A stretch of 64,000 bases of DNA from Alphaproteobacteria bacterium (GTDB lineage: Bacteria; Pseudomonadota; Alphaproteobacteria; Micropepsales; Micropepsaceae), in assembly GCA_009693985.1 (NCBI GenBank), contig SHWE01000002.1, positions 1 to 64,000 on the forward strand. Reading direction: 5' to 3'. The position numbers were made by a program, and so were the translations under genes. This document shows positions 1-64,000 of this stretch, piece after piece. Under the pieces are notes generated by a model that had not been told where the DNA came from, searched no databases, and saw only the letters and a program-made list of their open reading frames with translations. The first letter of the stretch is position 1; each line of letters opens with the position of its first letter.

Positions 1-29
1 ATTGGGTCCGTTAGCGGTATTCTGCCGCC

Positions 30-614
30 ATGCTGCCCCGTCGATTCCAACATCTATTCATAGATGAACCGATTTGGGGCATTGGCGGCGGCTTTGTGCT
101 GGCGGCGATACTCACAGCAGTGATGTATTACCCACGCGGTCCGCAAGAGAATTGGGACTCGGCGGATTATATTCAAATGGAATGTGGTCTCGCGGGAGAA
201 ATCGCGGTCGCGATTGCGAGTAGTCGCGATCTCGGGGAGCCGATAATTTCAAATCCGGAGATCAGTTATTCTCCGCAGCTTTCCGGTTCTTCGTATGGAG
301 TAAACTTCAACAATTCGCGTTACTGGACGCGATGGCTCGTACCAGAGGCCCTTCCTCCCAAAACGATCGACTGCAGCAGTGAGTTTACCAAGTACTGGCT
401 CGCTCTTGCGGGATTGCCGCTTCGAGCACCGGACTATCTCGGTCCCGAGAAATATCGGCTATCCCGTATTTCGATCTCGCCTGAAGGTGGAAGCGCGACG
501 GTTCGCGTTTCAATGATTTGCGGTTCCGTATGCGGATATGGTTGGCGCACGCTATGGAAACGGCAGGCTGGACGATGGGTGTTGATGGACAAAGCCATGC
601 TGAGGATTTCCTGA
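30..614 (+). CDS. Small membrane-anchored protein of unknown function
   Basis: 194 residues, no family recognised. One hydrophobic segment at about residues 17-35 (GGGFVLAAILTAVMYY) suggests a membrane anchor, with the remaining 155 residues probably periplasmic. Four cysteines are spread through that part (about 52, 116, 164 and 168), the last two in CGSVC. The C-terminal stretch WKRQAGRWVLMD resembles the end of small secreted alphaproteobacterial proteins of unknown role. The DNA looks somewhat less GC-rich than the neighbouring rarA. It stands alone, 240 bp before rarA, so context gives no clue. The ATG at 30 is the first available; an upstream start outside the window cannot be excluded. 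Confidence 0.6.
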   Translation: MLPRRFQHLFIDEPIWGIGGGFVLAAILTAVMYYPRGPQENWDSADYIQMECGLAGEIAVAIASSRDLGEPIISNPEISYSPQLSGSSYGVNFNNSRYWTRWLVPEALPPKTIDCSSEFTKYWLALAGLPLRAPDYLGPEKYRLSRISISPEGGSATVRVSMICGSVCGYGWRTLWKRQAGRWVLMDKAMLRIS

Positions 615-806
615 ACGTAGCGAGACGGTACTCATTCAACCGAGCCAGCCGGCGCCCTATATGTTAGGCATGACGACCGCAGCGAACACGAGCGCAACGC
701 TCATTGGGACGAAATTGTACCGGAATAGACACCTCATTCCGTGCGCGAGCAGACGCCTAAGCCCGTGGAATTCTTTGAAAACATGCACGCGCACGCGGTT
801 TCAACC

Positions 807-851
807 CCGGGGGGATGGGGTGCTTAGCCATGAGCGCAGCGCTACGCTCCT
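807..851. repeat. Dispersed palindromic repeat, copy 1
   Basis: A G-run followed by GGGGTG and then ATGAGCGCAGCG-CTA-CGCTCCT (830-851) recurs with few changes at 11889-11944. The 3' part is a near-palindrome (GAGCGCAGC pairing with GCTACGCTC). It ends three bases before the rarA start codon at 855, so it would lie in the rarA leader. The preceding 615-806 holds no supported gene. Confidence 0.6.
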
Positions 852-854
852 CCC

Positions 855-2153
855 ATGAGTGATCTTTTCGGCGCCGCCGGACTTGAGAAGGACGCACCGC
901 GTCCTTTGGCGGATCGCTTGCGCCCCGCGACGCTCGCCGATGTCGTCGGCCAGGATCATCTCATCGGCCCCGACGGACCCTTGGGCCGCATGATCGCCGC
1001 GTCGCGCGCGACGTCCATGATCCTGTGGGGCCCACCGGGCACTGGCAAGACGACCATCGCGCGTCTGCTCTCGACCGTGTTCAAGCTCCATTTCGAGCAG
1101 CTCTCCGCCGTGTTCACCGGCGTCGCCGATCTGAAGAAGACCTTCGAAGCCGCGCGGCAGAGGCGCCGAATCGGGCAGGGAACGCTTCTCTTCGTCGATG
1201 AAATCCATCGCTTCAACCGCAGCCAGCAGGATTCCTTCCTGCCCGTGATGGAAGACGGCACCATCGTGCTTGTCGGCGCCACGACCGAGAATCCGTCCTT
1301 CGAGTTGAACGGCGCGTTGCTCTCCCGCGCGCAAGTTCTGGTGCTGCGCCGTCTCGACGACGACGATCTCGAAGCGTTGCTTCAACGCGCCGAAAAACAT
1401 TATGGCCGCGTGCTGCCGCTCACCTCCGAAGCCCGCGCGGCTTTGCGTGCGATGGCGGACGGCGACGGGCGCTATCTGCTCAACCTCGCCGAAGAACTCG
1501 CCGATTTGAAAACCCCTGCGCCGCTCGACACCGCTTCGCTCGCGGCGGCCGTGCAGAAACGCGCGCCGCTCTACGACAAGAGCCGCGAGGAGCATTACAA
1601 TCTGATCTCGGCCCTGCACAAATCGGTGCGCGGCTCCGATCCCGATGCGGCGCTCTATTGGCTGGCGCGCATGTTGGCGGGCGGTGAAAGCCCGCTCTAT
1701 CTGGCGCGGCGCATCGTGCGCATGGCGGTCGAGGATATCGGCCTTGCCGATCCACAGGCTGTACATCAGGCGCTCGCCGCCAAGGACGTTTACGATTTCC
1801 TTGGCTCGCCCGAAGGCGAGTTGGCGCTGGCGCAAGCGGTGATCTATCTCGCCACCGCGCCGAAATCGAACGCCGCCTATGTCGCGTTCGGCGAAGCGAA
1901 GCGTGCGGCCGAGGAACATGGCTCCCTGATGCCGCCCGCTCATATCCTGAATGCGCCGACCAAGCTGATGCAGAATCTCGGTTACGGCGCCGGCTACGAA
2001 TATGACCACGCCACCGAAGAGGCGTTCTCGGGACAGAATTATTTTCCCGACGGCATGGCGCGGGAGAATTTCTACCGTCCCACGGGACGCGGTTTCGAGA
2101 AGGAAGTGGCCAAACGGCTCGAGACCTGGGCCCGTTTGCGCAAACCAGCCTGA
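855..2153 (+). CDS. rarA: Replication-associated recombination protein A (MgsA/RarA AAA+ ATPase)
   Basis: 432 residues, full length for the family. RarA is a cytosolic clamp-loader-like AAA+ ATPase acting at stalled replication forks. Visible motifs: Walker A GPPGTGKTT (59-67), Walker B LLFVDEIHRF (111-120), the sensor stretch GATTENPSFE (141-150), and a C-terminal MgsA domain with the conserved end QNYFPDGM...FYRPTGRGFE. It heads a co-directional run with crcB, rluC and the ATP12 gene, an arrangement common in Alphaproteobacteria. The ATG at 855 directly follows a short palindromic repeat, and no strong ribosome binding site is visible, so expression may depend on that leader. Confidence 0.95.
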   Translation: MSDLFGAAGLEKDAPRPLADRLRPATLADVVGQDHLIGPDGPLGRMIAASRATSMILWGPPGTGKTTIARLLSTVFKLHFEQLSAVFTGVADLKKTFEAARQRRRIGQGTLLFVDEIHRFNRSQQDSFLPVMEDGTIVLVGATTENPSFELNGALLSRAQVLVLRRLDDDDLEALLQRAEKHYGRVLPLTSEARAALRAMADGDGRYLLNLAEELADLKTPAPLDTASLAAAVQKRAPLYDKSREEHYNLISALHKSVRGSDPDAALYWLARMLAGGESPLYLARRIVRMAVEDIGLADPQAVHQALAAKDVYDFLGSPEGELALAQAVIYLATAPKSNAAYVAFGEAKRAAEEHGSLMPPAHILNAPTKLMQNLGYGAGYEYDHATEEAFSGQNYFPDGMARENFYRPTGRGFEKEVAKRLETWARLRKPA

Positions 2154-2229
2154 TGGCGGCTTTTTTCGATGGCAATCCGGGTCCCTTCTCGGGCAAAACT
2201 CCCCTCATGATCAGGGTAGGACGCTAGGG

Positions 2230-2607
2230 ATGAATGTTGCACTCGCCATTGCCGTCGGCGGCGGGCTGGGCGCGCTCGCGCGGCACTATCTGTCCGCCGC
2301 CATCTATAGCGCGACCGGCGGCACCTTTCCCTGGGGCATCCTCGTTGTGAACGTCCTGGGCGGCCTGCTGATGGGGCTGATCGTCGAGCTTGGTGCGCTC
2401 AAGCTGAACTTCAGTCCCGAGATGCGCGCCTTCCTCACGACCGGCGTGCTGGGCGGCTTCACCACCTTCTCGGCCTTCTCGCTCGACACCGCGCTTTTGA
2501 TCGAGCGCGGCGATTGGCTTAGCGCCATCCTCTATGTCGTGAGTTCCGTCGGGCTGTCGATCCTGGCGCTGTTCGCGGGCCTCTATGTGGTGCGGGTGTT
2601 CGCTTGA
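2230..2607 (+). CDS. crcB: Fluoride exporter CrcB (Fluc channel)
   Basis: 125 residues with four hydrophobic helices. Members of this family form dual-topology dimers in the inner membrane that expel fluoride. The signature GGFTTFSAF lies at residues 75-83 and the N-terminal GGGLGALARH is also typical. The ATG at 2230 is chosen because it gives the standard CrcB N-terminus; an in-frame opening reaching back to 2002 runs through the end of rarA. The stop codon overlaps the TTG start of rluC, implying translational coupling. The 76-bp leader was inspected for a fluoride riboswitch and none was convincing. Confidence 0.95.
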   Translation: MNVALAIAVGGGLGALARHYLSAAIYSATGGTFPWGILVVNVLGGLLMGLIVELGALKLNFSPEMRAFLTTGVLGGFTTFSAFSLDTALLIERGDWLSAILYVVSSVGLSILALFAGLYVVRVFA

Positions 2608-3608
2608 GCACCACGGCGCAAGTCGGAACGGACGAGGGCGGCATTCGGCTCGACCGCTGGTTCAAGCGGTACTACCCGGACATCACCCACGGCGCGGTCG
2701 AGAAATTGCTGCGCACCGGGCAGGTGCGGGTCGACGGCAAGCGGGCCAAGGCGAGCGACCGGCTTCAGGTCGGGCAGGCGATCCGCATACCGCCGCAGCT
2801 TCAGGGCAAGGCGGCGGAAGCCACCGAGCCGCGCGAACCGACCTTCAACGACGGCGACAAGAAGCTGATCGAGAAGCTTGTAATCTATGAGGATCAAACC
2901 GTCTTCGTGCTGAACAAGCCGAGCGGGCTCGCGACGCAAGGCGGCTCGGGCATCACCAAGCACATGGACGGCATGCTGGAGGCGCTCCAGGGCAAGAAGC
3001 GCCAGCGGCCGCGCCTGGTCCACCGGCTCGACCGCGACACGTCGGGCGTGATCCTCGTCGCCCGCACGGTTCCCGCCGCTGCCACGCTGTCCGAAGCCTT
3101 GCGCCACCGCGACGCGCGGAAGATCTATTGGGCGCTGGTGAAGGGCGTGCCGCGGCCGCACAAGGGCATCATCAAGCTCGCGCTGGCGAAGGAGACGGGC
3201 TTCGGCCGCCACGGCAAGGACGAGCGCATGGCGCCGGCCGACGAGGACGACGCGCACGCCAAATCGGCCGTCACCTATTATGCCGTGCTGGGGACGGCGG
3301 CCGACCAATATGCCTGGGTCGCGCTGAAGCCGGTGACGGGGCGCACCCATCAGCTTCGCGCCCATATGGCCGCCATCGGCACGCCCATCGTCGGCGATTT
3401 CAAATATGGCGGGCCGGCCGCCAAGGGCATGGGCGAGCTCGAAGACCGGCTGCACCTTCATGCCCACTCCATCGACATTGCTCATCCCGAAGGCGGCCGC
3501 CTGCGCGCGACGGCCTCGCTGCCGCCCCACATGGTGCAGGCGTGGCGCTTGTTCGGCTTCGATGCCAAGCGCGCCGAGGATCCCTTCGAGGAGCTCAGCG
3601 CGCGGTGA
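2604..3608 (+). CDS. rluC: Ribosomal large subunit pseudouridine synthase, RluC/RluD family
   Basis: 334 residues. An S4 RNA-binding domain spans about 14-75 (IRLDRWFKRYY). The catalytic domain has HRLDRDTSG at 140-148 with the nucleophilic Asp144, and the later GRTHQLRAHM. These enzymes isomerise selected uridines of 23S rRNA. RluC is preferred over RluD from size and alphaproteobacterial context, not from specificity residues. It starts at TTG 2604 inside the crcB stop and ends at TGA 3606-3608, overlapping the GTG of the next gene. A HAD phosphatase often found between these two genes in relatives is absent. Confidence 0.9.
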   Translation: MSTTAQVGTDEGGIRLDRWFKRYYPDITHGAVEKLLRTGQVRVDGKRAKASDRLQVGQAIRIPPQLQGKAAEATEPREPTFNDGDKKLIEKLVIYEDQTVFVLNKPSGLATQGGSGITKHMDGMLEALQGKKRQRPRLVHRLDRDTSGVILVARTVPAAATLSEALRHRDARKIYWALVKGVPRPHKGIIKLALAKETGFGRHGKDERMAPADEDDAHAKSAVTYYAVLGTAADQYAWVALKPVTGRTHQLRAHMAAIGTPIVGDFKYGGPAAKGMGELEDRLHLHAHSIDIAHPEGGRLRATASLPPHMVQAWRLFGFDAKRAEDPFEELSAR

Positions 3609-4312
3609 GTAAGCCACGCGACCGCTTCTATAAGGATGTGTCGGTCGAGGGCGGGAAGGACGGGTTCTCCATCCTCCTCGACGGCAAGCCGATCCGAACG
3701 CCTTCCGGCGCGGCGCTCAATTTGCCGACCCGAGCGCTGGCCGATGCGGTGGCCGAGGAATGGCGCGCCCAAGGGCCGAAGATCGACCCTCTGACCATGA
3801 AGCTCACCAAGCTCGCCAATACCGCCATCGACCGGGTCGGTACCGACCGGCCATTGGCCGTCGAGCAGATCATCGGTTTCGCCAGGAGCGACCTCGTCTG
3901 CTACCGCGCCGAAGGGCCCGCCGGCCTCGTCGCGCGGCAAAGGGAACAATGGGACAAGCTGATCGCCTGGGCGAAGACGCGCCACGCCATCGACCTCAAG
4001 ACCGCCAGCGGGATCACCTTCATCGACCAGCCGCCCGAGGCCTTGTCGGCCCTCGCGCGCACATTGGAAGCGCATGACGATTTCGCGCTCACCGGCCTCA
4101 ACGCCGCCGCCACGCTGATGGGCTCGGCCCTCATCGCGCTGGCGCTGATCGATGGGCGGCTCAGCGCGGGTGAGGCATTCGCGGCGGCCGAACTCGACCG
4201 GCTGCATCAGGAGGAGGTTTGGGGGCGCGATGACGAGGCGGATCGCGTGGCCCGCGCGAAATCCGAAGAACTCATGGAAATCGCACGATTTTTCGGACTT
4301 TTGAAAACTTAA
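3605..4312 (+). CDS. ATP12 family chaperone for F1-ATPase assembly
   Basis: 235 residues matching the ATP12 family, whose mitochondrial member binds the F1 alpha subunit during assembly; the bacterial role is inferred from homology. Recognisable segments are RFYKDVSV near the N-terminus, LDGKPIRTPSGA, the GLNAAATLMGSALIALAL helix and the acidic LHQEEVWGRDDEA. The GTG at 3605 overlaps the rluC stop and gives a normal N-terminus; the reading frame upstream is only rluC read out of frame. The F0 subunit genes lie 40 kb away in this window. Confidence 0.88.
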   Translation: MSKPRDRFYKDVSVEGGKDGFSILLDGKPIRTPSGAALNLPTRALADAVAEEWRAQGPKIDPLTMKLTKLANTAIDRVGTDRPLAVEQIIGFARSDLVCYRAEGPAGLVARQREQWDKLIAWAKTRHAIDLKTASGITFIDQPPEALSALARTLEAHDDFALTGLNAAATLMGSALIALALIDGRLSAGEAFAAAELDRLHQEEVWGRDDEADRVARAKSEELMEIARFFGLLKT

Positions 4313-4371
4313 GTTTACACCGCTCCGCGAGCAAAATTGACGGTGCGTCACCATTCGCTAAAGTCCCGTCC

Positions 4372-4998
4372 GTGGAAGCCGAACCGCAGCGCCTCCCCGG
4401 CACCCCGCCTTCCGGCAAGCGGGCGATCTCGCGCGAGCAGAACCGCCGTCAGATCCTCGATGCCGCCCGCCGCGTCTTCGCCGAGCATGGCTATGGCGCG
4501 ACCACGGTGCGCCACATCATCCGGGCGACGCCGCTCGCTTCGGGCACTTTCTACAATTACTTCAAGTCGAAGGAGGAAGTGTTCCAGGCCATCAGAGACG
4601 AGACGGCGCTTTCCATGCGGCCCGCTTTGCGGGAGGCGCGGAGCAAAGCCGGGACGCGGGAAGAATTCGTCGCCGCCACCTTCGGCAGCTTTTTTGCGAA
4701 CGTCGGGGGCAGTGCGGGCGAGGCCGCCGCGCGCAGGCGCAACGACGCCCCCCATGTCCGCGTCGACACGCCGGAGATCGTGGCGGGCTTCGCCGAGCTT
4801 GGTGAGGACGTAAGAACGGCGATGGAGCGCGGGCTGCTGCCCCCGGTGGACGCCGATTTCCTCACCGCCGCGATGGTGGGAATCGCCTTCGAGATCGCCG
4901 AGATGATGCAGAAACAGACGCCGCCCGACCCCGAAGCGGCAACCCGTTTCGCCACGGCGCTTTTCCTAGGCGGGATCGCCAAGCTTCCGGCAGGCTAG
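4372..4998 (+). CDS. TetR/AcrR family transcriptional regulator
   Basis: 208 residues. The N-terminal helix-turn-helix is clear at about 22-70: RRQILDAARRVFAEHGYGAT, then VRHIIRA and SGTFYNYFKSKEEVF. The C-terminal ligand-binding half is divergent, so the effector is unknown. The gene begins at GTG 4372 and ends five bases before the ATG of the MgtC-like gene, so it may be co-transcribed with and control that transporter-like gene; this is inference from position. It is preceded by a 59-bp gap after the ATP12 gene. Confidence 0.88.
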   Translation: MEAEPQRLPGTPPSGKRAISREQNRRQILDAARRVFAEHGYGATTVRHIIRATPLASGTFYNYFKSKEEVFQAIRDETALSMRPALREARSKAGTREEFVAATFGSFFANVGGSAGEAAARRRNDAPHVRVDTPEIVAGFAELGEDVRTAMERGLLPPVDADFLTAAMVGIAFEIAEMMQKQTPPDPEAATRFATALFLGGIAKLPAG

Positions 4999-5003
4999 AA
5001 TTC

Positions 5004-6274
5004 ATGGACACGCTCGATCTTTTCCAGCGCCTTGGCGTGGCGCTCGCCATCGGCCTTCTGATCGGGCTCGAGCGCGGTTGGCAGGACCGCAAAGGCTCGC
5101 CCGGTTCGCGCACGGCAGGCACCGGACCTTCTCGCTGATCGGATTGCTGGGCGGCCTGTGGGGCGCGATGGTGCCGGAGCTCGGCCCGGTGCCGCTGGCG
5201 GCGGCGGGGCTCGCCTTCGCCGCGGTGTTCGCCGCCTTTCAATGGCGCGAAGCGATGGCGGACGGAGATTTCTCCGTCACCAGCACCATTGCCGGTTTCA
5301 TCGTGTTCGCGCTCGGCGCCTTTGCCGTCGTCGGAAACATGGCCGTGGCGGGAGCGGCGGGCGTCGCCACGCTGGCGCTGCTGGCGGCACGCCAGAACCT
5401 GCACGACTTCCTGAAGAACATGACATGGCCGGAATTGCGTTCGGCCGTGCTCATCCTGGCGATGACGTTCCTCGCGCTCCCCGTTCTTCCCAACCGCACC
5501 ATCGATCCGTGGGATGCCTTCAATCCTTACGAGCTGTGGCTGATGACGGTGCTGATCGCCGTCCTCTCCTTCGCCGGCTACGTGGCGGTGCGCCTGATGG
5601 GCGAGCGCGGCCTGGTGCTGTCGGCCATGGCGGGATCGCTTGTCTCATCGACGACGGTCACGCTGATCAATTCGCAACTCGCGGCGAAGACGAAGGCCAA
5701 GGAAAACCCGCTGCTCGCGGTCGCCATCTGCTGTGCCTGGATGACAAGCGTGACGCGCGTGACGATCATCGCGTTGGTGCTCAACCCGGTGCTGTTGGTG
5801 CCGCTACTGCCTTCCGCCGCGGCGGCTCTCAGCGTGCTGGCGCTGGCGGCGCTGGTTTTCTATCGCATGGCAAAAGAGACGGGTGCGCGCGCGCATCTTA
5901 CCTTCGACAATCCACTCGATTTCGTCTTCGTCCTCAAACTCGGCGCGCTGCTGGCGGGCATCACCGTCGCCGCCAAACTCGCCAACGAAGCCTTCGGCCA
6001 GGCCGGTCTGCTCGGCCTTGCCGGTGTTTCCGGCTTTGTCGATGTCGATCCGATCACGATCTCGGCGGCCCGCCTTGCCGGCAATAGCGTTGCGCCGGCT
6101 CTGGCCGCGCAAGCGATCCTGCTCGCCAGCGCCGCCAATCTGGTGACGAAGTTGGTGCTTCCCGTAGCGGTCGCCGACTGGCATTTCGGCGGCAAACTCG
6201 CGATTGTGGGGATTGCCGCGATCCTCGCCGGCGCCGCAATCTGGTTCGCGATCCCCAATGAAAGCCTAGCGTAA
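5004..6274 (+). pseudogene. MgtC/SapB-DUF4010 membrane protein gene, frameshifted
   Basis: The reading frame opens at ATG 5004 with a typical MgtC-type start (VALAIGLLIGLERGWQ) but stops after about 44 residues. The family sequence continues in another frame as RTFSLIGLLGGLWGAMVPEL and runs about 380 residues to 6274, with many membrane segments. The two parts join perfectly if one base is restored after GGCA near 5121, giving the expected GIRTFSLIG. The downstream part retains family features such as NPYELW and LAGNSVAPALAAQA. Either a recent frameshift mutation or an assembly error explains this. A TTG at 5078 could start the second part but would lose the conserved N-terminal helix. Confidence 0.85.
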
Positions 6275-6275
6275 G

Positions 6276-6563
6276 ATGACCGTCGAATTCGTCAGCATGA
6301 ATATCCGCATCGAGGGCGACGTGCAGGGCTGCGGCTTCCGCGATTTTGCCGTGTCGCAAGCGACCGGATTTGGCCTCAAGGGCTGGGTGCGCAACCGTTC
6401 CGACGGCACGGTGGAAGCGGTCGCCTTCGGACCCCGGATGGAGGTCGAGGCCTTCATCACCACCTGCATCAAGGGACCGCCCGGTGCCCGCGTCACCGCG
6501 ATCAATGTCGAGGCCGCCGAAACGCCGAAGGAAATGATCTTTACTCGGCGGGCGACGGTCTAG
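6276..6563 (+). CDS. acyP: Acylphosphatase
   Basis: 95 residues, the usual size. Acylphosphatases hydrolyse acyl phosphates such as carbamoyl or acetyl phosphate. The phosphate-binding loop GDVQGCGFRDF (about 14-24) carries the catalytic Arg, and the catalytic Asn lies in GWVRNRSDGTVE. The family more often has VQGVGFR; here Cys replaces the Val. It starts one base after the stop of the preceding MgtC-like gene, so it is probably in the same transcript. An internal ATG at 6297 (MNIRIEG) is a possible shorter start. Confidence 0.92.
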   Translation: MTVEFVSMNIRIEGDVQGCGFRDFAVSQATGFGLKGWVRNRSDGTVEAVAFGPRMEVEAFITTCIKGPPGARVTAINVEAAETPKEMIFTRRATV

Positions 6564-6711
6564 ACGCGAGCTTTCCCGAACGCGAGCCGGTCGTTAGAAT
6601 GGACAGTCGCGGCATCGCGCGATGCATCCATCCGTACAGCCGCAGCTCATGGCCTGGATGGGCAACAACCAACGCGCATGGTTCTTGCAAATTCATCGGC
6701 AACGCCCGGTC

Positions 6712-7383
6712 CTATGTGTCGACGGGTCCGAATATCTCGACGAAGCTCGCCTTCAGCGCATCGTCAACCTCTTCCATCGAACAGCCAAGTCCGAGCGCCG
6801 CAAGGCTGGTGATTCCTAAATTCGCTTCGCGCAATCCGCACGGCACGATGCCGCCGAAATGCGAGAGGTCGGGCGCGACATTGAGACTGACGCCGTGAAA
6901 CGTCACCCAATGGCGGACCCTCACGCCGATGGCGGCGATTTTGTCTTCGCGTCCGTCGCGTTCCACCCAGATCCCGACGCGCCCCGATTTCCGCATCCCC
7001 GTCACGCCCAATTTCGCCAGAGTAAGAATCAGCCATTCCTCAAGGTCGCGCACATAGGCGCGCACATCTGGCGCGCGGCGCTTGAGATCGAGCATCACAT
7101 AGGCCACGCGCTGGCCGGGCCCGTGATAGGTGTATTGGCCGCCGCGCCCGGTCTTGAACACGGGGAAACGCGCCTCCAGAAGATCGCCGTCCTTGGCGCT
7201 GGCGCCCGCCGTGTAGAGGGCAGGGTGCTCCAGCAGCCAGACCTGCTCGGGCGCCGCTCCCTTAAGAATGGCCTCTACGCGCTGCTCCATGCGGATGACG
7301 GCGTCCGGATAGGCCACACTGTCGCGGCTGACCGTCCATTCGGGAGGGGCGAATCCGGGCCTCATTAAAGACGTAGAAAGCAT
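6712..7383 (-). CDS. lipB: Octanoyl-[acyl carrier protein]:protein octanoyltransferase LipB
   Basis: About 223 residues. LipB moves octanoate from acyl carrier protein to lipoyl domains, the first step of lipoate assembly in the cytosol. Visible family motifs: [16 protein letters not shown], the conserved Lys in [18 protein letters not shown] and the catalytic Cys in GIVPCGLRE. The frame is open further upstream, but that part lies antisense to the FliN-like gene. ATG at 7383 is chosen; 7410 and 7365 are alternatives, none with a strong ribosome binding site. It is divergent from the FliN-like gene with only about 40 bp between starts. Confidence 0.92.
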
Positions 7384-7422
7384 AGTCGGGACAGGATCGT
7401 CTCGTCTCATCCAAGGAATTTC

Positions 7423-7650
7423 ATGTCTTCCATCGTCGACGTCAAAGTTGAAATCTCCGTCGTGCTCGGCAGTTCGGTCATTCCGATGCACCAGCTCCTG
7501 CGCATGGGCCGCGGCGCCGTCATCGAGCTCGGCTCCCATCAGGACGAGCCGGTCACCGTGCTTGCCAACAATAGGCCAGTCGCCAAGGGCGAAATCATCA
7601 TCGACGGGGACCGTATCGCGGTGTCCATCAGCGAAATCCTGATAGCTTAG
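7423..7650 (+). CDS. Solitary FliN-like (SpoA domain) protein
   Basis: 75 residues consisting almost only of the SpoA/FliN C-terminal domain: [38 protein letters not shown] and ISEIL align with the FliN core. FliN forms the flagellar C-ring with FliM and FliG. No flagellar gene lies nearby, and the usual FliN N-terminal extension is missing. A good ribosome binding site (AAGGAA) precedes ATG 7423. It could be the genome's motor-switch FliN or a paralogue with another role; the sequence here does not decide. Confidence 0.8.
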
Positions 7651-7692
7651 CCCAAAGAATAACACTCTAAAATACGTAAATAATTTTATTCC

Positions 7693-7723
7693 CCACAAAA
7701 TTCTTGCATTAAAGAATTCGTGG
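7693..7723. promoter_or_regulatory. Dyad upstream of the cysG remnant and cysH
   Basis: An interrupted palindrome pairs CCACAAAATTCTT (7693-7705) with AAGAATTCGTGG (7712-7723), with one bulged base. It sits in an AT-rich stretch 45 bp before the ATG at 7769. No T-run follows, so an operator is more likely than a terminator for the FliN-like gene. The regulator is unknown. Confidence 0.4.
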
Positions 7724-7768
7724 TCTTAGCTCTATGGGCAATCGGCCTCGTGCCGGTGCGGAGCTTCC

Positions 7769-8160
7769 ATGTTGCCCATCGTCCTTAATCCCAAATCCCT
7801 GCGGGTCGGCTTGGCCGGCCTGGGCGAAAGCTTTGCCCACCGCCGGGCTCTGCTGGTGGAGGCGGGCGTGCGGCCGGCGTGCTCGTGAATGTCGAAGACC
7901 GCCCGGCCTTGTGCGATTTCCATGTCCCGGCGCTGATCCGCCGCGGCGATCTGCTTCTGACGATTTCCACCGGCGGCCGCTCACCCGCCCTCGCGAAGGC
8001 TTTGCGCGAAGATATCGAGCGCCGCTTCGGCACCGAGTGGGATTCGCGCCTCGTCGAAATCGCCGTTTTGCGCGAAACCTTACGCAGCGAAGGCGTCGAC
8101 CCAGGAGAAGTGTCCGAACGCACGCGCGCGCTCATCCAAGGCAAGGGGTGGCTCGATTGA
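7769..8160 (+). pseudogene. Siroheme synthase N-terminal (precorrin-2 dehydrogenase) gene with internal deletion and frameshift
   Basis: ATG 7769 opens MLPIVLNPKSLRVGLAG, a typical start of the CysG N-terminal/Met8-type enzyme that oxidises precorrin-2 and inserts iron to give siroheme. This frame stops at 7886-7888. The family sequence resumes in another frame as GVLVNVEDRPALCDFHVPA and runs to 8160 (GKGWLD). Compared with the family, roughly 40 residues of the Rossmann fold are missing between EAGVRP and GVLVNV, and the missing length is 3n+1 bases, so the two halves cannot be read together. The stop overlaps the TTG start of cysH. A functional siroheme enzyme would have to be encoded elsewhere. 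Confidence 0.75.
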
Positions 8161-8897
8161 GCGTCATTCCTCTGTATACGGATGGACTGTCCGAAGCCCC
8201 CAAGGCTCGCTTGGCGTCTTTGCGCGAACGCAGCGCAGGGCTAGATGCCGAAGGGCTTTTGACCTTCGCATTGAAGGAAGCGTTTCCAGGCCGTATCGCC
8301 GTCGTTTCGTCCTTTGCCGCGGAATCCGTGGTTCTGCTGCATCTCGTGGCGGCTATCGATCCAGAGACGCCGGTTCTCTTCCTCAACACCGGTAAGCTGT
8401 TCGGCGAGACCTTGCGTTATCGCGACCGCTTGCAGGACGTGCTTGGCCTTACCGATGTGCGCGCGATAGGGCCTCACCCGCTCGACCGGGAACGGCGCGA
8501 TGTCGAAGGCGCGCTGTGGAGCCGCGATCCCGATGCGTGCTGCCATTTCCGCAAAACCGTGCCGCTGGCGCGGGCGCTGTCCGGTTTCGATGCCCTCATC
8601 ACCGGGCGCAAGCGGTTCCAGACCGCGACCCGGGCCGCGATGGAAAAGGTCGAGCCGGTCGATGGGCGCATCCGCTTCAATCCGCTGATCGACTGGTCGC
8701 TCGACGATCTCGCGCGCTATATCGACGCGAAGGGCCTGCCCAAGCACCCGCTGGTGAATGACGGCTATCCCTCCATCGGCTGCATGCCCTGCACGCGGCG
8801 CGTGGCCGCGGGCGAGGATTATCGCTCGGGCCGCTGGGCCAGCCTCGAAAAGGACGAATGCGGCATGCATATCGGCGTCGATGGCGAGGGAATCTGA
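8157..8897 (+). CDS. cysH: Assimilatory adenylyl-sulfate (APS/PAPS) reductase
   Basis: 246 residues. The enzyme reduces activated sulfate to sulfite. Family landmarks are SSFAAESVVLLHL (PP-loop region), the cysteine pair in DACCHFRK, GCMPCTR and the C-terminal ECGMH with the catalytic Cys. The two paired-Cys motifs ligate a [4Fe-4S] cluster and point to the APS-reducing subgroup. TTG 8157 overlaps the stop of the broken siroheme gene, so the two were one operon. The sulfite reductase and DUF934 genes usually present beside it are not in this window. Confidence 0.93.
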   Translation: MSVIPLYTDGLSEAPKARLASLRERSAGLDAEGLLTFALKEAFPGRIAVVSSFAAESVVLLHLVAAIDPETPVLFLNTGKLFGETLRYRDRLQDVLGLTDVRAIGPHPLDRERRDVEGALWSRDPDACCHFRKTVPLARALSGFDALITGRKRFQTATRAAMEKVEPVDGRIRFNPLIDWSLDDLARYIDAKGLPKHPLVNDGYPSIGCMPCTRRVAAGEDYRSGRWASLEKDECGMHIGVDGEGI

Positions 8898-8965
8898 GCC
8901 AAATCCGGCTCCCTTCACAAGGCCGTCCCGGCCTGTTACATCGCCCCCCTTACCTCAGTTTCCGT

Positions 8966-9049
8966 GCGGTCGTGGCGGAACGGTAGACGCGCTAGCTTGA
9001 GGTGCTAGTAGGGCAACCTGTGGAAGTTCGAGTCTTCTCGACCGCACCA
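8966..9049 (+). tRNA. tRNA-Leu (anticodon GAG)
   Basis: An 84-nt cloverleaf including an encoded CCA. The acceptor stem GCGGTCG (8966-8972) pairs with CGACCGC (9039-9045), followed by discriminator A and CCA at 9047-9049. The anticodon stem CTAGC/GCTAG encloses loop TTGAGGT with anticodon GAG at 8999-9001. A long variable arm and the T arm with GTTCGAG fit a class II leucine tRNA. No integrase or attachment-site duplication is seen next to it. Confidence 0.96.
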
Positions 9050-9142
9050 TTTCCTTTGTTCGCTTGATGTTGAAGTGCCCGCGGACTTGATCGGGCCCTT
9101 GCCTCGGCCGATCATGGGGCCGCCGCAATAGGAGATTTCTCG

Positions 9143-10093
9143 ATGAGGAAGATGATCGCCGCTTCGGTTCTGGCCTTGCTCCCGATCGGAGCACTCGCGG
9201 CCGATGCACCCCCGGAATGGGCCTATCCCGCGATGCCGCAGGGCTATGTGCCGCCGGCCGAGCCCGAGGTCGCGCAGCGCGTCACTGGCAGCCAGAAGAC
9301 CTACACGCCCAAGGAAATCGGCAATCAGTTCGCCCCGCCGGACTGGTTCCCCAACCAGCACCCGGCGCAACCTGCCATCGTCGCGCGCGGCAAGGCGCCC
9401 GAGGTCAATGCCTGCTCGCAATGCCATTTGTCGAGCGGCTCGGGCCATCCGGAATCGGCGAACATCGCAGGGCTTCCCGCCGCCTACATTTTCGAGCAGT
9501 TGCAGGAATTCAAGAACGGCAACCGCACCAGCATGCTGCCGGGACGCTCGAACAACATGGTCCGCTTCGCCAAGAACATGACGGACGAAGAGATGAAACA
9601 GGCGGCCGATTATTTCTCCGCCATCAAGCCGATCGTCTGGAACAAAGTGATCGAGACCGACACGGTCGGGAAGTCCTTTGTCGGCGAAGGCAATATGCGC
9701 TTCATCTCGGCCGGCAACGACAAGGAGCCGATCGGCAAGCGCATCATCGAAGTGCCGGAAGACGAGCACGGCGCCAAGAAGCGCGATCCGCATTCGCCCT
9801 TCGTCGCCTATGTGCCGCGCGGTTCGATCGAGGCGGGCTCGACGTTGGCCAAGACCGGCGGCAACGGCAAGACGATCCAATGCGGCGTCTGCCACGGCCC
9901 CGATTTCAAGGGCCTCGGCAATGTGCCGCCCCTCGCTGGACGCTCGCCGATCTATCTGTACCGGCAGCTCAACGACATCCAGCACGGCACCCGCAAAGGC
10001 AATGCCATCGCGCTGATGCAGCCTGTGGTGCAGAAGCTGACCTCGGACGACATGATCGCGCTCGCTGCCTATATGGGCTCGCTGACGCCGTAA
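9143..10093 (+). CDS. Periplasmic dihaem cytochrome c
   Basis: 316 residues with an N-terminal signal peptide (MRKMIAASVLALLPIGALAA) and two haem-binding motifs, CSQCH (91-95) and CGVCH (247-251). Each is followed by a class I/c4-like fold ending in an AAYM/AADYF-type helix (QAADYFS, ALAAYMGS). The two haem domains are separated by an insert of some 80 residues (about 165-240) without a recognised fold. It is a periplasmic electron carrier with unknown partners; no oxidase or dehydrogenase gene is adjacent. A strong terminator follows. Confidence 0.88.
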   Translation: MRKMIAASVLALLPIGALAADAPPEWAYPAMPQGYVPPAEPEVAQRVTGSQKTYTPKEIGNQFAPPDWFPNQHPAQPAIVARGKAPEVNACSQCHLSSGSGHPESANIAGLPAAYIFEQLQEFKNGNRTSMLPGRSNNMVRFAKNMTDEEMKQAADYFSAIKPIVWNKVIETDTVGKSFVGEGNMRFISAGNDKEPIGKRIIEVPEDEHGAKKRDPHSPFVAYVPRGSIEAGSTLAKTGGNGKTIQCGVCHGPDFKGLGNVPPLAGRSPIYLYRQLNDIQHGTRKGNAIALMQPVVQKLTSDDMIALAAYMGSLTP

Positions 10094-10105
10094 GCGTTAC
10101 GATAG

Positions 10106-10150
10106 CGGCCGCCGGTCTTCCGTTGATGGAAGCGGCGGCCGTTTTCTTTT
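10106..10150 (+). terminator. Rho-independent terminator after cytochrome c gene
   Basis: Stem CGGCCGCC...CTTCC (10106-10121) pairs with GGAAG...GGCGGCCG (10128-10141) around loop GTTGAT, followed by TTTTCTTTT at 10142-10150. It starts 12 bp after the stop codon. Confidence 0.85.
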
Positions 10151-10166
10151 CAGGATTTGAAATCCG

Positions 10167-10595
10167 GTGGCACTGAACCTCATCAAGCTTTGCGTCGGCG
10201 TGGAGACCGTCCAGGAATTGGCCGACTGGCAGAAGAAGCGCAGCGCCCAGCGCAAGAAGAGCGGCGGTCCCGGCGACATCATGCACATCACCCGCATGAC
10301 GCCGAAACGCGAAGAGGAACTGCTGAAAGGCGGCTCGATCTATTGGGTGGTCAAGGGCCAGATCGCGGTGCGCCAGCGCCTGCTGGAATTGTGGCCCGTC
10401 ATCCGCGCGGGCATTCCCCATTGCGCGCTTGTGCTTGATCCCAAACTCGTAGCGACCGAGCGGCGCGCGCACCGCGCATTCCAGGGCTGGCGCTATTTCG
10501 ATTCCAAGGACGCACCGCGCGATCTGAAAGCGCGCGACAAGGCGGCATTGCCCGAACATTTGCGGGCGGAACTCACGCAATTGGGGCTGCTATGA
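10167..10595 (+). CDS. DUF1489 family protein
   Basis: 142 residues matching the alphaproteobacterial DUF1489 family, function unknown. The N-terminal LIKLCVGVETVQELADWQ and the central GSIYWVVKGQIAVRQRLL are the family hallmarks. It appears cytosolic, without signal peptide or membrane segment. GTG 10167 is preceded by AGGA at rather long spacing. The last four bases overlap the ATG of the MetE-like gene, so the two are translationally coupled. Confidence 0.88.
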   Translation: MALNLIKLCVGVETVQELADWQKKRSAQRKKSGGPGDIMHITRMTPKREEELLKGGSIYWVVKGQIAVRQRLLELWPVIRAGIPHCALVLDPKLVATERRAHRAFQGWRYFDSKDAPRDLKARDKAALPEHLRAELTQLGLL

Positions 10596-11695
10596 GTATG
10601 CGGACGACGCCGCCGTTCCGGTCCGATGAGGTCGGGAGCCTGCTGAGGCCCGCGGCTTTGAAAGAGGCGCGGGCGAAATATGCCAGAGGCGAGATCGGCG
10701 CGGGCGCGCTCAAAGAGGTCGAGGATCGCGAGATCGCCGCCGTCATCAAACAACAGGAAGCGATAGGGCTGAAAGCCGTCACAGACGGCGAATTCCGCCG
10801 CGCCTGGTGGCATTTCGATTTTTACGGCGCGCTCAGCGGCGTCGAATTGCGCGAAGTGGATTCGGGCATCCAGTTCCAGGGCGTGCAGACCAAGGCGCAG
10901 GCGCCGCACATCGTCGGACAACTCGGATTTCCAGGTACGCATCCGATGGTCGAGCATTTTCGCTTTCTGAAAGCCCACGCGAACGCGACGGCGAAGATGA
11001 CCATTCCCTCGCCGAGCGTGCTTTATTTCCGCGTCGCCTCGGTGGACAAAAAACTTTATCCCGACCGCGAGGCATTGTTCGCGGGTCTCGCCGAAACCTA
11101 CCGCCAGGCGATTCGGGCGTTTTACGATGCGGGCTGCCGCTATCTGCAATTCGACGATACGGCCTGGGCCTATCTTTGCTCGAAGGACGAGATGGATAAG
11201 GCGAAGCAGCGTGGCACCGATGTGAACGGTCTGGCGCAAGCCTATGCGCGCACGATCAATGAAGCGCTTGCCGCGAAACCGGACGACATGACGATCACGA
11301 CGCATATTTGCCGTGGCAATTTCCGCTCGACCTGGATCACGTCGGGCGGTTACGAGCCGGTGGCCGAGGTGCTGTTCGGCGCCACCAATTACGACGGCTA
11401 TTTCCTCGAATATGACAGCGACCGCGCTGGCGGCTTCGAACCCTTACGTTTCGTGCCGAAGGGCAAGAAGCAGATCGTGCTCGGCCTCATCACGACGAAG
11501 ACGGGTGCGCTGGAAAAGAAGGACGACATAAAGCGCCGCATCGCGGAAGCGGAGAAATATGTCGCTCTCGATCAGCAGTGCCTGTCGCCGCAATGCGGCT
11601 TCGCCAGCACCGAGGAAGGCAATATCCTTGGCCATGACGAGCAATGGGCGAAGCTGCGCCTCGCGGTGGAAATCGCCCGTGACGTGTGGGCTTGA
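10592..11695 (+). CDS. Cobalamin-independent methionine synthase-like protein (MetE C-terminal domain type), copy 1
   Basis: 367 residues corresponding to only the C-terminal, catalytic barrel of MetE, like the YxjG/YxjH group. Putative zinc ligands are visible: His and Cys in TTHICRGN, Glu in YFLEYDSD and Cys in LSPQCGFAS. The N-terminal half of true MetE is absent, so the methyl donor and substrate may differ from classical methionine synthesis. The N-terminus [19 protein letters not shown] is typical of this group. A paralogue with the same motifs lies at 43341-44456. The start ATG overlaps the DUF1489 stop. Confidence 0.85.
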   Translation: MSMRTTPPFRSDEVGSLLRPAALKEARAKYARGEIGAGALKEVEDREIAAVIKQQEAIGLKAVTDGEFRRAWWHFDFYGALSGVELREVDSGIQFQGVQTKAQAPHIVGQLGFPGTHPMVEHFRFLKAHANATAKMTIPSPSVLYFRVASVDKKLYPDREALFAGLAETYRQAIRAFYDAGCRYLQFDDTAWAYLCSKDEMDKAKQRGTDVNGLAQAYARTINEALAAKPDDMTITTHICRGNFRSTWITSGGYEPVAEVLFGATNYDGYFLEYDSDRAGGFEPLRFVPKGKKQIVLGLITTKTGALEKKDDIKRRIAEAEKYVALDQQCLSPQCGFASTEEGNILGHDEQWAKLRLAVEIARDVWA

Positions 11696-11705
11696 ATCCG
11701 CGCTC

Positions 11706-11735
11706 CGCGATGCTGACATCTGCATCGCGTTCTTT
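11706..11735 (+). terminator. Rho-independent terminator after MetE-like copy 1
   Basis: Perfect stem CGCGATGC (11706-11713) and GCATCGCG (11722-11729) with loop TGACATCT, followed by TTCTTT. It lies 10 bp after the stop codon. Confidence 0.65.
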
Positions 11736-11888
11736 GACAAGTGAGCAAGTGAGCTTCGCGCGCGTTTGTGGTGCCGCAAAGCTGCGCGTTATTGCGTTTA
11801 ATGTTCTTAATCGCACCGTAATTCGCACTTTATTTTGCTGACTTATCCCCGCTTCTGCCTGCGGAATTCCTCAAAACGCGGCTGCTTT

Positions 11889-11944
11889 ATCCCCGCAAAA
11901 AGGGGGAGGGGGTGTTTAAAAAATGAGCGCAGCGTTGCGCTCCT
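11889..11944. repeat. Dispersed palindromic repeat, copy 2
   Basis: Second copy of the repeat seen at 807-851: a GGGGGAGGGGGTG block, then ATGAGCGCAGCGTTGCGCTCCT (11923-11944), a hairpin of GAGCGCA with TGCGCTC. It abuts the panC stop codon at 11944. The rest of 11736-11888 holds no supported gene. Confidence 0.6.
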
Positions 11945-12804
11945 TACACCGCCATATTGTCGATGAGGCGCGTGGCGCCGACACGCGCCGCCGCCAGCAC
12001 GCGCGAGGGGCGCGCCACATTGCGCAACAGCGCCAGCGTCTCGGCATCGCGCAGCGCGACATAATCGACCCGGTCGAATCCCGCTTCCAATAATGCGGCG
12101 GCGCCTTCCGCTTCGGCTTGGGGAATCGAGACGCCGGCCTTGGCACGCTCCGCCACGCGCGCGAGCACGCGGTTGAGATGGCCCGCCACTTTGCGCTGCT
12201 CCGGCGTCAGATACGCGTTGCGCGAGGACAGCGCCACACCGTCCGCTTCGCGCACCGTGGGCACGCCAACGACTTCCAGCGGCAAATCGAGATCGCGCAC
12301 CATTTGCTTCACCACCAGCAATTGCTGGTAATCCTTTTCGCCGAACATCACGAAATCCGGCGCGCAGTGGATGAGCAGCTTGGCGACCACTGTGGCGACG
12401 CCGGAAAAGAAATGCGGCCTTACATCGCTTTCCAGCCCGACGCCCGGCCCCTCGACGGTCAGCTTTGTAGAGAATCCATCGGGATAGATCGCCTTCGTCT
12501 CCGGCGCATAGATAAGGTCGGTGCCGCCGGCCGCTTCGAGCTTGGCACGATCGCCCGCCAGATCGCGCGGGTAACGGGCGAAATCCTCGTGCGGCGCGAA
12601 CTGGGCCGGATTGACGAAATTGCTGACCACCACACGGTCGGCTCGCTCCTTCGCGGCGCGGACCAGCGCCAGATGGCCCTCATGCAGCGCGCCCATGGTG
12701 GGGACGAGGGCCACGCGCGCCCCTTTGTTCCGCCAAAGCCGCACGCGCAGACGCAACTCGACCGCGTTGCTCGCCGTTTCTATCCGTGCCGGAGGGTTCG
12801 ACAT
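11944..12804 (-). CDS. panC: Pantothenate synthetase
   Basis: 286 residues, the usual size. PanC joins pantoate and beta-alanine with ATP to give pantothenate, the coenzyme A precursor. Signature motifs: PTMGALHEGHLALVR with the HxGH nucleotide-binding element (about 36-50), VVSNFVNPAQFAP, the GEKDYQQL segment and LSSRNAYL. It is divergent from the putA remnant and mipZ; panB is not in this window. The 3' end abuts a palindromic repeat. Confidence 0.96.
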   Translation of the reverse strand: MSNPPARIETASNAVELRLRVRLWRNKGARVALVPTMGALHEGHLALVRAAKERADRVVVSNFVNPAQFAPHEDFARYPRDLAGDRAKLEAAGGTDLIYAPETKAIYPDGFSTKLTVEGPGVGLESDVRPHFFSGVATVVAKLLIHCAPDFVMFGEKDYQQLLVVKQMVRDLDLPLEVVGVPTVREADGVALSSRNAYLTPEQRKVAGHLNRVLARVAERAKAGVSIPQAEAEGAAALLEAGFDRVDYVALRDAETLALLRNVARPSRVLAAARVGATRLIDNMAV

Positions 12805-12870
12805 TGATCCAGATTAACGTGGCGCCGTGTCCTTGCGCTATCCTTGACCCGCGTCTGCAGGCCGTTTTGC

Positions 12871-13014
12871 ATGGATAAATTGCGCAAAGACATCTCGGAT
12901 GCGTATCTGGCCGGCGAGGACACCATCCTAGCCGGGCTGATCGCCAAAGCGCGCCTGTCGCCGGCCGAAACCAAGGCGACCGAGATACTGGCCCGCGACC
13001 TCGTGACCCGGATG
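12871..13014 (+). pseudogene. Remnant of the 5' end of putA (proline catabolism)
   Basis: From ATG 12871 the frame reads MDKLRKDISDAYLAGEDT followed by LIAKARLSPAE and ARDLVTRM, which resembles the first 48 residues of alphaproteobacterial PutA proteins. The similarity then ends: the GGLDAFLHEYxLSSxEG segment expected next is absent, and the frame runs out of phase into mipZ. I read this as what is left of putA after a large deletion that brought it next to mipZ. The assignment rests on recognition of a short N-terminal stretch. The alternative is a short unrelated leader peptide. Confidence 0.45.
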
Positions 13015-13076
13015 TGCAGCGGGCGTGATGCGCTTCGTTTAAGATGCGGCCTGGGTGCGTTGATTCGGGGTAGGTC

Positions 13077-13985
13077 ATGGCGCCGGTTGCGGAGTCGCAG
13101 AAATCTGTTCCCTCTTTTGCCGATGGCGGCGGCTCGGGCGACGCCCATATCGTCGTCTTCGGCAATGAGAAGGGCGGTACCGGCAAGACCACGACGGCGA
13201 TGCATATCGCGATTGCGCTGGCGCGGGCTGGAAGCACTGTCGCCGCCATCGATCTTGACGGACGTCAGCGGACCTTAGCGCGCTATATCGAGAACCGCGC
13301 CGAATTCGCCGCGCGCAAAGGCCACCCGCTTCCGGTGCCGGATGTTCAAGTGGTCGAGCGCGCCAAGCCCGGCGCCGATGCGGTGGCCGACGAACAGCAG
13401 CGCTTCGGCGAAGCGCTGGCCCGCGCTAGAACAAATTCCGATTTCGTGATCATCGACACACCCGGCAACGACACCAATCTGTCGCGCCTCGGTCATGCCG
13501 CTGCCGACACGCTGGTCACGCCGCTTAACGATTCGTTCCTCGATTTCGACCTGCTCGCCAAATTCGATCACGACAGTCTGGAGATCAAAGCGCCGAGCCT
13601 CTATGCCGAATTCGTTTGGGAATGCCGCAAGCGCCGGCTGATGGCGAGCCGCGGCAACCGCGCCCGCAGCAGCATCGATTGGGTGGTGATGCGCAACCGC
13701 GTCTCCTCCATCGAGGCGCGCAACAAAAGGCGCGTGGCGACGGCGGTGGAAGCACTCTCCGCGCGGCTGGGCTGCCGGGTGGCGCCCGGCTTCTCGGAAC
13801 GCGTGATTTTCCGCGAGCTGTTCCCTATGGGGCTCACCATGCTGGATTTGCCCGTGACGGGCCTCGCCATGCCGCTGACGCTGTCACATATCGCGGCGCG
13901 CCAGGAGGTTCGCGAGCTTCTGGCCAATTTGCGCCTTCCCGGCTTGGAAAAACCGGCAAATGAACGGATTGCGGCGAGCCGCTAG
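13077..13985 (+). CDS. mipZ: Division plane positioning ATPase MipZ
   Basis: 302 residues. MipZ is a ParA-like ATPase that forms a gradient from the poles with ParB and blocks FtsZ assembly away from midcell. Motifs: deviant Walker A GNEKGGTGKTTTAMH (about 29-43), DLDGRQRTLARYIENR (60-75), IDTPGNDTNLSRL and WVVMRNR. The long C-terminal half with LFPMGLTMLDL separates MipZ from ParA. ATG 13077 has the weak upstream GGGTAGG. A GATTC (GANTC) site lies just upstream, possibly relevant to cell-cycle methylation. A J-domain gene follows after 18 bp. Confidence 0.92.
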   Translation: MAPVAESQKSVPSFADGGGSGDAHIVVFGNEKGGTGKTTTAMHIAIALARAGSTVAAIDLDGRQRTLARYIENRAEFAARKGHPLPVPDVQVVERAKPGADAVADEQQRFGEALARARTNSDFVIIDTPGNDTNLSRLGHAAADTLVTPLNDSFLDFDLLAKFDHDSLEIKAPSLYAEFVWECRKRRLMASRGNRARSSIDWVVMRNRVSSIEARNKRRVATAVEALSARLGCRVAPGFSERVIFRELFPMGLTMLDLPVTGLAMPLTLSHIAARQEVRELLANLRLPGLEKPANERIAASR

Positions 13986-14003
13986 CTCAGGCGACAATAG
14001 GTT

Positions 14004-14471
14004 ATGGCCCCTTTAGTCGCCGGCCTCGCTCTGCTCGTTCTGCTGGTGTTCATCGGCCGCGGTTATATCCGCGCGACTCCGAAAAATTTGGCCAAGAGAT
14101 TTCGCTTCGCCGGCGGAGTGGCGCTCGGCCTTGCGACCCTCGCATTGCTCGTCGCCGGACGGCTCGCATTTGCGATGCTGACGGCGGGCGGTGCGTGGTT
14201 CCTGCTGCTCGGCAGCGTGCCGCCTTGGATGAGCATTCCCGGTATCGGCACGGGGCAGGGACGGGGGCCGGGAACAAGCGGCCCACCGCGCACCACTTCG
14301 ATGTCGCGCGCCGAAGCGCTGAAGGTTCTTGGTCTCGAAGCCGGCGCGAGCGAAGCCGACATTCGCGCGGCGCACCGGCGATTGATTCAGCAGACGCATC
14401 CCGACAAGGGCGGGACGTCCTATCTCGCCGCCAAGATCAACGAAGCCAAGGATATCTTGCTGAAGGGCTAG
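14004..14471 (+). CDS. Membrane-anchored J-domain protein (DnaJ-like)
   Basis: 155 residues. Two hydrophobic segments (about 4-17 and 37-70) anchor a cytosolic C-terminal J domain (about 100-155) containing ALKVLGLEAGASEADIRAAHRRL and the HPD motif in QTHPDKGG, which stimulates Hsp70 ATPase. The layout resembles Tim14/DjlA-type J proteins, without zinc fingers or a C-terminal substrate domain. It follows mipZ on the same strand. The stop overlaps the convergent dacA stop by four bases. Confidence 0.88.
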   Translation: MAPLVAGLALLVLLVFIGRGYIRATPKNLAKRFRFAGGVALGLATLALLVAGRLAFAMLTAGGAWFLLLGSVPPWMSIPGIGTGQGRGPGTSGPPRTTSMSRAEALKVLGLEAGASEADIRAAHRRLIQQTHPDKGGTSYLAAKINEAKDILLKG

Positions 14472-15994
14472 CTCGTCTTCGAGGCGAAGCAGCTCTGGCC
14501 TTGCGCGGTCATGCGCTTGCAGACTTCGCGCGCCTGATCTTCGGCATAGCCGCCGAACCGCGCGCGATACAGCGTCTTGCCATCGACTGCGGCGAACGGT
14601 GTGACCACATGCTTGCCGCTGCCGACCACATTTTTAGCCCGCTTGGCGTAGGTCGTGAGCTGCGCTTCGGCGAGCGCCTGTGTCGCGAAGGCGCCGATCT
14701 GCACCGCCCAGGTGCTTATCGAAGCGATGGGCGGCTTGGGCAACGCGAAGGGCAGCTTTGCCATGACGAGAGACGGTTTCGCCGGCGCGAGGGACGGCTT
14801 TCGCACCGACAGCGGCACCGCCATCGAGGTGCCGGCGACGTCGCCTTGCTCGATCTGCGCGACCGCCGTGCTCGCGCGCAATTGCGGCGTGAGCGAGGCA
14901 ACCAGCATCGGCTTGGGCGCGGGGATGGGAATGACGGGATCGGCGGCCGGTTTGGCAACGCTCGCAACCAAGACAGGCGCGGGAACCGGCGTCGGCGCAG
15001 GCGCATCGAGCATCGCCGTCAGAACATTCGTCGCCCGCAAATGGCCGGAGTTCACCACATCGGCCGACGGACCCTTGCCGCCATACCAGGGCGCATTCGC
15101 CTCGGCGAGCAGCGTCGGATTCATCTTCGCATAGTCGAACGCGGCGGCGAGGATGCGCGTCATCTCGATATCGCGGCTCGACTCGCTGGCTCCGCCCAAC
15201 ACGACGCCGATGACATGCTTGTTGTAGCGCACGACCGAGCTGACCAGATTAAAACCGGAAGCTCTGGTGTAGCCGGTCTTGATTCCGTCGGTGCCTTCGA
15301 AGGTCTCGAGCAGATTGTCGTGGCTGTTGTAGACGCGGCCGTTGAAGGAGAAGGACGGCGTCGAGAAATAATGGAAGTAGCGCGGGAAATCATAGGCGAG
15401 GGAACGGCCCAACGTCGCCATGTCGCGCGCGGTCGTCTGCTGCCGCGGATCGGGAAGCCCGGACGCGTTATGGAAATTGGTGCGCATCATGCCGAGCTCG
15501 CGCGCTTTCTCGGTCATGACGGAGGCGAAGAAAGCTTCGTTGCCGCCGCCGAGCGCTTCGGCCACCACGACGGCGACGTCGTTGGCCGACAGAACCGTGA
15601 TCGCCTTGATCGCGGTTTCGACCGAGATAGTTTCGCCGGGTGCGAGGCCGAGCTTGGTCGGCGATTGCGCGGCGGCGCGCAGCGACGTGTTCAACGGCGT
15701 ATCGAGCGAGAGCCGGCCCTTCTCGAGTGACTCGAACAGCAAATACAGCGTCATCATCTTGGTCAGCGACGCGGGATAGCGCGTCGCGTCCGGATTGCGC
15801 TCGTAGAGAATCTGTCCGCTGGCGCCATCCATCACGAGAGCGGCGTCTTTCTCCGGCGCGGGTGTAAGCCGCACGACATGGGATGGGCCGCGAATGGCGC
15901 GCGCGGAGGCGGAGGTGACAGCTGTGGCGGCAAGGGCGCACGCGAGCAGGCCGATGGCGGCGAGCCTTGAGGCGGTGCTCCTCGATTCGTGCAT
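14468..15994 (-). CDS. dacA: D-alanyl-D-alanine carboxypeptidase with SPOR domain (DacA-type)
   Basis: 508 residues. It is a periplasmic penicillin-binding protein that trims the terminal D-Ala of peptidoglycan stem peptides. There is a signal peptide ending near SASA (about 28-31). The catalytic triad motifs are S76-LT-K79 (SLTKM), S136-A-N138 and K239-T240-G241. A Pro/Ala-rich linker follows, and the last 80 residues (from about TWAVQIGAF) form a SPOR domain, which binds denuded glycans at the septum. It is divergent from the phasin gene, with a dyad in the shared upstream region. Confidence 0.93.
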   Translation of the reverse strand: MHESRSTASRLAAIGLLACALAATAVTSASARAIRGPSHVVRLTPAPEKDAALVMDGASGQILYERNPDATRYPASLTKMMTLYLLFESLEKGRLSLDTPLNTSLRAAAQSPTKLGLAPGETISVETAIKAITVLSANDVAVVVAEALGGGNEAFFASVMTEKARELGMMRTNFHNASGLPDPRQQTTARDMATLGRSLAYDFPRYFHYFSTPSFSFNGRVYNSHDNLLETFEGTDGIKTGYTRASGFNLVSSVVRYNKHVIGVVLGGASESSRDIEMTRILAAAFDYAKMNPTLLAEANAPWYGGKGPSADVVNSGHLRATNVLTAMLDAPAPTPVPAPVLVASVAKPAADPVIPIPAPKPMLVASLTPQLRASTAVAQIEQGDVAGTSMAVPLSVRKPSLAPAKPSLVMAKLPFALPKPPIASISTWAVQIGAFATQALAEAQLTTYAKRAKNVVGSGKHVVTPFAAVDGKTLYRARFGGYAEDQAREVCKRMTAQGQSCFASKTS

Positions 15995-16090
15995 GAACTC
16001 CCGCTCCGAACGAAACTGACGGCCCTTGCGAAAATGAGACCAAATTATGGCCTGTCTCGCAAGGGATTGTCGTAAAAAGGCTAAATCATG

Positions 16091-16110
16091 GTTAATTACG
16101 CTTGATTAAC
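16091..16110. promoter_or_regulatory. Dyad GTTAAT-N8-ATTAAC between dacA and phasin
   Basis: A perfect 6-bp inverted repeat in an AT-rich stretch of the 288-bp divergent region 15995-16282, which has no gene. The TTAA half-sites recall CtrA boxes, but their spacing is 10 rather than 7, so this is only a candidate operator. It lies 97 bp upstream of the dacA start and 173 bp upstream of the phasin start. Confidence 0.35.
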
Positions 16111-16282
16111 AAAGCCGGTTGATTCGGCCCAGAGTATGGGGGCTTACGCTTTGAATCCAAAGGGAAATTTTATCAAATCGGGTTCATTTATTGTGCGGCG
16201 CAACATTTTGCCTTGACCGAACGGCGTATAGCCAGCATATATGCGATGTTGCACTGCACCATAATACCAAGCGAGGCACCAG

Positions 16283-16726
16283 ATGGCATCCAAGGCAAAG
16301 ACGACCACCCAGAGCGCGGAAACCATCGAGACCGCGCTTCATACCGGCGCGGAAGCGATGAAGGACAGTTTCGAGAAGGCCACGAAGGGCTATGGCCAGA
16401 TCATGTCGTTCGGCAAGGACAATGCCGAAGCCGTGGTCAAATCGGCCAATGTGGCCGGAAAAGGCATGGAAATCTTCAATAGCGAGGTTTTCGCCTATAC
16501 CCGCAAATCCATCGAAGACAGCATGGCCGCGGCCAAGGCGATCATGGGCGCGAAAAGCGTCGATGAAGCGATCCAGCTTCAAAGCGAGTTCAGCAAGGCC
16601 GCTTTCGAGACCTATGTCGACGAATTGGCCAAGTTCGGCGACATGATGCTCGCCGTGGCAAAGAGCGCCGCGGAGCCCTTCCAGGCCCGCACGACCGCCT
16701 TCGTCGATCTCGTCCGCGCCCCGTAA
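16283..16726 (+). CDS. Phasin family protein
   Basis: 147 residues, almost entirely helical and alanine-rich, matching the alphaproteobacterial phasin family (polyhydroxyalkanoate granule surface proteins). Characteristic stretches are YGQIMSFGKDNAEAVVKSAN, EIFNSEVFAYTRKSIEDS and the C-terminal half with LQSEFSKAAFETYVDELAKF. No polyhydroxyalkanoate synthase lies in the window, so binding to granules is assumed from the family. The dacA-phasin-clpS-clpA order is common in related genomes. A strong terminator follows. Confidence 0.9.
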   Translation: MASKAKTTTQSAETIETALHTGAEAMKDSFEKATKGYGQIMSFGKDNAEAVVKSANVAGKGMEIFNSEVFAYTRKSIEDSMAAAKAIMGAKSVDEAIQLQSEFSKAAFETYVDELAKFGDMMLAVAKSAAEPFQARTTAFVDLVRAP

Positions 16727-16748
16727 TACGATTTTTGCCCGACATAAG

Positions 16749-16798
16749 AAGGCCTTGGGTGCCCGGAAAGCGCGGCATCCAGGGCCTTTCTCTTTTTT
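16749..16798 (+). terminator. Rho-independent terminator after phasin
   Basis: Arms AAGGCCTTGGGTGCC (16749-16763) and GGCATCCAGGGCCTT (16774-16788) pair with two imperfect positions, followed by a T-rich run ending in TTTTTT at 16798. It lies 22 bp after the stop. Confidence 0.8.
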
Positions 16799-16942
16799 CC
16801 GGGCGCCCGTAACCTTATGTTCGTCGCCCCCGACCTAATGGCGACTGGCTGAGAGTTGACGGATTTGAGCGGGAATAACGGCTTTCTTCGGCGAAATGGC
16901 GGCTCCTCGAGCACCGGACCCACACAGGGTCCGGGGCAGGGC

Positions 16943-17293
16943 ATGGGCGATGATTCGGGCGACCGCAGGCCGGGAGACCGCGGGCCGGGCGATCTTGGCA
17001 TCGGCACGGGGATTGTTACCAAGACCCGCCCCAAAACCAAGAAACCATCCCTATATAAGGTTCTCATTCTCAACGACGACTACACTCCGATGGAGTTCGT
17101 CGTTCGTGTGCTGGAGCGGTTCTTCTCCAAGAATCGGGAGGAAGCCGTACAAATCATGCTGCATGTTCACCGGCACGGATTAGGCATTTGCGGCGTTTAT
17201 ACATTCGAAGTGGCGGAGACCAAGGTCGCCCAAGTCATCGAATTGGCCAGGCGTCATCAACATCCGCTACAATGCACCATGGAGAAGGAGTAG
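16943..17293 (+). CDS. clpS: ATP-dependent Clp protease adaptor ClpS
   Basis: 116 residues from ATG 16943. ClpS recognises N-degron substrates and delivers them to ClpAP. The core shows [20 protein letters not shown], the FF-KNREEA helix and [19 protein letters not shown], with the conserved binding-pocket Asn-Asp-Asp and Met. The 25 residues before the core are Gly/Asp-rich. ATG 16943 is chosen for its GGGGCAGGG ribosome binding site; TTG 16856 would give a 145-residue form with a longer Gly/Pro-rich tail. It lies 10 bp before clpA. Confidence 0.93.
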
Positions 17294-17303
17294 TCGTTCG
17301 CCC

Positions 17304-19631
17304 ATGCCGTCCCTATCGCGTAGCCTGGAACAAGCGTTGCACCGCGCCATCAGACTGGCGAGTGAGCGCCATCATGAATATGCCACCCTCGAGCATATAC
17401 TGCTCGCTCTGGTCGACGATGCCGATGCCGCGCAGGTGATGCGCGCCTGCAATGTCGATCTCGAAGCGTTGCGCGCTGGCCTCAACAAATATGTCGACGA
17501 AGATCTGGCGACGCTGACCATCGAGGACGGCGAGGACGCCAAGCCCACCACCGGCTTCCAGCGCGTCGTGCAGCGCGGGGTGCTGCATGTGCAGAATTCC
17601 GGACGCGACGAGGTGACGGGCGCCAATGTGCTGGTGGCGTTATTCTCCGAGCGCGAGAGCTACGCCGTCTATTTCCTGCAAGAACAGAATATGTCGCGGC
17701 TCGATGCCGTGAACTATATGAGCCACGGCATCGCCAAGCGGCCGGGCATGAGCCAGTCCAAGCCGATGCGCGGCGCGGAAGAAGAAGAGGAAGCGTCCGA
17801 GAAGGTCGTCAAGCAAGGCACCGACGCGCTCGAAGCCTATTGCGTCAATCTCAACGACAAAGCGCGCAAGGGTCGCATCGATCCGCTCATCGGCCGCGAG
17901 CAGGAGGTCGATCGCACCATCCAGATCCTCTGCCGCCGCAATAAGAACAATCCACTCTTCGTGGGCGATCCGGGCGTCGGCAAGACGGCCATCGCCGAAG
18001 GCCTCGCACGCAAGATCGTCAAGAACGAAGTGCCCGAGGTGCTGAAGAACTGCACCATCTATTCGCTCGACATGGGCTCGCTGATCGCCGGCACGCGCTA
18101 TCGCGGCGATTTCGAGGAGCGCGTCAAATCGGTGGTGAAGGAATTGGAGGCGCTGAAAGGCGCGATCCTCTTCATCGACGAAATCCACACTGTGATCGGC
18201 GCCGGCGCGACGTCGGGCGGGGCGATGGATGCGTCCAATCTGTTGAAGCCCGCTCTGCAGGCTGGAACGCTGCGTTGCATGGGCTCGACCACCTACAAGG
18301 AATACCGCCAATATTTCGAGAAGGACCGCGCGCTGGTGCGCCGCTTTCAGAAGATCGATGTGGCGGAGCCGACCGTTCCCGACGCGATCAAGATACTCAA
18401 AGGCCTGAAGCCGTATTTCGAGGAATATCACAAGGTCCGCTACACCGCCGAAGCGATCAAGGCGGCGGTGGAATTGGCCGCGAAATACATCAACGACCGC
18501 AAGCTTCCCGATAAGGCCATCGACGTCATCGATGAAGTCGGCGCGGCGCAAATGCTGTTGCCGGAATCCAAGCGCAAGAAAGTCATCGGCGTGAAGGAAG
18601 TCGAGGACGTCGTCGCCAAGATCGCGCGCATCCCGCCCAAATCGGTGTCGAAGACCGACGCCGAGGCGCTGCGCACGCTGGAAGACGATCTCAAGCGCGT
18701 CGTCTACGGCCAGAACTCCGCCATCAACGCGCTCTCCTCGGCGATCAAGCTGGCGCGCGCCGGCTTGCGTCAGCCGGAGAAGCCGATCGGCTGTTATCTC
18801 TTCTCGGGCCCCACCGGCGTCGGCAAGACCGAAGTGGCCAAGCAGCTCGCCCGCGTGATGGGCGTCGAGCTCCTGCGCTTCGACATGTCGGAATACATGG
18901 AGCGCCATACGGTCTCGCGCCTGATCGGCGCGCCGCCCGGCTATGTCGGCTTCGACCAGGGCGGGCTTCTCACCGACGGCGTCGATCAGCATCCCCATTG
19001 CGTGCTGCTGCTCGACGAAATCGAAAAAGCCCATATGGATCTGTTCAACATCCTCTTGCAGGTGATGGATCACGGCAAGTTGACGGATCACAACGGCAAG
19101 AAGATCGATTTCCGCAATGTTGTGCTGATCATGACGACAAATGCCGGCGCCTCGGACGCGGCGAAAGAATCCATCGGCTTCGGCCGCGGCAAACGCGAGG
19201 GCGAGGACGAGGAAGCGATCAAGCGTCTGTTCACGCCGGAATTCCGCAACCGCCTCGATGCGGTGATCTCGTTCGCGCCGCTGACGCGCGACACCATCGA
19301 CCGCGTGGTGGAGAAATTTGTGCTCGAACTGGAGGCCCAGCTGATCGACCGCGACGTGACCTTCGATCTCACGGCCGAAGCGACGCGCTGGCTCGGCGAG
19401 AAGGGCTACGATGATTCGTTCGGCGCTCGGCCGCTGGCCCGGGTGATCCAGGAGAACATCAAGAAGCCGCTGGCTGACGAAATCTTGTTCGGCCGGCTCA
19501 AGAACGGGGGCACGGTGCGTGTGCTTCTGGACCGGGAGACCGATAAGTTGGCGTTCGAATTCATCGAGGCGGACAAACCCGCCTCGGCTCCGCCTTCGGG
19601 GGGCAAGAAGAAGCCGAAGGAAGAAGTGTAA
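17304..19631 (+). CDS. clpA: ATP-dependent Clp protease ATP-binding subunit ClpA
   Basis: 775 residues. ClpA is the AAA+ unfoldase of ClpAP. The double Clp N-domain (about 1-150) begins [21 protein letters not shown]. First AAA module: Walker [15 protein letters not shown] near 220 and Walker B ILFIDEIH. Second: [14 protein letters not shown] near 502 and [11 protein letters not shown]. The ending [15 protein letters not shown] is typical of ClpA. The C-terminus has a Lys/Pro-rich tail. The organism's ClpP is not in the window. ClpS directly upstream implies one operon. Confidence 0.97.
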
Positions 19632-19656
19632 CTTAAGAAGGAAGAAGGAGGTGCCC

Positions 19657-20031
19657 ATGATTACGAAGAACCTCACGGCCATTGCCGTTGGAGCGGTGCT
19701 TGCTCTCGTCGCGATTCCCGCCAGCGCCCATCATGGCTGGGGCGGACAGGCGACCAACGAATCCGACATGACCGGTAAGGTCGTGAAGAGCGTCAGCCTT
19801 GCCGGCCCGCACGCGACCATGCAGATCGATGTCGAAGGCAAGGTCTACGACATCACGCTGGCGCCGCCGTTCCGCACCCGCTCGGCCGGTTTGACCGACG
19901 GCATGATTCCCGTCGGAGAGACCGTCACGGTCCACGGCAATCGCAGTCGCGATGCCAACCGCAACGAGATGAAGACCATCCACGTCGTGTGGAAAGGCAA
20001 GACCTACAGCGTATATCCCGAACGCGAATAG
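19657..20031 (+). CDS. DUF6152 family periplasmic protein
   Basis: 124 residues with a signal peptide (about 1-24, ending PASA) followed immediately by HHGWGG. The mature part is a small beta-rich domain (TGKVVKSVSLAGPHATMQIDV, GETVTVHGNR). The family is known by sequence only; the exposed His pair could bind metal, which is inference. An excellent ribosome binding site, AAGGAGGT, precedes the ATG. The gene follows clpA by 25 bp and a DUF6644 membrane gene starts just after it; these two families often occur together. Confidence 0.8.
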   Translation: MITKNLTAIAVGAVLALVAIPASAHHGWGGQATNESDMTGKVVKSVSLAGPHATMQIDVEGKVYDITLAPPFRTRSAGLTDGMIPVGETVTVHGNRSRDANRNEMKTIHVVWKGKTYSVYPERE

Positions 20032-20037
20032 CGTTTG

Positions 20038-20529
20038 ATGGATTTTCCGGCGTTCATGGCTTGGCTCGAGGAGTCTTTCCTCGGGCACGCTATGCGCGAC
20101 ACCGGCGTATGGACCTACGCCGTCGTCAATCTCTTCCACATCGTCGGCGTGGCGATCCTGTTCGGGTCGATCCTGATCCTCGACCTGCGCCTGCTCGGAG
20201 CGTGGAAGCATATCCCGCTCAGTGCCCTGTCGAAGCCGGCGGTGACGATGGCGGGCGCCGGCTTTGTCATCGCGGCGATAACCGGAAGCGGGCTTCTCGC
20301 CACCACGGCGACGGAATATGTCGGCAATCCGTTTCTCATCATCAAGTTCGTCGCCATTCCGATGGGCCTCCTCAACGTCCTGCTGGTGCATTATTCCGAA
20401 AGTTGGAAAGCGCACCGCATACGCAGTTTGAGCAAAGCGGAGGAAAAGCGGCTCGCCCGGATGGGGGCGGTTTCGCTGGCCTGCTGGTTCACCGCGGTCA
20501 GCGCGGGGCGGATGATCGGCTATTGGTAG
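20038..20529 (+). CDS. DUF6644 family integral membrane protein
   Basis: 163 residues from ATG 20038, with four predicted membrane helices: VWTYAVVNLFHIVGVAILFG, a second from about SILILDLRLLG, VTMAGAGFVIAAITGSGLLA and the C-terminal ACWFTAVSAGRMIGYW. His residues in the first and last thirds recall cytochrome b-like membrane proteins, but no haem is proven. A TTG at 20035 would add one residue. It lies six bases after the DUF6152 gene, implying a joint function at the inner membrane. Confidence 0.75.
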   Translation: MDFPAFMAWLEESFLGHAMRDTGVWTYAVVNLFHIVGVAILFGSILILDLRLLGAWKHIPLSALSKPAVTMAGAGFVIAAITGSGLLATTATEYVGNPFLIIKFVAIPMGLLNVLLVHYSESWKAHRIRSLSKAEEKRLARMGAVSLACWFTAVSAGRMIGYW

Positions 20530-20642
20530 GGCGGGGCCTCCTGCCGGGCCCTCCAGCCGATATTTAATCTTTGTTAACCAAGATACCTAGCATCGACGCG
20601 GGTCGGTACGAATCGGCGCGGCGTTGCGATGCGGGGAATTTC

Positions 20643-21287
20643 ATGCGGATTCTGATCGGAACTTTGGCCGGCTGTGCGGCGCTTGCGGTTGTGGGCGCGG
20701 CGGTGGCGAATGCCCCCGGTCTGTATCTCGGCGGTGGGGTTGCTTTGCGCGGCACGATCGCCGAGCTGAATTATGTCGGGACGACAGTGCCGCTGAAGCC
20801 CAAATTCGATCTCGGCCCGTCCTACGCCATCACTCTGGGCTTCCGCGCCCCGGTCAATGTGCGATTCGAAGCTCAGCTTGGCTATGGCAGCAACGGCTCC
20901 TCGGAGAGCAGCCAGTTCAAAGGCACGCTCGAGCAATGGACGGGCATGGCCAACATTTTCTATGACCTGCCCATCACCGACAGATTGGCCCTCACGGTTG
21001 GCGGCGGCGGCGGTTACGTCAAGACGGTGGGCCATCTTACCGGCAAGGTGGATGGTCTGACTTACATGCGCGGCGGCGATTACGCCCCCGTGTGGCAAGC
21101 GGTGGGCGGGGTCGCTTTACAGGTCACAGAGCAATTCGAGCTGTTCGCCGATTATCGCTACCAGGAATACGGCTCGAGCCAGCACAATTCGTCGTTCACC
21201 GCCTTTAACCCGGTCAGGTTCGACGATGCGCATTCGCATATGTTCATGATGGGCTTCAGATTCTTCCCGCAGCCGCTGTATTTATAA
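20643..21287 (+). CDS. Outer membrane beta-barrel protein
   Basis: 214 residues. The signal peptide is MRILIGTLAGCAALAVVGAAVANA. The rest alternates hydrophobic and polar residues in short strands (YAITLGFRAPVNVRFEAQLGYGS, LALTVGGGGGYVKTV, FELFADYRYQEYG) and ends MMGFRFFPQPLYL, as in small OmpA-like/porin-family barrels. ATG 20643 is chosen; an in-frame TTG at 20571 would add a non-signal stretch. Substrate or role is unknown. It is monocistronic, with an AT-rich promoter region before it. Confidence 0.8.
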   Translation: MRILIGTLAGCAALAVVGAAVANAPGLYLGGGVALRGTIAELNYVGTTVPLKPKFDLGPSYAITLGFRAPVNVRFEAQLGYGSNGSSESSQFKGTLEQWTGMANIFYDLPITDRLALTVGGGGGYVKTVGHLTGKVDGLTYMRGGDYAPVWQAVGGVALQVTEQFELFADYRYQEYGSSQHNSSFTAFNPVRFDDAHSHMFMMGFRFFPQPLYL

Positions 21288-21405
21288 AATCTAGCGGCAA
21301 TAGCAGACCGTCCCGTAGGCGTGTCGCCACCCCAATCGCGCAAGACCAAGATCTCTGAACCGTTCTCCAACCGGAAGCCCGCGACGTCGATGGCGCGGGA
21401 CGGCG

Positions 21406-21828
21406 CTATTCCAACGCAGCTTTGATCTTCCCGGCGAAGTCTCTGAGCCTGTCCGGGGTTTCCATCATCTCGCGCGCATGCAGGCGAAAATCGGCGCCGT
21501 GCTGGCGCGGGACGACGTGGAAATGGACGTGGAACACGCTTTGGCCGGCGGGCGCGCCGTTCAACTGTGCGATCATGATGCCGGGTGCGTCCAAGCCTTT
21601 CTTCACGGCCCTAGCGACTTTCTGCGTCGTCGCGATCAGCGCGGCCGCGCCTTGAGACGATAGATCGAGGATGTTCTCGGCGGGCTCCTTGGGGATCACC
21701 AGCACATGGCCGTCCGCTTGCGGCATGACGTCCATGAAGGCGAGCGTCTTGTCGTCCTCATAGACCCGCACCGACGGGATTTCGTTGCGCAGGATCTTCG
21801 CGAACACATTGTTGGAATCATAGGCCAT
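21406..21828 (-). CDS. HIT family (histidine triad) nucleotide-binding protein
   Basis: 140 residues. Hydrolase of nucleotide phosphoramidates, cytosolic. The catalytic triad motif HVHFHVVPR lies at about 99-107, and the N-terminal FAKILRNEIPSVRVYEDD and VLVIPKEPAENILDL are typical of the Hint group. It lies 14 bp downstream of the FemAB-like gene on the same strand, making a RidA-FemAB-HIT run. Confidence 0.92.
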   Translation of the reverse strand: MAYDSNNVFAKILRNEIPSVRVYEDDKTLAFMDVMPQADGHVLVIPKEPAENILDLSSQGAAALIATTQKVARAVKKGLDAPGIMIAQLNGAPAGQSVFHVHFHVVPRQHGADFRLHAREMMETPDRLRDFAGKIKAALE

Positions 21829-21842
21829 GGCAGTTCCCTCGA

Positions 21843-23006
21843 TTAGGGGCCCACTTTCTTAAATGGCGCGCGGTTTTTCAACTCTTCTATATGCTCGGCG
21901 ACGGCCGCGCGTTCATTGTCGAGATAATCGGCGACCGCGCGGCGCAAGCCCGGATGGGCAATGTAATGCGCCGAAAAGGTCGGGCAGGGGAGATAGCCGC
22001 GCAGCAATTTGTGGCCACCTTGCGCGCCCGCTTCGACGCGGGAAATGCCCTCGGCAATCGCGAAATCGATCGCCTGGTAATAGCAGGCCTCGAAATGCAG
22101 GAACGGAATATATTCGGTGCAGCCCCAATTGCGCCCGTACAGCGCCTCGCCGTCGAAGAAATTGAGCGCGGCCCCGATGGTGCGCCCGCCGTGACGCGCC
22201 ATCACCAGAAGAATCTGCTCGCCCATGGAAGCGCCGATGCGGCTGAAGAATTCGCGCGTCAGGTAGGGCGGATTCCATTTCTGGTTTCCCGTCGTCGTGT
22301 AGCAATCGAAGAAGGCGTCCCACGCGGATTCCGTAAGATCGCTTCCGGTCAGCCAATCGAAGCTGACGCCGCTCGCGGCAATCTCCGCCCGTTCTTTGCG
22401 CAAATTCTTACGCTTGGCCGAAGAGAGATCGCCTAAGAACGCATCGAAAGAATTGTAGTCGCGATTTTCCCAATGGAATTGCTTGTCGGTGCGGCGCAGG
22501 AACCCTTGCCCATCCGCCAGTGCCCATTCGTCTTCGGTCATGAAGGTGATGTGCAGCGAGGACGCGTTGAGTTCCTCGACCGCGTTTTCGGCCGCCGCCA
22601 GCAGCAAGCGCCCGGTCTCGCGGCGGTCCTCGTCCGGCGCAATGAGCAGCCGCCGCCCCGTCACCGGCGTGAAGGGGACGCAGGCTTGGAGCTTCGGGTA
22701 ATAGCGCCCGCCGGCGCGCCCGAACGCCTCCGCCCAGCCATGATCGAAGACATATTCGCCGTAGGAATGGCTTTTGAGATAAAGCGGTAGCAACGCAATC
22801 GGTTCGCCGGCCCGCTCCAACAGCAAATGCACCGGGCGCCAGCCGGTCTTGGCCGTGGCCGAGCCCGATTCCTCGAGCGCCGCAAAAAACGCATGGCGCG
22901 TGAAGGGATGCGGCAAGCCCACGCCTTGCCGATTGGCGAGCCCGTCCCACAGCGCGGCGCTGACCGTCCGTGCCTCGCCCACGAGCCTTGCCGATACTTC
23001 GCTCAC
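21843..23006 (-). CDS. GNAT-fold N-acyltransferase, FemAB-like (peptidoglycan-type aminoacyltransferase family)
   Basis: 387 residues matching the FemAB-like group of proteobacterial acyltransferases (Pfam FemAB_like). Recognised parts are LPHPFTRHAFFAALEESGSA near the N-terminus, PLYLKSHSYGEYVFDHGWAEA, ALYGRNWGCTEYIPFLHFEACYYQAID, and GAQGGHKLLRGYLPCPTFSAHY near the end. The substrate is not known; a role in modifying cell-wall peptides is only suggested by fold. The GTG at 23006 overlaps the ridA-like stop (GTGA); the open frame upstream lies antisense to that gene. Confidence 0.85.
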   Translation of the reverse strand: MSEVSARLVGEARTVSAALWDGLANRQGVGLPHPFTRHAFFAALEESGSATAKTGWRPVHLLLERAGEPIALLPLYLKSHSYGEYVFDHGWAEAFGRAGGRYYPKLQACVPFTPVTGRRLLIAPDEDRRETGRLLLAAAENAVEELNASSLHITFMTEDEWALADGQGFLRRTDKQFHWENRDYNSFDAFLGDLSSAKRKNLRKERAEIAASGVSFDWLTGSDLTESAWDAFFDCYTTTGNQKWNPPYLTREFFSRIGASMGEQILLVMARHGGRTIGAALNFFDGEALYGRNWGCTEYIPFLHFEACYYQAIDFAIAEGISRVEAGAQGGHKLLRGYLPCPTFSAHYIAHPGLRRAVADYLDNERAAVAEHIEELKNRAPFKKVGP

Positions 23007-23470
23007 GCGATCTCGAAGATGGCATCGACCTCGACCACCGAATTGCGCGGTAGCGAGGAGGCGCCCACGGCGGCGCGGGCGTGCCGTCCGGCATCGCCGA
23101 ACACTTCGCCGAAGAGATCGGAGGCGCCGTTCACGACGTCGGGTTGCTGCGTGAAGCCGGGGCCGCAATTGACCCAGCCCGTCACCTTCACGACGCGGGT
23201 AACGAGATCGAGGTTCCCTTCGAGCGCGGTGGACGCCTGCGCGATGACGTTGAGTGCCGCCAGCCGCGCCGCGCGTTTCGCGTCTTCGATGCTGACATCC
23301 TTGCCCACGATGCCCGGATATTCGATCCCGTTCGCGCCCATCGCGAGCTGGCCCGAAATGAACAGCAATTTGCCGCTTCTGACGTAAGCCACATAATTGG
23401 CTATGGGCGCCGCCGGTTTCGGCAGCGAAAGCCCGAGTTCGTTCAATCGCGCGAGAATGCGTCCGCTCAT
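23003..23470 (-). CDS. RidA family protein (YjgF/YER057c/UK114)
   Basis: 155 residues. RidA proteins hydrolyse reactive imines or enamines made by PLP enzymes. Visible features are NYVAYVRSGKLLFISGQLAM, GKDVSIEDAKRAARLAALNV and the C-terminal RAAVGASSLPRNSVVEVDAIFEI. The family Arg of canonical RidA appears in RAAVGA, but this is the longer variant subgroup, so catalysis is not assured. ATG 23470 is chosen, which leaves 109 bp to the divergent aguA. Its stop overlaps the FemAB-like start. Confidence 0.88.
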   Translation of the reverse strand: MSGRILARLNELGLSLPKPAAPIANYVAYVRSGKLLFISGQLAMGANGIEYPGIVGKDVSIEDAKRAARLAALNVIAQASTALEGNLDLVTRVVKVTGWVNCGPGFTQQPDVVNGASDLFGEVFGDAGRHARAAVGASSLPRNSVVEVDAIFEIA

Positions 23471-23579
23471 GTCGTGCCTCTCATTCCGTATGGAACCTAT
23501 CGCGGGCGGCGGACGCGCGCGAGGGGTCTCCACAGCCCCCGCGAAAAGTGGTTAGGTCATAAATCCAAAACGGTGGCTG

Positions 23580-24626
23580 ATGACCGAACGCCTCGACAAA
23601 GCCTCGCCTTCGCCTTTGCATGACGGCTTCGTCATGCCGGCCGAATGGACGCAGCACCGGCGCACCTGGATGTGCTGGCCGGTGCGGATGGAATGTTTCG
23701 GCGGGCCTGAAGGCGTATTGCGCGCCAAACAAGCCTATGCCCGCGTCGCCCGTGCCATCTCCGCTTTCGAGCCGGTATCGATCGCGGCGCGCGGGTCCGA
23801 AACCGCCGAAGCCAAGCTCGCCACCGGCGGCAAGGCGGATGTCGTCGAGATGGCGCTCGACGATTCCTGGGCGCGCGATTTCGGCCCCACCTTCCTGAAG
23901 AATGGTTTGGGCCGCGTGGCGGGCGTGCAATGGGAGTTCAATGCCTGGGGCGGGAAATATCATCCGTATACGAACGACAAAACATTCGCCCGGCGGCTCT
24001 TGGATGCGCAGGGGCTCGCCGTCTATTCCGCGCCGCTCGTCTGCGAGGGCGGCGCGCTCCATTCGGACGGCGAGGGCACCATGCTGACGACCGAGCAATG
24101 CCTGCTCAATCCGAACCGCAACCCTGAGCTCGGCCGTACCGATGTCGAGGACCTGCTGAAGCTTTATATCGGCGCGCGCAAAGTGATCTGGCTTGGCTCG
24201 GGCTTCTCCGATACGGAAACTGACGGCCATATCGACAACATCGCCTGTTTTGCCGCGCCGGCGCGCGTCATCGTCGGAATCCCCGCCAAGAGCCATCCCG
24301 ATTATCAACCTGTCCAGGAGGCGTTGCGCCGTCTTCGCGAAGCGCGCGATGCCGAGGGGCGCGCGCTCGAGATCGTCGAACTCGTCCAGCCGAAGAAGCA
24401 GCGGCAATCCTGGTCTAGCCGGTTGCTCGCCACCTCCTATGTGAATTTTTATCTTTCCAATGGCGCGGTCATCATGCCCGCCTTCGACGATCCTCATGAC
24501 GAGAAGGCGCGCAGCGTGGTGGCGGAATGTTTCCCCGGGCGCGACATCATGCAGATCGACGCGCTCGACATCTGCCAGGGTGGTGGCGGAATCCATTGCA
24601 TCACCCAGCAGGAACCGCAGCCATAA
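23580..24626 (+). CDS. aguA: Agmatine deiminase
   Basis: 348 residues. It converts agmatine to N-carbamoylputrescine, cytosolic. Family landmarks: MPAEWTQHRRTWMCWP near the N-terminus, DDSWARDFGPTF, NAWGGKY, CEGGALHSDGEGTML, SDTETDGHIDN and the C-terminal catalytic Cys340 in GGGIHCITQQEP. aguB follows 62 bp downstream, so together they give the arginine-decarboxylase route to putrescine. The arginine decarboxylase itself is not in the window. Confidence 0.95.
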   Translation: MTERLDKASPSPLHDGFVMPAEWTQHRRTWMCWPVRMECFGGPEGVLRAKQAYARVARAISAFEPVSIAARGSETAEAKLATGGKADVVEMALDDSWARDFGPTFLKNGLGRVAGVQWEFNAWGGKYHPYTNDKTFARRLLDAQGLAVYSAPLVCEGGALHSDGEGTMLTTEQCLLNPNRNPELGRTDVEDLLKLYIGARKVIWLGSGFSDTETDGHIDNIACFAAPARVIVGIPAKSHPDYQPVQEALRRLREARDAEGRALEIVELVQPKKQRQSWSSRLLATSYVNFYLSNGAVIMPAFDDPHDEKARSVVAECFPGRDIMQIDALDICQGGGGIHCITQQEPQP

Positions 24627-24688
24627 GCGCAATCCGGCGAAGTGGGTACCGGTTCGCCGTAAGATTGCGCGGCAATTGAGGAATCTAC

Positions 24689-25561
24689 ATGGCTCAGATA
24701 GTGCTCGCCGCGGCGCAATTTCCCTGCACCTGGGACAGGCAAACCAATGTCGCCAAGGCCAAAGCGATGGTGCGCGAGGCCGTCCGCAAAGGCGCCAACA
24801 TCGTTCTCTTGCCCGAATTGTTCGAGACGCCCTATTTCTGCCAGGACCAATCGGCCGATCATTTCGCGCTGGCCGCGCCCTTCGAGAACAATCCCCTGAT
24901 CGGCGAATTCGCCGCGCTCGCGAAAGAGCTTTCCGTCGTTCTGCCGCTCAGCTTCTTTGAGCGCGCCCACAATTCCTATTACAATGCGCTCGCCCTCATC
25001 GATGCGGACGGCCAAGTGCTCGGCCGCTACCGCAAATCGCATATCCCCGACGGACCCGGCTATCAGGAGAAATTCTATTTCCATCCCGGCGACACCGGTT
25101 TCCGCGTCTGGCCGTCGAAGTTCGGACGCGTCGGCGCGGCGATCTGCTGGGACCAATGGTTTCCCGAAGCCGCCCGCGTCATGGCGCTGAAAGGGGCCGA
25201 TGCGCTGTTCTATCCGACCGCCATCGGCAGCGAACCGCCGCCGGCGCCGCCTGCCGATTCCCGCGATCATTGGCGCCGCGCCATGCAGGGCCACGCCGCC
25301 GCCAATTATCTGCCTCTTGTCGCGGCCAACCGGATCGGCGTCGAAAAGGGGCGCTTAAGCGAGATCCGTTTCTACGGCTCATCCTTCATCGCCGGCCCCA
25401 CCGGCGAAATCGTCGCGGAACTCGGACGTGACGAAGAAGGCGTGATCGCCGCGCCCTTCGATTTCGCCGCCATCGCCAAGGCGCGGGCCTCCTGGGGACT
25501 TTACCGCGACAGAAGGCCCGACCTTTACGGGCCGCTCCTCACCGCCGACGGCGAGGACTAG
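24689..25561 (+). CDS. aguB: N-carbamoylputrescine amidase
   Basis: 290 residues. A nitrilase-superfamily amidase that releases putrescine, CO2 and ammonia from N-carbamoylputrescine. The catalytic triad is Glu43 (LLPELFETPYF), Lys116 (YRKSHIPDGPGYQEKFYF) and Cys153 (GAAICWDQWFPE). The segment WRRAMQGHAAANYLPLVAANR is typical of plant and bacterial AguB. Its stop is directly next to the stop of the convergent DUF3572 gene. Confidence 0.95.
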   Translation: MAQIVLAAAQFPCTWDRQTNVAKAKAMVREAVRKGANIVLLPELFETPYFCQDQSADHFALAAPFENNPLIGEFAALAKELSVVLPLSFFERAHNSYYNALALIDADGQVLGRYRKSHIPDGPGYQEKFYFHPGDTGFRVWPSKFGRVGAAICWDQWFPEAARVMALKGADALFYPTAIGSEPPPAPPADSRDHWRRAMQGHAAANYLPLVAANRIGVEKGRLSEIRFYGSSFIAGPTGEIVAELGRDEEGVIAAPFDFAAIAKARASWGLYRDRRPDLYGPLLTADGED

Positions 25562-25837
25562 CTACTCCAGGCTTACGCCCGGCAGCGCGCGCCGCGCGGC
25601 GTGAACGAATTTCGCGTCGACGCCTTCATCGCCTGCGAACGCCGTCAGCAGCGCATCGTCGCCGAGCAGAAAGTCGAGCACTCCCGCAAGAACTTCAGCG
25701 TCCCCTGCTCGCAACTTTAGATCGTCAAGCTCAAGACCGGATTGGTGGAGGAACCGCACCAGCGCATCGCCGTCGGTTGCAAGGAAAGCCAATGCTTTCA
25801 ACGCGAAAGTCTCAGCGGCGGAACGGTCCATCGTCAA
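25562..25837 (-). CDS. DUF3572 family protein
   Basis: 91 residues, an alphaproteobacterial family of unknown function. It is all-helical: AETFALKALAFLATDGDALVRFL, LELDDLKLRAGDAEVLAGVLDFLL and a short C-terminal helix. It lies divergently upstream of divK-pleD, a position this family occupies in many relatives, suggesting a link to cell cycle or signalling that is unproven. ATG 25837 or 25831 may start translation. Confidence 0.85.
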   Translation of the reverse strand: MTMDRSAAETFALKALAFLATDGDALVRFLHQSGLELDDLKLRAGDAEVLAGVLDFLLGDDALLTAFAGDEGVDAKFVHAARRALPGVSLE

Positions 25838-25987
25838 TCACGCGTTAAGACATTGAGAATAAAACAGAGCGTCGGAGCGGGTGGAAGCGGGTCATGCAGT
25901 TGCAACCTCTTATTAACCTTCCGGCGTTGCGCCCGCGCGCAATGACAATCTGCGCGGTTTGGCGTTAAGGCAGCGGAGAGCCAATTC

Positions 25988-26362
25988 ATGGACGCGATGG
26001 CGAAGACAGTTCTGATCGTCGAAGACAATGAGCTTAACATGAAGCTCTTCCACGATCTTCTCGACGCGCATGGCTACAATATCCTGCAGACCAAGGACGG
26101 CATGGAAGCGCTCGACATCGCGCGCGAACATCATCCCGACCTCATTCTGATGGACATACAGCTTCCCGAAGTCTCCGGACTCGAAGTTACCAGATGGCTG
26201 AAGGAAGACGAAAACCTGCGATCTATCCCGGTCGTCGCGGTGACCGCCTTCGCCATGAAGGGCGACGAGGAGATCATCCGGCAGGGCGGCTGCGAGGCCT
26301 ATATCTCCAAACCGATTTCGGTCGCCAGCTTCCTTGAGACTGTGCGCCGCTTCCTCGGGTAG
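25988..26362 (+). CDS. divK: Single-domain response regulator DivK
   Basis: 124 residues forming one receiver domain. DivK controls asymmetric division by modulating the DivL-CckA-CtrA pathway. The acidic pocket is VEDNELN, the phospho-acceptor is Asp56 in [13 protein letters not shown], and the conserved Lys lies in AYISKPI. There is no output domain. pleD starts 9 bp downstream, the arrangement known from Caulobacter. The 150-bp region upstream contains TTAACC and TTAAGG half-sites but no proper CtrA box. Confidence 0.95.
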
Positions 26363-26371
26363 TCGACACTC

Positions 26372-27739
<1,368 letters not shown>

Positions 27740-27752
27740 TTTTCTTCGAAAA

Positions 27753-28253
27753 TCAATTCGTCACGGGCAACGAAATCTCGTTGGTCGCGGCGACGATGCG
27801 GATCGTCTTGATGCCGGGCGGGAACGCATCCACCCGCAATTCGATATCGACATCGGGCGAGGTCGTGGCCTGTTCGCCCGTCTTGGGCGAGGTCGCGACC
27901 AGCCGATAGGTCATCACGTCTTTCCCTTCGTCATTGTCGGGTTCGGCCACCAGTCTTGCTCCCGTCCAGCCGGCGGACAGGGCCGTGCCGGTGACGCGAA
28001 TGACGAGGGCGTCGGGTGCGTCGGCAGGGCGGCTCAACATGGCGCTCGACACCGTATTCACCGGCAACTCGGTTCCGGGCGCGATGGTGGGCGCCTGCGC
28101 CGCTGCCGCGGGCGCTTGCGCCGCTTGTTCCTCGGCGGGCGCCGTCTCGGTTGCCGTTTCCGTATCGTTGCGATTGCAGCCCGCCAACGCCGAAATCACC
28201 ACGCAAGCGGCAACCATCTTCGCCAAACGCCAACGCATCGAACCAATCCTCAT
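27753..28253 (-). CDS. Predicted lipoprotein, Ala/Pro-rich N-terminal region
   Basis: 166 residues from ATG 28253 (28238 is also possible). The signal sequence ends in the lipobox ISALAGC, so the mature protein starts CNRND. An Ala/Thr/Glu-rich linker with PAPAAAAQAP follows, then a beta-rich domain of about 100 residues (ALVIRVTGTALSAGWTGARLV, DIELRVDAFPPGIKTIRIV). No family recognised. It is the largest of three tandem lipoprotein genes on this strand whose mature ends all begin CN. Confidence 0.75.
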   Translation of the reverse strand: MRIGSMRWRLAKMVAACVVISALAGCNRNDTETATETAPAEEQAAQAPAAAAQAPTIAPGTELPVNTVSSAMLSRPADAPDALVIRVTGTALSAGWTGARLVAEPDNDEGKDVMTYRLVATSPKTGEQATTSPDVDIELRVDAFPPGIKTIRIVAATNEISLPVTN

Positions 28254-28334
28254 CGAACGGTAATTGCAGCCCATAGATAGGAACGCGCTTGGGCCGGTCA
28301 ACTCACATACTGGCCACTCATTGTCGCGGGTTAC

Positions 28335-28466
28335 TTAGGGCGCCGGCGCCGCCTGCGGGCCGGGGCCGGGAACCGGCGGACTCGCCGTGTTGTCCGCATT
28401 GTTGCAGCCGAGCAGCAGCAAGCAGCCGGCGACCAGGCCAAACCATTTGTGCAATTTCGCCTTCAT
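28335..28466 (-). CDS. Very small lipoprotein, Pro-rich
   Basis: 43 residues, read directly from the reverse strand between 28253 and 28650. It has a Lys-rich start (MKAKLHKW), a hydrophobic stretch, the lipobox LLLGC and then NNADNTASPPVPGPGPQAAPAP to the stop at 28335. ATG 28472 would add Met-Arg. The clear lipoprotein signal supports a real gene despite its size. The 20-residue tail is too short for a folded domain. Confidence 0.6.
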   Translation of the reverse strand: MKAKLHKWFGLVAGCLLLLGCNNADNTASPPVPGPGPQAAPAP

Positions 28467-28582
28467 CCTCATAGCCTTCCCGGGCAGTTTCCAGCCATGA
28501 AGGAAACGGCGCATGAACTACGCCGACAAGAGAACGCGCGAAGCGGGGAAGAGAATGCAGGCCGAAGCGGATTTCTTTTGGC

Positions 28583-28623
28583 CCAAAAAACAACACCCCG
28601 ATCCGGCGATCCGGACCGGGGTG
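28583..28623 (-). terminator. Rho-independent terminator after the 54-residue lipoprotein gene
   Basis: On the reverse strand CACCCCGGTCCGG pairs with CCGGATCGGGGTG (one mismatch; 28594-28623) and is followed by TTGTTTTTT (28585-28593). It separates this small gene from the next lipoprotein gene. Confidence 0.75.
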
Positions 28624-28649
28624 CCATAACGCAAAGGCTCGCGAAAGGC

Positions 28650-28814
28650 TTACGGAGCCGGCGCGGCCGGGGGGGCTTCCGCTGGCGGGGCTTCCGGAGC
28701 GGGGGCGGGTTCAGCCGCGGGTGCTTCGGGGGCAGGGGCCGGCGCTTCATTTTGGTTGCACGCAACCAACGTGGTCGCCATTGCAAGCGCGGCAAGGATG
28801 TTAAGTGCTCTCAT
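28650..28814 (-). CDS. Small lipoprotein with Ala-Pro-Glu repeats
   Basis: 54 residues. The signal MRALNILAALAMATTLVAC carries a lipobox (LVAC) and the mature protein reads NQNE followed by APAPAPEAPA-like repeats to the end. Low-complexity Pro/Ala tails of this kind may span from the outer membrane into the periplasm; function unknown. A dedicated terminator lies 27 bp downstream. ATG 28814 is chosen because the open frame upstream has no signal sequence. Confidence 0.65.
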   Translation of the reverse strand: MRALNILAALAMATTLVACNQNEAPAPAPEAPAAEPAPAPEAPPAEAPPAAPAP

Positions 28815-28909
28815 TTTCGTTGCTCCTATGCAGGCAAAAATCGAATCCGGAATCCGATCAGGTGTTATTGAGTAATGGAGACGAAGCGCAAACTCAACGG
28901 TACAGATGG

Positions 28910-29695
28910 CTATATGGCTAATTCGCACAGAACAGGAACGTGGTCTGACGGCTTCTCCCACCCTCTGACCCGCCGTTCGATGGAGGCGCGAATCAACCGA
29001 TCAGCGGCCTGCGAAGATAGCAGAATATGATCGATTCGGATGCCGTGGTCCTTAACCCATGCGCCGGCTTGATAATCCCAGAAGGTGTAGCGATGCGGCT
29101 CGGCGTGGCAGGCACGAAAGGCGTCGGTCAGGCCGAGATTGCAGATGCGACGAAATGCAGCGCGGGTTTCGGGCTGGAATAGCGCGTCGCCCTCCCACGC
29201 TTTGGGGTTGTGACAATCGTCCGGGGATGGAATGACATTGTAGTCGCCGCAAAGGACTAGCGGCTCTTCCAAGGTTAACAGCCGTCTGATGTGACGGTTC
29301 AGCCGCTCCAGCCAGGCCAGCTTGTAGGCGAATCGATCGGTGCCCGGCGGGTTGCCGTTGGGCGCATAGATCGAGGCCACGCGCACCAGTCCGCCGTTCT
29401 CGCCCGGCACCAAAGCTTCGATGTAGCGGGCATGGTCGTCGCCGTCTCCTTCGGGCAGACCGTTAACCACATGCTCCGGCGGGCGCTTCGAAAGAATGGC
29501 GACGCCGTTGTAGCTTTTCTGTCCATGCACCAGCGCGTTGTAGCCGAGGCTCTCGAACGCCTCGGTCGGGAAGGTCTCGTCGGTGCATTTGATTTCCTGG
29601 AAGCAGGCGACGTCGGGCGCGGTCTCGGACAGCCATGTGCGCACGGTGTCGAGCCGCGCCTTCACCGAATTGACGTTCCAGGTGGCGATTTTCAC
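28910..29695 (-). CDS. xthA: Exodeoxyribonuclease III (AP endonuclease, Xth family)
   Basis: 261 residues from GTG 29695; ATG 29713 is an alternative. Enzyme of base-excision repair that cuts at abasic sites and has 3'-5' exonuclease and 3'-phosphatase activities. Motifs: KIATWNVNSVKAR, CFQEIKC (metal-binding Glu), IYAPNGNPP, LCGDYNVIP and the C-terminal GIRIDHILLS and PSDHVPV with the catalytic Asp-His. It is followed by the small lipoproteins and preceded by a palindromic repeat and erpA. Confidence 0.93.
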   Translation of the reverse strand: MKIATWNVNSVKARLDTVRTWLSETAPDVACFQEIKCTDETFPTEAFESLGYNALVHGQKSYNGVAILSKRPPEHVVNGLPEGDGDDHARYIEALVPGENGGLVRVASIYAPNGNPPGTDRFAYKLAWLERLNRHIRRLLTLEEPLVLCGDYNVIPSPDDCHNPKAWEGDALFQPETRAAFRRICNLGLTDAFRACHAEPHRYTFWDYQAGAWVKDHGIRIDHILLSSQAADRLIRASIERRVRGWEKPSDHVPVLCELAI

Positions 29696-29708
29696 GCTTG
29701 CCCCACTT

Positions 29709-29806
29709 GTCATGGCCCGACTTGATCGGGCCATTCATCCTTCGCGCCTATTGCGGCGAAATCAAAATTGCAATCGCCTGGATGGCCCGCTGTTGCGGGC
29801 CATGAC
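29709..29806. repeat. Intergenic palindromic repeat, GTCATGGCCCG type, copy 1
   Basis: The ends GTCATGGCCCG and CGGGCCATGAC are exact inverted copies, and each end forms its own small hairpin (GGCCCGACTTGATCGGGCC; GGCCCGCTGTTGCGGGCC). The same outer arms occur at 55140-55265. It fills the gap between erpA and xthA. A degenerate relative (CGGACTTGATCGGGCCC) lies at about 9089-9104. Confidence 0.8.
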
Positions 29807-29818
29807 ACGACTAAGATG

Positions 29819-30190
29819 CTAAACCGAAAAACTGGTGCCGCAGCCGCAAGAGGCCGTCGCGTTCGGATTGATCACCTTGAACGCCGCGCCGATCATCTCG
29901 TCGACGAAATCGATCTGGGCGCCCTTGAGGAAATCGAGCGACATCGGATCGATCAGAACCACCGCGCCGTCGCGGGCGATCAACAGATCGTCGGCGTTGC
30001 GCGACTCATCGAGGCAGAAATCATATTGAAAGCCCGAACAGCCGCCGCCGGTGACGGCAAGCCGCAACATGGACGGGCCGCTCTCCGCCTTGAGGATTTC
30101 GGCGATTCGCTTGGCGGCGCGCTCGGTCAGCGTCACCGGAAGCGCCTCGGAGGTTTCTGCGTTCAAGGGGCCAGTCGGTTCAACACTCAT
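29819..30190 (-). CDS. erpA: Iron-sulfur cluster insertion protein ErpA
   Basis: 123 residues, A-type carrier that passes Fe-S clusters to apoproteins. The three ligand cysteines are in GGGCSGFQY and the C-terminal SCGCGTSF. The N-terminal 20 residues are an unconserved leader. It is divergent from dgt, with 55 bp between starts, and lies in the dgt/erpA/xthA neighbourhood common in Alphaproteobacteria. Likely clients in this window are MutY and ETF-QO. Confidence 0.93.
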   Translation of the reverse strand: MSVEPTGPLNAETSEALPVTLTERAAKRIAEILKAESGPSMLRLAVTGGGCSGFQYDFCLDESRNADDLLIARDGAVVLIDPMSLDFLKGAQIDFVDEMIGAAFKVINPNATASCGCGTSFSV

Positions 30191-30245
30191 GGGGATAACC
30201 TATCATGCCAGTGGTATGTAGTCGCTTTACGCCCATGAGCAAGCC

Positions 30246-31466
30246 TTGACCGGAAAAACCCGCATTCCCCCTGGCCGCCTGCTCGGCCCCGAATTCCACG
30301 CCCCGCCGCGCGCGCTTTATGCGACGGAAGCGCAAACCAGCCGCGGGCGCTATTGGCCGGAAGAGGAGAGCCCGACCCGGAGCTGCTATCAGCGTGACCG
30401 TGACCGCATCATCCACTCCACCGCCTTTCGCCGCCTCAAGCACAAGACCCAGGTCTTCGTGGAGCATGAAGGCGATTACTACCGCACGCGGTTGACCCAT
30501 TCGCTGGAAGTCGCGCAGATCGCCCGTTCGCTCGCGCGTCTGCTCGGGCTCGACGAGGATCTGGCCGAGGCGCTGGCGCTGTCCCACGATATAGGCCATC
30601 CGCCGTTCGGCCATGCCGGGGAAGAGGCGCTCGATGCCTGCATGCAGGCGCATGGCGGCTTCGACCACAATGCCCAGGCGCTCACGCTGGTGACGCGGCT
30701 CGAACATCGCTACGCCGATTTCGACGGGCTCAACCTGACCTGGGAATGTCTCGAAGGGCTGGTGAAGCACAATGGCCCGCTGATCGGGGAGGGTGCCCCG
30801 CGCGAGTCTCTGCCCGAGGCCATCGCCAATTTCGAATGGGACTTAGAGCTGGCCACCCAGCCCGGATTGGAAGCGCAGATCGCAGCGCTCGCGGACGACA
30901 TCGCCTATGTCAATCACGACATCGACGATGGTTTGCGCGCCGGTCTCTTCGCGGCCGAGGACTTGTTCGAGGTGGCGCTTGCCGGGCCGGTGTTCCGCGC
31001 GCAGGCCGCCGCCCATCCGGGGCTGGAGCGCGGGCGTCTCAGCGGAGAGGCGGTGCGCCGGGTGACCACCCGCATGGTCAGCGACTTGGCCGCCGAAACC
31101 GAGCGCCGCCTAGGCATCGCCAAACCGCGAAGCGTCGGCAACATCCGCGCCGCGGCGGGGCCGCTCGCCGGCTTTTCGGCGCCGCTCGCGACCGAATTGG
31201 CGGAGCTCAAGGAATTTCTCTTCAAGCGCATGTATCGTCACAGCCAAGTCATGCAAAGGATTGCGAGAGCGCAGAAAGCGCTGGTCGCGCTGTTCGAAGC
31301 TTTTGCCGCCGATCCGCGTCTGCTACCTAAGGATTGGCAGGCCGCGTGCGGTGCGCCTTCCGATGGCGTCACGGCGCGGACGGTCTGCGACTACATCGCG
31401 GGGATGACCGACCGTTACGCGCTGCAGGAATATAAGCGAATTTTCCACGTGGAAATTGCGGTTTAA
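30246..31466 (+). CDS. dgt: Deoxyguanosinetriphosphate triphosphohydrolase-like protein
   Basis: 406 residues. HD-domain dNTPase that removes triphosphate from deoxynucleotides. The metal site is visible as HSLEVAQIARSLAR, H114-D115 in LALSHDIGHPPFGHAGEEAL, and DDIAYVNHDIDDGL. The N-terminal RDRDRIIHSTAFRRLKHKTQVF is the family signature of the dNTPase type 2 group. It starts at TTG 30246. argS, which commonly follows in relatives, is absent; the SPOR gene comes next. Confidence 0.93.
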   Translation: MTGKTRIPPGRLLGPEFHAPPRALYATEAQTSRGRYWPEEESPTRSCYQRDRDRIIHSTAFRRLKHKTQVFVEHEGDYYRTRLTHSLEVAQIARSLARLLGLDEDLAEALALSHDIGHPPFGHAGEEALDACMQAHGGFDHNAQALTLVTRLEHRYADFDGLNLTWECLEGLVKHNGPLIGEGAPRESLPEAIANFEWDLELATQPGLEAQIAALADDIAYVNHDIDDGLRAGLFAAEDLFEVALAGPVFRAQAAAHPGLERGRLSGEAVRRVTTRMVSDLAAETERRLGIAKPRSVGNIRAAAGPLAGFSAPLATELAELKEFLFKRMYRHSQVMQRIARAQKALVALFEAFAADPRLLPKDWQAACGAPSDGVTARTVCDYIAGMTDRYALQEYKRIFHVEIAV

Positions 31467-31552
31467 GCCCGTGAAAGACGGGATTGCGCGGGTGATTCGC
31501 GAAAGCGTGAGTGCTACAAAGAGCCATATGCGATTCGCCGGAGCTTTGATCG

Positions 31553-32479
31553 ATGAATAACCAGCGCGCCGTCTATCAACCGCTGCTCGAGAATGTGCCG
31601 GGCTACGATCTGGCGGACGATGACGAGGCCGAGGGAAAGCGCTCGCGCCTTCCCTTGCTGATCGTGATTGCTCTGATCGTGCTTGCCGCTTTCGCCGGGG
31701 TCGTTTGGCTGGCCTATAATCAGGGCGTGGCGCGCGGCCAAGCCGGCACGCAAATCGTGGTCGCCGCCCCCGATGGGCCGGTTCGCACCGAGCCGACCGA
31801 TGCAGGGGGTGTGCCGACGCCCTATCTCGGCCTCAAGGTCTATCAGGACCCGCTGCCTCCCGATGCCGAGGCGCAGAACTCTTCGCTGGCACAGAATTCC
31901 GCCTCGAGCTTCGGCCTGCCGCCGCCCATCAGCCAGCAGGCGGCCGCGACCACCGAAGCGCCGCCGGCGCGTCTGGACCCGGCGCCTGCCGCTCCTCCGG
32001 TTGCGGCACCGGCTCCGCCGCCCCCACCGGCGGCAAGTGCCGCGCCGCGTCAGCTTGCCGCTCCGCCTCCGGTGGCTGCGCCGCCGCAACCCGCCGCCGC
32101 GCCACCCGTGCCGCCGCCTGCTGTCGTTGCCGCGGCAACGCCGCCGCCGGCACCAACGCCTCCGCCACCGGCCGCAAGACCCGTAGCCCCGCCCGCTGCC
32201 GCGCCTGCTGCTACCGCAGCAGCGACCGCCGGCGCCGCCGTATTGCAGGTCGGCGCCTATGAGAGCGAACAGATCGCCAATGGCGCCTTTTCCACATTCC
32301 AATCGCGCTACGGCGCCGTCGCCGGCGGGCTGTCTCCGGACATTCAGAAAGCGGACCTTGGCGCGCGTGGCGTCTGGTATCGCCTGCGCGTCGGTCCCTT
32401 TGCCGATAGAGCCACCGCCGCCGCCACCTGCGAGCGGCTCAAAGCCGCCGGCGGCAATTGCCTTATCGCTGCGCCTTAA
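31553..32479 (+). CDS. Membrane-anchored SPOR-domain cell-division protein
   Basis: 308 residues. A cytosolic N-terminus (1-40), one membrane helix (LPLLIVIALIVLAAFAGVVW), a long Pro/Ala-rich periplasmic linker (about 130-225) and a C-terminal SPOR domain (about 228-308, VLQVGAYESEQIANGAF). SPOR domains bind glycan strands without stem peptides at the septum. The linker DNA is highly GC-biased and repetitive. It sits in the dgt-SPOR-nagZ-scpA-scpB order typical of the class. Confidence 0.9.
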   Translation: MNNQRAVYQPLLENVPGYDLADDDEAEGKRSRLPLLIVIALIVLAAFAGVVWLAYNQGVARGQAGTQIVVAAPDGPVRTEPTDAGGVPTPYLGLKVYQDPLPPDAEAQNSSLAQNSASSFGLPPPISQQAAATTEAPPARLDPAPAAPPVAAPAPPPPPAASAAPRQLAAPPPVAAPPQPAAAPPVPPPAVVAAATPPPAPTPPPPAARPVAPPAAAPAATAAATAGAAVLQVGAYESEQIANGAFSTFQSRYGAVAGGLSPDIQKADLGARGVWYRLRVGPFADRATAAATCERLKAAGGNCLIAAP

Positions 32480-32503
32480 GCGCAGTCTGTTTCTGAGGCT
32501 TGG

Positions 32504-33514
32504 ATGATTGCGAGCGCCGCCATCTATGGCTGTGAAGGACCTGAGCTTACTTTGGAAGAACGCAAATTCTTCCGGGAGACGCGTCCGTTCGGCTTCATCC
32601 TGTTCGCGCGCAATTGCGACACACCCGAACAGATACGCCGCCTCGTCCAGAGCTTGCGCGCCGACAATCCGGCCGCCCTCATCTTCATCGATCAGGAAGG
32701 GGGCCGTGTCGCCCGCCTCAAGCCGCCGCATTGGCCCGCCCGCCCGCCCGCCAAGCGCTTCGGCGACCTATATGCGGTGGACCAGGATAGAGGCCGCGAG
32801 ACCGCCTATCTTTGCGCCCGCCTGATCGCCCACGATCTGAACCAGCTCGGCATCAATGCCGATTGTGCGCCTGTGCTCGACGTGCCCGCTCCCGGCGCGC
32901 ACGACATCATCGGCGACCGCGCCTATTCGACCGACCCTGGAACAGTGATCGCCCTCGGGCGTGCGGCGATCGATGGTTTCCTCGACGGCGGCGTGCTGCC
33001 GGTGATCAAGCATATTCCGGGGCACGGCCGCGCCATGGCCGATAGCCATCTCGAGCTTCCGCGCGTCGCGACGGGCGTCGAGGAACTCAGCGGGCGCGAT
33101 TTCGTCACCTTCCGTGGCCTCAATCACGCAGCGATGGCGATGACCGCCCATGTCGTCTACGAGGCGGTGGATGCCAAGCGCCCAGCGACCTTGAGTCCGC
33201 GGGTGGTGCGCCAGATCATCCGCGGCGAGATCGGTTTCGACGGCCTCTTGATGACCGACGATCTGTCGATGGGAGCACTCACAGGTTCCTTCACCGCCCG
33301 CACCAAATCGGCGCTTCTCGCGGGCTGCGATATCGTGCTCCACTGCAATGGCCGACTCGACGAGATGAGAGAAATCGCCGGGGAGGTGCCGCCGCTTTCC
33401 GGCCACGCTTTGCGCCGGGCGGAGGCGGCATTGTCGCATTTGCGTGCGCCCGCGCCGCTCGACATTCCGAGAGCCGAGGCGCGTCTTATGGAGTTGGCTG
33501 GCCCGATCGCATGA
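32504..33514 (+). CDS. nagZ: Beta-N-acetylhexosaminidase NagZ
   Basis: 336 residues, glycoside hydrolase family 3. NagZ removes GlcNAc from anhydro-muropeptides in the cytosol during cell-wall recycling. Motifs: FIDQEGGRVARLKPP, the flexible catalytic loop KHIPGHGRAMADSH near 168-181 with the acid/base His, and LLMTDDLSMGA with the nucleophilic Asp. No signal peptide, as expected. Its ATGA overlaps scpA, and the lytic transglycosylase at 58741-60453 could supply its substrates. Confidence 0.94.
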   Translation: MIASAAIYGCEGPELTLEERKFFRETRPFGFILFARNCDTPEQIRRLVQSLRADNPAALIFIDQEGGRVARLKPPHWPARPPAKRFGDLYAVDQDRGRETAYLCARLIAHDLNQLGINADCAPVLDVPAPGAHDIIGDRAYSTDPGTVIALGRAAIDGFLDGGVLPVIKHIPGHGRAMADSHLELPRVATGVEELSGRDFVTFRGLNHAAMAMTAHVVYEAVDAKRPATLSPRVVRQIIRGEIGFDGLLMTDDLSMGALTGSFTARTKSALLAGCDIVLHCNGRLDEMREIAGEVPPLSGHALRRAEAALSHLRAPAPLDIPRAEARLMELAGPIA

Positions 33515-34326
33515 ACGAACCAGAACCCGAACTGAACGAGCCGGATTTCGACGCCGCCGCCATCGTCGCGCCCGAGCAGGCGCTCATCATCGCGCTCGAC
33601 GGCTTCGAAGGCCCGCTTGATCTTCTGCTGGCGCTGGCGCGCAATCAGAAGGTCGACATCGCGAAAATCTCCGTGCTTCAGCTGGCCGACCAATATCTCG
33701 CCTTCATCGAATTGGCCGGCGGACGCAATCTGGAGCTGGCGGCCGATTATCTGGTGATGGCGGCGTGGCTGACCTATTTCAAATCGCGCCTGGTGTTGCC
33801 GCAGATGGGCGGCGCGGCGGAGCCCGGCGCCGAAGAAATGGCCGCCGCGTTGCGCTGGCGTCTGGCGCGTTTGCAGGCGATGCGCGAAGCCGCCGTCCGG
33901 CTGATGGCGCGGAATCGGCTTTCACGCGACGTCTTCGCGCGCGGCGCGCCGGAGCCCGTCACCATCGAGCGCACGCGCAAATATGGCGACACGCTCTACG
34001 ATCTGCTGACCGCCTATTCGCAGCAGCGCGTCAAGAAGCTGGGCCATCGTATTCTTCAAATGGTGCGCGCGCCGATCTATCTCATCGAGGAAGCGCGCCA
34101 CCGTATCGAGCGGATGCTCGGCACGATCCCGAGCTGGAGCCTGATCACCCGTTTTCTGCCGCCCGAATGGAGCATGGGCGCGCGGCGACGGAGCGCGCTT
34201 GCGAGCACGTTCCTCGCCTCGCTCGAGCTCGTGCGCGACGGCAAGCTGGAAATGCGTCAAATGGCGCCGTTCGGCGAGATCTTCTTGAAAGATAGCGCGC
34301 GCGCGGCCGAGGAGAGAGTCACGTGA
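33511..34326 (+). CDS. scpA: Segregation and condensation protein A
   Basis: 271 residues. The kleisin subunit that bridges SMC heads. The conserved N-terminus is LDGFEGPLDLLLALARNQKVDIAKI and the following YLAFIELAGGRNLELAADYLVMAAWL. The C-terminal winged helix ends FLASLELVRDGKLEMRQ. It overlaps nagZ (ATGA) and scpB (GTGA), so the block is translationally coupled. The SMC partner is encoded at 47061-50516. Confidence 0.94.
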   Translation: MNEPEPELNEPDFDAAAIVAPEQALIIALDGFEGPLDLLLALARNQKVDIAKISVLQLADQYLAFIELAGGRNLELAADYLVMAAWLTYFKSRLVLPQMGGAAEPGAEEMAAALRWRLARLQAMREAAVRLMARNRLSRDVFARGAPEPVTIERTRKYGDTLYDLLTAYSQQRVKKLGHRILQMVRAPIYLIEEARHRIERMLGTIPSWSLITRFLPPEWSMGARRRSALASTFLASLELVRDGKLEMRQMAPFGEIFLKDSARAAEERVT

Positions 34327-35075
34327 ATCGCGTCATCCGCATCAGCGAGACCCGCATGGCCCAACCGATCGAAGCTATGCCTCCGGAAGAAACCCCGGAA
34401 CAGGAAGCCCCGGCGCAAGACGCCGTCACGCAAATCGGGCCCGATCCGGTGCAATTGCGCATCGTCGAAGCGCTGCTGTTCGCCGCCGCCGAGCCGCTGG
34501 CGGAGCACGCGCTCGCGACCGCGCTGCCGCAAGGGACCGATGTGCCGGCGCTGGTCGCCGAATTGCAGCGCCAATATGAGCCGCGCGGCGTCAACCTCGT
34601 GAAGGTCGGCGGCAAATGGCAGTTCCGCACGGCGGGCGATCTTTCGTTCCTCCTGCGCAAGCAGGCGGTGGAAGAACGCCGGCTGTCGCGCGCCGCCATC
34701 GAGACGCTTGCGATCATCGCCTATCACCAGCCGGTGACGCGCGCCGAGATCGAAGACATTCGCGGCGTCATGGTGTCGAAGGGCACGGTGGATGCGCTGA
34801 TGGAAGTCGGCTGGGTGCGCATTCGCGGCCGCAGGCGCACGCCGGGCCGGCCCGTCACCTATGGCACGACGGAATCCTTCCAGGTCCATTTCGGGCTGGA
34901 GAATATCGGAGACTTGCCGGGCATGGACGAGCTCCGGGCGGCGGGCTTCCTCGACGCGGTGCCGCCGGCAGGATTTACGGTGCCCAATCCGTCCGATGCT
35001 CTGGCGCCCGACGAAGACCCCTATGAGGGCGAGGACGAACCGATCGACCTTCTGGCCGAACCCGAAACGGACTAA
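34323..35075 (+). CDS. scpB: Segregation and condensation protein B
   Basis: 250 residues. ScpB dimers bind ScpA in the SMC complex. The two winged-helix domains are seen as LRIVEALLFAAAEPLAEHALA and IETLAIIAYHQPVTRAEIEDIRGV followed by VDALMEVGWVRIRGRRRTPGRPVTYGTT. A Pro/Glu/Gln-rich N-terminal leader and an acidic C-terminal tail flank the core. GTG 34323 overlaps the scpA stop. The tat genes that often follow in the class are missing here. Confidence 0.94.
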   Translation: MNRVIRISETRMAQPIEAMPPEETPEQEAPAQDAVTQIGPDPVQLRIVEALLFAAAEPLAEHALATALPQGTDVPALVAELQRQYEPRGVNLVKVGGKWQFRTAGDLSFLLRKQAVEERRLSRAAIETLAIIAYHQPVTRAEIEDIRGVMVSKGTVDALMEVGWVRIRGRRRTPGRPVTYGTTESFQVHFGLENIGDLPGMDELRAAGFLDAVPPAGFTVPNPSDALAPDEDPYEGEDEPIDLLAEPETD

Positions 35076-35155
35076 GCGGCCCGTGAGGGGGTGTATCAAT
35101 CCGGCACGGCCAAACTTGGCTTGAGATTTGAAAGGTACCGGTCGGAGGCACAACT

Positions 35156-36528
35156 ATGCCCATCGACCGAAGGCGTTTTTTCATCTGTTTCGCTGCTGTT
35201 TTGCCCGCCGCGACTTTGTCGCGCGCGGAAGCCGCGCCAGATCCCATATCCAATTTGGGACTGGATGCGGCCGCGTTCGGGCTTCGCCCCGGCAGCACCG
35301 ACGACCAGAGCCGGCTGGCGCAGCACGCCATCGATGAAGCCGCGCGGGCAGGGCGGCCTCTCGCGCTGGCGCCGGGAATCTATCGTGTCGGCAACCTCAA
35401 TCTTCCGTCCGGCGCGCAGCTTATGGGTGTGCGCGGCGCGACCAAGCTCGTGCTCGGTGACGGAGCCTCGCTGCTCTCAAGCCAATCGTCCTCCTATGTC
35501 ACGCTGTCGGGCCTCGTATTCGACGGCCAGCGCCGGGGCTTGCCGCAGGGGCGCGGGCTGCTGCATTTCGAAAACGCACGTGCCCTCAAGATTTCGGATT
35601 GCGACATCGTGGGCGCCGGGGGCAATGCGCTTCATTGCATCGCCAGCGCCGGCGAGATCATCGATTATCGCTTCGCCGACGCCGTCGATACCGCGATCCA
35701 TTCGCTGAACGCGCGCGGTCTTCTGATTGCGCGCAACACGATCGCCCGCGCCGGCAATAACGGCATCCAGGTCTGGCGTCAGGACGAAGGCGCCGACGGC
35801 ACCATCGTCTCCGACAACCGCATCGAGAACATCGCCAACCGCTCCGGCGGTTCCGGCCAGTACGGCAACGCCGTCAACGTCTTTCGCGCCGGCAATGTGA
35901 TCGTGCGCGGCAATCGCATCGCCAATTGCGCTTTCTCGGCGGTGCGCGGCAACGCCGCCTCCAACCTCCTTATCGAAAGCAATTCCATCTCGGACGCGCG
36001 CGAGGTCGCGCTCTACGCCGAATTCGGCTTCGAAGGCGCCGCCATCGTGGGCAATATCGTCGACGGTTCCGCCATCGGCGTCTCCGTCACCAATTTCAAT
36101 CATGGCGGACGGCTTGCCGCCGTGCGGGCAACATCATCCGCAATCTTCTGCCGCGGCGGCCCGCCGGCACCGATCCCAACGACGATGCCGGTATCGGCAT
36201 TTCGGTCGAGGCCGATACCGCCGTCACCGGCAACACGATCGAGAACGCGCCGACCGCCGGTATCGTGCTTGGCTATGGCGCCTATTTGCGCGACGTCGCC
36301 GCCGCCGGAAACGTGGTGCGCCGGGCCGGCATCGGCATCGGCGTATCGGTCAGTTCGGGCGCGGGGCCGGCGCTGATCGCCAACAACATGATTTCCGACG
36401 TCGTGCGTGGCGCCGTGATGGGCATGGACAGAAAGCGGATCGTCACCGGCGATCTGATGCAGAGTGGCGCGAAAGATTACCGGCACATCACATTGGCCGG
36501 AAACAATTTCCGCTCACGCCCGCTCTGA
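35156..36528 (+). pseudogene. TAT-exported right-handed beta-helix protein (TIGR03808-like), frameshifted
   Basis: The N-terminus MPIDRRRFFICFAAVLPAAT is a twin-arginine signal. The following 300 residues are beta-helix repeats (pectate-lyase-like: GNGIQVWRQ, GNVIVRGNRIANCAF, NLLIESNSIS). At about 36126 the frame shifts: GGRLAAVR continues as GNIIRNLLPRRPAGTDPND only in a second frame, which carries the rest to 36528. Restoring one G to the GGG run at 36126-36128 rejoins the halves, giving about 457 residues. The first frame alone would end at 36376 with an unrelated tail. A homopolymer error in assembly is as likely as a true mutation. Confidence 0.8.
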
Positions 36529-36532
36529 TAAT

Positions 36533-36604
36533 CCTCTCTCCCCTTGAGGGAGAGGGCGGCGCGCTGCGCACGTCAGTGCGCCAATAGCGCGCCGGGTGAG
36601 GGGT
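36533..36604. repeat. Palindromic repeat, CCTCTCCC/GGTGAGGGG type, copy 1
   Basis: A hairpin CTCTCCCCTTGAGGGAGAG is followed by a second palindromic core (GCGCGC...GCGCGC) and the end GGGTGAGGGGT. The same layout occurs at 61143-61217 inside another gene. Here the right half (36573-36604) encodes the last ten residues and stop of dusB on the reverse strand. Confidence 0.75.
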
Positions 36605-37625
36605 GCGCATTACTCCACAAAGCAACCAAACCAGACTCCACTTCCGCAGGGCTTTCCAAGCGACAGAGTTGCGATTTGGCGCTACGGCGCGCGTCGGCGC
36701 ATATCGGCCACGGCGCTTTCTCGATGTACCAGCCGAGATGTTTGCGGAAAATCTTCAACCCCAGCACGTCGCCATAGAAGCGCAGAGAGTCCCGCAAATG
36801 ATCGAGCGCAATGTCGAGACGCATCCGTAAGTTCGGTTCGGCGATATCCCCGTCCGTCTCCAATGCGCGGTCGATGGCGGATGCGATCCACGGCCGTCCA
36901 TAGGCGCCGCGTCCGATCATGATCGCATCGGCGCCCGATTGCGCCAGCGCCTCGCGCGCGGAATGTCCGTCGGTCACATCGCCATTGACGATGACGGGAA
37001 GGCGCGTGGCGGCCTTCACCGCCGCGACGCCGCGCCAATCGACGGCGCCATTGTAGAATTGCTGGCGTGTGCGCCCGTGAACGGTGATCGCCTTGGCGCC
37101 CGCTTCTTCCGCCCGCGCCGCAAGTTCGGGTGCGTTTTTCGTCGCATCGTCCCAGCCGAGCCGCATCTTCACCGTGACGGGGCGGGGCGTTGCCGCAACC
37201 GCCGCTTCGATCAACTGAATTGCGTGGTCGAGATCGCGCATCAGCGCCGAGCCCGACGCCGCACCGGTCACTTCCTTGCACGGACAGCCCATATTGATGT
37301 CGATGATGTCGGCGCCGGCCGCCGTCGCCATCGCGGCGCCCTTGGCGATCCAATGGGCCTCGCGCCCGACAAGCTGGATGATCGTCAGCGGCAGCCCGTC
37401 GCCGACGGCGGCGCGGCGCACCACATCGGGTCGCCCGGCCGCGAAACTGTCGCACGCCACCATCTCCGTCGCGACATAGGGCGCGCCGAGTTTCGAGGCC
37501 ACGCGGCGGAAGGGCAGGTCGGATACGCCCGTCATCGGCGCGGTCAGGACGCGGCCGGGAATATGCACATCGCCGATATGAAAGCCGACACTCGGAAGGG
37601 TGGAACGCGAGACCATCGTCCACAT
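36573..37625 (-). CDS. dusB: tRNA-dihydrouridine synthase (DusB-like)
   Basis: 350 residues. A flavoenzyme that reduces uridines in tRNA. Motifs: LTAPMTGVSDLPFRRVA, MVACDSFAAG, DINMGCPCKEVTG with catalytic Cys116, KMRLGWDD, ITVHGRTRQQFYNG and GRGAYGRPW. The C-terminal HPSPGALLAH is encoded by a palindromic repeat rather than by a conserved end, so the native terminus was probably replaced. ATG 37616 (MVSRST) is an alternative start. Confidence 0.92.
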   Translation of the reverse strand: MWTMVSRSTLPSVGFHIGDVHIPGRVLTAPMTGVSDLPFRRVASKLGAPYVATEMVACDSFAAGRPDVVRRAAVGDGLPLTIIQLVGREAHWIAKGAAMATAAGADIIDINMGCPCKEVTGAASGSALMRDLDHAIQLIEAAVAATPRPVTVKMRLGWDDATKNAPELAARAEEAGAKAITVHGRTRQQFYNGAVDWRGVAAVKAATRLPVIVNGDVTDGHSAREALAQSGADAIMIGRGAYGRPWIASAIDRALETDGDIAEPNLRMRLDIALDHLRDSLRFYGDVLGLKIFRKHLGWYIEKAPWPICADARRSAKSQLCRLESPAEVESGLVALWSNAHPSPGALLAH

Positions 37626-37687
37626 CTATCGTAACGGAACGGCCAAGGGTAGGGTCGCGCAGTTCCACTAGGTCGGAAGGACACGAG

Positions 37688-38212
37688 ATGGCGGAATTAT
37701 CGCCGGCGCAGCAAGCGATGGTCGACCTGTTCCAAAGCCATGTGGCTGCGGAAATTGCCGGCGATCTCGATACGACAATGGCGACGATGTCCGCCAATCC
37801 CCATCTCAATAATGTTCCGACACTGGTCGGTGGCATCGGCCACGACGGCGTGCGCGCTTTCTACCGGGATCATCTCATCGGCAAGTTCTTTCCGCCGGAT
37901 GCGACGATGACGAATGTGTCGCGCACCGTGGGAGATAATTCGGTGGCCGATGAGTTGGTGGCCTCCTTCACCCATACGATTGCGATGGATTGGCTGTTGC
38001 CCGGCGTGCCGGCGACGGGAAAGCCCGTCGAGATAGCCATCGTTGTCATCGTCGGTTTTAGGGACGGAAAAATCTCGCACGAGCACATCTACTGGGATCA
38101 GGCTGCGGTGCTGGTGCAAGTCGGTTTGCTCGATCCCACCGGCCTGCCGGTGACCGGCGCCGAGGGCGCCCGCAAGGTCCTCGATCCCAAACTGCCGCCG
38201 CGCCGGATGTAG
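37688..38212 (+). CDS. SnoaL-like/NTF2-fold protein
   Basis: 174 residues of the SnoaL-like polyketide-cyclase/nuclear transport factor 2 fold. Typical parts are FQSHVAAEIAGDLDTTMATM, GIGHDGVRAFYRDHLIGKFFP and IVGFRDGKISHEHIYWDQAAVLVQVGLLD. Relatives are described as ester cyclases or proteins of unknown function; the HEHIYWDQ stretch may line the pocket. No neighbours suggest a pathway. It is divergent from dusB with 62 bp between starts. Confidence 0.82.
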   Translation: MAELSPAQQAMVDLFQSHVAAEIAGDLDTTMATMSANPHLNNVPTLVGGIGHDGVRAFYRDHLIGKFFPPDATMTNVSRTVGDNSVADELVASFTHTIAMDWLLPGVPATGKPVEIAIVVIVGFRDGKISHEHIYWDQAAVLVQVGLLDPTGLPVTGAEGARKVLDPKLPPRRM

Positions 38213-38348
38213 TTCCGAAACCATCGCGCCGCGCGGCTGCATGAGCATTGCCAAGCAGTAATGGTCCAGCGCTGTTTAACGTCTGGCCGGGCGCGGGAAA
38301 TCCCTATATGACCAAATGTAACATTATCCTCGTTCAAAACCGGACCTT

Positions 38349-39581
38349 ATGACGTCGTCCTCTACACCTGCCGCCAAGAGCAGCGTTTGGTTCGTGCTGA
38401 TCGCCGTGTTCATCGACATGGTGGGCGTCGGCATCGCCATTCCCGTGCTGCCCGTTCTGATCGGCGAGTACACCGAAAACCGCGAGCTGCAAGCCTATTG
38501 GAACATGGGCCTGTCGGTCGCCTATGGCGGGATGCAGTTCCTCTGCGCGCCGATGCTGGGGGCGCTGTCCGACCGCTTCGGCCGCCGGCCGGTGCTGATC
38601 GTGGCGATCCTTGGCCTTGGCCTTCATTACGCGATCATCGCGGTGGCGCCCTCGCTCGCCATCATGCTGCTGGCGCGCATCGTCGGCGGCGTCACGGGTG
38701 CGAGCTTCTCCGTCGCCAATGCTTATCTCGCCGACATCTCTTCGCCCGCGGACCGCGCGCGCAATTTCGGGCTCGTCGGCGCCACCTTCGGGCTCGGCTT
38801 CATCTGCGGTCCGATGATCGGGGGATTGCTCGGCGGCATCGACCTTCATCTGCCGTTCTATGTCGCGGCCGGGATTTCGCTCCTCAACGCCGTCTACGGC
38901 TATTTCGTCGTGCCGGAATCGCTGCCGCGCGAACGCCGCACCGCATTCTCGTTTCACAAGGCCAATCCGTTCCGCGCGCTGGCCGCGCTCATCCAGCATC
39001 ACGCGGTCGGCTCGCTCGTCGTCGTCTATGCGTTTTTTATGATCGCCCATATGACGATGATCCAGAGCTGGGTTCTGGCGATGCATTTCCGCTTCAACTG
39101 GGGCACGTTCGAGAACGGCCTGTTGCTGTTCTGCGTCGGCCTGATGTCCGCCATCGTGCAGGGCGGCCTGCTCGGGCGGCTGGTCAAATATTTCGGCGAA
39201 GAGAAGCTGGTGCTGCTGGCGGTCGGCGGCAATGTCTTCGTGCAGACGCTTTACGGCATGGCGCCGTTCGGCTGGATGATGTTCCCGATCCTCGTGCTCA
39301 GCTTCTTCACCTTTACGGCGGGGCCTTCGATCCAGAGCGCCGTGTCGAAATCGACGCCGCCGACGGAGCAGGGCATCACTATGGGCGCGATGCAATCGAT
39401 CGCCGCGCTTGCCGCTGTGCTGGGGCCCGCCATCGGCAATTCGCTGCTGGCGCAAGTGGCCGAGCTTCCGGCCGGCGATTGGCGCGCCGGGGCCAATTTC
39501 TATTTCTGCGCGGCGCTGAATCTTCTGGCCTTCGTGCTTGCCTGGCGCAGATTGGCGCGGCCCGCACCCGCATCCCCCTAG
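38349..39581 (+). CDS. MFS transporter, TCR/Tet-like drug:proton antiporter
   Basis: 410 residues with 12 predicted membrane helices. The antiporter motif A appears as GALSDRFGRRPVLI (about 72-85), and helix 1 has VLIAVFIDMVGVGIAIPVLPVL, close to the TetA(A/B) family. The substrate is unknown; resistance to tetracycline should not be assumed, since such chromosomal homologues are common. It ends one base before the TMEM165-family gene, which is probably co-transcribed. Confidence 0.9.
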   Translation: MTSSSTPAAKSSVWFVLIAVFIDMVGVGIAIPVLPVLIGEYTENRELQAYWNMGLSVAYGGMQFLCAPMLGALSDRFGRRPVLIVAILGLGLHYAIIAVAPSLAIMLLARIVGGVTGASFSVANAYLADISSPADRARNFGLVGATFGLGFICGPMIGGLLGGIDLHLPFYVAAGISLLNAVYGYFVVPESLPRERRTAFSFHKANPFRALAALIQHHAVGSLVVVYAFFMIAHMTMIQSWVLAMHFRFNWGTFENGLLLFCVGLMSAIVQGGLLGRLVKYFGEEKLVLLAVGGNVFVQTLYGMAPFGWMMFPILVLSFFTFTAGPSIQSAVSKSTPPTEQGITMGAMQSIAALAAVLGPAIGNSLLAQVAELPAGDWRAGANFYFCAALNLLAFVLAWRRLARPAPASP

Positions 39582-40163
39582 ATGGAAGCGTTTCTCATTT
39601 CCGCCGGGATCGCCGCTCTCGCCGAGCTTGGCGACAAGTCGCAATTGCTGGCCATCCTGCTGGCGGCGAGGTTTCGCGCGCCCCTCGCAATCATAGCCGG
39701 CATAGCGCTCGCCTCCGCCGTCAATAATGGTTTGGCCGCGACGCTCGGCGAGTTCGCCGGCGAATGGTTCACGCCCGATCATTTGCGGATCGTCCTCGCG
39801 CTATCCTTCATCGCGATGGCGGTATGGATGATGGTGCCCGAACGCGACAGCGGCGACAGCCCCAGGATGATGGATCGCCTGGGCGCGTTCGGGGCCTCCG
39901 CGATTTCGTTCTTCCTGATCGAGATGGGCGACAAGACGCAAATAGCGGCGGTGGCGCTCGCCGCCCACTATCAGAGCATTGCAGCCGTCGCCGCCGGGAC
40001 CACGCTCGGCATGATGATCGCCGACGTGCCGGCGATTTATCTCGGCGAAATCGCGACGCGGAAAATCCCGTTGCGCATGGTGCGCGCCGCCGCGGCGGTT
40101 CTCTTCCTGCTTCTGGCGCTTCTGGCGCTGATGGATTATTTCCGGCGCTTCCTCTACGCGTGA
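39582..40163 (+). CDS. TMEM165/GDT1 family cation exporter (UPF0016)
   Basis: 193 residues, six membrane helices in two homologous halves. Each half has the family motif: AELGDKSQLLA near residues 12-22 and EMGDKTQIAA near 109-118. Members exchange Mn2+ or Ca2+ for protons across membranes; Mn2+ export is the likeliest role in bacteria, by homology. It directly follows the MFS gene. Its stop lies nine bases from the convergent rnd stop. Confidence 0.9.
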   Translation: MEAFLISAGIAALAELGDKSQLLAILLAARFRAPLAIIAGIALASAVNNGLAATLGEFAGEWFTPDHLRIVLALSFIAMAVWMMVPERDSGDSPRMMDRLGAFGASAISFFLIEMGDKTQIAAVALAAHYQSIAAVAAGTTLGMMIADVPAIYLGEIATRKIPLRMVRAAAAVLFLLLALLALMDYFRRFLYA

Positions 40164-40171
40164 GGCCGGTC

Positions 40172-41368
40172 TTACGCGTGAGGTTTCGCCAGCACCTTGA
40201 CGCGCGCCTTCTTCTCGACGCCGGTCTCGATCACGACCGCCTCGCCATGTTCGAGCGAGATGGCAAGCCGCCCCTCGCGCAACGCGACCGCATCATTGCC
40301 GAACACATCCGCGCGCCAGCCGGACAGCGCCGGTATGTCCTCATCATCGCCCGAGGCCAGACGTTCGAGCTCATTGGCATTGGCGACGAGACGCGGCGCG
40401 ACGCGGTATTGGTTGGCGCGCAGGCGCAGCAGCGTCTTCAACAGATCGAGGGCGGCCGGCGATGGTTCGGAACCGCGCCGCCGCTCGGGAATGTGCATGC
40501 CTTCGGGCGGCGGGTTTTCCAGCGCGTCCTTGACGATCTGAACCAGCGCCTTGCCGCCGCGCGAATTGGCGAAGCCGTTGGGAATGCCGCGGATCTCGCC
40601 GAACGCTTCCGGGCTTGCCGGCGGGTGCGAGGCGATTTCCAGCAACGCCTCGTCCTTCAGCACGCGGTTGCGCGGCACGTCGCGGCTCTGCGCCTCGCGC
40701 TCGCGCCAGGCGGCAACGCCCGCCAGCACCGCGAGGAAGCGTCTATTGGTCGAGCGCGCCTTCAGCCGTTTCCAGGCGTCTTCCGGCTCCAGCGCGTAGG
40801 CGGCCGGGTCCGAGAGGGCGGCGTCTTCTTCCTCCACCCATTTCGCGCGGCCCGTCTTCTCCAGCTCTTTCGCCAGCGTCTGATAGACGATGCGCAAATG
40901 CGTCACGTCCGCCAGCGCATATTCCAATTGCCGCTTGGACAGCGGCCGGCGGCTCCAATCGGTGAAGCGCGCGGACTTGTCGATGTCGGCCTTGGCGATG
41001 CGGCGCACCAGCGTCTCGTAGGAGGCGGCCTCGCCGAAGCCGCACACCATGGCGGCGATCTGGGTATCGAACAGGGGCTTGGGGATCACGCCGCCCTGGT
41101 GATGGAAGATTTCGATGTCCTGGCGCGCCGCGTGGAACACTTTGACGACGTTCTTGGCCGCCAGCAGTTTGTGGAAGGGCGTCAGGTCGATATCGGGCGC
41201 CAGCGGGTCGATGATGGCCTCGACCTCGGGCCCGGCCGCCTGGATCAGGCAGAGCTTGGGCCAATAGGTCGAATCGCGCATGAACTCGGTGTCCAGGGCG
41301 ACGAACGGGCCCTTCTCGAGCTCGGCGCAAAGCGCCTTCAACTCTCCTGTCTCAGTGACGATCCGCAT
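40172..41368 (-). CDS. rnd: Ribonuclease D
   Basis: 398 residues. A 3'-5' exonuclease of tRNA maturation. The DEDD residues are in FVALDTEFMRDSTYWP, FHAARQDIEIF and LEYALADVTHL. An HRDC domain follows (about 210-290, RFLAVLAGVAAWREREAQ) and a less conserved second one. ATG 41368 is chosen (MRIVTETGEL); the upstream open frame has no similarity. It is divergent from aspS across 170 bp that contain only a short palindromic CCCCCTTTGGAGGGGG. Confidence 0.93.
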   Translation of the reverse strand: MRIVTETGELKALCAELEKGPFVALDTEFMRDSTYWPKLCLIQAAGPEVEAIIDPLAPDIDLTPFHKLLAAKNVVKVFHAARQDIEIFHHQGGVIPKPLFDTQIAAMVCGFGEAASYETLVRRIAKADIDKSARFTDWSRRPLSKRQLEYALADVTHLRIVYQTLAKELEKTGRAKWVEEEDAALSDPAAYALEPEDAWKRLKARSTNRRFLAVLAGVAAWREREAQSRDVPRNRVLKDEALLEIASHPPASPEAFGEIRGIPNGFANSRGGKALVQIVKDALENPPPEGMHIPERRRGSEPSPAALDLLKTLLRLRANQYRVAPRLVANANELERLASGDDEDIPALSGWRADVFGNDAVALREGRLAISLEHGEAVVIETGVEKKARVKVLAKPHA

Positions 41369-41538
41369 GGGGCGGGTCTTAGCGGATTCGAACCAAGCTG
41401 TCCCCCCTTTGGAGGGGGATTTCCGCCGTTCCCCCAAAAACTTACCCTTTATGGCCCGGACGCGCGGCAGCCTGGCTAGGCCTTGACTTCCTTCCCCCCG
41501 CTTTCCACAAACGCCGGCCCGACCGAGACCTTCGACTC

Positions 41539-43344
41539 ATGCATGTCTACCGGACCCATAATTGCGGTGAATTGCGCTCAACCCATGTGGGAACAAGGGC
41601 GCGGCTGTCCGGCTGGGTGCACCGGGCGCGCGATCATGGCGGGCTCCTGTTCATAGACTTGCGCGATCATTACGGCATCACCCAATGCGTCATCGAACCC
41701 GACAGCCCGGCCTTCGCGGCCGCCGCCGAGGCGCGGTCGGAATGGGTGCTGACCCTGACGGGCCCCGTGGTGCCGCGCGTCGGCGACACGGTGAATCCTA
41801 ATTTGCCGACGGGCGAAGTCGAGCTTCGCATCGACGAGGTGACGATCCAGTCACGCGCCGAGGAATTGCCGCTGCCGGTGTTCGGCGATCTCGATTATCC
41901 CGAAGAGACGCGGCTGCGCTACCGCTTCCTGGATTTGCGCCGCGAACGGCTGCACCGGCACATCGTGCTGCGCTCCGAGGTCGTGCAATCCATCCGCAGG
42001 CGGATGGTCGCGCAAGGCTTCACCGAATTCCAGACGCCGATCCTGACTGCGTCCTCGCCCGAAGGTGCGCGCGACTTCCTGGTGCCGTCGCGGGTGCATC
42101 CGGGAAAGTTCTACGCCCTGCCGCAGGCGCCGCAGCAATTCAAGCAGCTCATCATGGTGGCGGGCTTCGACCGCTATTTCCAGATCGCGCCCTGTTTCCG
42201 CGACGAGGATGGGCGCGCCGACCGCTCGCCCGGCGAGTTCTACCAGCTCGATTTCGAGATGAGCTTCGTCACGCAGGAAGACGTGTTTGCGGCGATAGAG
42301 CCGGTGCTGCACGGCGTGTTCGAGGAATTCGCGGCCGCGCGGACCGTTTCCAAAATGCCGTTCCCGCGCATTCCCTACAAAGAAGCGATGATGATCTACG
42401 GCTCGGACAAGCCGGATCTTCGCAATCCGCTGCTGATCGCCGACGTGAAGGATATTTTCGACGGCGACGACGTCTCGTTCAAAGCCTTCAAGGGCAAGGA
42501 GGCGGTGCGCGCCATTCCGGCGCCCGGTGCGTCGGCGCAGCCGCGTTCGTGGTTCGACAAATTGAACGACTGGGCGCGCGGCGAAGGCTCGGCGGGCCTC
42601 GGTTACATCGTTCTGGAAGAAGAGAACGGGGTTGTCGTCGGCAAAGGCCCGATCGCGAAGTTCATTCCGCCTGAAGCGATCCGGAAAATCGCGACGCGGG
42701 CCGCGTGCAAAGCAGGGGACGCCGTGTTCTTCACCGCCGACAAGGAGGCGCGGGCGGCCTCGCTGGCCGGCCAGGCGCGGATCAGGATCGGCAATGAATT
42801 GGGCCTGACAAAGACGGGCGTGTTCGAATTCTGCTGGATCGTCGACTTCCCGATGTATGAGTGGAATGAGGACGAGAAGCGGATCGACTTCTCGCACAAC
42901 CCGTTCTCGATGCCGAATTTCGACCGCGAGAAGTTCCTCGCGCTGAGCGCGAGCGACCGCGAGACCATCCTCGGCATGACCGCCTTCCAATACGACATCG
43001 TCTGCAACGGCGTGGAATTGTCGTCGGGCGCCATCCGCAACCACCGCCCCGACGTGATGCTGAAAGCGTTCGAGATCGCGGGCTATGCGCGAGAGGAAAC
43101 GGAAAGCCGCTTCGGCGGCATGTTGAACGCGTTCCGCTACGGCGCGCCGCCCCATGGCGGTTCTGCGCCGGGCATCGACCGCATCGTCATGCTGCTCGCC
43201 GACGTGCAGAATTTGCGCGAGGTGACGATGTTCCCGATGAACCAGCAGGCGCAGGATCTGATGATGGGCTCGCCGTCGGAAGTCTCGGCCAAGCAGCTGC
43301 GCGAGCTCCACATCCGCGTCGTCCCGCCGGAGCCGAAAGCCTAA
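41539..43344 (+). CDS. aspS: Aspartyl-tRNA synthetase
   Basis: 601 residues, bacterial type with the extra GAD domain (about 285-420). Class II motifs: the anticodon-binding OB fold begins [24 protein letters not shown], motif 2 is [24 protein letters not shown], and motif 3 is [12 protein letters not shown] near the C-terminus. Whether it is discriminating (Asp only) or charges tRNA-Asn as well cannot be told by eye. It is convergent with the MetE-like copy 2, with four bases of stop overlap. Confidence 0.95.
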
Positions 43345-44456
43345 ACAGCGCTGCCCCAGATATCGTTGGCGGTTTCGACGATCAGCGCGAGTTTACGCTT
43401 CTCGACATCCTCGGTGATTTTGTTGCCATGATGGGTGCTGGCGAAGCCGCATTGCGGCGACAGGCATAAATTTTCCAAGGGAAAGAATTTCTCCGCTTCG
43501 TCGATGCGCCGCTTCAACTGATCCTTGGACTCGATCTCCGCCCGCTTGGAGCTGACGATGCCGAGCACGACCTTCTTGTCTTTGGCGATATATTTCAGCG
43601 GCTCGAAGCCGCCCGAGCGGTCGCTGTCATATTCCAGGAAATAGCCGTCGACATCGGGCTGATTGAAGACGGCGCCCGCCACGCGGTCATAACCGCCTTC
43701 GGCCATCCACATGCTTTGGAAATTGCCCCGGCAGGTATGCACCGTGACGATCATGGAGTCGGGCGCGCCGGCGGCGATGTCGTTCACGATTTTCGCATAA
43801 TCGCGCGTCACCTGGTCGGGATCGAGCCCGTCCTGGCGGATGCGCTCTCGGATCGTGGCGTCGCACAGGAAAGCGAAGGAAATCTCGTCGAGCTGCAAAT
43901 AGGTGCACCCCGCCGCCGCCAGATCGCGCATCTCCTCATGAAAGGCGCGTACAAGATCGCGCCAGAATTCGGCGATGTCGGGATAGGCCGTCTCAGCTAC
44001 CGTCTTGCGTCCGCCGCGCATGTGGATCCAGGTGGGCGAGGGGATACAGACCTTCGGCGTACGCTTGGTCGCGGCTTTGAGGAAATTGAACGAATCCAGC
44101 ATCACCGGTTTGTTGCGCTTGATCTTGCTCGTGACCGTCAGCATCGAACGGGTTTCGCCACTCTCGCCGCCGTCGCCTTTGAAGGCGAGCGCATAGCTGG
44201 TGTTGGTCGGAACGATGCCTTCGAAACCCGTCAGAAAATCGACGAGATAATGGCCGCGGCGGAACTCACCATCGGTGATGGCGTGCAGCCCCGCGGATTC
44301 CTGCAAGGCGACGGCGTCGCGAATGGCCCTGTCTTCGACGGTGCGCAAATCGTCGGCGCTAATCTCGCCCTTGGCCCGGCGATCGCGCGCCTCATGCAGC
44401 GCTGCCGGCCGGAGCAGGCTTCCGACGTGATCGGCGCGAAACGGCGGCTTCGCCAT
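43341..44456 (-). CDS. Cobalamin-independent methionine synthase-like protein (MetE C-terminal domain type), copy 2
   Basis: 371 residues, paralogue of the gene at 10592-11695. Shared features include [32 protein letters not shown] (His, Cys), [16 protein letters not shown] (Glu) and [15 protein letters not shown] (Cys), the probable zinc ligands. ATG 44456 is chosen; it lies 16 bp after the atpF stop, in a tandem 17-bp duplication, so it may be transcribed with the F0 operon. The substrate is unknown, since the N-terminal half of MetE is missing. Confidence 0.85.
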
Positions 44457-44485
44457 CAATTCAACTTGGCCATCAATTCAGCTTG
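44452..44485. repeat. Tandem 17-bp duplication at the atpF/MetE-like junction
   Basis: GCCATCAATTCAACTTG (44452-44468) is followed directly by GCCATCAATTCAGCTTG (44469-44485), one mismatch. On the coding strand each unit contains the atpF end AAG-TTG/CTG-AAT-TGA and an ATG, so the duplication has created a spare ATG-GCC-AAG mini-frame between the genes. Confidence 0.8.
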
Positions 44486-44964
44486 GAGGGAATTTCCTCT
44501 ATTGCGCGCTTTAGCAGATCAGCCGACCTCTTGTCATCCAACCGTGACGCGATGAGCTTTTCGGCGGCCGCGACAGCCGCATCGGCGGCGAGCGCGCGTA
44601 TTTCGGCGACCGCTTGCGCTTCGGCCTGGGCGATCTTTTCTTCGGCCTGTTTGCCGCGCCGCTCGATCTGGTTGCGGATCGTCACTTGCGCTTCGGCGGC
44701 GAAGCGCTCGGCCTCGGCTTTCGCTTCGGAGACGATGGTGGAAGCTTCCTGTTCGGCCGCCGCGTGTTTCTTCTTATATTCGGCGAGCAGGCTTGCCGCC
44801 TCTTCGCGAAGACGCCGCGCGTCCGCCAACTCCTTGGAGATGGCGGCGGCGCGCGCATCGAGCGCGGAAGCAATCATCTTCGGCACCTTCTGCCACAGCA
44901 AGATGGCGAAGAAGAGCAGCGTGCCGACGCCTACCCAGAGTTCGGGATCGCGCAACAATTCCAT
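44473..44964 (-). CDS. atpF: F0F1 ATP synthase subunit b
   Basis: 163 residues: one N-terminal membrane helix (WVGVGTLLFFAILLW) and a long charged coiled coil (ALDARAAAISKELADARRLREEA onward). Subunit b with b' forms the peripheral stalk linking F0 to F1. It follows the b' gene by one base. The C-terminus falls in a 17-bp tandem duplication. F1 genes are not nearby, as is usual for Alphaproteobacteria. Confidence 0.95.
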   Translation of the reverse strand: MELLRDPELWVGVGTLLFFAILLWQKVPKMIASALDARAAAISKELADARRLREEAASLLAEYKKKHAAAEQEASTIVSEAKAEAERFAAEAQVTIRNQIERRGKQAEEKIAQAEAQAVAEIRALAADAAVAAAEKLIASRLDDKRSADLLKRAIEEIPSKLN

Positions 44965-44965
44965 C

Positions 44966-45517
44966 TCAGCCCCGCTTCGTTTCCGCGGCGTCCACGGCTT
45001 TCACCGCTTCGTCGCTTGTGATCTTCGCGCCGATCAGCCGCTCGACAATATCGGCGGCGGCTTCGGCGGCGGAGCTGCGGATATGGGTCTTGGCCTTGGT
45101 CCGCTCGGCGGCGATGCGCTGCTCCGCCGTCGCCATGGCGCTCTGCGCTTGCGCGTCGGCCGTGGCTTTGAGCTTGTCGATCTCGCCCGTCACCCGCTTG
45201 CGGTTCTCGTCCGCGAGATTGTTGGCGCGCCCCCGCGCTTGCGCCAGCGCCGTCTTGTAGGCGGTTTGCGCGTCGGCGGCGCCCTGGCGCGCAGCCTCGG
45301 CGGCGCCGAGATCGCCTTCGATGCGCTGCTTGCGGTCGGCGAGCGAGGCCGCGATGCGCGGCAGCGTCATCTTGGAGAGCACGACGAAGAGAAGGCCGAA
45401 CGTCACCACCAGCCAGAAGATCTGGCTCGGGAAGGTTTCGACATTCATCTGCGGCAGGCCGGCGCTTTCCGCCGGCTCCGCAGTGCCTTCGATCGTCTCT
45501 TGGGCCGCAGCGGCCAT
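44966..45517 (-). CDS. atpG: F0F1 ATP synthase subunit b'
   Basis: 183 residues. A short Ala/Glu-rich cytosolic leader precedes the membrane helix QIFWLVVTFGLLFVVLSKMTLPRI, then comes a long coiled coil (ADRKQRIEGDLGAAEAARQGA). The divergent second b-type subunit marks the heterodimeric stalk of photosynthetic and alphaproteobacterial enzymes. It lies between atpE (10 bp upstream) and atpF (1 bp downstream). Confidence 0.94.
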   Translation of the reverse strand: MAAAAQETIEGTAEPAESAGLPQMNVETFPSQIFWLVVTFGLLFVVLSKMTLPRIAASLADRKQRIEGDLGAAEAARQGAADAQTAYKTALAQARGRANNLADENRKRVTGEIDKLKATADAQAQSAMATAEQRIAAERTKAKTHIRSSAAEAAADIVERLIGAKITSDEAVKAVDAAETKRG

Positions 45518-45527
45518 AACCCGTCCT

Positions 45528-45752
45528 TTACGTGAACAGGATGATGAAGGCCATCACGACGCCGAGCAGGCCGGTGAATTCGCACAGCGCGAAGCCGACG
45601 AGCAAATTGGTGAACTGACCAGCCGCGGCGCCCGGATTGCGCAGCGCGCCCGAGAGATAATTGCCGAAGATGATGCCGATGCCGACGCCCGCGCCGATGA
45701 GCGCGATCGAGGCAAGCCCAGCGCCGATTAATCTTGCTGCTTCAACGTCCAT
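45528..45752 (-). CDS. atpE: F0F1 ATP synthase subunit c
   Basis: 74 residues forming a two-helix hairpin: GLASIALIGAGVGIGIIFGNYL, the polar loop ALRNPGA, and QFTNLLVGFALCEFTGLLGVVMAFIILF. The proton-carrying carboxylate is Glu58 in ALCEFTG. No sodium-binding signature (Gln in helix 1 with Glu-Ser/Thr) is evident, so a proton-driven ring is expected. Confidence 0.96.
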   Translation of the reverse strand: MDVEAARLIGAGLASIALIGAGVGIGIIFGNYLSGALRNPGAAAGQFTNLLVGFALCEFTGLLGVVMAFIILFT

Positions 45753-45796
45753 GATTTCGAAACTCCTTCGAGAGGATCGGGCCCCGCGGCCTTTCC

Positions 45797-46558
45797 TCAG
45801 TGATGTTCATGCAGATGCAGGGCGTCATTCAGATAGATGCAGGTGAGGATCGCAAACACATAGGCTTGCAGGAATGCGATCAGGAATTCGAGCGCCGAGA
45901 CGGCGGTGATGGCGAGGAGGGGCGCAATCGACAAGAACGACAGCGCGCCGCCCGCGCTCGCCAGCGCGACGACGAAGGTGCCGAACACGGCCAGCATGGT
46001 GTGGCCGGCCAGCATGTTGGCGAAGAGACGCACCGAGAGGCTGATGGGGCGCGACAGGAACGACACCACCTCGATCGGGATCAGGATGATCAGCATCACG
46101 AACGGCACTTTGGGCGCGAACAGCGAGAAGAAGCCGAGGCCGTGGCGCCACAGGCCGACGAAGATCACCATCAGGAAGACGAAGAACGCCAGCGAGAAGG
46201 TGACGGCGATGTGGCTCGTCACTGTGAAGGGATGAAAGCCGATGGGCGGCAAGAGGCCGATCAGATTGGCGAACAGCACGAACATGAAGAGCGTGAAGAT
46301 GAAGGGAAAGAATTTGAGCCCTTCGGTGCCCGCCGCCGAGCGGATCATGTCGGCGATGAAGACGTAGGAGAGCTCCGCGATGGATTGCATCCGAGTCGGC
46401 ACCAGCCGGCGCGAGGAGGCGCCCATCGTCAGAAAGAGGGCCGTCACCGCAACCACGATGACCATCCACAGCGAGGCATTGGTGAAGGAAATATCGAGGC
46501 CGCCCACTTCAATGGGGATGATCGGATGAACCTCGAACTGTTCCATCGGACTTGCCAC
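45797..46558 (-). CDS. atpB: F0F1 ATP synthase subunit a
   Basis: 253 residues, membrane-embedded. The essential Arg is in ISLSVRLFANMLAGH, and EFLIAFLQAYVFAILTCIYLNDALH closes the protein. GTG 46558 is chosen because relatives begin ASPxEQF; ATG 46546 is possible. It lies 19 bp after atpI and 44 bp before atpE. Confidence 0.95.
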   Translation of the reverse strand: MASPMEQFEVHPIIPIEVGGLDISFTNASLWMVIVVAVTALFLTMGASSRRLVPTRMQSIAELSYVFIADMIRSAAGTEGLKFFPFIFTLFMFVLFANLIGLLPPIGFHPFTVTSHIAVTFSLAFFVFLMVIFVGLWRHGLGFFSLFAPKVPFVMLIILIPIEVVSFLSRPISLSVRLFANMLAGHTMLAVFGTFVVALASAGGALSFLSIAPLLAITAVSALEFLIAFLQAYVFAILTCIYLNDALHLHEHH

Positions 46559-46577
46559 GCGAACGCATTCCTTCTTT

Positions 46578-46892
46578 TCAGCCCTTGGGCCGTTTCTCGT
46601 TCATCTCGCGTGCGGCGCGAATGACGTTGAAGAACCCCGCCGCCACGCCCACCAGGAACATCACGATCAGAAGGATGGGCGCGGTTCCGAAAAACGCATC
46701 AAGCCCCCAACCGATCGCGCCACCCACGATCACACCCGCCAACAATTCGCTCACCAGGCGGAACGCTATGCCCATACTGGAAGGCGGCGATTCCGTATGT
46801 CGAACTTCGCCCCGGCCACGCGCCTCTTTTAGTCGCTGTTCGAGCTCGGCCAGGCGTTGGGCTTTGGAATCGTCGGAATTATCCGGCGCCAT
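46578..46892 (-). CDS. atpI: ATP synthase assembly protein AtpI
   Basis: 104 residues from ATG 46892, which has GAGG upstream; a TTG at 46928 would add 12 residues. A charged N-terminus (AQRLAELEQRLKEARGR) precedes two membrane helices, SELLAGVIVGGAIGWGLDAFFG and LLIVMFLVGVAAGFFNVIRAA. AtpI helps assemble the c-ring. It is the first gene of the F0 operon. The 168 bp upstream to smc hold no gene. Confidence 0.9.
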   Translation of the reverse strand: MAPDNSDDSKAQRLAELEQRLKEARGRGEVRHTESPPSSMGIAFRLVSELLAGVIVGGAIGWGLDAFFGTAPILLIVMFLVGVAAGFFNVIRAAREMNEKRPKG

Positions 46893-47060
46893 CGCTGTGC
46901 CTCGCTGCCGTGTTACCGGCGTCGCCAAATCGCAAACAAACTGTCAAAGGCGGGCGGACCATAGGGCCCGCATCCGATTCGTGTCAATACTGTTAGATTC
47001 CACTTAAAACATTGTAATCAATAGATTATTCGCGCTGTGGCAGCGTGCCGCTGAAGGCCG

Positions 47061-50000
47061 TTATTCGGCGGCGATGACGCGCTCGGCTTCGGCAAGCGAG
47101 ACCGAAACAAGCTGGCTGACGCCGCGTTCGGCCATCGTCACCCCGAACAGCCGCTCCATGCGCGACATGGTGAGCGCGTGGTGGGTGATGATGAGGAAGC
47201 GCGTTTCGGACAGCCGCGTCATTTCCTCGAGCAAACGGCAGAAACGGTCGACATTGGCGTCGTCGAGCGGCGCGTCCACTTCGTCGAGGATGCAGATCGG
47301 CGCCGGGTTGACCAGGAACACCGCGAAGATCAGCGCAATGGCGGTCAGCGCCTGCTCCCCGCCCGACAGCAGCGACAGCGTCGTCAGCTTCTTGCCCGGC
47401 GGCTTGGCGAGGATTTCGAGGCCCGCTTCGAGCGGATCGTCGGATTCGGTGAAGGTCAGTCGCGCTTCGCCGCCCTGGAACAGCTCCTTGAACAGGCGTT
47501 CGAAATTGGCGTTCACCTTCTCGAACGATTCCAGCAGCTTGCCACGGCCCTCGCGGTTGAGCGTGCTGATGCCGCGGCGCAGGCGCTCGATCGCGCCGTC
47601 GAGGTCGGTGCGGTCGGCCTGTAGGGATTGCAGCCGTTGCTCGTGCTCATTGGCTTCTTCTTCGGCGCGCAAATTGACGCCGCCCAATTGCTCGCGCTCG
47701 GCTTTGAGCTTTTCCACCCGTTTTTCGGCGTCTTCGGCAGGCGGCAATTCGGCGTCGGCTTTGAGTTCGGCGCGGGCCGCAAGATCGCCCGGCACGATGC
47801 CGAGCTCATCGCGGATGCGGGCGGAGAGCTCGTTTTGCCGGGCCGCTGCCGATTCGCTGCGCGCTTCGCAACCGGCGCGTTCCTCGCGCGCTTCGCCGAG
47901 CGCGTTATCGGCGGCTTTGGCCATTTTGTCCGCTTCGGCGAGGCGGTTTTCCGCTTCAGCCCGCGCGTCGGCGGCGATTTTGCGTTCGCCTTCCGCGATG
48001 GTCAGGGCATCAAGCAATTTTTCGCGCCGCGCCGCGATTTCGACGGGCGCCGCTTCGAGCACGGCAAGCTCTTCATTCATGCCGACGATGCGGCTGTCGA
48101 GTTCGGCGATCTTTTGCGCTGCCGCGTCGCGCCTGACCGTCCAGCGCGCGATGTCTTCGCCGATGGCCGAGAGCCGTCCGCTGCGCGTCAGGGCTTCGCG
48201 GCGCATGGCTTCGAGCGCGGCGCGCGCCTCGGAAGCCTCCGTGCGCGAATCCGCGGCCCCATTGCGCGCTTCGGCCAGCTTCTGCGCCAGCTCGCTTGAA
48301 TCGGGGAGCGCGCTCAGGGCTTCGACGGCCGCCTCCTGGGCACGGCGCGCATTTTCGCGCGCGGTGTCGAGGCTTTTCAATTCGGCTTCCAGCGTGGCAA
48401 CGCGTGCCACGCGTTCGGCTTCGGCGCGCGCGGCCCGCGCGGCATCGTCCTGGGCCGCGATCAGAATGGCTTCGCTGTCGCGCAAGGAGCGTTCGGCGGT
48501 GCGCGAGGCTTCGCCGGCGGCGGCCGCGTTCGTTTTCGCCGCGATATAGGCCTCATGCGCCGTTGCGCGCGCGGCCTTCGCGTCGATGAGCCAGCGTTCA
48601 AGCGCTTCAAGCTGGTTGCGTTGTTCCAGCCGCGTGGCGGCTTGGCTCGGCGCATCGGCGGAGACCGAGAAGCCGTCCCAGCGCCACAGATCGCCGCGCT
48701 GCGACACCAGACGCTGGCCGGGACGGAGCGCGCTCTGTGCCGAGCGGCCTTCCGCCACCGTCACCACGCCGGTGAAGGCAAGACGGCGGGCGAGGGCGAG
48801 CGGGGCCTCGACGAAATTCGAAAGGGGAACGCCGGCCGGCAGCGGCGGCACGCCATCGAGCGCGCCGAGATTGCGCCAATGGTGCGGCGCTGCTTCATCC
48901 AGCGGCGCGTCGAGATCGTTGCCCAGCACGGCGGCGAGCGCCGCTTCATAGCCGGGCTGAACCTTGATTGAATCGATCAAGGGCGGCCACAGATCGCTGT
49001 CGGCGGGGCCCAAGAGATTGGCGAGCGCGCGGGCTTCCGCCGCAAACCGCTGAACTTCCTGTTCGGCGGCTTCGAGCGGCCCGCGCGCGGTGTCCTCCGC
49101 GGCGGCCGCGATCATGTGGCGCGTATTGGCGTCTTCGGCTTGGGCACGCGCGCCCGTGATCGCAAGGCGCGCGGCTTCGACGATGGCATCGGCGGCGCGG
49201 ATGTCGGGGGCGCCCCCCGTCTCGGCGCCTACGGCGGCGGCGAGGGGCTCCAGCGTCTCGCGCTCGCGGGAGACATTGTCGGCCTGGGCCGCACCTTGCT
49301 CGCGGGCGCGTTCATAGCTCGTGCGCAGCGCGTTCAGCTCGGCGAGATCGGCGTTCAGGCGGTCGAGTTCGCGCTCGCGTTCGGAAAGCGCGTCGGACAG
49401 CATGACAGCGCGCTCTTCCGCTTCGGGAAGGGCGATGGCCGTTTGCGCGTTGATGTCCGTCAGTTCGCGCTGCTCGCCGGTAAGATCGTCGAGCGCCGCG
49501 CTGGCGTCGGTTTCGAGCCCGCGCTCGCGCATCTGGTCTTGCTCGGCCTGGCCGATGCGCTGGCGCAGACGCTGAGCCTCATCGCGCGCGCGAGTCTCCT
49601 CGGCATCGAGATTGTTGCGCTCATGCGTAAGTCTTTGCAGGGCGGCGCCCTTGATGGCTTCGGTCTCGCGCAAGGGCGGCAGCGATGCAGCGGCCTCGGC
49701 CTGTGCCGTCGCGGCGATGGCCGCCACATTGGTGCGCTCGGCAACGGCGGCGGCCGAGGCGGAGAGCGCCAGCTTCGCGGCCACGCCTTGCGCTTCAAGC
49801 TCGCGCCAGCGCAGCAGGAAGAGAAGCGCTTCGGCCTTGTGGATCAGCCCCGACAGATTGCGATAGCGCGAGGCCTGGCGCGCCTGCCGCCGCAAGCCCT
49901 GAAGCAATTGCTCGACTTCGCCGATGATGTCGCTGAGACGCGCCAGATTGGTTTCCGCCGCCTTCAGCCGCAGCTCCGCTTCGTGGCGGCGCTGATGCAG

Positions 50001-50516
50001 GCCGGAAATGCCGGCGGCTTCTTCCAGGATGGCGCGCCGGGCCAGCGGCTTCTGATTGATCAGGACGCTGATCTGACCCTGGCGCACCAGAGCAGGTGAG
50101 GCCGAGCCGGTGGAGGCGTCGGCGAAGAATATCTGCACGTCGCGCTGGCGCACTTCGCGCCCGTTGATGCGGTAGACGGAGCCGGCTTCCCGTTCGATGC
50201 GGCGGCTGATCTCGACGATCTCGAGCTCGTTATAGGGCGCCGGCGCGCCGCGGTCGGCATTGTCGATGATCAGCGTCACTTCGGCGTTGTTGCGCATCGG
50301 CCGCGAGCCGGCGCCGGCGAAGATCACGTCGTCCATGCCTGCGCCGCGCATGGAGGTCGGGCGGTTCTCGCCCATCACCCAGCGCATCGCTTCGAGAAGA
50401 TTGGACTTCCCGCAACCATTCGGGCCGACAACGCCGGTCAGCCCGGGCTCGATTAAAAGTTCGGTGGGATCGACGAAGGATTTGAAGCCGCTGAGTCTAA
50501 GCCGTTCAAATTTCAA
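47061..50516 (-). CDS. smc: Chromosome segregation protein SMC
   Basis: 1151 residues: head-coil-hinge-coil-head. Walker A GPNGCGKS (31-38), Q-loop region RWVMGENRPTSMRG, hinge at about 500-640 (ADSDLWPPLIDSIKVQPGYEAALAA...), signature LSLLSGGEQAL and Walker B ICILDEVDAPLDDAN near the C-terminus. The coils are Ala/Glu/Arg-rich, which explains the many long antisense reading frames here. Works with ScpA/ScpB (33511-35075). The neighbours dsbA, dciA and mutY are the usual ones. Confidence 0.97.
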   Translation of the reverse strand: MKFERLRLSGFKSFVDPTELLIEPGLTGVVGPNGCGKSNLLEAMRWVMGENRPTSMRGAGMDDVIFAGAGSRPMRNNAEVTLIIDNADRGAPAPYNELEIVEISRRIEREAGSVYRINGREVRQRDVQIFFADASTGSASPALVRQGQISVLINQKPLARRAILEEAAGISGLHQRRHEAELRLKAAETNLARLSDIIGEVEQLLQGLRRQARQASRYRNLSGLIHKAEALLFLLRWRELEAQGVAAKLALSASAAAVAERTNVAAIAATAQAEAAASLPPLRETEAIKGAALQRLTHERNNLDAEETRARDEAQRLRQRIGQAEQDQMRERGLETDASAALDDLTGEQRELTDINAQTAIALPEAEERAVMLSDALSERERELDRLNADLAELNALRTSYERAREQGAAQADNVSRERETLEPLAAAVGAETGGAPDIRAADAIVEAARLAITGARAQAEDANTRHMIAAAAEDTARGPLEAAEQEVQRFAAEARALANLLGPADSDLWPPLIDSIKVQPGYEAALAAVLGNDLDAPLDEAAPHHWRNLGALDGVPPLPAGVPLSNFVEAPLALARRLAFTGVVTVAEGRSAQSALRPGQRLVSQRGDLWRWDGFSVSADAPSQAATRLEQRNQLEALERWLIDAKAARATAHEAYIAAKTNAAAAGEASRTAERSLRDSEAILIAAQDDAARAARAEAERVARVATLEAELKSLDTARENARRAQEAAVEALSALPDSSELAQKLAEARNGAADSRTEASEARAALEAMRREALTRSGRLSAIGEDIARWTVRRDAAAQKIAELDSRIVGMNEELAVLEAAPVEIAARREKLLDALTIAEGERKIAADARAEAENRLAEADKMAKAADNALGEAREERAGCEARSESAAARQNELSARIRDELGIVPGDLAARAELKADAELPPAEDAEKRVEKLKAEREQLGGVNLRAEEEANEHEQRLQSLQADRTDLDGAIERLRRGISTLNREGRGKLLESFEKVNANFERLFKELFQGGEARLTFTESDDPLEAGLEILAKPPGKKLTTLSLLSGGEQALTAIALIFAVFLVNPAPICILDEVDAPLDDANVDRFCRLLEEMTRLSETRFLIITHHALTMSRMERLFGVTMAERGVSQLVSVSLAEAERVIAAE

Positions 50517-50541
50517 TGCTTCGTCCCTTCGATCCCGTACG

Positions 50542-51222
50542 CTACGACCTCGGCAACAGCGGGTCGATCACTTGCTTCATTGCTTCGAAGGACAATCCGC
50601 CCGAATGGGTAACGCCGTTGATGATGAAAGTCGGCGTCGAAGCCACGTTGTAGCGGGTCTGTCCTTCCATCCAATTCGCATCGACAAGCGCCAGATTGTT
50701 CATGTCGGCGGCGCACATTTCGACCTTCTCCCGGCCCAAGCCGGCCTGACGGCCCATATTCGCCAAACCCTCTACGACATCCTCACGCGTGATCTGCTGA
50801 TTTCCATCGGCATCCTTCAGCCAATTCATCTGATTCGCGAATAGGAGATCAATGAAAGAAAAGTACTGATCCCCAGACAAACAGCGCGCGACCGCCGAGG
50901 CCATGCGCGCCGCGCCGTCGAGGGGATATTCGCGGAACACGATCTTCACCTTGCCGGTGTCGACATATTCCTTGTTGATCTGAGGCATCACGTCCTTCGC
51001 CCAGGCCGCGCAATGCGGACAGGTCATCGAGGCATATTCGATGATGGTGACGGGCGCCGATGGCGAGCCATGCACCATGTCGGTGGGCTTGATCTCGGTC
51101 GTCTGCCCGCCGCCGATGCCCGCCAGGGGGCTTTCCGCCGGACCAAAGAACGTCCAGGCGCCGGCGCCCAGCGCGACAACGACCACCGCCACGATCCCGT
51201 AGGTCTGAAGGTTCTTGTTCAT
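50542..51222 (-). CDS. DsbA family thiol-disulfide oxidoreductase
   Basis: 226 residues. N-terminal membrane anchor or signal (YGIVAVVVVALGAGAWTFF), then a thioredoxin-fold domain with active site C68-P-H-C71 in SMTCPHCAAW and an inserted helical domain. The cis-Pro loop is VASTPTFIINGV. The motif and anchor fit the periplasmic DsbA/DsbG-like group found next to smc in Alphaproteobacteria. It probably introduces or shuffles disulfides in exported proteins. Confidence 0.92.
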   Translation of the reverse strand: MNKNLQTYGIVAVVVVALGAGAWTFFGPAESPLAGIGGGQTTEIKPTDMVHGSPSAPVTIIEYASMTCPHCAAWAKDVMPQINKEYVDTGKVKIVFREYPLDGAARMASAVARCLSGDQYFSFIDLLFANQMNWLKDADGNQQITREDVVEGLANMGRQAGLGREKVEMCAADMNNLALVDANWMEGQTRYNVASTPTFIINGVTHSGGLSFEAMKQVIDPLLPRS

Positions 51223-51291
51223 AAGCCTCTCCCGAGAATTGGTCCGGCTGCTTTGTGGCAGAGGGCCGGGCTTCGTTCAATGCGGGGGCGC

Positions 51292-51789
51292 TTAACGGGG
51301 GCGTGACGTCCGGATAGCGGCGAGCCGTTCCAGGGCGGTCGCGAGGCTGGGTCTGCTCGGAGATTCCGCCAGGTTTCTCCCCATTTGCCCGCGTTCCCGA
51401 GACGGATGGTCGGAGAGGGCACGCACCGGCGACAGGCTCCCGGGCACGAATTTCACCCGGGCGATGCGGCCCGACCCAAGATAGGAATTGAGCCGCTCGA
51501 TCAGGCTGCGCGTCTGATGCTGGAGGAAGACCGCGGCGCCGGTTTCACATTTCAAGGTCAGCACGGCGCCTTCGGGCCCTGCCTGAAGGCGTACCGGTTC
51601 GGTCAGGCGCGCGACGTCCGGGCCGACGATCTCCGGCCAGCGCAACACCAAAGTGGCGTCGGCAAATCCGGCCCGCGTCAGCGCGGCCGCCGCATGGGAC
51701 ATCGCGGATTCTCCCGCCGGGCGCGTGCGCCCTGTGCGTGGCGCATATACGCCCCCTTGCGGGTCCGGCGGTTTTTGGCTTTGGCTCAT
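51292..51789 (-). CDS. DciA-like (DUF721) protein
   Basis: 165 residues of the DUF721/DciA family; in other bacteria DciA helps load the replicative helicase DnaB. The conserved block is LVLRWPEIVGPDVARLTEPVRL and LTLKCETGAAVFLQHQTRSLIERLNSYLG. The Arg/Pro-rich N-terminus (PRTGRTRPAGES) matches relatives, supporting ATG 51789. That start lies only two bases from the divergent mutY ATG. The C-terminal 50 residues are poorly conserved. Confidence 0.85.
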   Translation of the reverse strand: MSQSQKPPDPQGGVYAPRTGRTRPAGESAMSHAAAALTRAGFADATLVLRWPEIVGPDVARLTEPVRLQAGPEGAVLTLKCETGAAVFLQHQTRSLIERLNSYLGSGRIARVKFVPGSLSPVRALSDHPSRERGQMGRNLAESPSRPSLATALERLAAIRTSRPR

Positions 51790-51791
51790 TC

Positions 51792-52925
51792 ATGCCATCC
51801 GTCAAGCGCACCCATCATAGACGGCCTCTGTCCGCCAAAGCGAGCGTCAGCGGCGATTTGCTCGTCTGGTACGATGTGAACCGGCGCGAGCTGGCCTGGC
51901 GCGCGAAAGCCGGCGAGAGGTGCGATCCCTATCGCGTCTGGCTGTCCGAGATCATGCTGCAACAGACGACGGTCGCGGCCATCGCGCCCTATTACCGCGC
52001 ATTCCTTCAGCGCTGGCCGAGTGTGAAGCATCTGGCGGGTGCGTCCCAGGACGAGGTGCTCGGCGCCTGGGCGGGGCTTGGCTATTACTCGAGAGCCCGC
52101 AACCTTCACCGCGCGGCGAATGTCGTGGTGAAGGAGTGGGGCGCTGCGTTTCCGACAAATTCGGCGGAACTCCGAACGCTGCCCGGCATCGGTGCCTATA
52201 CGGCGGCGGCGATTGCGTCCATCGCCTTCAGCGAGCGTGTCGCGGCGATGGACGCCAATGCCGAGCGCGTCGTCGCGCGGCTGTTTGCGGTCGAAGAGCC
52301 GCTGCCGAAAGTACGTGCGCGATTGGCGGCGCTAGCCACGCCCCTGGTGCCGGAACAGCGTCCGGGCGACTTTGCTCAAGCGCTGATGGACCTCGGGTCC
52401 ATGATCTGCGTGCCAAAGCGCCCGCGCTGCGGCGGCTGCCCCTTGGCCGCGCATTGTAAGGGCCGGGCCATGGGCATTGCCGAAGACCTGCCGCGCAAAG
52501 TGGCGAAGGCGGCACGGCCCTTGAAGCGGGGCGCCGCCTTCGTAGCGCTGGACGCCAAGGGCGCCGTCTATCTCGTTCGCCGCGCGGAAGAAGGGCTCTT
52601 GGGCGCCATGCTCCAGCCGCCGCTTGGGCCATGGACCGAGAAATTCCCGAAACTTTCCGTGGCGGTCGAGGAAGCGCCCTTCATCGGCGACTGGGTCAAG
52701 AAGCCCGGTTTCGTGCGTCATGGTTTCACGCACTTTCAATTGGAGATGGAAGTCTACGTCGCCCGCTTCAGACGCAGGCCGAACGGCGAGGGGCGATGGT
52801 TCGCCGCCGAGGAAATGGCGACGGCCGCACTACCGACGGTGATGAAGAAAGTGATCGCGCACGCCCTCGACGAGCACGCGCCGCTGTTGGCGCGATTGTC
52901 ATCTCCGGCGAGGCCCGCGCGCTAG
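51792..52925 (+). CDS. mutY: A/G-specific adenine glycosylase
   Basis: 377 residues. Removes adenine opposite 8-oxoguanine. Catalytic Glu in WLSEIMLQQTTVA, helix-hairpin-helix LPGIGAYTAAAIAS, the catalytic-Asp loop AAMDANAERVVARL, and the [4Fe-4S] ligands in CVPKRPRCGGCPLAAHC (spacing 6-2-5). The C-terminal NUDIX-like domain (about 230-370) checks for 8-oxoG. It is divergent from dciA and convergent with ccrM across a palindromic repeat. Confidence 0.95.
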   Translation: MPSVKRTHHRRPLSAKASVSGDLLVWYDVNRRELAWRAKAGERCDPYRVWLSEIMLQQTTVAAIAPYYRAFLQRWPSVKHLAGASQDEVLGAWAGLGYYSRARNLHRAANVVVKEWGAAFPTNSAELRTLPGIGAYTAAAIASIAFSERVAAMDANAERVVARLFAVEEPLPKVRARLAALATPLVPEQRPGDFAQALMDLGSMICVPKRPRCGGCPLAAHCKGRAMGIAEDLPRKVAKAARPLKRGAAFVALDAKGAVYLVRRAEEGLLGAMLQPPLGPWTEKFPKLSVAVEEAPFIGDWVKKPGFVRHGFTHFQLEMEVYVARFRRRPNGEGRWFAAEEMATAALPTVMKKVIAHALDEHAPLLARLSSPARPAR

Positions 52926-52937
52926 CAGCAACAAGCA

Positions 52938-53057
52938 ATTGTCATCCCCGGCGAGCCTTGCAACGCAAGGCGAGGGAAGGGGACCCAGGTGTCAACATCT
53001 GTCGATGTCGATACCTGGGTTCCCTTCCCCTCGCTTCGCTCGGTCGGGAATGACAAT
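52938..53057. repeat. Intergenic palindromic repeat, ATTGTCATCCCC type, copy 1
   Basis: Ends ATTGTCAT and ATGACAAT are exact inverses, and a long inner stem pairs GAGGGAAGGGGACCCAGGT with ACCTGGGTTCCCTTCCCCTC. It fills the gap between the convergent mutY and ccrM genes and could act as a bidirectional terminator. A second copy is at 58066-58201. Confidence 0.85.
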
Positions 53058-53063
53058 CCTGAA

Positions 53064-54173
<1,110 letters not shown>

Positions 54174-54195
54174 TTACGCACAGGGGTGGGAACCT

Positions 54196-54292
54196 GATTC
54201 ATCCCGATTCGTAGGTCAAGAGTCGCGTGAAATCAGTGTCTTATGTTTGAGTCCTCAGGATTCACAGCCACCAGATGTTGTGGCTGTGAGTC
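54196..54292. promoter_or_regulatory. Cluster of six GANTC sites with a dyad upstream of ccrM
   Basis: GANTC sites at 54196, 54206, 54220, 54249, 54259 and 54288, i.e. the target of the enzyme encoded next. The last two are at the ends of an inverted repeat, GATTCACAGCCAC (54259-54271) and GTGGCTGTGAGTC (54280-54292), one mismatch. The position between rnhB and ccrM fits a promoter region controlled by its own methylation, as known for Caulobacter ccrM. Confidence 0.65.
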
Positions 54293-54305
54293 ATTCCGTC
54301 GCGCT

Positions 54306-54944
54306 TTATTCGGCGGCGGTCAGCGGCACGACCCCGCGTTCCATGTAGTGGGCGGCAACGGGCGCGAAGCTGCGGCGGTGATGGTGGGTCGGCCCGAATT
54401 GCAGCAGCGCGGAGAGATGCTCCTCGGTGCCGTAGCCCTTATTGGTCAGCCAGCCATAACCGGGATGCTGCTCGTGCAGCGCGCGCATGATGCGGTCGCG
54501 GGTCACCTTGGCGATGATGGAGGCGGCCGCGATGGAGACCGATTTGGCGTCGCCGTCGATGATGGTGTCGCAGCGGCAGGGAAGGGCGGGCGCGTCATTG
54601 CCGTCCACCAGCGCGAAGGCGGCCGCCGGCATCAGCGCCCGCACCGCCCGCGCCATCGCCAAATGCGTCGCCTGGCGGATATTGACGAGATCGATCTCAT
54701 CGACGCTGGCTTCGCCGACCCCGACGGCGATCGCCATCTCCATGATGCGCGGGAAAAGCGCTTCACGCACCTCGGCGCTGAGCTGCTTAGAATCGTTGAG
54801 GCCCTTGGGCGTGCGCTTGCGGTCGAGGATGACGGCGGCGGCGACCACCGGTCCCGCCAGCGGGCCGCGCCCGGCTTCATCGACTCCGGCGATAGGGCCG
54901 GTAATCGTCTTCAGCCACCGCGCCTCGAAAATGTAATGCGGCAT
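54306..54944 (-). CDS. rnhB: Ribonuclease HII
   Basis: 212 residues. Cuts RNA in RNA-DNA hybrids and at single ribonucleotides. The active-site block is [20 protein letters not shown] with Asp22-Glu23, followed by [16 protein letters not shown] and the later [22 protein letters not shown] and [20 protein letters not shown] 54944 is chosen; ATG 54953 would add three residues. It lies 144 bp upstream of ccrM on the same strand. Confidence 0.95.
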
Positions 54945-54961
54945 GGACCTCAACCGCGCGA

Positions 54962-55015
54962 GTCATCCTGAGGAGGCGCGTCTAAGCGCGCCGTCCCGAA
55001 GGACGACTCATGCGC
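54962..55015. repeat. Palindromic repeat fragment, GTCATCCTGAGG type
   Basis: Begins GTCATCCTGAGGA, with a GGCGCG/CGCGCC dyad and a closing CGAAGGACGACTCAT. The CATCCTGAGGA word also occurs within the repeat at 55140-55265. The 336-bp stretch 54954-55289 contains these two repeats and no supported gene. Confidence 0.6.
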
Positions 55016-55139
55016 GAAGGCGAGGGGGCGGGGCAAGAGGCGCGGCGATCAACTCACAGGACGCTGCTGTGAAAGAACCCGCCACACCGAATCAATTTCT
55101 CGTAACTCTCCTTATCCGAGTAATCTGCAAACCACGAAT

Positions 55140-55265
55140 GTCATGGCCCGCATCCTTCGAGACGCTAAGGCCACCTCATCCTGAGGAACGAAGCGTCTCG
55201 AAGGAGAGGTGGCCTTAGCTCCTCAGGATGAGGAAAGCGGGCCCGATGTCTGGTCGGGCCATGAC
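55140..55265. repeat. Compound palindromic repeat, GTCATGGCCCG type with nested element
   Basis: The outer arms GTCATGGCCCG and CGGGCCATGAC match the repeat at 29709-29806 exactly. Inside lies a second palindromic unit with CCTTCGAGACGC/GCGTCTCGAAGG and TAAGGCCACCTCATCCTGAGG/CCTCAGGATGAGG arms. This looks like one repeat inserted into another. Confidence 0.8.
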
Positions 55266-55289
55266 AGATTGGGGATGAGGTGAGGCGCC

Positions 55290-56000
55290 ATGGCGGAGCG
55301 ACGCAACGATTTTGGACAGCTAATCGGGCCGGAGCTTCCGGGCTGGACGGTGCGTGCGCTTCCGTCTGCCGAGCCGATGGAAAAGCGATATTGCAAGATT
55401 GAAAAACTTGATGCCTTGCGCCACGCCGCCGATCTTTATGCCGCCTATACGGAAGCGTCCGACGGACGCGACTGGACCTATATGCTTTCGGGGCCGTTCG
55501 CCGATGCCGTTCAATATGCCGGTTATGTGCGCGAGGAAGCGGCCAAACGCGATCCCTTTCATTACGCGATCCTGGACAAAGCAAGCGGGAAAGCGTGCGG
55601 CACCGCCGCGCTGATGCGCATCGATCCCGCCAATGGCGTCATCGAAGTCGGCCATATCGCCTATGCGCCGCGCCTTAAAAAAACGCGGGCGGGCACCGAA
55701 GCGATGTTTCTGCTGATGGCCCATGTGTTCGATGCGCTTCGTTACCGGCGCTATGAATGGAAATGCGATTCCCTCAACGCGCCGTCGCGCCGCGCCGCCG
55801 AGCGCTATGGATTTCGTTACGAAGGCGTCTTCCGCCAGGATCGCATTTACAAGGGCCGCAGCCGCGACACGGCCTGGTTCTCAATCACCGATGCCGAATG
55901 GCCCGCGCTTCGGTCTGCGTTCGAGGCGTGGCTGGCGCCGGGGAATTTCGACGCCGGCGGCAACCAGCTTCGTTCGCTGGAAACGATCCGCGCCGGGTGA
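55290..56000 (+). CDS. GNAT family N-acetyltransferase (RimJ-like)
   Basis: 236 residues. GNAT fold of the RimJ/L subgroup: acceptor-side YTEASDGRDWTYMLSGPF, the YAILDKASGKACGTAALMRIDPANGVIEVGHIAYAP strands, and the acetyl-CoA helix TRAGTEAMFLLMAHVFDALRYRRYEWKCDSLN followed by AAERYGFRYEGVFRQ. The substrate is unknown. It starts 25 bp after a compound repeat, and its stop is within a repeat-like GGGTGAGGGGTGAG stretch. Confidence 0.88.
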   Translation: MAERRNDFGQLIGPELPGWTVRALPSAEPMEKRYCKIEKLDALRHAADLYAAYTEASDGRDWTYMLSGPFADAVQYAGYVREEAAKRDPFHYAILDKASGKACGTAALMRIDPANGVIEVGHIAYAPRLKKTRAGTEAMFLLMAHVFDALRYRRYEWKCDSLNAPSRRAAERYGFRYEGVFRQDRIYKGRSRDTAWFSITDAEWPALRSAFEAWLAPGNFDAGGNQLRSLETIRAG

Positions 56001-56072
56001 GGGGTGAGCCCCCCACCCGACGCAATTCGCTTCGCCCATTGCGTCGACCTCCCCGCGTTGGGGGAGGTGCAT
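55994..56072. repeat. Palindromic repeat, CCTCCCC/GGGGGAGG variant
   Basis: Starts GGGTGAGGGGTGAG at the end of the GNAT gene and ends in ACCTCCCCGCGTTGGGGGAGGT, a strong hairpin, with an internal ACGCAATTCGCTTCGCCCATTGCGT dyad. It is related to the elements at 36533 and 61143 through the GGGTGAGGGGT end. It separates the convergent GNAT and radical SAM genes. Confidence 0.65.
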
Positions 56073-56079
56073 GACGGCG

Positions 56080-57174
56080 TCAGACCGCTAGCGCCAGCTG
56101 GTCGCCCGCCTTGGCCGGGCGGCGGAATTTCGTCAGATCGAGCGCCCAGCGATCCTGATTGAGACCGAGGCGGCGCTTGGCGATGGCGAAGCGCTGGGCG
56201 ATCAGGCTCGCATAGGGGCCTTTCCCCGTTTGGCGCAAATGCCATTGGGCGTCGTAATCCTTGCCGCCGCGCATCGAGCGGATCAGCGACATCACGTGCT
56301 TGGCCGCATCGGGCCGGTGCGCTTCCAGCCATTCGCGGAACAGATCCTTGATCTCGAGCGGCAGGCGCAAAAGCGTGTAGCCGGCGCCGGTGGCGCCCGC
56401 TTCGGCGGCGGCCGCGAGAATGGACTCCAACTCTTCATCGTTGAGTGCCGGGATCAGGGGCGCCGCCATCACGCTGGTGGGAATGCCCGCCGCACTCAAT
56501 GCGCGGATCGCATCGAGCCGTCGCTGCGGCGTCGCCGCGCGGGGCTCCATCGCCCGCGCGAGGCCCTTGTCCAGCGTGGTGACGGACAGCGCCACGCGTG
56601 CGAGACCCTCTTTCGCCATCGGCGCCAGAATGTCGATGTCGCGCGCGATCAATGCCGATTTGGTGACGATGCCGACCGGATTCTTGAACTCCGCCAGCAC
56701 TTGCAGGATTGACCGCATGACGCGCCATTCGCGCTCGATCGGCTGATAGGGATCGGTGTTCGTTCCTATCGCGATCACTTGCGGCTTGTAGGACGGCTTT
56801 CTCAACTCCGCATCGAGCAGCTTGGCGGCATCCGGCTTGACGAACAGCTTGGTTTCGAAATCGAGCCCGGGCGACAGGCCGAGATAGGCGTGGGTCGGCC
56901 GCGCGAAGCAATAGATGCAGCCATGCTCGCAACCCCGATAGGGATTTATCGACTGGTTGAAGGAAATATCCGGCGAGGTGTTGCGCGCGATGATGGTGCG
57001 GGTGGAATCGCGCGTGACATGGGTGCGGAGCGGCGGCGGGGCGTCGTCTTCCGGAACCCAACCGTCATCAAAACGCACGCGGCGCTCTGAATCATAGCGG
57101 CTTGAATCGTTCGAACGCGCGCCCCGGCCCTTCAGGAGCCTTGGGTCTGCCGCCGCGGAGAGTATTTCCGTCAT
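56080..57174 (-). CDS. Radical SAM protein, PA0069/SplB-like
   Basis: 364 residues. The cluster-binding motif is CEHGCIYCFARP, a CxxxCxxC in the segment SINPYRGCEHGCIYCFAR. Further features are PQVIAIGTNTDPYQPIE, AVSVTTLDKGLARAMEPRAATPQRRL-like VALSVTTLDKGLAR and the C-terminal RRLGLNQDRW. The group includes the PA0069 and Rv2578c proteins; a DNA-photoproduct-type reaction is suggested by family resemblance only. No neighbouring gene indicates a substrate. Confidence 0.88.
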   Translation of the reverse strand: MTEILSAAADPRLLKGRGARSNDSSRYDSERRVRFDDGWVPEDDAPPPLRTHVTRDSTRTIIARNTSPDISFNQSINPYRGCEHGCIYCFARPTHAYLGLSPGLDFETKLFVKPDAAKLLDAELRKPSYKPQVIAIGTNTDPYQPIEREWRVMRSILQVLAEFKNPVGIVTKSALIARDIDILAPMAKEGLARVALSVTTLDKGLARAMEPRAATPQRRLDAIRALSAAGIPTSVMAAPLIPALNDEELESILAAAAEAGATGAGYTLLRLPLEIKDLFREWLEAHRPDAAKHVMSLIRSMRGGKDYDAQWHLRQTGKGPYASLIAQRFAIAKRRLGLNQDRWALDLTKFRRPAKAGDQLALAV

Positions 57175-57352
57175 GACACGCCCTGACTTTCATAAGAACG
57201 AACAGAGAACATAACCTAAAACATTTTGGCGATGCAAGCGGTTCATTTGGGGTTCATGTGCGGTTTGCGACAACCACACCTAGAATTAATCCTAAAATCC
57301 CGGCCGCCCGGTCTATGGTCATGCGGGCGAGGGAAACCTCGAGGAAACGAAC

Positions 57353-58066
57353 ATGAAATTTCTTATGGGCGCGGCTTTCGCAGCTCTGCTCTTGGTGCCG
57401 ATCGCCGACGAGGCTTCTGCCCGTGGCGCGATGCAAGGTCCCGCGCCGGGAGCATCCTCCGGCGGTGGAGGCGGCGGAGGCGGTGGAGGTGGAGGCGGTA
57501 GAGGTTTCGGCCGTGGCGGCGGCGGTGGCGGTGGTGCCGCGATCGGCGGCAATGGCGGACGCGGCAACGGTTCTTTCTCGGGCGGCGGCGGTGGCCGTGG
57601 GTTCGGCAATGGCGGACGCGGGCCCGGTTACGGTGGTTATCGCGGCAATCGCGGTTTCCGCGGGCGCAGCAGCGTGATTATCGCGCCGGGCTATTATCCT
57701 GGCTTCTACGATCCGTTCTATCCTTACGGTTACGGATATGGATCGAGCTTCGGCTTCGGCTACAACAGCTATTACCCGTACGATTATCCGTCTTACGCCT
57801 ATGTGCCGCCGCCTCGCGGTGGCGATTATCTGGAGGACGATTACCTTCCGCCTCCGGAACAGTTCGGACCGGCGCCGGCGCAGGCTTGGTATTATTGCTC
57901 CAGCCCCGAAGGCTATTACCCCTATGTGCGGGAGTGCTCGGGCGAGTGGCAGTCGGTGCCGGCGAATCCTCCGGGCACGCAGGGCCAAGGACCGCAAGGG
58001 TTCAATGAGCCCGCCGATCTTTCCGGTCCGCCGGACGACAGGGCGAGTCTCGATCCTCGGAATTGA
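57353..58066 (+). CDS. Exported glycine-rich protein with Tyr/Cys-rich C-terminal domain
   Basis: 237 residues. Signal peptide MKFLMGAAFAALLLVPIADEASA. A Gly/Arg/Asn-rich region follows (about 30-105), then a Tyr/Gly/Pro-rich region, and a conserved-looking end: AWYYCSSPEGYYPYVRECSGEWQSVPANPPG, where two Cys flank YYPYV. The C-terminal part is found on many exported proteobacterial proteins of unknown role. The Gly-rich part may be disordered or adhesive. Its stop codon adjoins a palindromic repeat. Confidence 0.8.
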   Translation: MKFLMGAAFAALLLVPIADEASARGAMQGPAPGASSGGGGGGGGGGGGGRGFGRGGGGGGGAAIGGNGGRGNGSFSGGGGGRGFGNGGRGPGYGGYRGNRGFRGRSSVIIAPGYYPGFYDPFYPYGYGYGSSFGFGYNSYYPYDYPSYAYVPPPRGGDYLEDDYLPPPEQFGPAPAQAWYYCSSPEGYYPYVRECSGEWQSVPANPPGTQGQGPQGFNEPADLSGPPDDRASLDPRN

Positions 58067-58201
58067 TTGTCATCCCCGGCGAAGCCCGCGCGTCAGCGCG
58101 GGCGGAGGGAAGGGGATCCAGGTCTCGACATCTGCTTGATGTTGGGACCTGAGTTCCCTTCCCCTCACATTGCTTCGCAATGCTCGGCCGGGAATGACAA
58201 T
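58066..58201. repeat. Intergenic palindromic repeat, ATTGTCATCCCC type, copy 2
   Basis: The ends ATTGTCAT and ATGACAAT match those of the 52938-53057 copy, as does the inner GGAGGGAAGGGGATCCAGGT/ACCTGAGTTCCCTTCCCCT stem. It occupies precisely the gap between the stop codons of the convergent Gly-rich protein and moaB genes, contributing a base to each stop. Confidence 0.85.
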
Positions 58202-58734
58202 CAGCTCCTACGGCCGCGTTCCATCAGCCGGGGCATGATCTCGACGAAGTTGCACGGCTTGTGGCGTGAATCGAGCTGGGACTTGAGGATGGAGTCCCAG
58301 CCGTCCTTCACCGCGCCCGGCGATCCGGGCAGCGCGAAGAGATAGGTGCCTTTGGTGACGCCGGCGCAAGCGCGCGATTGGATCGTCGAGGTGCCGATCT
58401 TGTCGTAGCTGATGCGGTGGAAGAGGGCGGAGAAACCGTCGATCTCCTTCTCGAAGACGCTGCGGAACGCTTCCGGCGTGACGTCGCGTCCCGTCAGCCC
58501 GGTGCCGCCGGTCGAAATCACCACATCGATTTCGGGATCGGCGATCCATTTGAGCAATTGCTCGACGATTTGTTTTTCCTCGTCATGCACGATGGCGCGG
58601 TCGGCGATGATATGGCCCGCCTCCTTGATGCGCGCCTCCAGCGTGTCGCCGGAGGTGTCGTTCTCGCGCGTGCGCGTGTCCGAAACGGTCATCACCGCGA
58701 TGCGGACGGGAATAAAGGGACGGTCTTCGGCCAT
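58201..58734 (-). CDS. moaB: Molybdenum cofactor biosynthesis protein B
   Basis: 177 residues. Molybdopterin adenylyltransferase-like enzyme. The MPT-binding motif STGGTGLTGRDVTPEAF is intact, and the start PVRIAVMTVSDTRTRENDTSG and the ALPGSPGAVKDGWDSIL segment are typical of MoaB. Other molybdenum cofactor genes are not nearby. It is six bases after the lytic transglycosylase gene on the same strand. Confidence 0.94.
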   Translation of the reverse strand: MAEDRPFIPVRIAVMTVSDTRTRENDTSGDTLEARIKEAGHIIADRAIVHDEEKQIVEQLLKWIADPEIDVVISTGGTGLTGRDVTPEAFRSVFEKEIDGFSALFHRISYDKIGTSTIQSRACAGVTKGTYLFALPGSPGAVKDGWDSILKSQLDSRHKPCNFVEIMPRLMERGRRS

Positions 58735-58740
58735 GATGGC

Positions 58741-60453
58741 TCAGTTCGGAAGGACGGTTCCGGCTTGCTTATACTCAGTTTGCTTATAAACGGGCCAGGA
58801 GCCGGACGCCGTATCGTCGAGACCGGTGACGGGCTCACCCAGGCGTTTCCTGTACATCCACAGATTCATCATCACGCGTTTGACGTAGTCGCGCGTCTCC
58901 GAGACGGGAATGCTCTCGACGAATAGAAGCGGATCGTCGATCCCCTCATGCACCGACATCCAGCGCGAGAGATTTCCGGTGCCCGCATTGTAGGCGGCCG
59001 CCAGCGAGAACAGATTGTTGCCCTGGCTCTGCAACAGGGTGCGCAAATAATCCTGGCCGAGCGTCATGCTGTAGGTCGGATCGTCGAGCCGGATCTTGTT
59101 GACGCCCGCAAGCGAGGGATCGCGCGCCACCAGCGCCGCGGTGCGCGGCATGATCTGCATCAGCCCGCGCGCGCCCGAGCGCGAGACCGCGTCGGTCGCG
59201 AAGCGGCTTTCCTGTCTTACGAAGGCCAGCAGCATCGCCTGATCGAGTGTGTATCCGCCTGTCGGCGCGTAAGCCGGAACCGGATAGAGGCTCGAGAGGC
59301 GGAAATCGGGAGCGGACGCCAATTCGGCGGCGCGCAATTCCAGCGTCGGCGCTTCGAGATGGCGGGCGAGCGCGGCGAACGCGGAATCGAGGTCCGGCGT
59401 GATCTCGCCGAGCGCGCGCGCGAGCTCGGTCTGCATTTCGGCCCTGTGGCCGATCTGCCAGAGCGCCACCGCGCGATGGGCGGGCTTGTTGAGCATCAGG
59501 AGCGCGAAGGTTCCGTTCTCGAGGCTCGGCTCGGTGAAGCCGGCGCCTTCATCGGTGCCGATCATGCGGGCGGCGATGAGGCCGTAGAAATTGTCCGGCT
59601 GCGCCGCCGCGATCCGATAAAGCGGCAGCACGCGTTCGGGAGCGCCGACCAGCATCCAGCTGCGCGCCGCCCAGAAGGCGCCCGCCGCCGACGTGCGCAT
59701 CGCGGTTCCGCCCATTTGCGACACCGCTTCGAAATGTTTCGCCGCCGCTTCGAATTTGCCCAAGCGATAGGCGGCCAATCCGGCCGTCCAATGGCATTGC
59801 GCGGATGCTTCGGAATCGCGCGCGGCGACTTCCTCGGCGAGCGCCAGGGCCGCATCGTTCTTGGCTTCGGAGAGATAGAGCGCGGCGACATAGGCGGCCA
59901 AGCGGTCCTTGTCGGCCTGCGGCATCGGGCCGGCGGCGATGCTCTTCAACAGCGTGTTGGATTGCTCGGCCCGGTCGTCGCGATCATAGGTCCGCATGCG
60001 GGCGAGGGTCTTCTGCGCCACATCGGTTTCGAGATTCATATCGGCAAAGGCATCGCCCTCGCCGGGCGCACCGCGCCACTTGACCGGAACCGGCGTCGCG
60101 ACGCGCGCTCCCTTGGGCGCGCGCTTGACCGCGAGCTGGTGGATGCGGTCGGCGTCGGCAAGATCGCCATGCGCTTCGAGCCAGGATTTCAATTCCGAAA
60201 ATGTGGAACGGTGATGGGCGCCGAGATAGCGGGCTTGCAGCACATAGCCGACCAGCGATTTGTCGGAGAGCTTGGCGATGGAAGCATCGGCCTTGGCGCT
60301 CTGCCCGGCGGCTTCGCTGCGGAAGATCGCGCCGTAAAGCTGGACGTCTTCCGCCGACAGCACGGTGTGCGCGACATTGTCCTGCGCCCGCGCGCCCGCG
60401 AGCGATGCCAGGAGCAAAGTTGCGGCGAGCGCGAGCTTGGCTGAAACCTTCAT
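58741..60453 (-). CDS. Soluble lytic murein transglycosylase (Slt70-like)
   Basis: 570 residues from ATG 60453. Signal peptide (KLALAATLLLASLAGARA). A long alpha-superhelical U/L domain of TPR-like repeats (about 30-390) precedes the SLT domain with the catalytic Glu in LAFVRQESRFATDAVS, then SGARGLMQIMP and LAAAYNAGTGNLSRW. It cleaves glycan strands to 1,6-anhydro products that NagZ can recycle. It lies 44 bp after the uracil-DNA glycosylase gene. Confidence 0.93.
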   Translation of the reverse strand: MKVSAKLALAATLLLASLAGARAQDNVAHTVLSAEDVQLYGAIFRSEAAGQSAKADASIAKLSDKSLVGYVLQARYLGAHHRSTFSELKSWLEAHGDLADADRIHQLAVKRAPKGARVATPVPVKWRGAPGEGDAFADMNLETDVAQKTLARMRTYDRDDRAEQSNTLLKSIAAGPMPQADKDRLAAYVAALYLSEAKNDAALALAEEVAARDSEASAQCHWTAGLAAYRLGKFEAAAKHFEAVSQMGGTAMRTSAAGAFWAARSWMLVGAPERVLPLYRIAAAQPDNFYGLIAARMIGTDEGAGFTEPSLENGTFALLMLNKPAHRAVALWQIGHRAEMQTELARALGEITPDLDSAFAALARHLEAPTLELRAAELASAPDFRLSSLYPVPAYAPTGGYTLDQAMLLAFVRQESRFATDAVSRSGARGLMQIMPRTAALVARDPSLAGVNKIRLDDPTYSMTLGQDYLRTLLQSQGNNLFSLAAAYNAGTGNLSRWMSVHEGIDDPLLFVESIPVSETRDYVKRVMMNLWMYRKRLGEPVTGLDDTASGSWPVYKQTEYKQAGTVLPN

Positions 60454-60497
60454 TGATTCCCCTTCACAGCTTCGCACCATGAGGGGGACACCCCCGG

Positions 60498-61340
60498 TCA
60501 GGCAAGCCCGAGCTGCTCGATTTTCTCGCGCACCGTTAACAGGTCGCGCCAGGCTAGACGTTTCGCGCTCGCTTGGCGCAGCAGATAGGCGGGATGCAAT
60601 GTCGGCATCACCGGAATGGCCCGATTAAGACCTGCGCTTTGATAGGTCTCCCATTTTCCGCGCAGACGCATGATGCCTTCGCTTGTTCCGAGCACATGGC
60701 GCGCGGCGACGGCGCCGAGCAAAATGATGATCTGCGGTTCGGCCAGTTCGATATGGCGATGCAGGAAGGGAAGGCACGCGGCGGCTTCCTCGGGACTGGG
60801 ATCGCGATTTTGCGGCGGGCGCCAGTTCAGCACATTGGTGATGTAGACCTTGGTGCGGTCGAGACCGATGGACGCCAGCATGAGGTCGAGCAGCTTGCCG
60901 GCGCGACCGATGAAAGGCAGGCCTTGGATGTCTTCATCGCGCCCCGGCGCTTCGCCGATCAGCATGATGCGACCCAGGGGATTGCCGTCGGCGAACACCG
61001 TCGTCGTGGCGTGCTTCTTCAATTCGCAGCCGTCGAAATTCTCCAGCGCGGTCTTGAGTTCGGAAAGATTATTGGAGGAGGCCGCCAACGCCCGCGCCGC
61101 ACCCGGCGCGGTGGACAAGGACACCGCCTCGGCGGCCTTGTTCCCCTCTCCCCTTGTGGGAGAGGGCGGCGCGCCGCGCGCTGGAGGCGCGCTTATGGCG
61201 CGCCGGGTGAGGGGTGAGCTGGTGTCCGCGTTTCCGGCCTTAAGCCGATTGACCGGCGCCTCGCCGATGGCTTCATCAGCGCCCGCGTCCACCAGCCAGC
61301 TCAAGGCTTCGAGCGATTGTTCGCGGGTCCGTTCTATCAT
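60498..61340 (-). CDS. Uracil-DNA glycosylase, family 4-like, with an in-frame palindromic repeat
   Basis: 280 residues. Removes uracil from DNA. The catalytic parts are [25 protein letters not shown] and the [10 protein letters not shown] motif near the end. Of the four cluster cysteines of family 4 enzymes only two are evident (in FDGCELKK and AAACLPFL); Trp stands in VLNWRPP where a Cys is usual, so an Fe-S cluster is doubtful. Residues 42-66 ([15 protein letters not shown] and PPSPTRGEG) are encoded by a palindromic repeat element, in a linker before the catalytic domain. Confidence 0.9.
61143..61217. repeat. Palindromic repeat, CCTCTCCC/GGTGAGGGG type, copy 2, inside the UDG gene
   Basis: Same layout as 36533-36604: hairpin CCCTCTCCCCTTGTGGGAGAGGG, a GCGCGCC-rich palindromic core and GGTGAGGGGTGAG at the end. 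The span is 75 bp, a multiple of three, and is read through without stops on the reverse strand. Confidence 0.8.
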
Positions 61341-61413
61341 CGGAACATACTAGGCAAGTGGGCAAGGGAAATCCATTGACCTCGCAAACGCGCGCGGCTC
61401 ATAAAGTCCTGAC

Positions 61414-63072
61414 ATGGCCGAAGCGCGCGAAAGCATGGAATTCGACGTGGTGATCGTCGGGGCGGGGCCCGCCGGTCTCGCCGCCGCCATCCGCTTGAAG
61501 CAGCTCGCGCAAAAAGAGGCGCGCGACATCAGCGTCTGCGTTGTCGAGAAGGGCTCCGAGGTCGGCGCGCATATTCTTTCAGGCGCCGTCATCGATCCCA
61601 TCGCTCTTAACGAGCTTATCCCCGATTGGAAGGCGCGTGGCGCGCCCATCGATACGCCGGTGACGGCGGACCGCTTCTACCTTCTTGGGCCGGCGGGGGC
61701 GTTGCGGATTCCGGGTTTCCTAATGCCGCCGCTGATGAGCAATCACGGCGCCTATATTTGCAGCCTCGGGCAGCTTTGCCGCTGGCTGGCGGGCGAGGCC
61801 GAAGCACTGGGCGTCGAAATCTATCCGTCCATCGCGGCCATCGACGTCGAGATCGGCGCTTTGGGTGAAGTCACCGGCATCATCACCGGCGATCTCGGGG
61901 TCGCGCGCGATGGTCATCACAAGGCCAATTACGCGCCCGGCATGATCTTGCGCGGCAAGTACACATTCTTGGCCGAAGGCGCGCGCGGCTCGCTCTCGAA
62001 GAATATCATCGCGCGCTACGGGCTTTCGGAAAACCGCGCGCCGCAAACCTACGGCATCGGCATCAAGGAGCTTTGGGAATTGCCCAAGGCGACCCATCAA
62101 CGCGGCCTCATCCTGCACACGATGGGCTGGCCGCTCGACAACCACACCGGCGGCGGCTCGTCCGTCTATCATTATGGCGACAATCTCGCCTCCGTCGTTT
62201 TTGTGCTGCATCTCGATTACCAAAATCCCTATCTGTCGCCGTTCGACGAATTCCAGCGCTTCAAGAACCATCCGCTGATCCGCCCGATGCTCGAAGGCGG
62301 ACGGCGCATCTCCTACGGCGCGCGCGCCATCAATGAGGGCGGCTTGCAAGCGGTCCCCAAGCTCGCGTTTCCGGGCGGCGCGCTGATCGGCTGCGCGGCG
62401 GGCTTCGTCAACGTGGCGCGCATCAAGGGCAGCCACAACGCGATGAAGACGGGAATGCTGGCGGCGGAATCCGCTTTCGCCGCCATCGTACAGGGACGCT
62501 CCGGCGACACGCTCGAATCCTATGAGCGCGCCTACCGCGAATCCTTCGTGTGGAAGGATCTAAACCGCGTCAAAAACGTGAAGCCTTTATGGGCGCGTCT
62601 CGGCGGTCTTCTCGGCGTGCCGCTCGGCACGCTCGATATGTGGGTGGCGCAACTCTTCGGCTTCCACCCGTTCGGCACGGTGCGCTCCAAAGGTCCCGAC
62701 CATGCGCAGCTCAAGCCAGCCGCCAAGTCGAAGCCTATTGCCTATCCGAAGCCGGACGGAATCGTCATGTTCGACCGGCTCTCGTCGGTGTTTCTGTCGG
62801 GCACGCGCCATGACGAAGATGAGCCTATTCACTTGAAATTGAAGGATTCGTCCGTACCGATCGGTGAGAACCTGCCACTCTATGCCGAGCCCGCGCAGCG
62901 TTATTGCCCGGCTGCCGTGTTCGAGGTGGTAGGGCCGCCGGAAGCCCCCCGGTTCGTGATCAATGCCGCCAATTGCGTGCATTGCAAAACATGCGACATT
63001 AAGGACCCGGCGCAGAATATCGTCTGGGTGCCCCCCGAAGGGGGCGATGGCCCCGCTTACGGCAATATGTGA
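61414..63072 (+). CDS. Electron transfer flavoprotein-ubiquinone oxidoreductase
   Basis: 552 residues. Passes electrons from ETF (fatty-acid and amino-acid oxidation) to ubiquinone at the membrane. FAD-binding Rossmann motif VIVGAGPAGLAAAI (about 13-26), the ETF-QO signature EKGSEVGAHILSGAVIDP and GCAAGFVNVARIKGSHNAMKTGMLAAE. The C-terminal [4Fe-4S] ligands are in RYCPAAVFE and INAANCVHCKTCDIKDP. A TPR lipoprotein follows and the UDG gene is divergent, a neighbourhood common in the class. Confidence 0.95.
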   Translation: MAEARESMEFDVVIVGAGPAGLAAAIRLKQLAQKEARDISVCVVEKGSEVGAHILSGAVIDPIALNELIPDWKARGAPIDTPVTADRFYLLGPAGALRIPGFLMPPLMSNHGAYICSLGQLCRWLAGEAEALGVEIYPSIAAIDVEIGALGEVTGIITGDLGVARDGHHKANYAPGMILRGKYTFLAEGARGSLSKNIIARYGLSENRAPQTYGIGIKELWELPKATHQRGLILHTMGWPLDNHTGGGSSVYHYGDNLASVVFVLHLDYQNPYLSPFDEFQRFKNHPLIRPMLEGGRRISYGARAINEGGLQAVPKLAFPGGALIGCAAGFVNVARIKGSHNAMKTGMLAAESAFAAIVQGRSGDTLESYERAYRESFVWKDLNRVKNVKPLWARLGGLLGVPLGTLDMWVAQLFGFHPFGTVRSKGPDHAQLKPAAKSKPIAYPKPDGIVMFDRLSSVFLSGTRHDEDEPIHLKLKDSSVPIGENLPLYAEPAQRYCPAAVFEVVGPPEAPRFVINAANCVHCKTCDIKDPAQNIVWVPPEGGDGPAYGNM

Positions 63073-63137
63073 GGGGCCGGATATGACTGGTCGGCAAATC
63101 CGGATATGATTTGGGCCGTCGAGAGAAAGGCGTAATC

Positions 63138-64000
63138 GTGACACGCAAAATCGTAACTGCCCTGGCCACGAGTCTGGCCGCCCTTTCGCTCGCCGCTTGC
63201 AGCACGATGACGCCGATGATGGAGGCCGAGAGCGCTTCCGCCGGCCCGCCGCAGCAGACTTCGGTCGCCGGCGCCTATCTCGCGGCCAATTTCGCGGCCG
63301 CGACGGGCGACGTGACGGGTGCCGCGGCGTTCTACGCCAACACGCTGAAGGAAGATCCCGAGAACGGCGACATCCTCTCGCGCGCTTTCCTTTATGCCGC
63401 CGAGTCCGGCCAGGTCGATGCCGCCATCGCGCTGACCGATCGCGTTTTGCTGAAGGACCCGAACAATCGGCCCGCGCACCTCGTGAAGCAGGTCGCCGCG
63501 ATCGCGCGCAAAGATTATGGGGCCGTCGAGACGGTCGCCCAGCCGGCGGGCGGCGGACGCGGCGCCTTCACGGTGCTGACCGACAATGTGATCGAAGCTT
63601 GGGCGCTTGCCGGCGCACGCGATTTCGACGGCGCGCTTGCCGCGCTCGACAAGCTGTCGGCCCAGCGCGGCGTCGATGGGCTTCGCCTGATGCACAAGGC
63701 GATGATCCTGGAATTCGCGGGCCGCGATGCGCAGGCCCAGGAGGCCTATCACGAGACCTTCACCTCGCAAGGCGCAGGGCCCCGCGCCGCCGATGCCTTC
63801 GGGCGTTTCCTCATTCGCTCCGGCCGAGGCGACGAAGCCAGGGGCCTTTACCAGCGCGTGCTGAGGGACAATCCGGGTCATCCGGTGGCCACGGCGGCGC
63901 TTCGCGACATCGCGGCGAACCGCAACCCGCCGCCGCTCGTGAACGGCCCGGCCCAAGGCGTTGCCGAGGCCCTGTTCGGCATCGCGGCGTCCTTGAGCGA
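63138..64000 (+). CDS. TPR-repeat lipoprotein (5' part, cut by window end)
   Basis: At least 287 residues, still open at the window edge. From GTG 63138 there is a lipoprotein signal (IVTALATSLAALSLAAC) with lipobox LAAC. Helical TPR-like repeats follow: AGAYLAANFAAATGDVTGAAAFYANTLKEDPENG, then AFLYAAESGQVDAAIALTDRVLLKDPNN and GDEARGLYQRVLRDNPGHPVA. It probably serves as an outer-membrane-anchored scaffold in the periplasm; function unknown. An ETF-QO gene lies 65 bp upstream. Confidence 0.85.
   Translation, partial: MTRKIVTALATSLAALSLAACSTMTPMMEAESASAGPPQQTSVAGAYLAANFAAATGDVTGAAAFYANTLKEDPENGDILSRAFLYAAESGQVDAAIALTDRVLLKDPNNRPAHLVKQVAAIARKDYGAVETVAQPAGGGRGAFTVLTDNVIEAWALAGARDFDGALAALDKLSAQRGVDGLRLMHKAMILEFAGRDAQAQEAYHETFTSQGAGPRAADAFGRFLIRSGRGDEARGLYQRVLRDNPGHPVATAALRDIAANRNPPPLVNGPAQGVAEALFGIAASLS

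Follow-up and report, generated by a model that had tools for sequence, protein, structure and literature searches.

REP-like palindromes in the linker of a family-4 uracil-DNA glycosylase in an alphaproteobacterial family

The uracil-DNA glycosylase gene and its copy of repeat A

The window analysed here, a 64-kb stretch of DNA, belongs to a fragmented MAG (2.0 Mb, 63.6% complete) of a relative of Rhizomicrobium, its closest named relatives being Rhizomicrobium-like Alphaproteobacteria. Two of its genes, and the two copies of a palindromic repeat (repeat A) associated with them, concern us:

60498-61340, minus strand: uracil-DNA glycosylase (UDG), family 4, 280 residues, with an N-terminal helix, a linker predicted to be disordered and a catalytic domain (TIGR00758, PF03167)
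61143-61216, 74 nt, minus strand: in-frame copy of repeat A, coding for UDG residues 42-66 (25 residues)
61144-61166, no strand: terminal hairpin of repeat A, CCCTCTCCC-CTTGT-GGGAGAGGG (helix 2 of the covariation analysis, 93.6% of cells paired)
61168-61204, no strand: second hairpin of repeat A, nested and GC-rich
36573-37625, minus strand: reading frame of the tRNA-dihydrouridine synthase (Dus) DusA, with PF01207 at residues 28-304
36533-36605, minus strand: the window's other copy of repeat A, 84% identical to that in UDG and overlapping the 3' end of dusA

The UDG reading frame scores 211.6 bits against TIGR00758 (E 6e-63; curated cut-off 125.3), which places its product in family 4, and the Pfam UDG domain (PF03167) occupies residues 117-267. 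The protein also matches PDB 1ui0 (E 2e-43), and its PDB relatives span the catalytic part and the stretch just preceding it, nothing further. In the AlphaFold2 model, the element and the bulk of residues 35-66 have a pLDDT below 50, and almost the whole catalytic domain exceeds 90. Given this low pLDDT, and PDB relatives that cover only the catalytic part and the adjoining stretch, the linker looks disordered and tolerant. The first-pass annotation had set a palindromic element in the linker ahead of the catalytic domain and had matched it to another copy in the window; both points were borne out, 61143-61216 matching 36533-36605 at 84%. Its view of that second copy as purely intergenic did not hold, as the DusA frame runs about 30 nt into the repeat, from which the last nine or so codons and the stop codon derive.

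Upstream of the element, the N-terminal segment of UDG (..L..L.WLV.AGADEA..E.PVNRL) is conserved in frame not only within the family but also outside it, and between the sister species G036 and G037, 14 of its 26 identical residues use different codons. Many synonymous changes amid conservation of the protein make translation of this segment probable, and with it that of the element lying before the catalytic domain. The same conservation makes it highly improbable that the true start codon lies downstream and that the element forms a 5' untranslated hairpin, for all that alternative GTG/TTG codons follow the element and that a caution of this kind is known for REPs near N-termini (PMC3733652). 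It is barely credible that a short-read assembly, fragmented and incomplete as this MAG is, joined two contigs at the repeat, considering that the two flanks make up a single UDG, correctly ordered and in frame, and that the same layout occurs with other repeats in near-complete genomes (e.g., G048 and G044).

Repeat A has ends of the CCCCTC/GAGGGG type, and Rfam has no match over the element. Within the second hairpin, the outer stem (GGCGCGCC) pairs 61168-61175 with 61197-61204, and the inner stem (GCGCGC) 61176-61181 with 61187-61192. Compensatory changes mark the outer stem across 38 copies (33 double-change cells, vs 6.9 shuffled); as it varies on both sides together, the hairpin itself is conserved. 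Length in multiples of three, put forward initially as a property of the repeat, is ruled out as a hallmark by the copy lengths: trimmed to a common core, 40 copies measure 59-79 nt, and only 12 of these lengths are divisible by three. The UDG copy is in frame without a stop, as was also claimed, but this is nothing special, since 163 of the 240 frames examined across the copies are open. Because copy lengths do not run in threes and most frames are open, it is the site and not the repeat that accounts for the keeping of frame in UDG.

The MAG holds nine full-length copies of repeat A, that in UDG being 92% identical to G000:C47:6823-6893; the reversed hairpin pattern, used as a control, has zero matches in the genome. 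The 21-nt hairpin has exactly two matches within the window, and shuffles have none. The other eight full copies lie between genes or at gene ends, often beside 3' ends, leaving the UDG copy as the only full one inside a gene. The genome search proposed in the first-pass annotation does find further copies, nearly all of them extragenic; as to other in-frame copies, UDG is the only gene in the genome with a clear internal one. Full or partial copies are present in 24 of 96 genomes of the family, and among the 38 copies from genus and family genomes that could be tested, a single one, again that in UDG, is in frame within a recognised gene. Candidates for in-frame copies in many other genes were rejected: the spanning reading frames are without a Pfam match or have a domain starting downstream, and as the domain begins downstream, repeat A lies upstream of the gene in some of them. 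Separately, a 16-nt fragment of A sits at 55989-56081 of the window beside another palindrome, CCTCCCCGCGTTGGGGGAGG, and in G047 several partial copies cluster within about 50-700 bp (C51:7007-7731 and C59:12320-12499), in contrast with the single copies of other genomes.

Repeat types in the UDG linkers of relatives

UDG was found in five other genomes of the genus, none of them with repeat A and all with linkers unrelated in sequence; residues 42-66 are absent from these orthologues, as an insertion would predict. Distant orthologues bearing the same residues in unrelated codons, which at the outset were held to count against a repeat origin, were not seen among 78 UDGs of the family and 23 from outside it. 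The linkers of several Rhizomicrobium-like relatives hold other repeat-like peptides (NPPLEGGSK.., ..TLPQGEG..). Across the family, UDG genes were taken from the genomes and the linker was read in 78; in-frame palindromic repeats are present in 17 of them, of at least three clearly different sequence types:

Type A: one linker, that of the window's genome only
Type B, AACCCTCCCCTTGAGGGAGGGTCGAAA..TTTCGGGGAGGGGT: twelve linkers, often as an inverted pair
Type C: two linkers (G018 and G040)
Type D: one linker (G063)
Type E: one linker (G030)

Type B is itself dispersed, occurring in 45 of the 96 genomes (reversed-pattern control, 0), with 156 half-copies in G048 and a dispersed variant in G055. 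E-like copies are present in other genomes, and G062 and G034 carry dispersed hairpins resembling D. BLAST at E 1e-3 detected neither C nor D at other places in the genomes whose linkers hold them, and C turned up nowhere else. Repeats A and B may be distant relatives, as they are weakly similar at one end. A degraded repeat in the linker of G005 was considered and judged unconvincing. Among 23 UDG linkers from other families of the class, there was no match to A or B. In one of these other families, the UDG linker of L401 (G357) reads RPPPQPSPFQAEGG, and its DNA carries the palindromes CCCTCCCC..GGGAGGGG and CGAAGCTTCAGCTTCG; this is possibly another in-frame repeat outside the family, with a fold not clearly more stable than shuffles.

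The linkers with A and B were also identified by profiles built solely from copies outside UDG. The A profile finds a strong match only in the linker of the window's genome (6.9e-17), its other matches being weaker than 0.01, and the B profile finds twelve linkers, all at E below 1e-5. The peptide coded by the repeat copies is rich in Pro, Arg and Gly, and chance resemblance of a Pro/Arg-rich linker to a repeat is ruled out, as neither profile matches any of 468 control sequences (codon-shuffled and catalytic-domain). Repeat-bearing linkers exceed the others in length (median 72.5 vs 55 residues, p 4e-7; 74 vs 48 within group g5, p 9e-8). G003 and G005 have linkers of roughly the same length as that of the window's genome, which speaks against a clean insertion. 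Repeat linkers also fold more stably relative to codon shuffles (median z -5.5, vs -0.05 without a repeat; p 1e-7). Four carriers (G018, G030, G047, and G055) show little excess folding and are, on that ground, decayed or weaker cases.

Origin and persistence of the linker repeats

We consider it highly probable that a dispersed REP-like palindrome lies in, or has replaced, the UDG linker, kept in frame and translated, and that the linker has been filled more than once in the family. A copy of such a repeat would have inserted into the sequence that encodes the disordered linker, or taken the place of part of it. Copies that keep the frame would survive there, because the linker tolerates almost any peptide, a tolerance that is probable from the structure model. 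Translation of such copies would yield a Pro/Arg/Gly-rich stretch; with time the copies would drift or give way to others, and palindromes of different sequence types would have filled the same linker on more than one occasion. The proposal that new in-frame peptide arises in this lineage from a dispersed intergenic palindrome is, at the level of sequence comparison, supported, with other palindromes occupying the same linker in relatives.

On a tree built without the linker, which cannot separate gain from loss, linker states change at least 15 times, and B alone at least 10 times. The site was compared with other species of the genus and family, and insertion is the presumed direction of change. 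In two sister pairs (G036/G037 and G027/G051), the repeat occupies the place of a different Pro/Ala-rich stretch in the sister, which makes linker replacement as likely as simple insertion. For type B, we give an even chance to a single ancient event: UDG of the g5 ancestor would have acquired an inverted pair and passed it on to descendant species, most of which would since have lost it or let it decay, with conversion from other copies refreshing the hairpin stems. This would be compatible with the rest of the explanation above. All B halves in UDG linkers share a frame on each side, and the copy of G020 and G027 is common by descent (97% nucleotide identity, all 26 residues identical), which together favour at least partly shared ancestry. 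G020, moreover, has almost no other B copy, and remnants of a second half are found in G020 and possibly in G041 and G062. Against a single entry stands the scatter of B over the tree, with its many changes of state. In addition, the B stems differ between UDG carriers yet stay palindromic, and the G048 copy matches a copy in its own genome at 52 of 53 positions, as against 47 of 54 for the UDG copy of its sister G044, which points to re-insertion or conversion. Even under one ancient entry of B, separate events are required for repeat A in the window's genus and for one or more of types C-E.

It is improbable, in our view, that the element is kept for what it does in the protein or mRNA, a longer basic or proline-rich linker or a strong mRNA hairpin changing UDG activity or expression and, for example, raising the mutation rate, an effect suggested before for REPs of other repair genes (PMC3733652). 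The repeated occupation of one gene's linker, with no clean in-frame copy detected elsewhere in two genomes, and the published over-representation of REPs inside genes for DNA replication and repair (PMC3733652), are consistent with such a function. Yet the seventeen carriers differ in peptide and length, most orthologues do without a repeat, and sister species differ; the high conservation of the G020/G027 copy, which might otherwise argue for function, is weak evidence, as there is little difference anywhere in the gene.

The two genomes in question are those of the repeat-rich relatives G048 and G029, where about 123 B sites outside UDG yielded zero calls of an open, same frame with coding on both sides, under a test that recovers some 50% of in-gene controls. 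The UDG sites themselves escaped that test, owing to the shortness of the coding part upstream of the repeat, and a looser version of it yielded five candidates, all weak and antisense-looking. Copies inside other genes are thus rare, though a handful may have gone undetected. That the UDG linker is a true hot spot, where repeats enter or exchange preferentially and are kept as they alter uracil repair or UDG expression, seems doubtful; if it were true, dispersed palindromes would repeatedly retune a repair enzyme in this family.

Relation to known repeats

Repetitive extragenic palindromes (REPs) have been described in coding regions of several species, many in replication and repair genes (uvrA, uvrB, recB, dnaE2, polA, and others), with recB of two Xanthomonas species carrying a REP at about the same site, and flexible linkers or loops were proposed as neutral sites or, alternatively, effects on mutation were suggested (Di Nocera et al., 2013; PMC3733652). 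Like those REPs, the repeats reported here are dispersed palindromes, mostly extragenic, in frame within a repair gene and at a linker site, with dimers common. The published REPs end in GTAG or CGTC, whereas A ends CACCCCTCACCC.. / ..GAGAGGGG and B ends ACCCTCCCC.. / ..GGGGAGGGG, both without such a tag, which leaves them outside the tagged superfamilies. As REPs inside repair genes are already published, the phenomenon is known; UDG is not named in that text, and our literature search found no paper linking repetitive extragenic palindromes with UDG. What is new is that several repeat types have repeatedly come to occupy a single UDG linker within one family. Among close sister species, the same enzyme can be compared in forms that contain repeat-derived segments of several kinds and in forms that have none. 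Such a natural series opens two questions to testing: by what route non-coding repeats turn into protein, and whether tolerance or selection lies behind the reported excess of REPs in DNA-repair genes.

The element had also been likened to the palindromic elements of Rickettsia (RPE), and in part this stands: repeat A is palindromic and dispersed, also extragenic, in frame inside a conserved gene of an alphaproteobacterium and absent from orthologues. By its layout and position, not by sequence comparison, it may work like an RPE. RPE, however, lie inside unrelated proteins, whereas the window's genome has one gene with a clear internal copy and belongs to a different lineage, and such palindromes are not confined to Rickettsia (PMC3733652, PMC2759123). 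Among enterobacteria, the open frames of intergenic RU-1/2/3 repeats, small mobile sequences, were found within annotated proteins (Delihas; PMC2759123); these are MITE-like and of 127, 168, and 103 bp, in contrast to the shorter palindromes here, which are without target duplications. Abutting direct repeats of 3-7 nt were found at none of 84 B pairs, and the 37 A copies examined gave a single 3-nt match (0.1 expected) and nothing longer; mobilisation as a MITE thus finds no support.

Inverted palindrome pairs of B, about 100-200 bp across, recall the REPINs and BIMEs associated with RAYT transposases. Unlike in those systems, no RAYT (Y1_Tnp) was found in G000, nor in the repeat carriers G006 (99% complete) and G005 (96% complete), which hold full or partial copies. 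One RAYT each is present in G001 and G002, with no repeat copy nearby, and mobilisation by RAYT, as of a REP or REPIN, finds no support, as none of these five genomes has a RAYT flanked by the repeat.

Two further similarities were seen in the window. CGTC-type REPs are common in Alphaproteobacteria, and two related repeats at 52938-53040 and 58066-58174 (TGTCATCCCCGGCGA.., with CCA-like tails) look like members of this type, forming a second, unrelated repeat family in the window. A long inverted similarity joins 11385-11622 with 43423-43657 (70-91% over up to 91 nt); these are probably two paralogous genes in opposite orientation.
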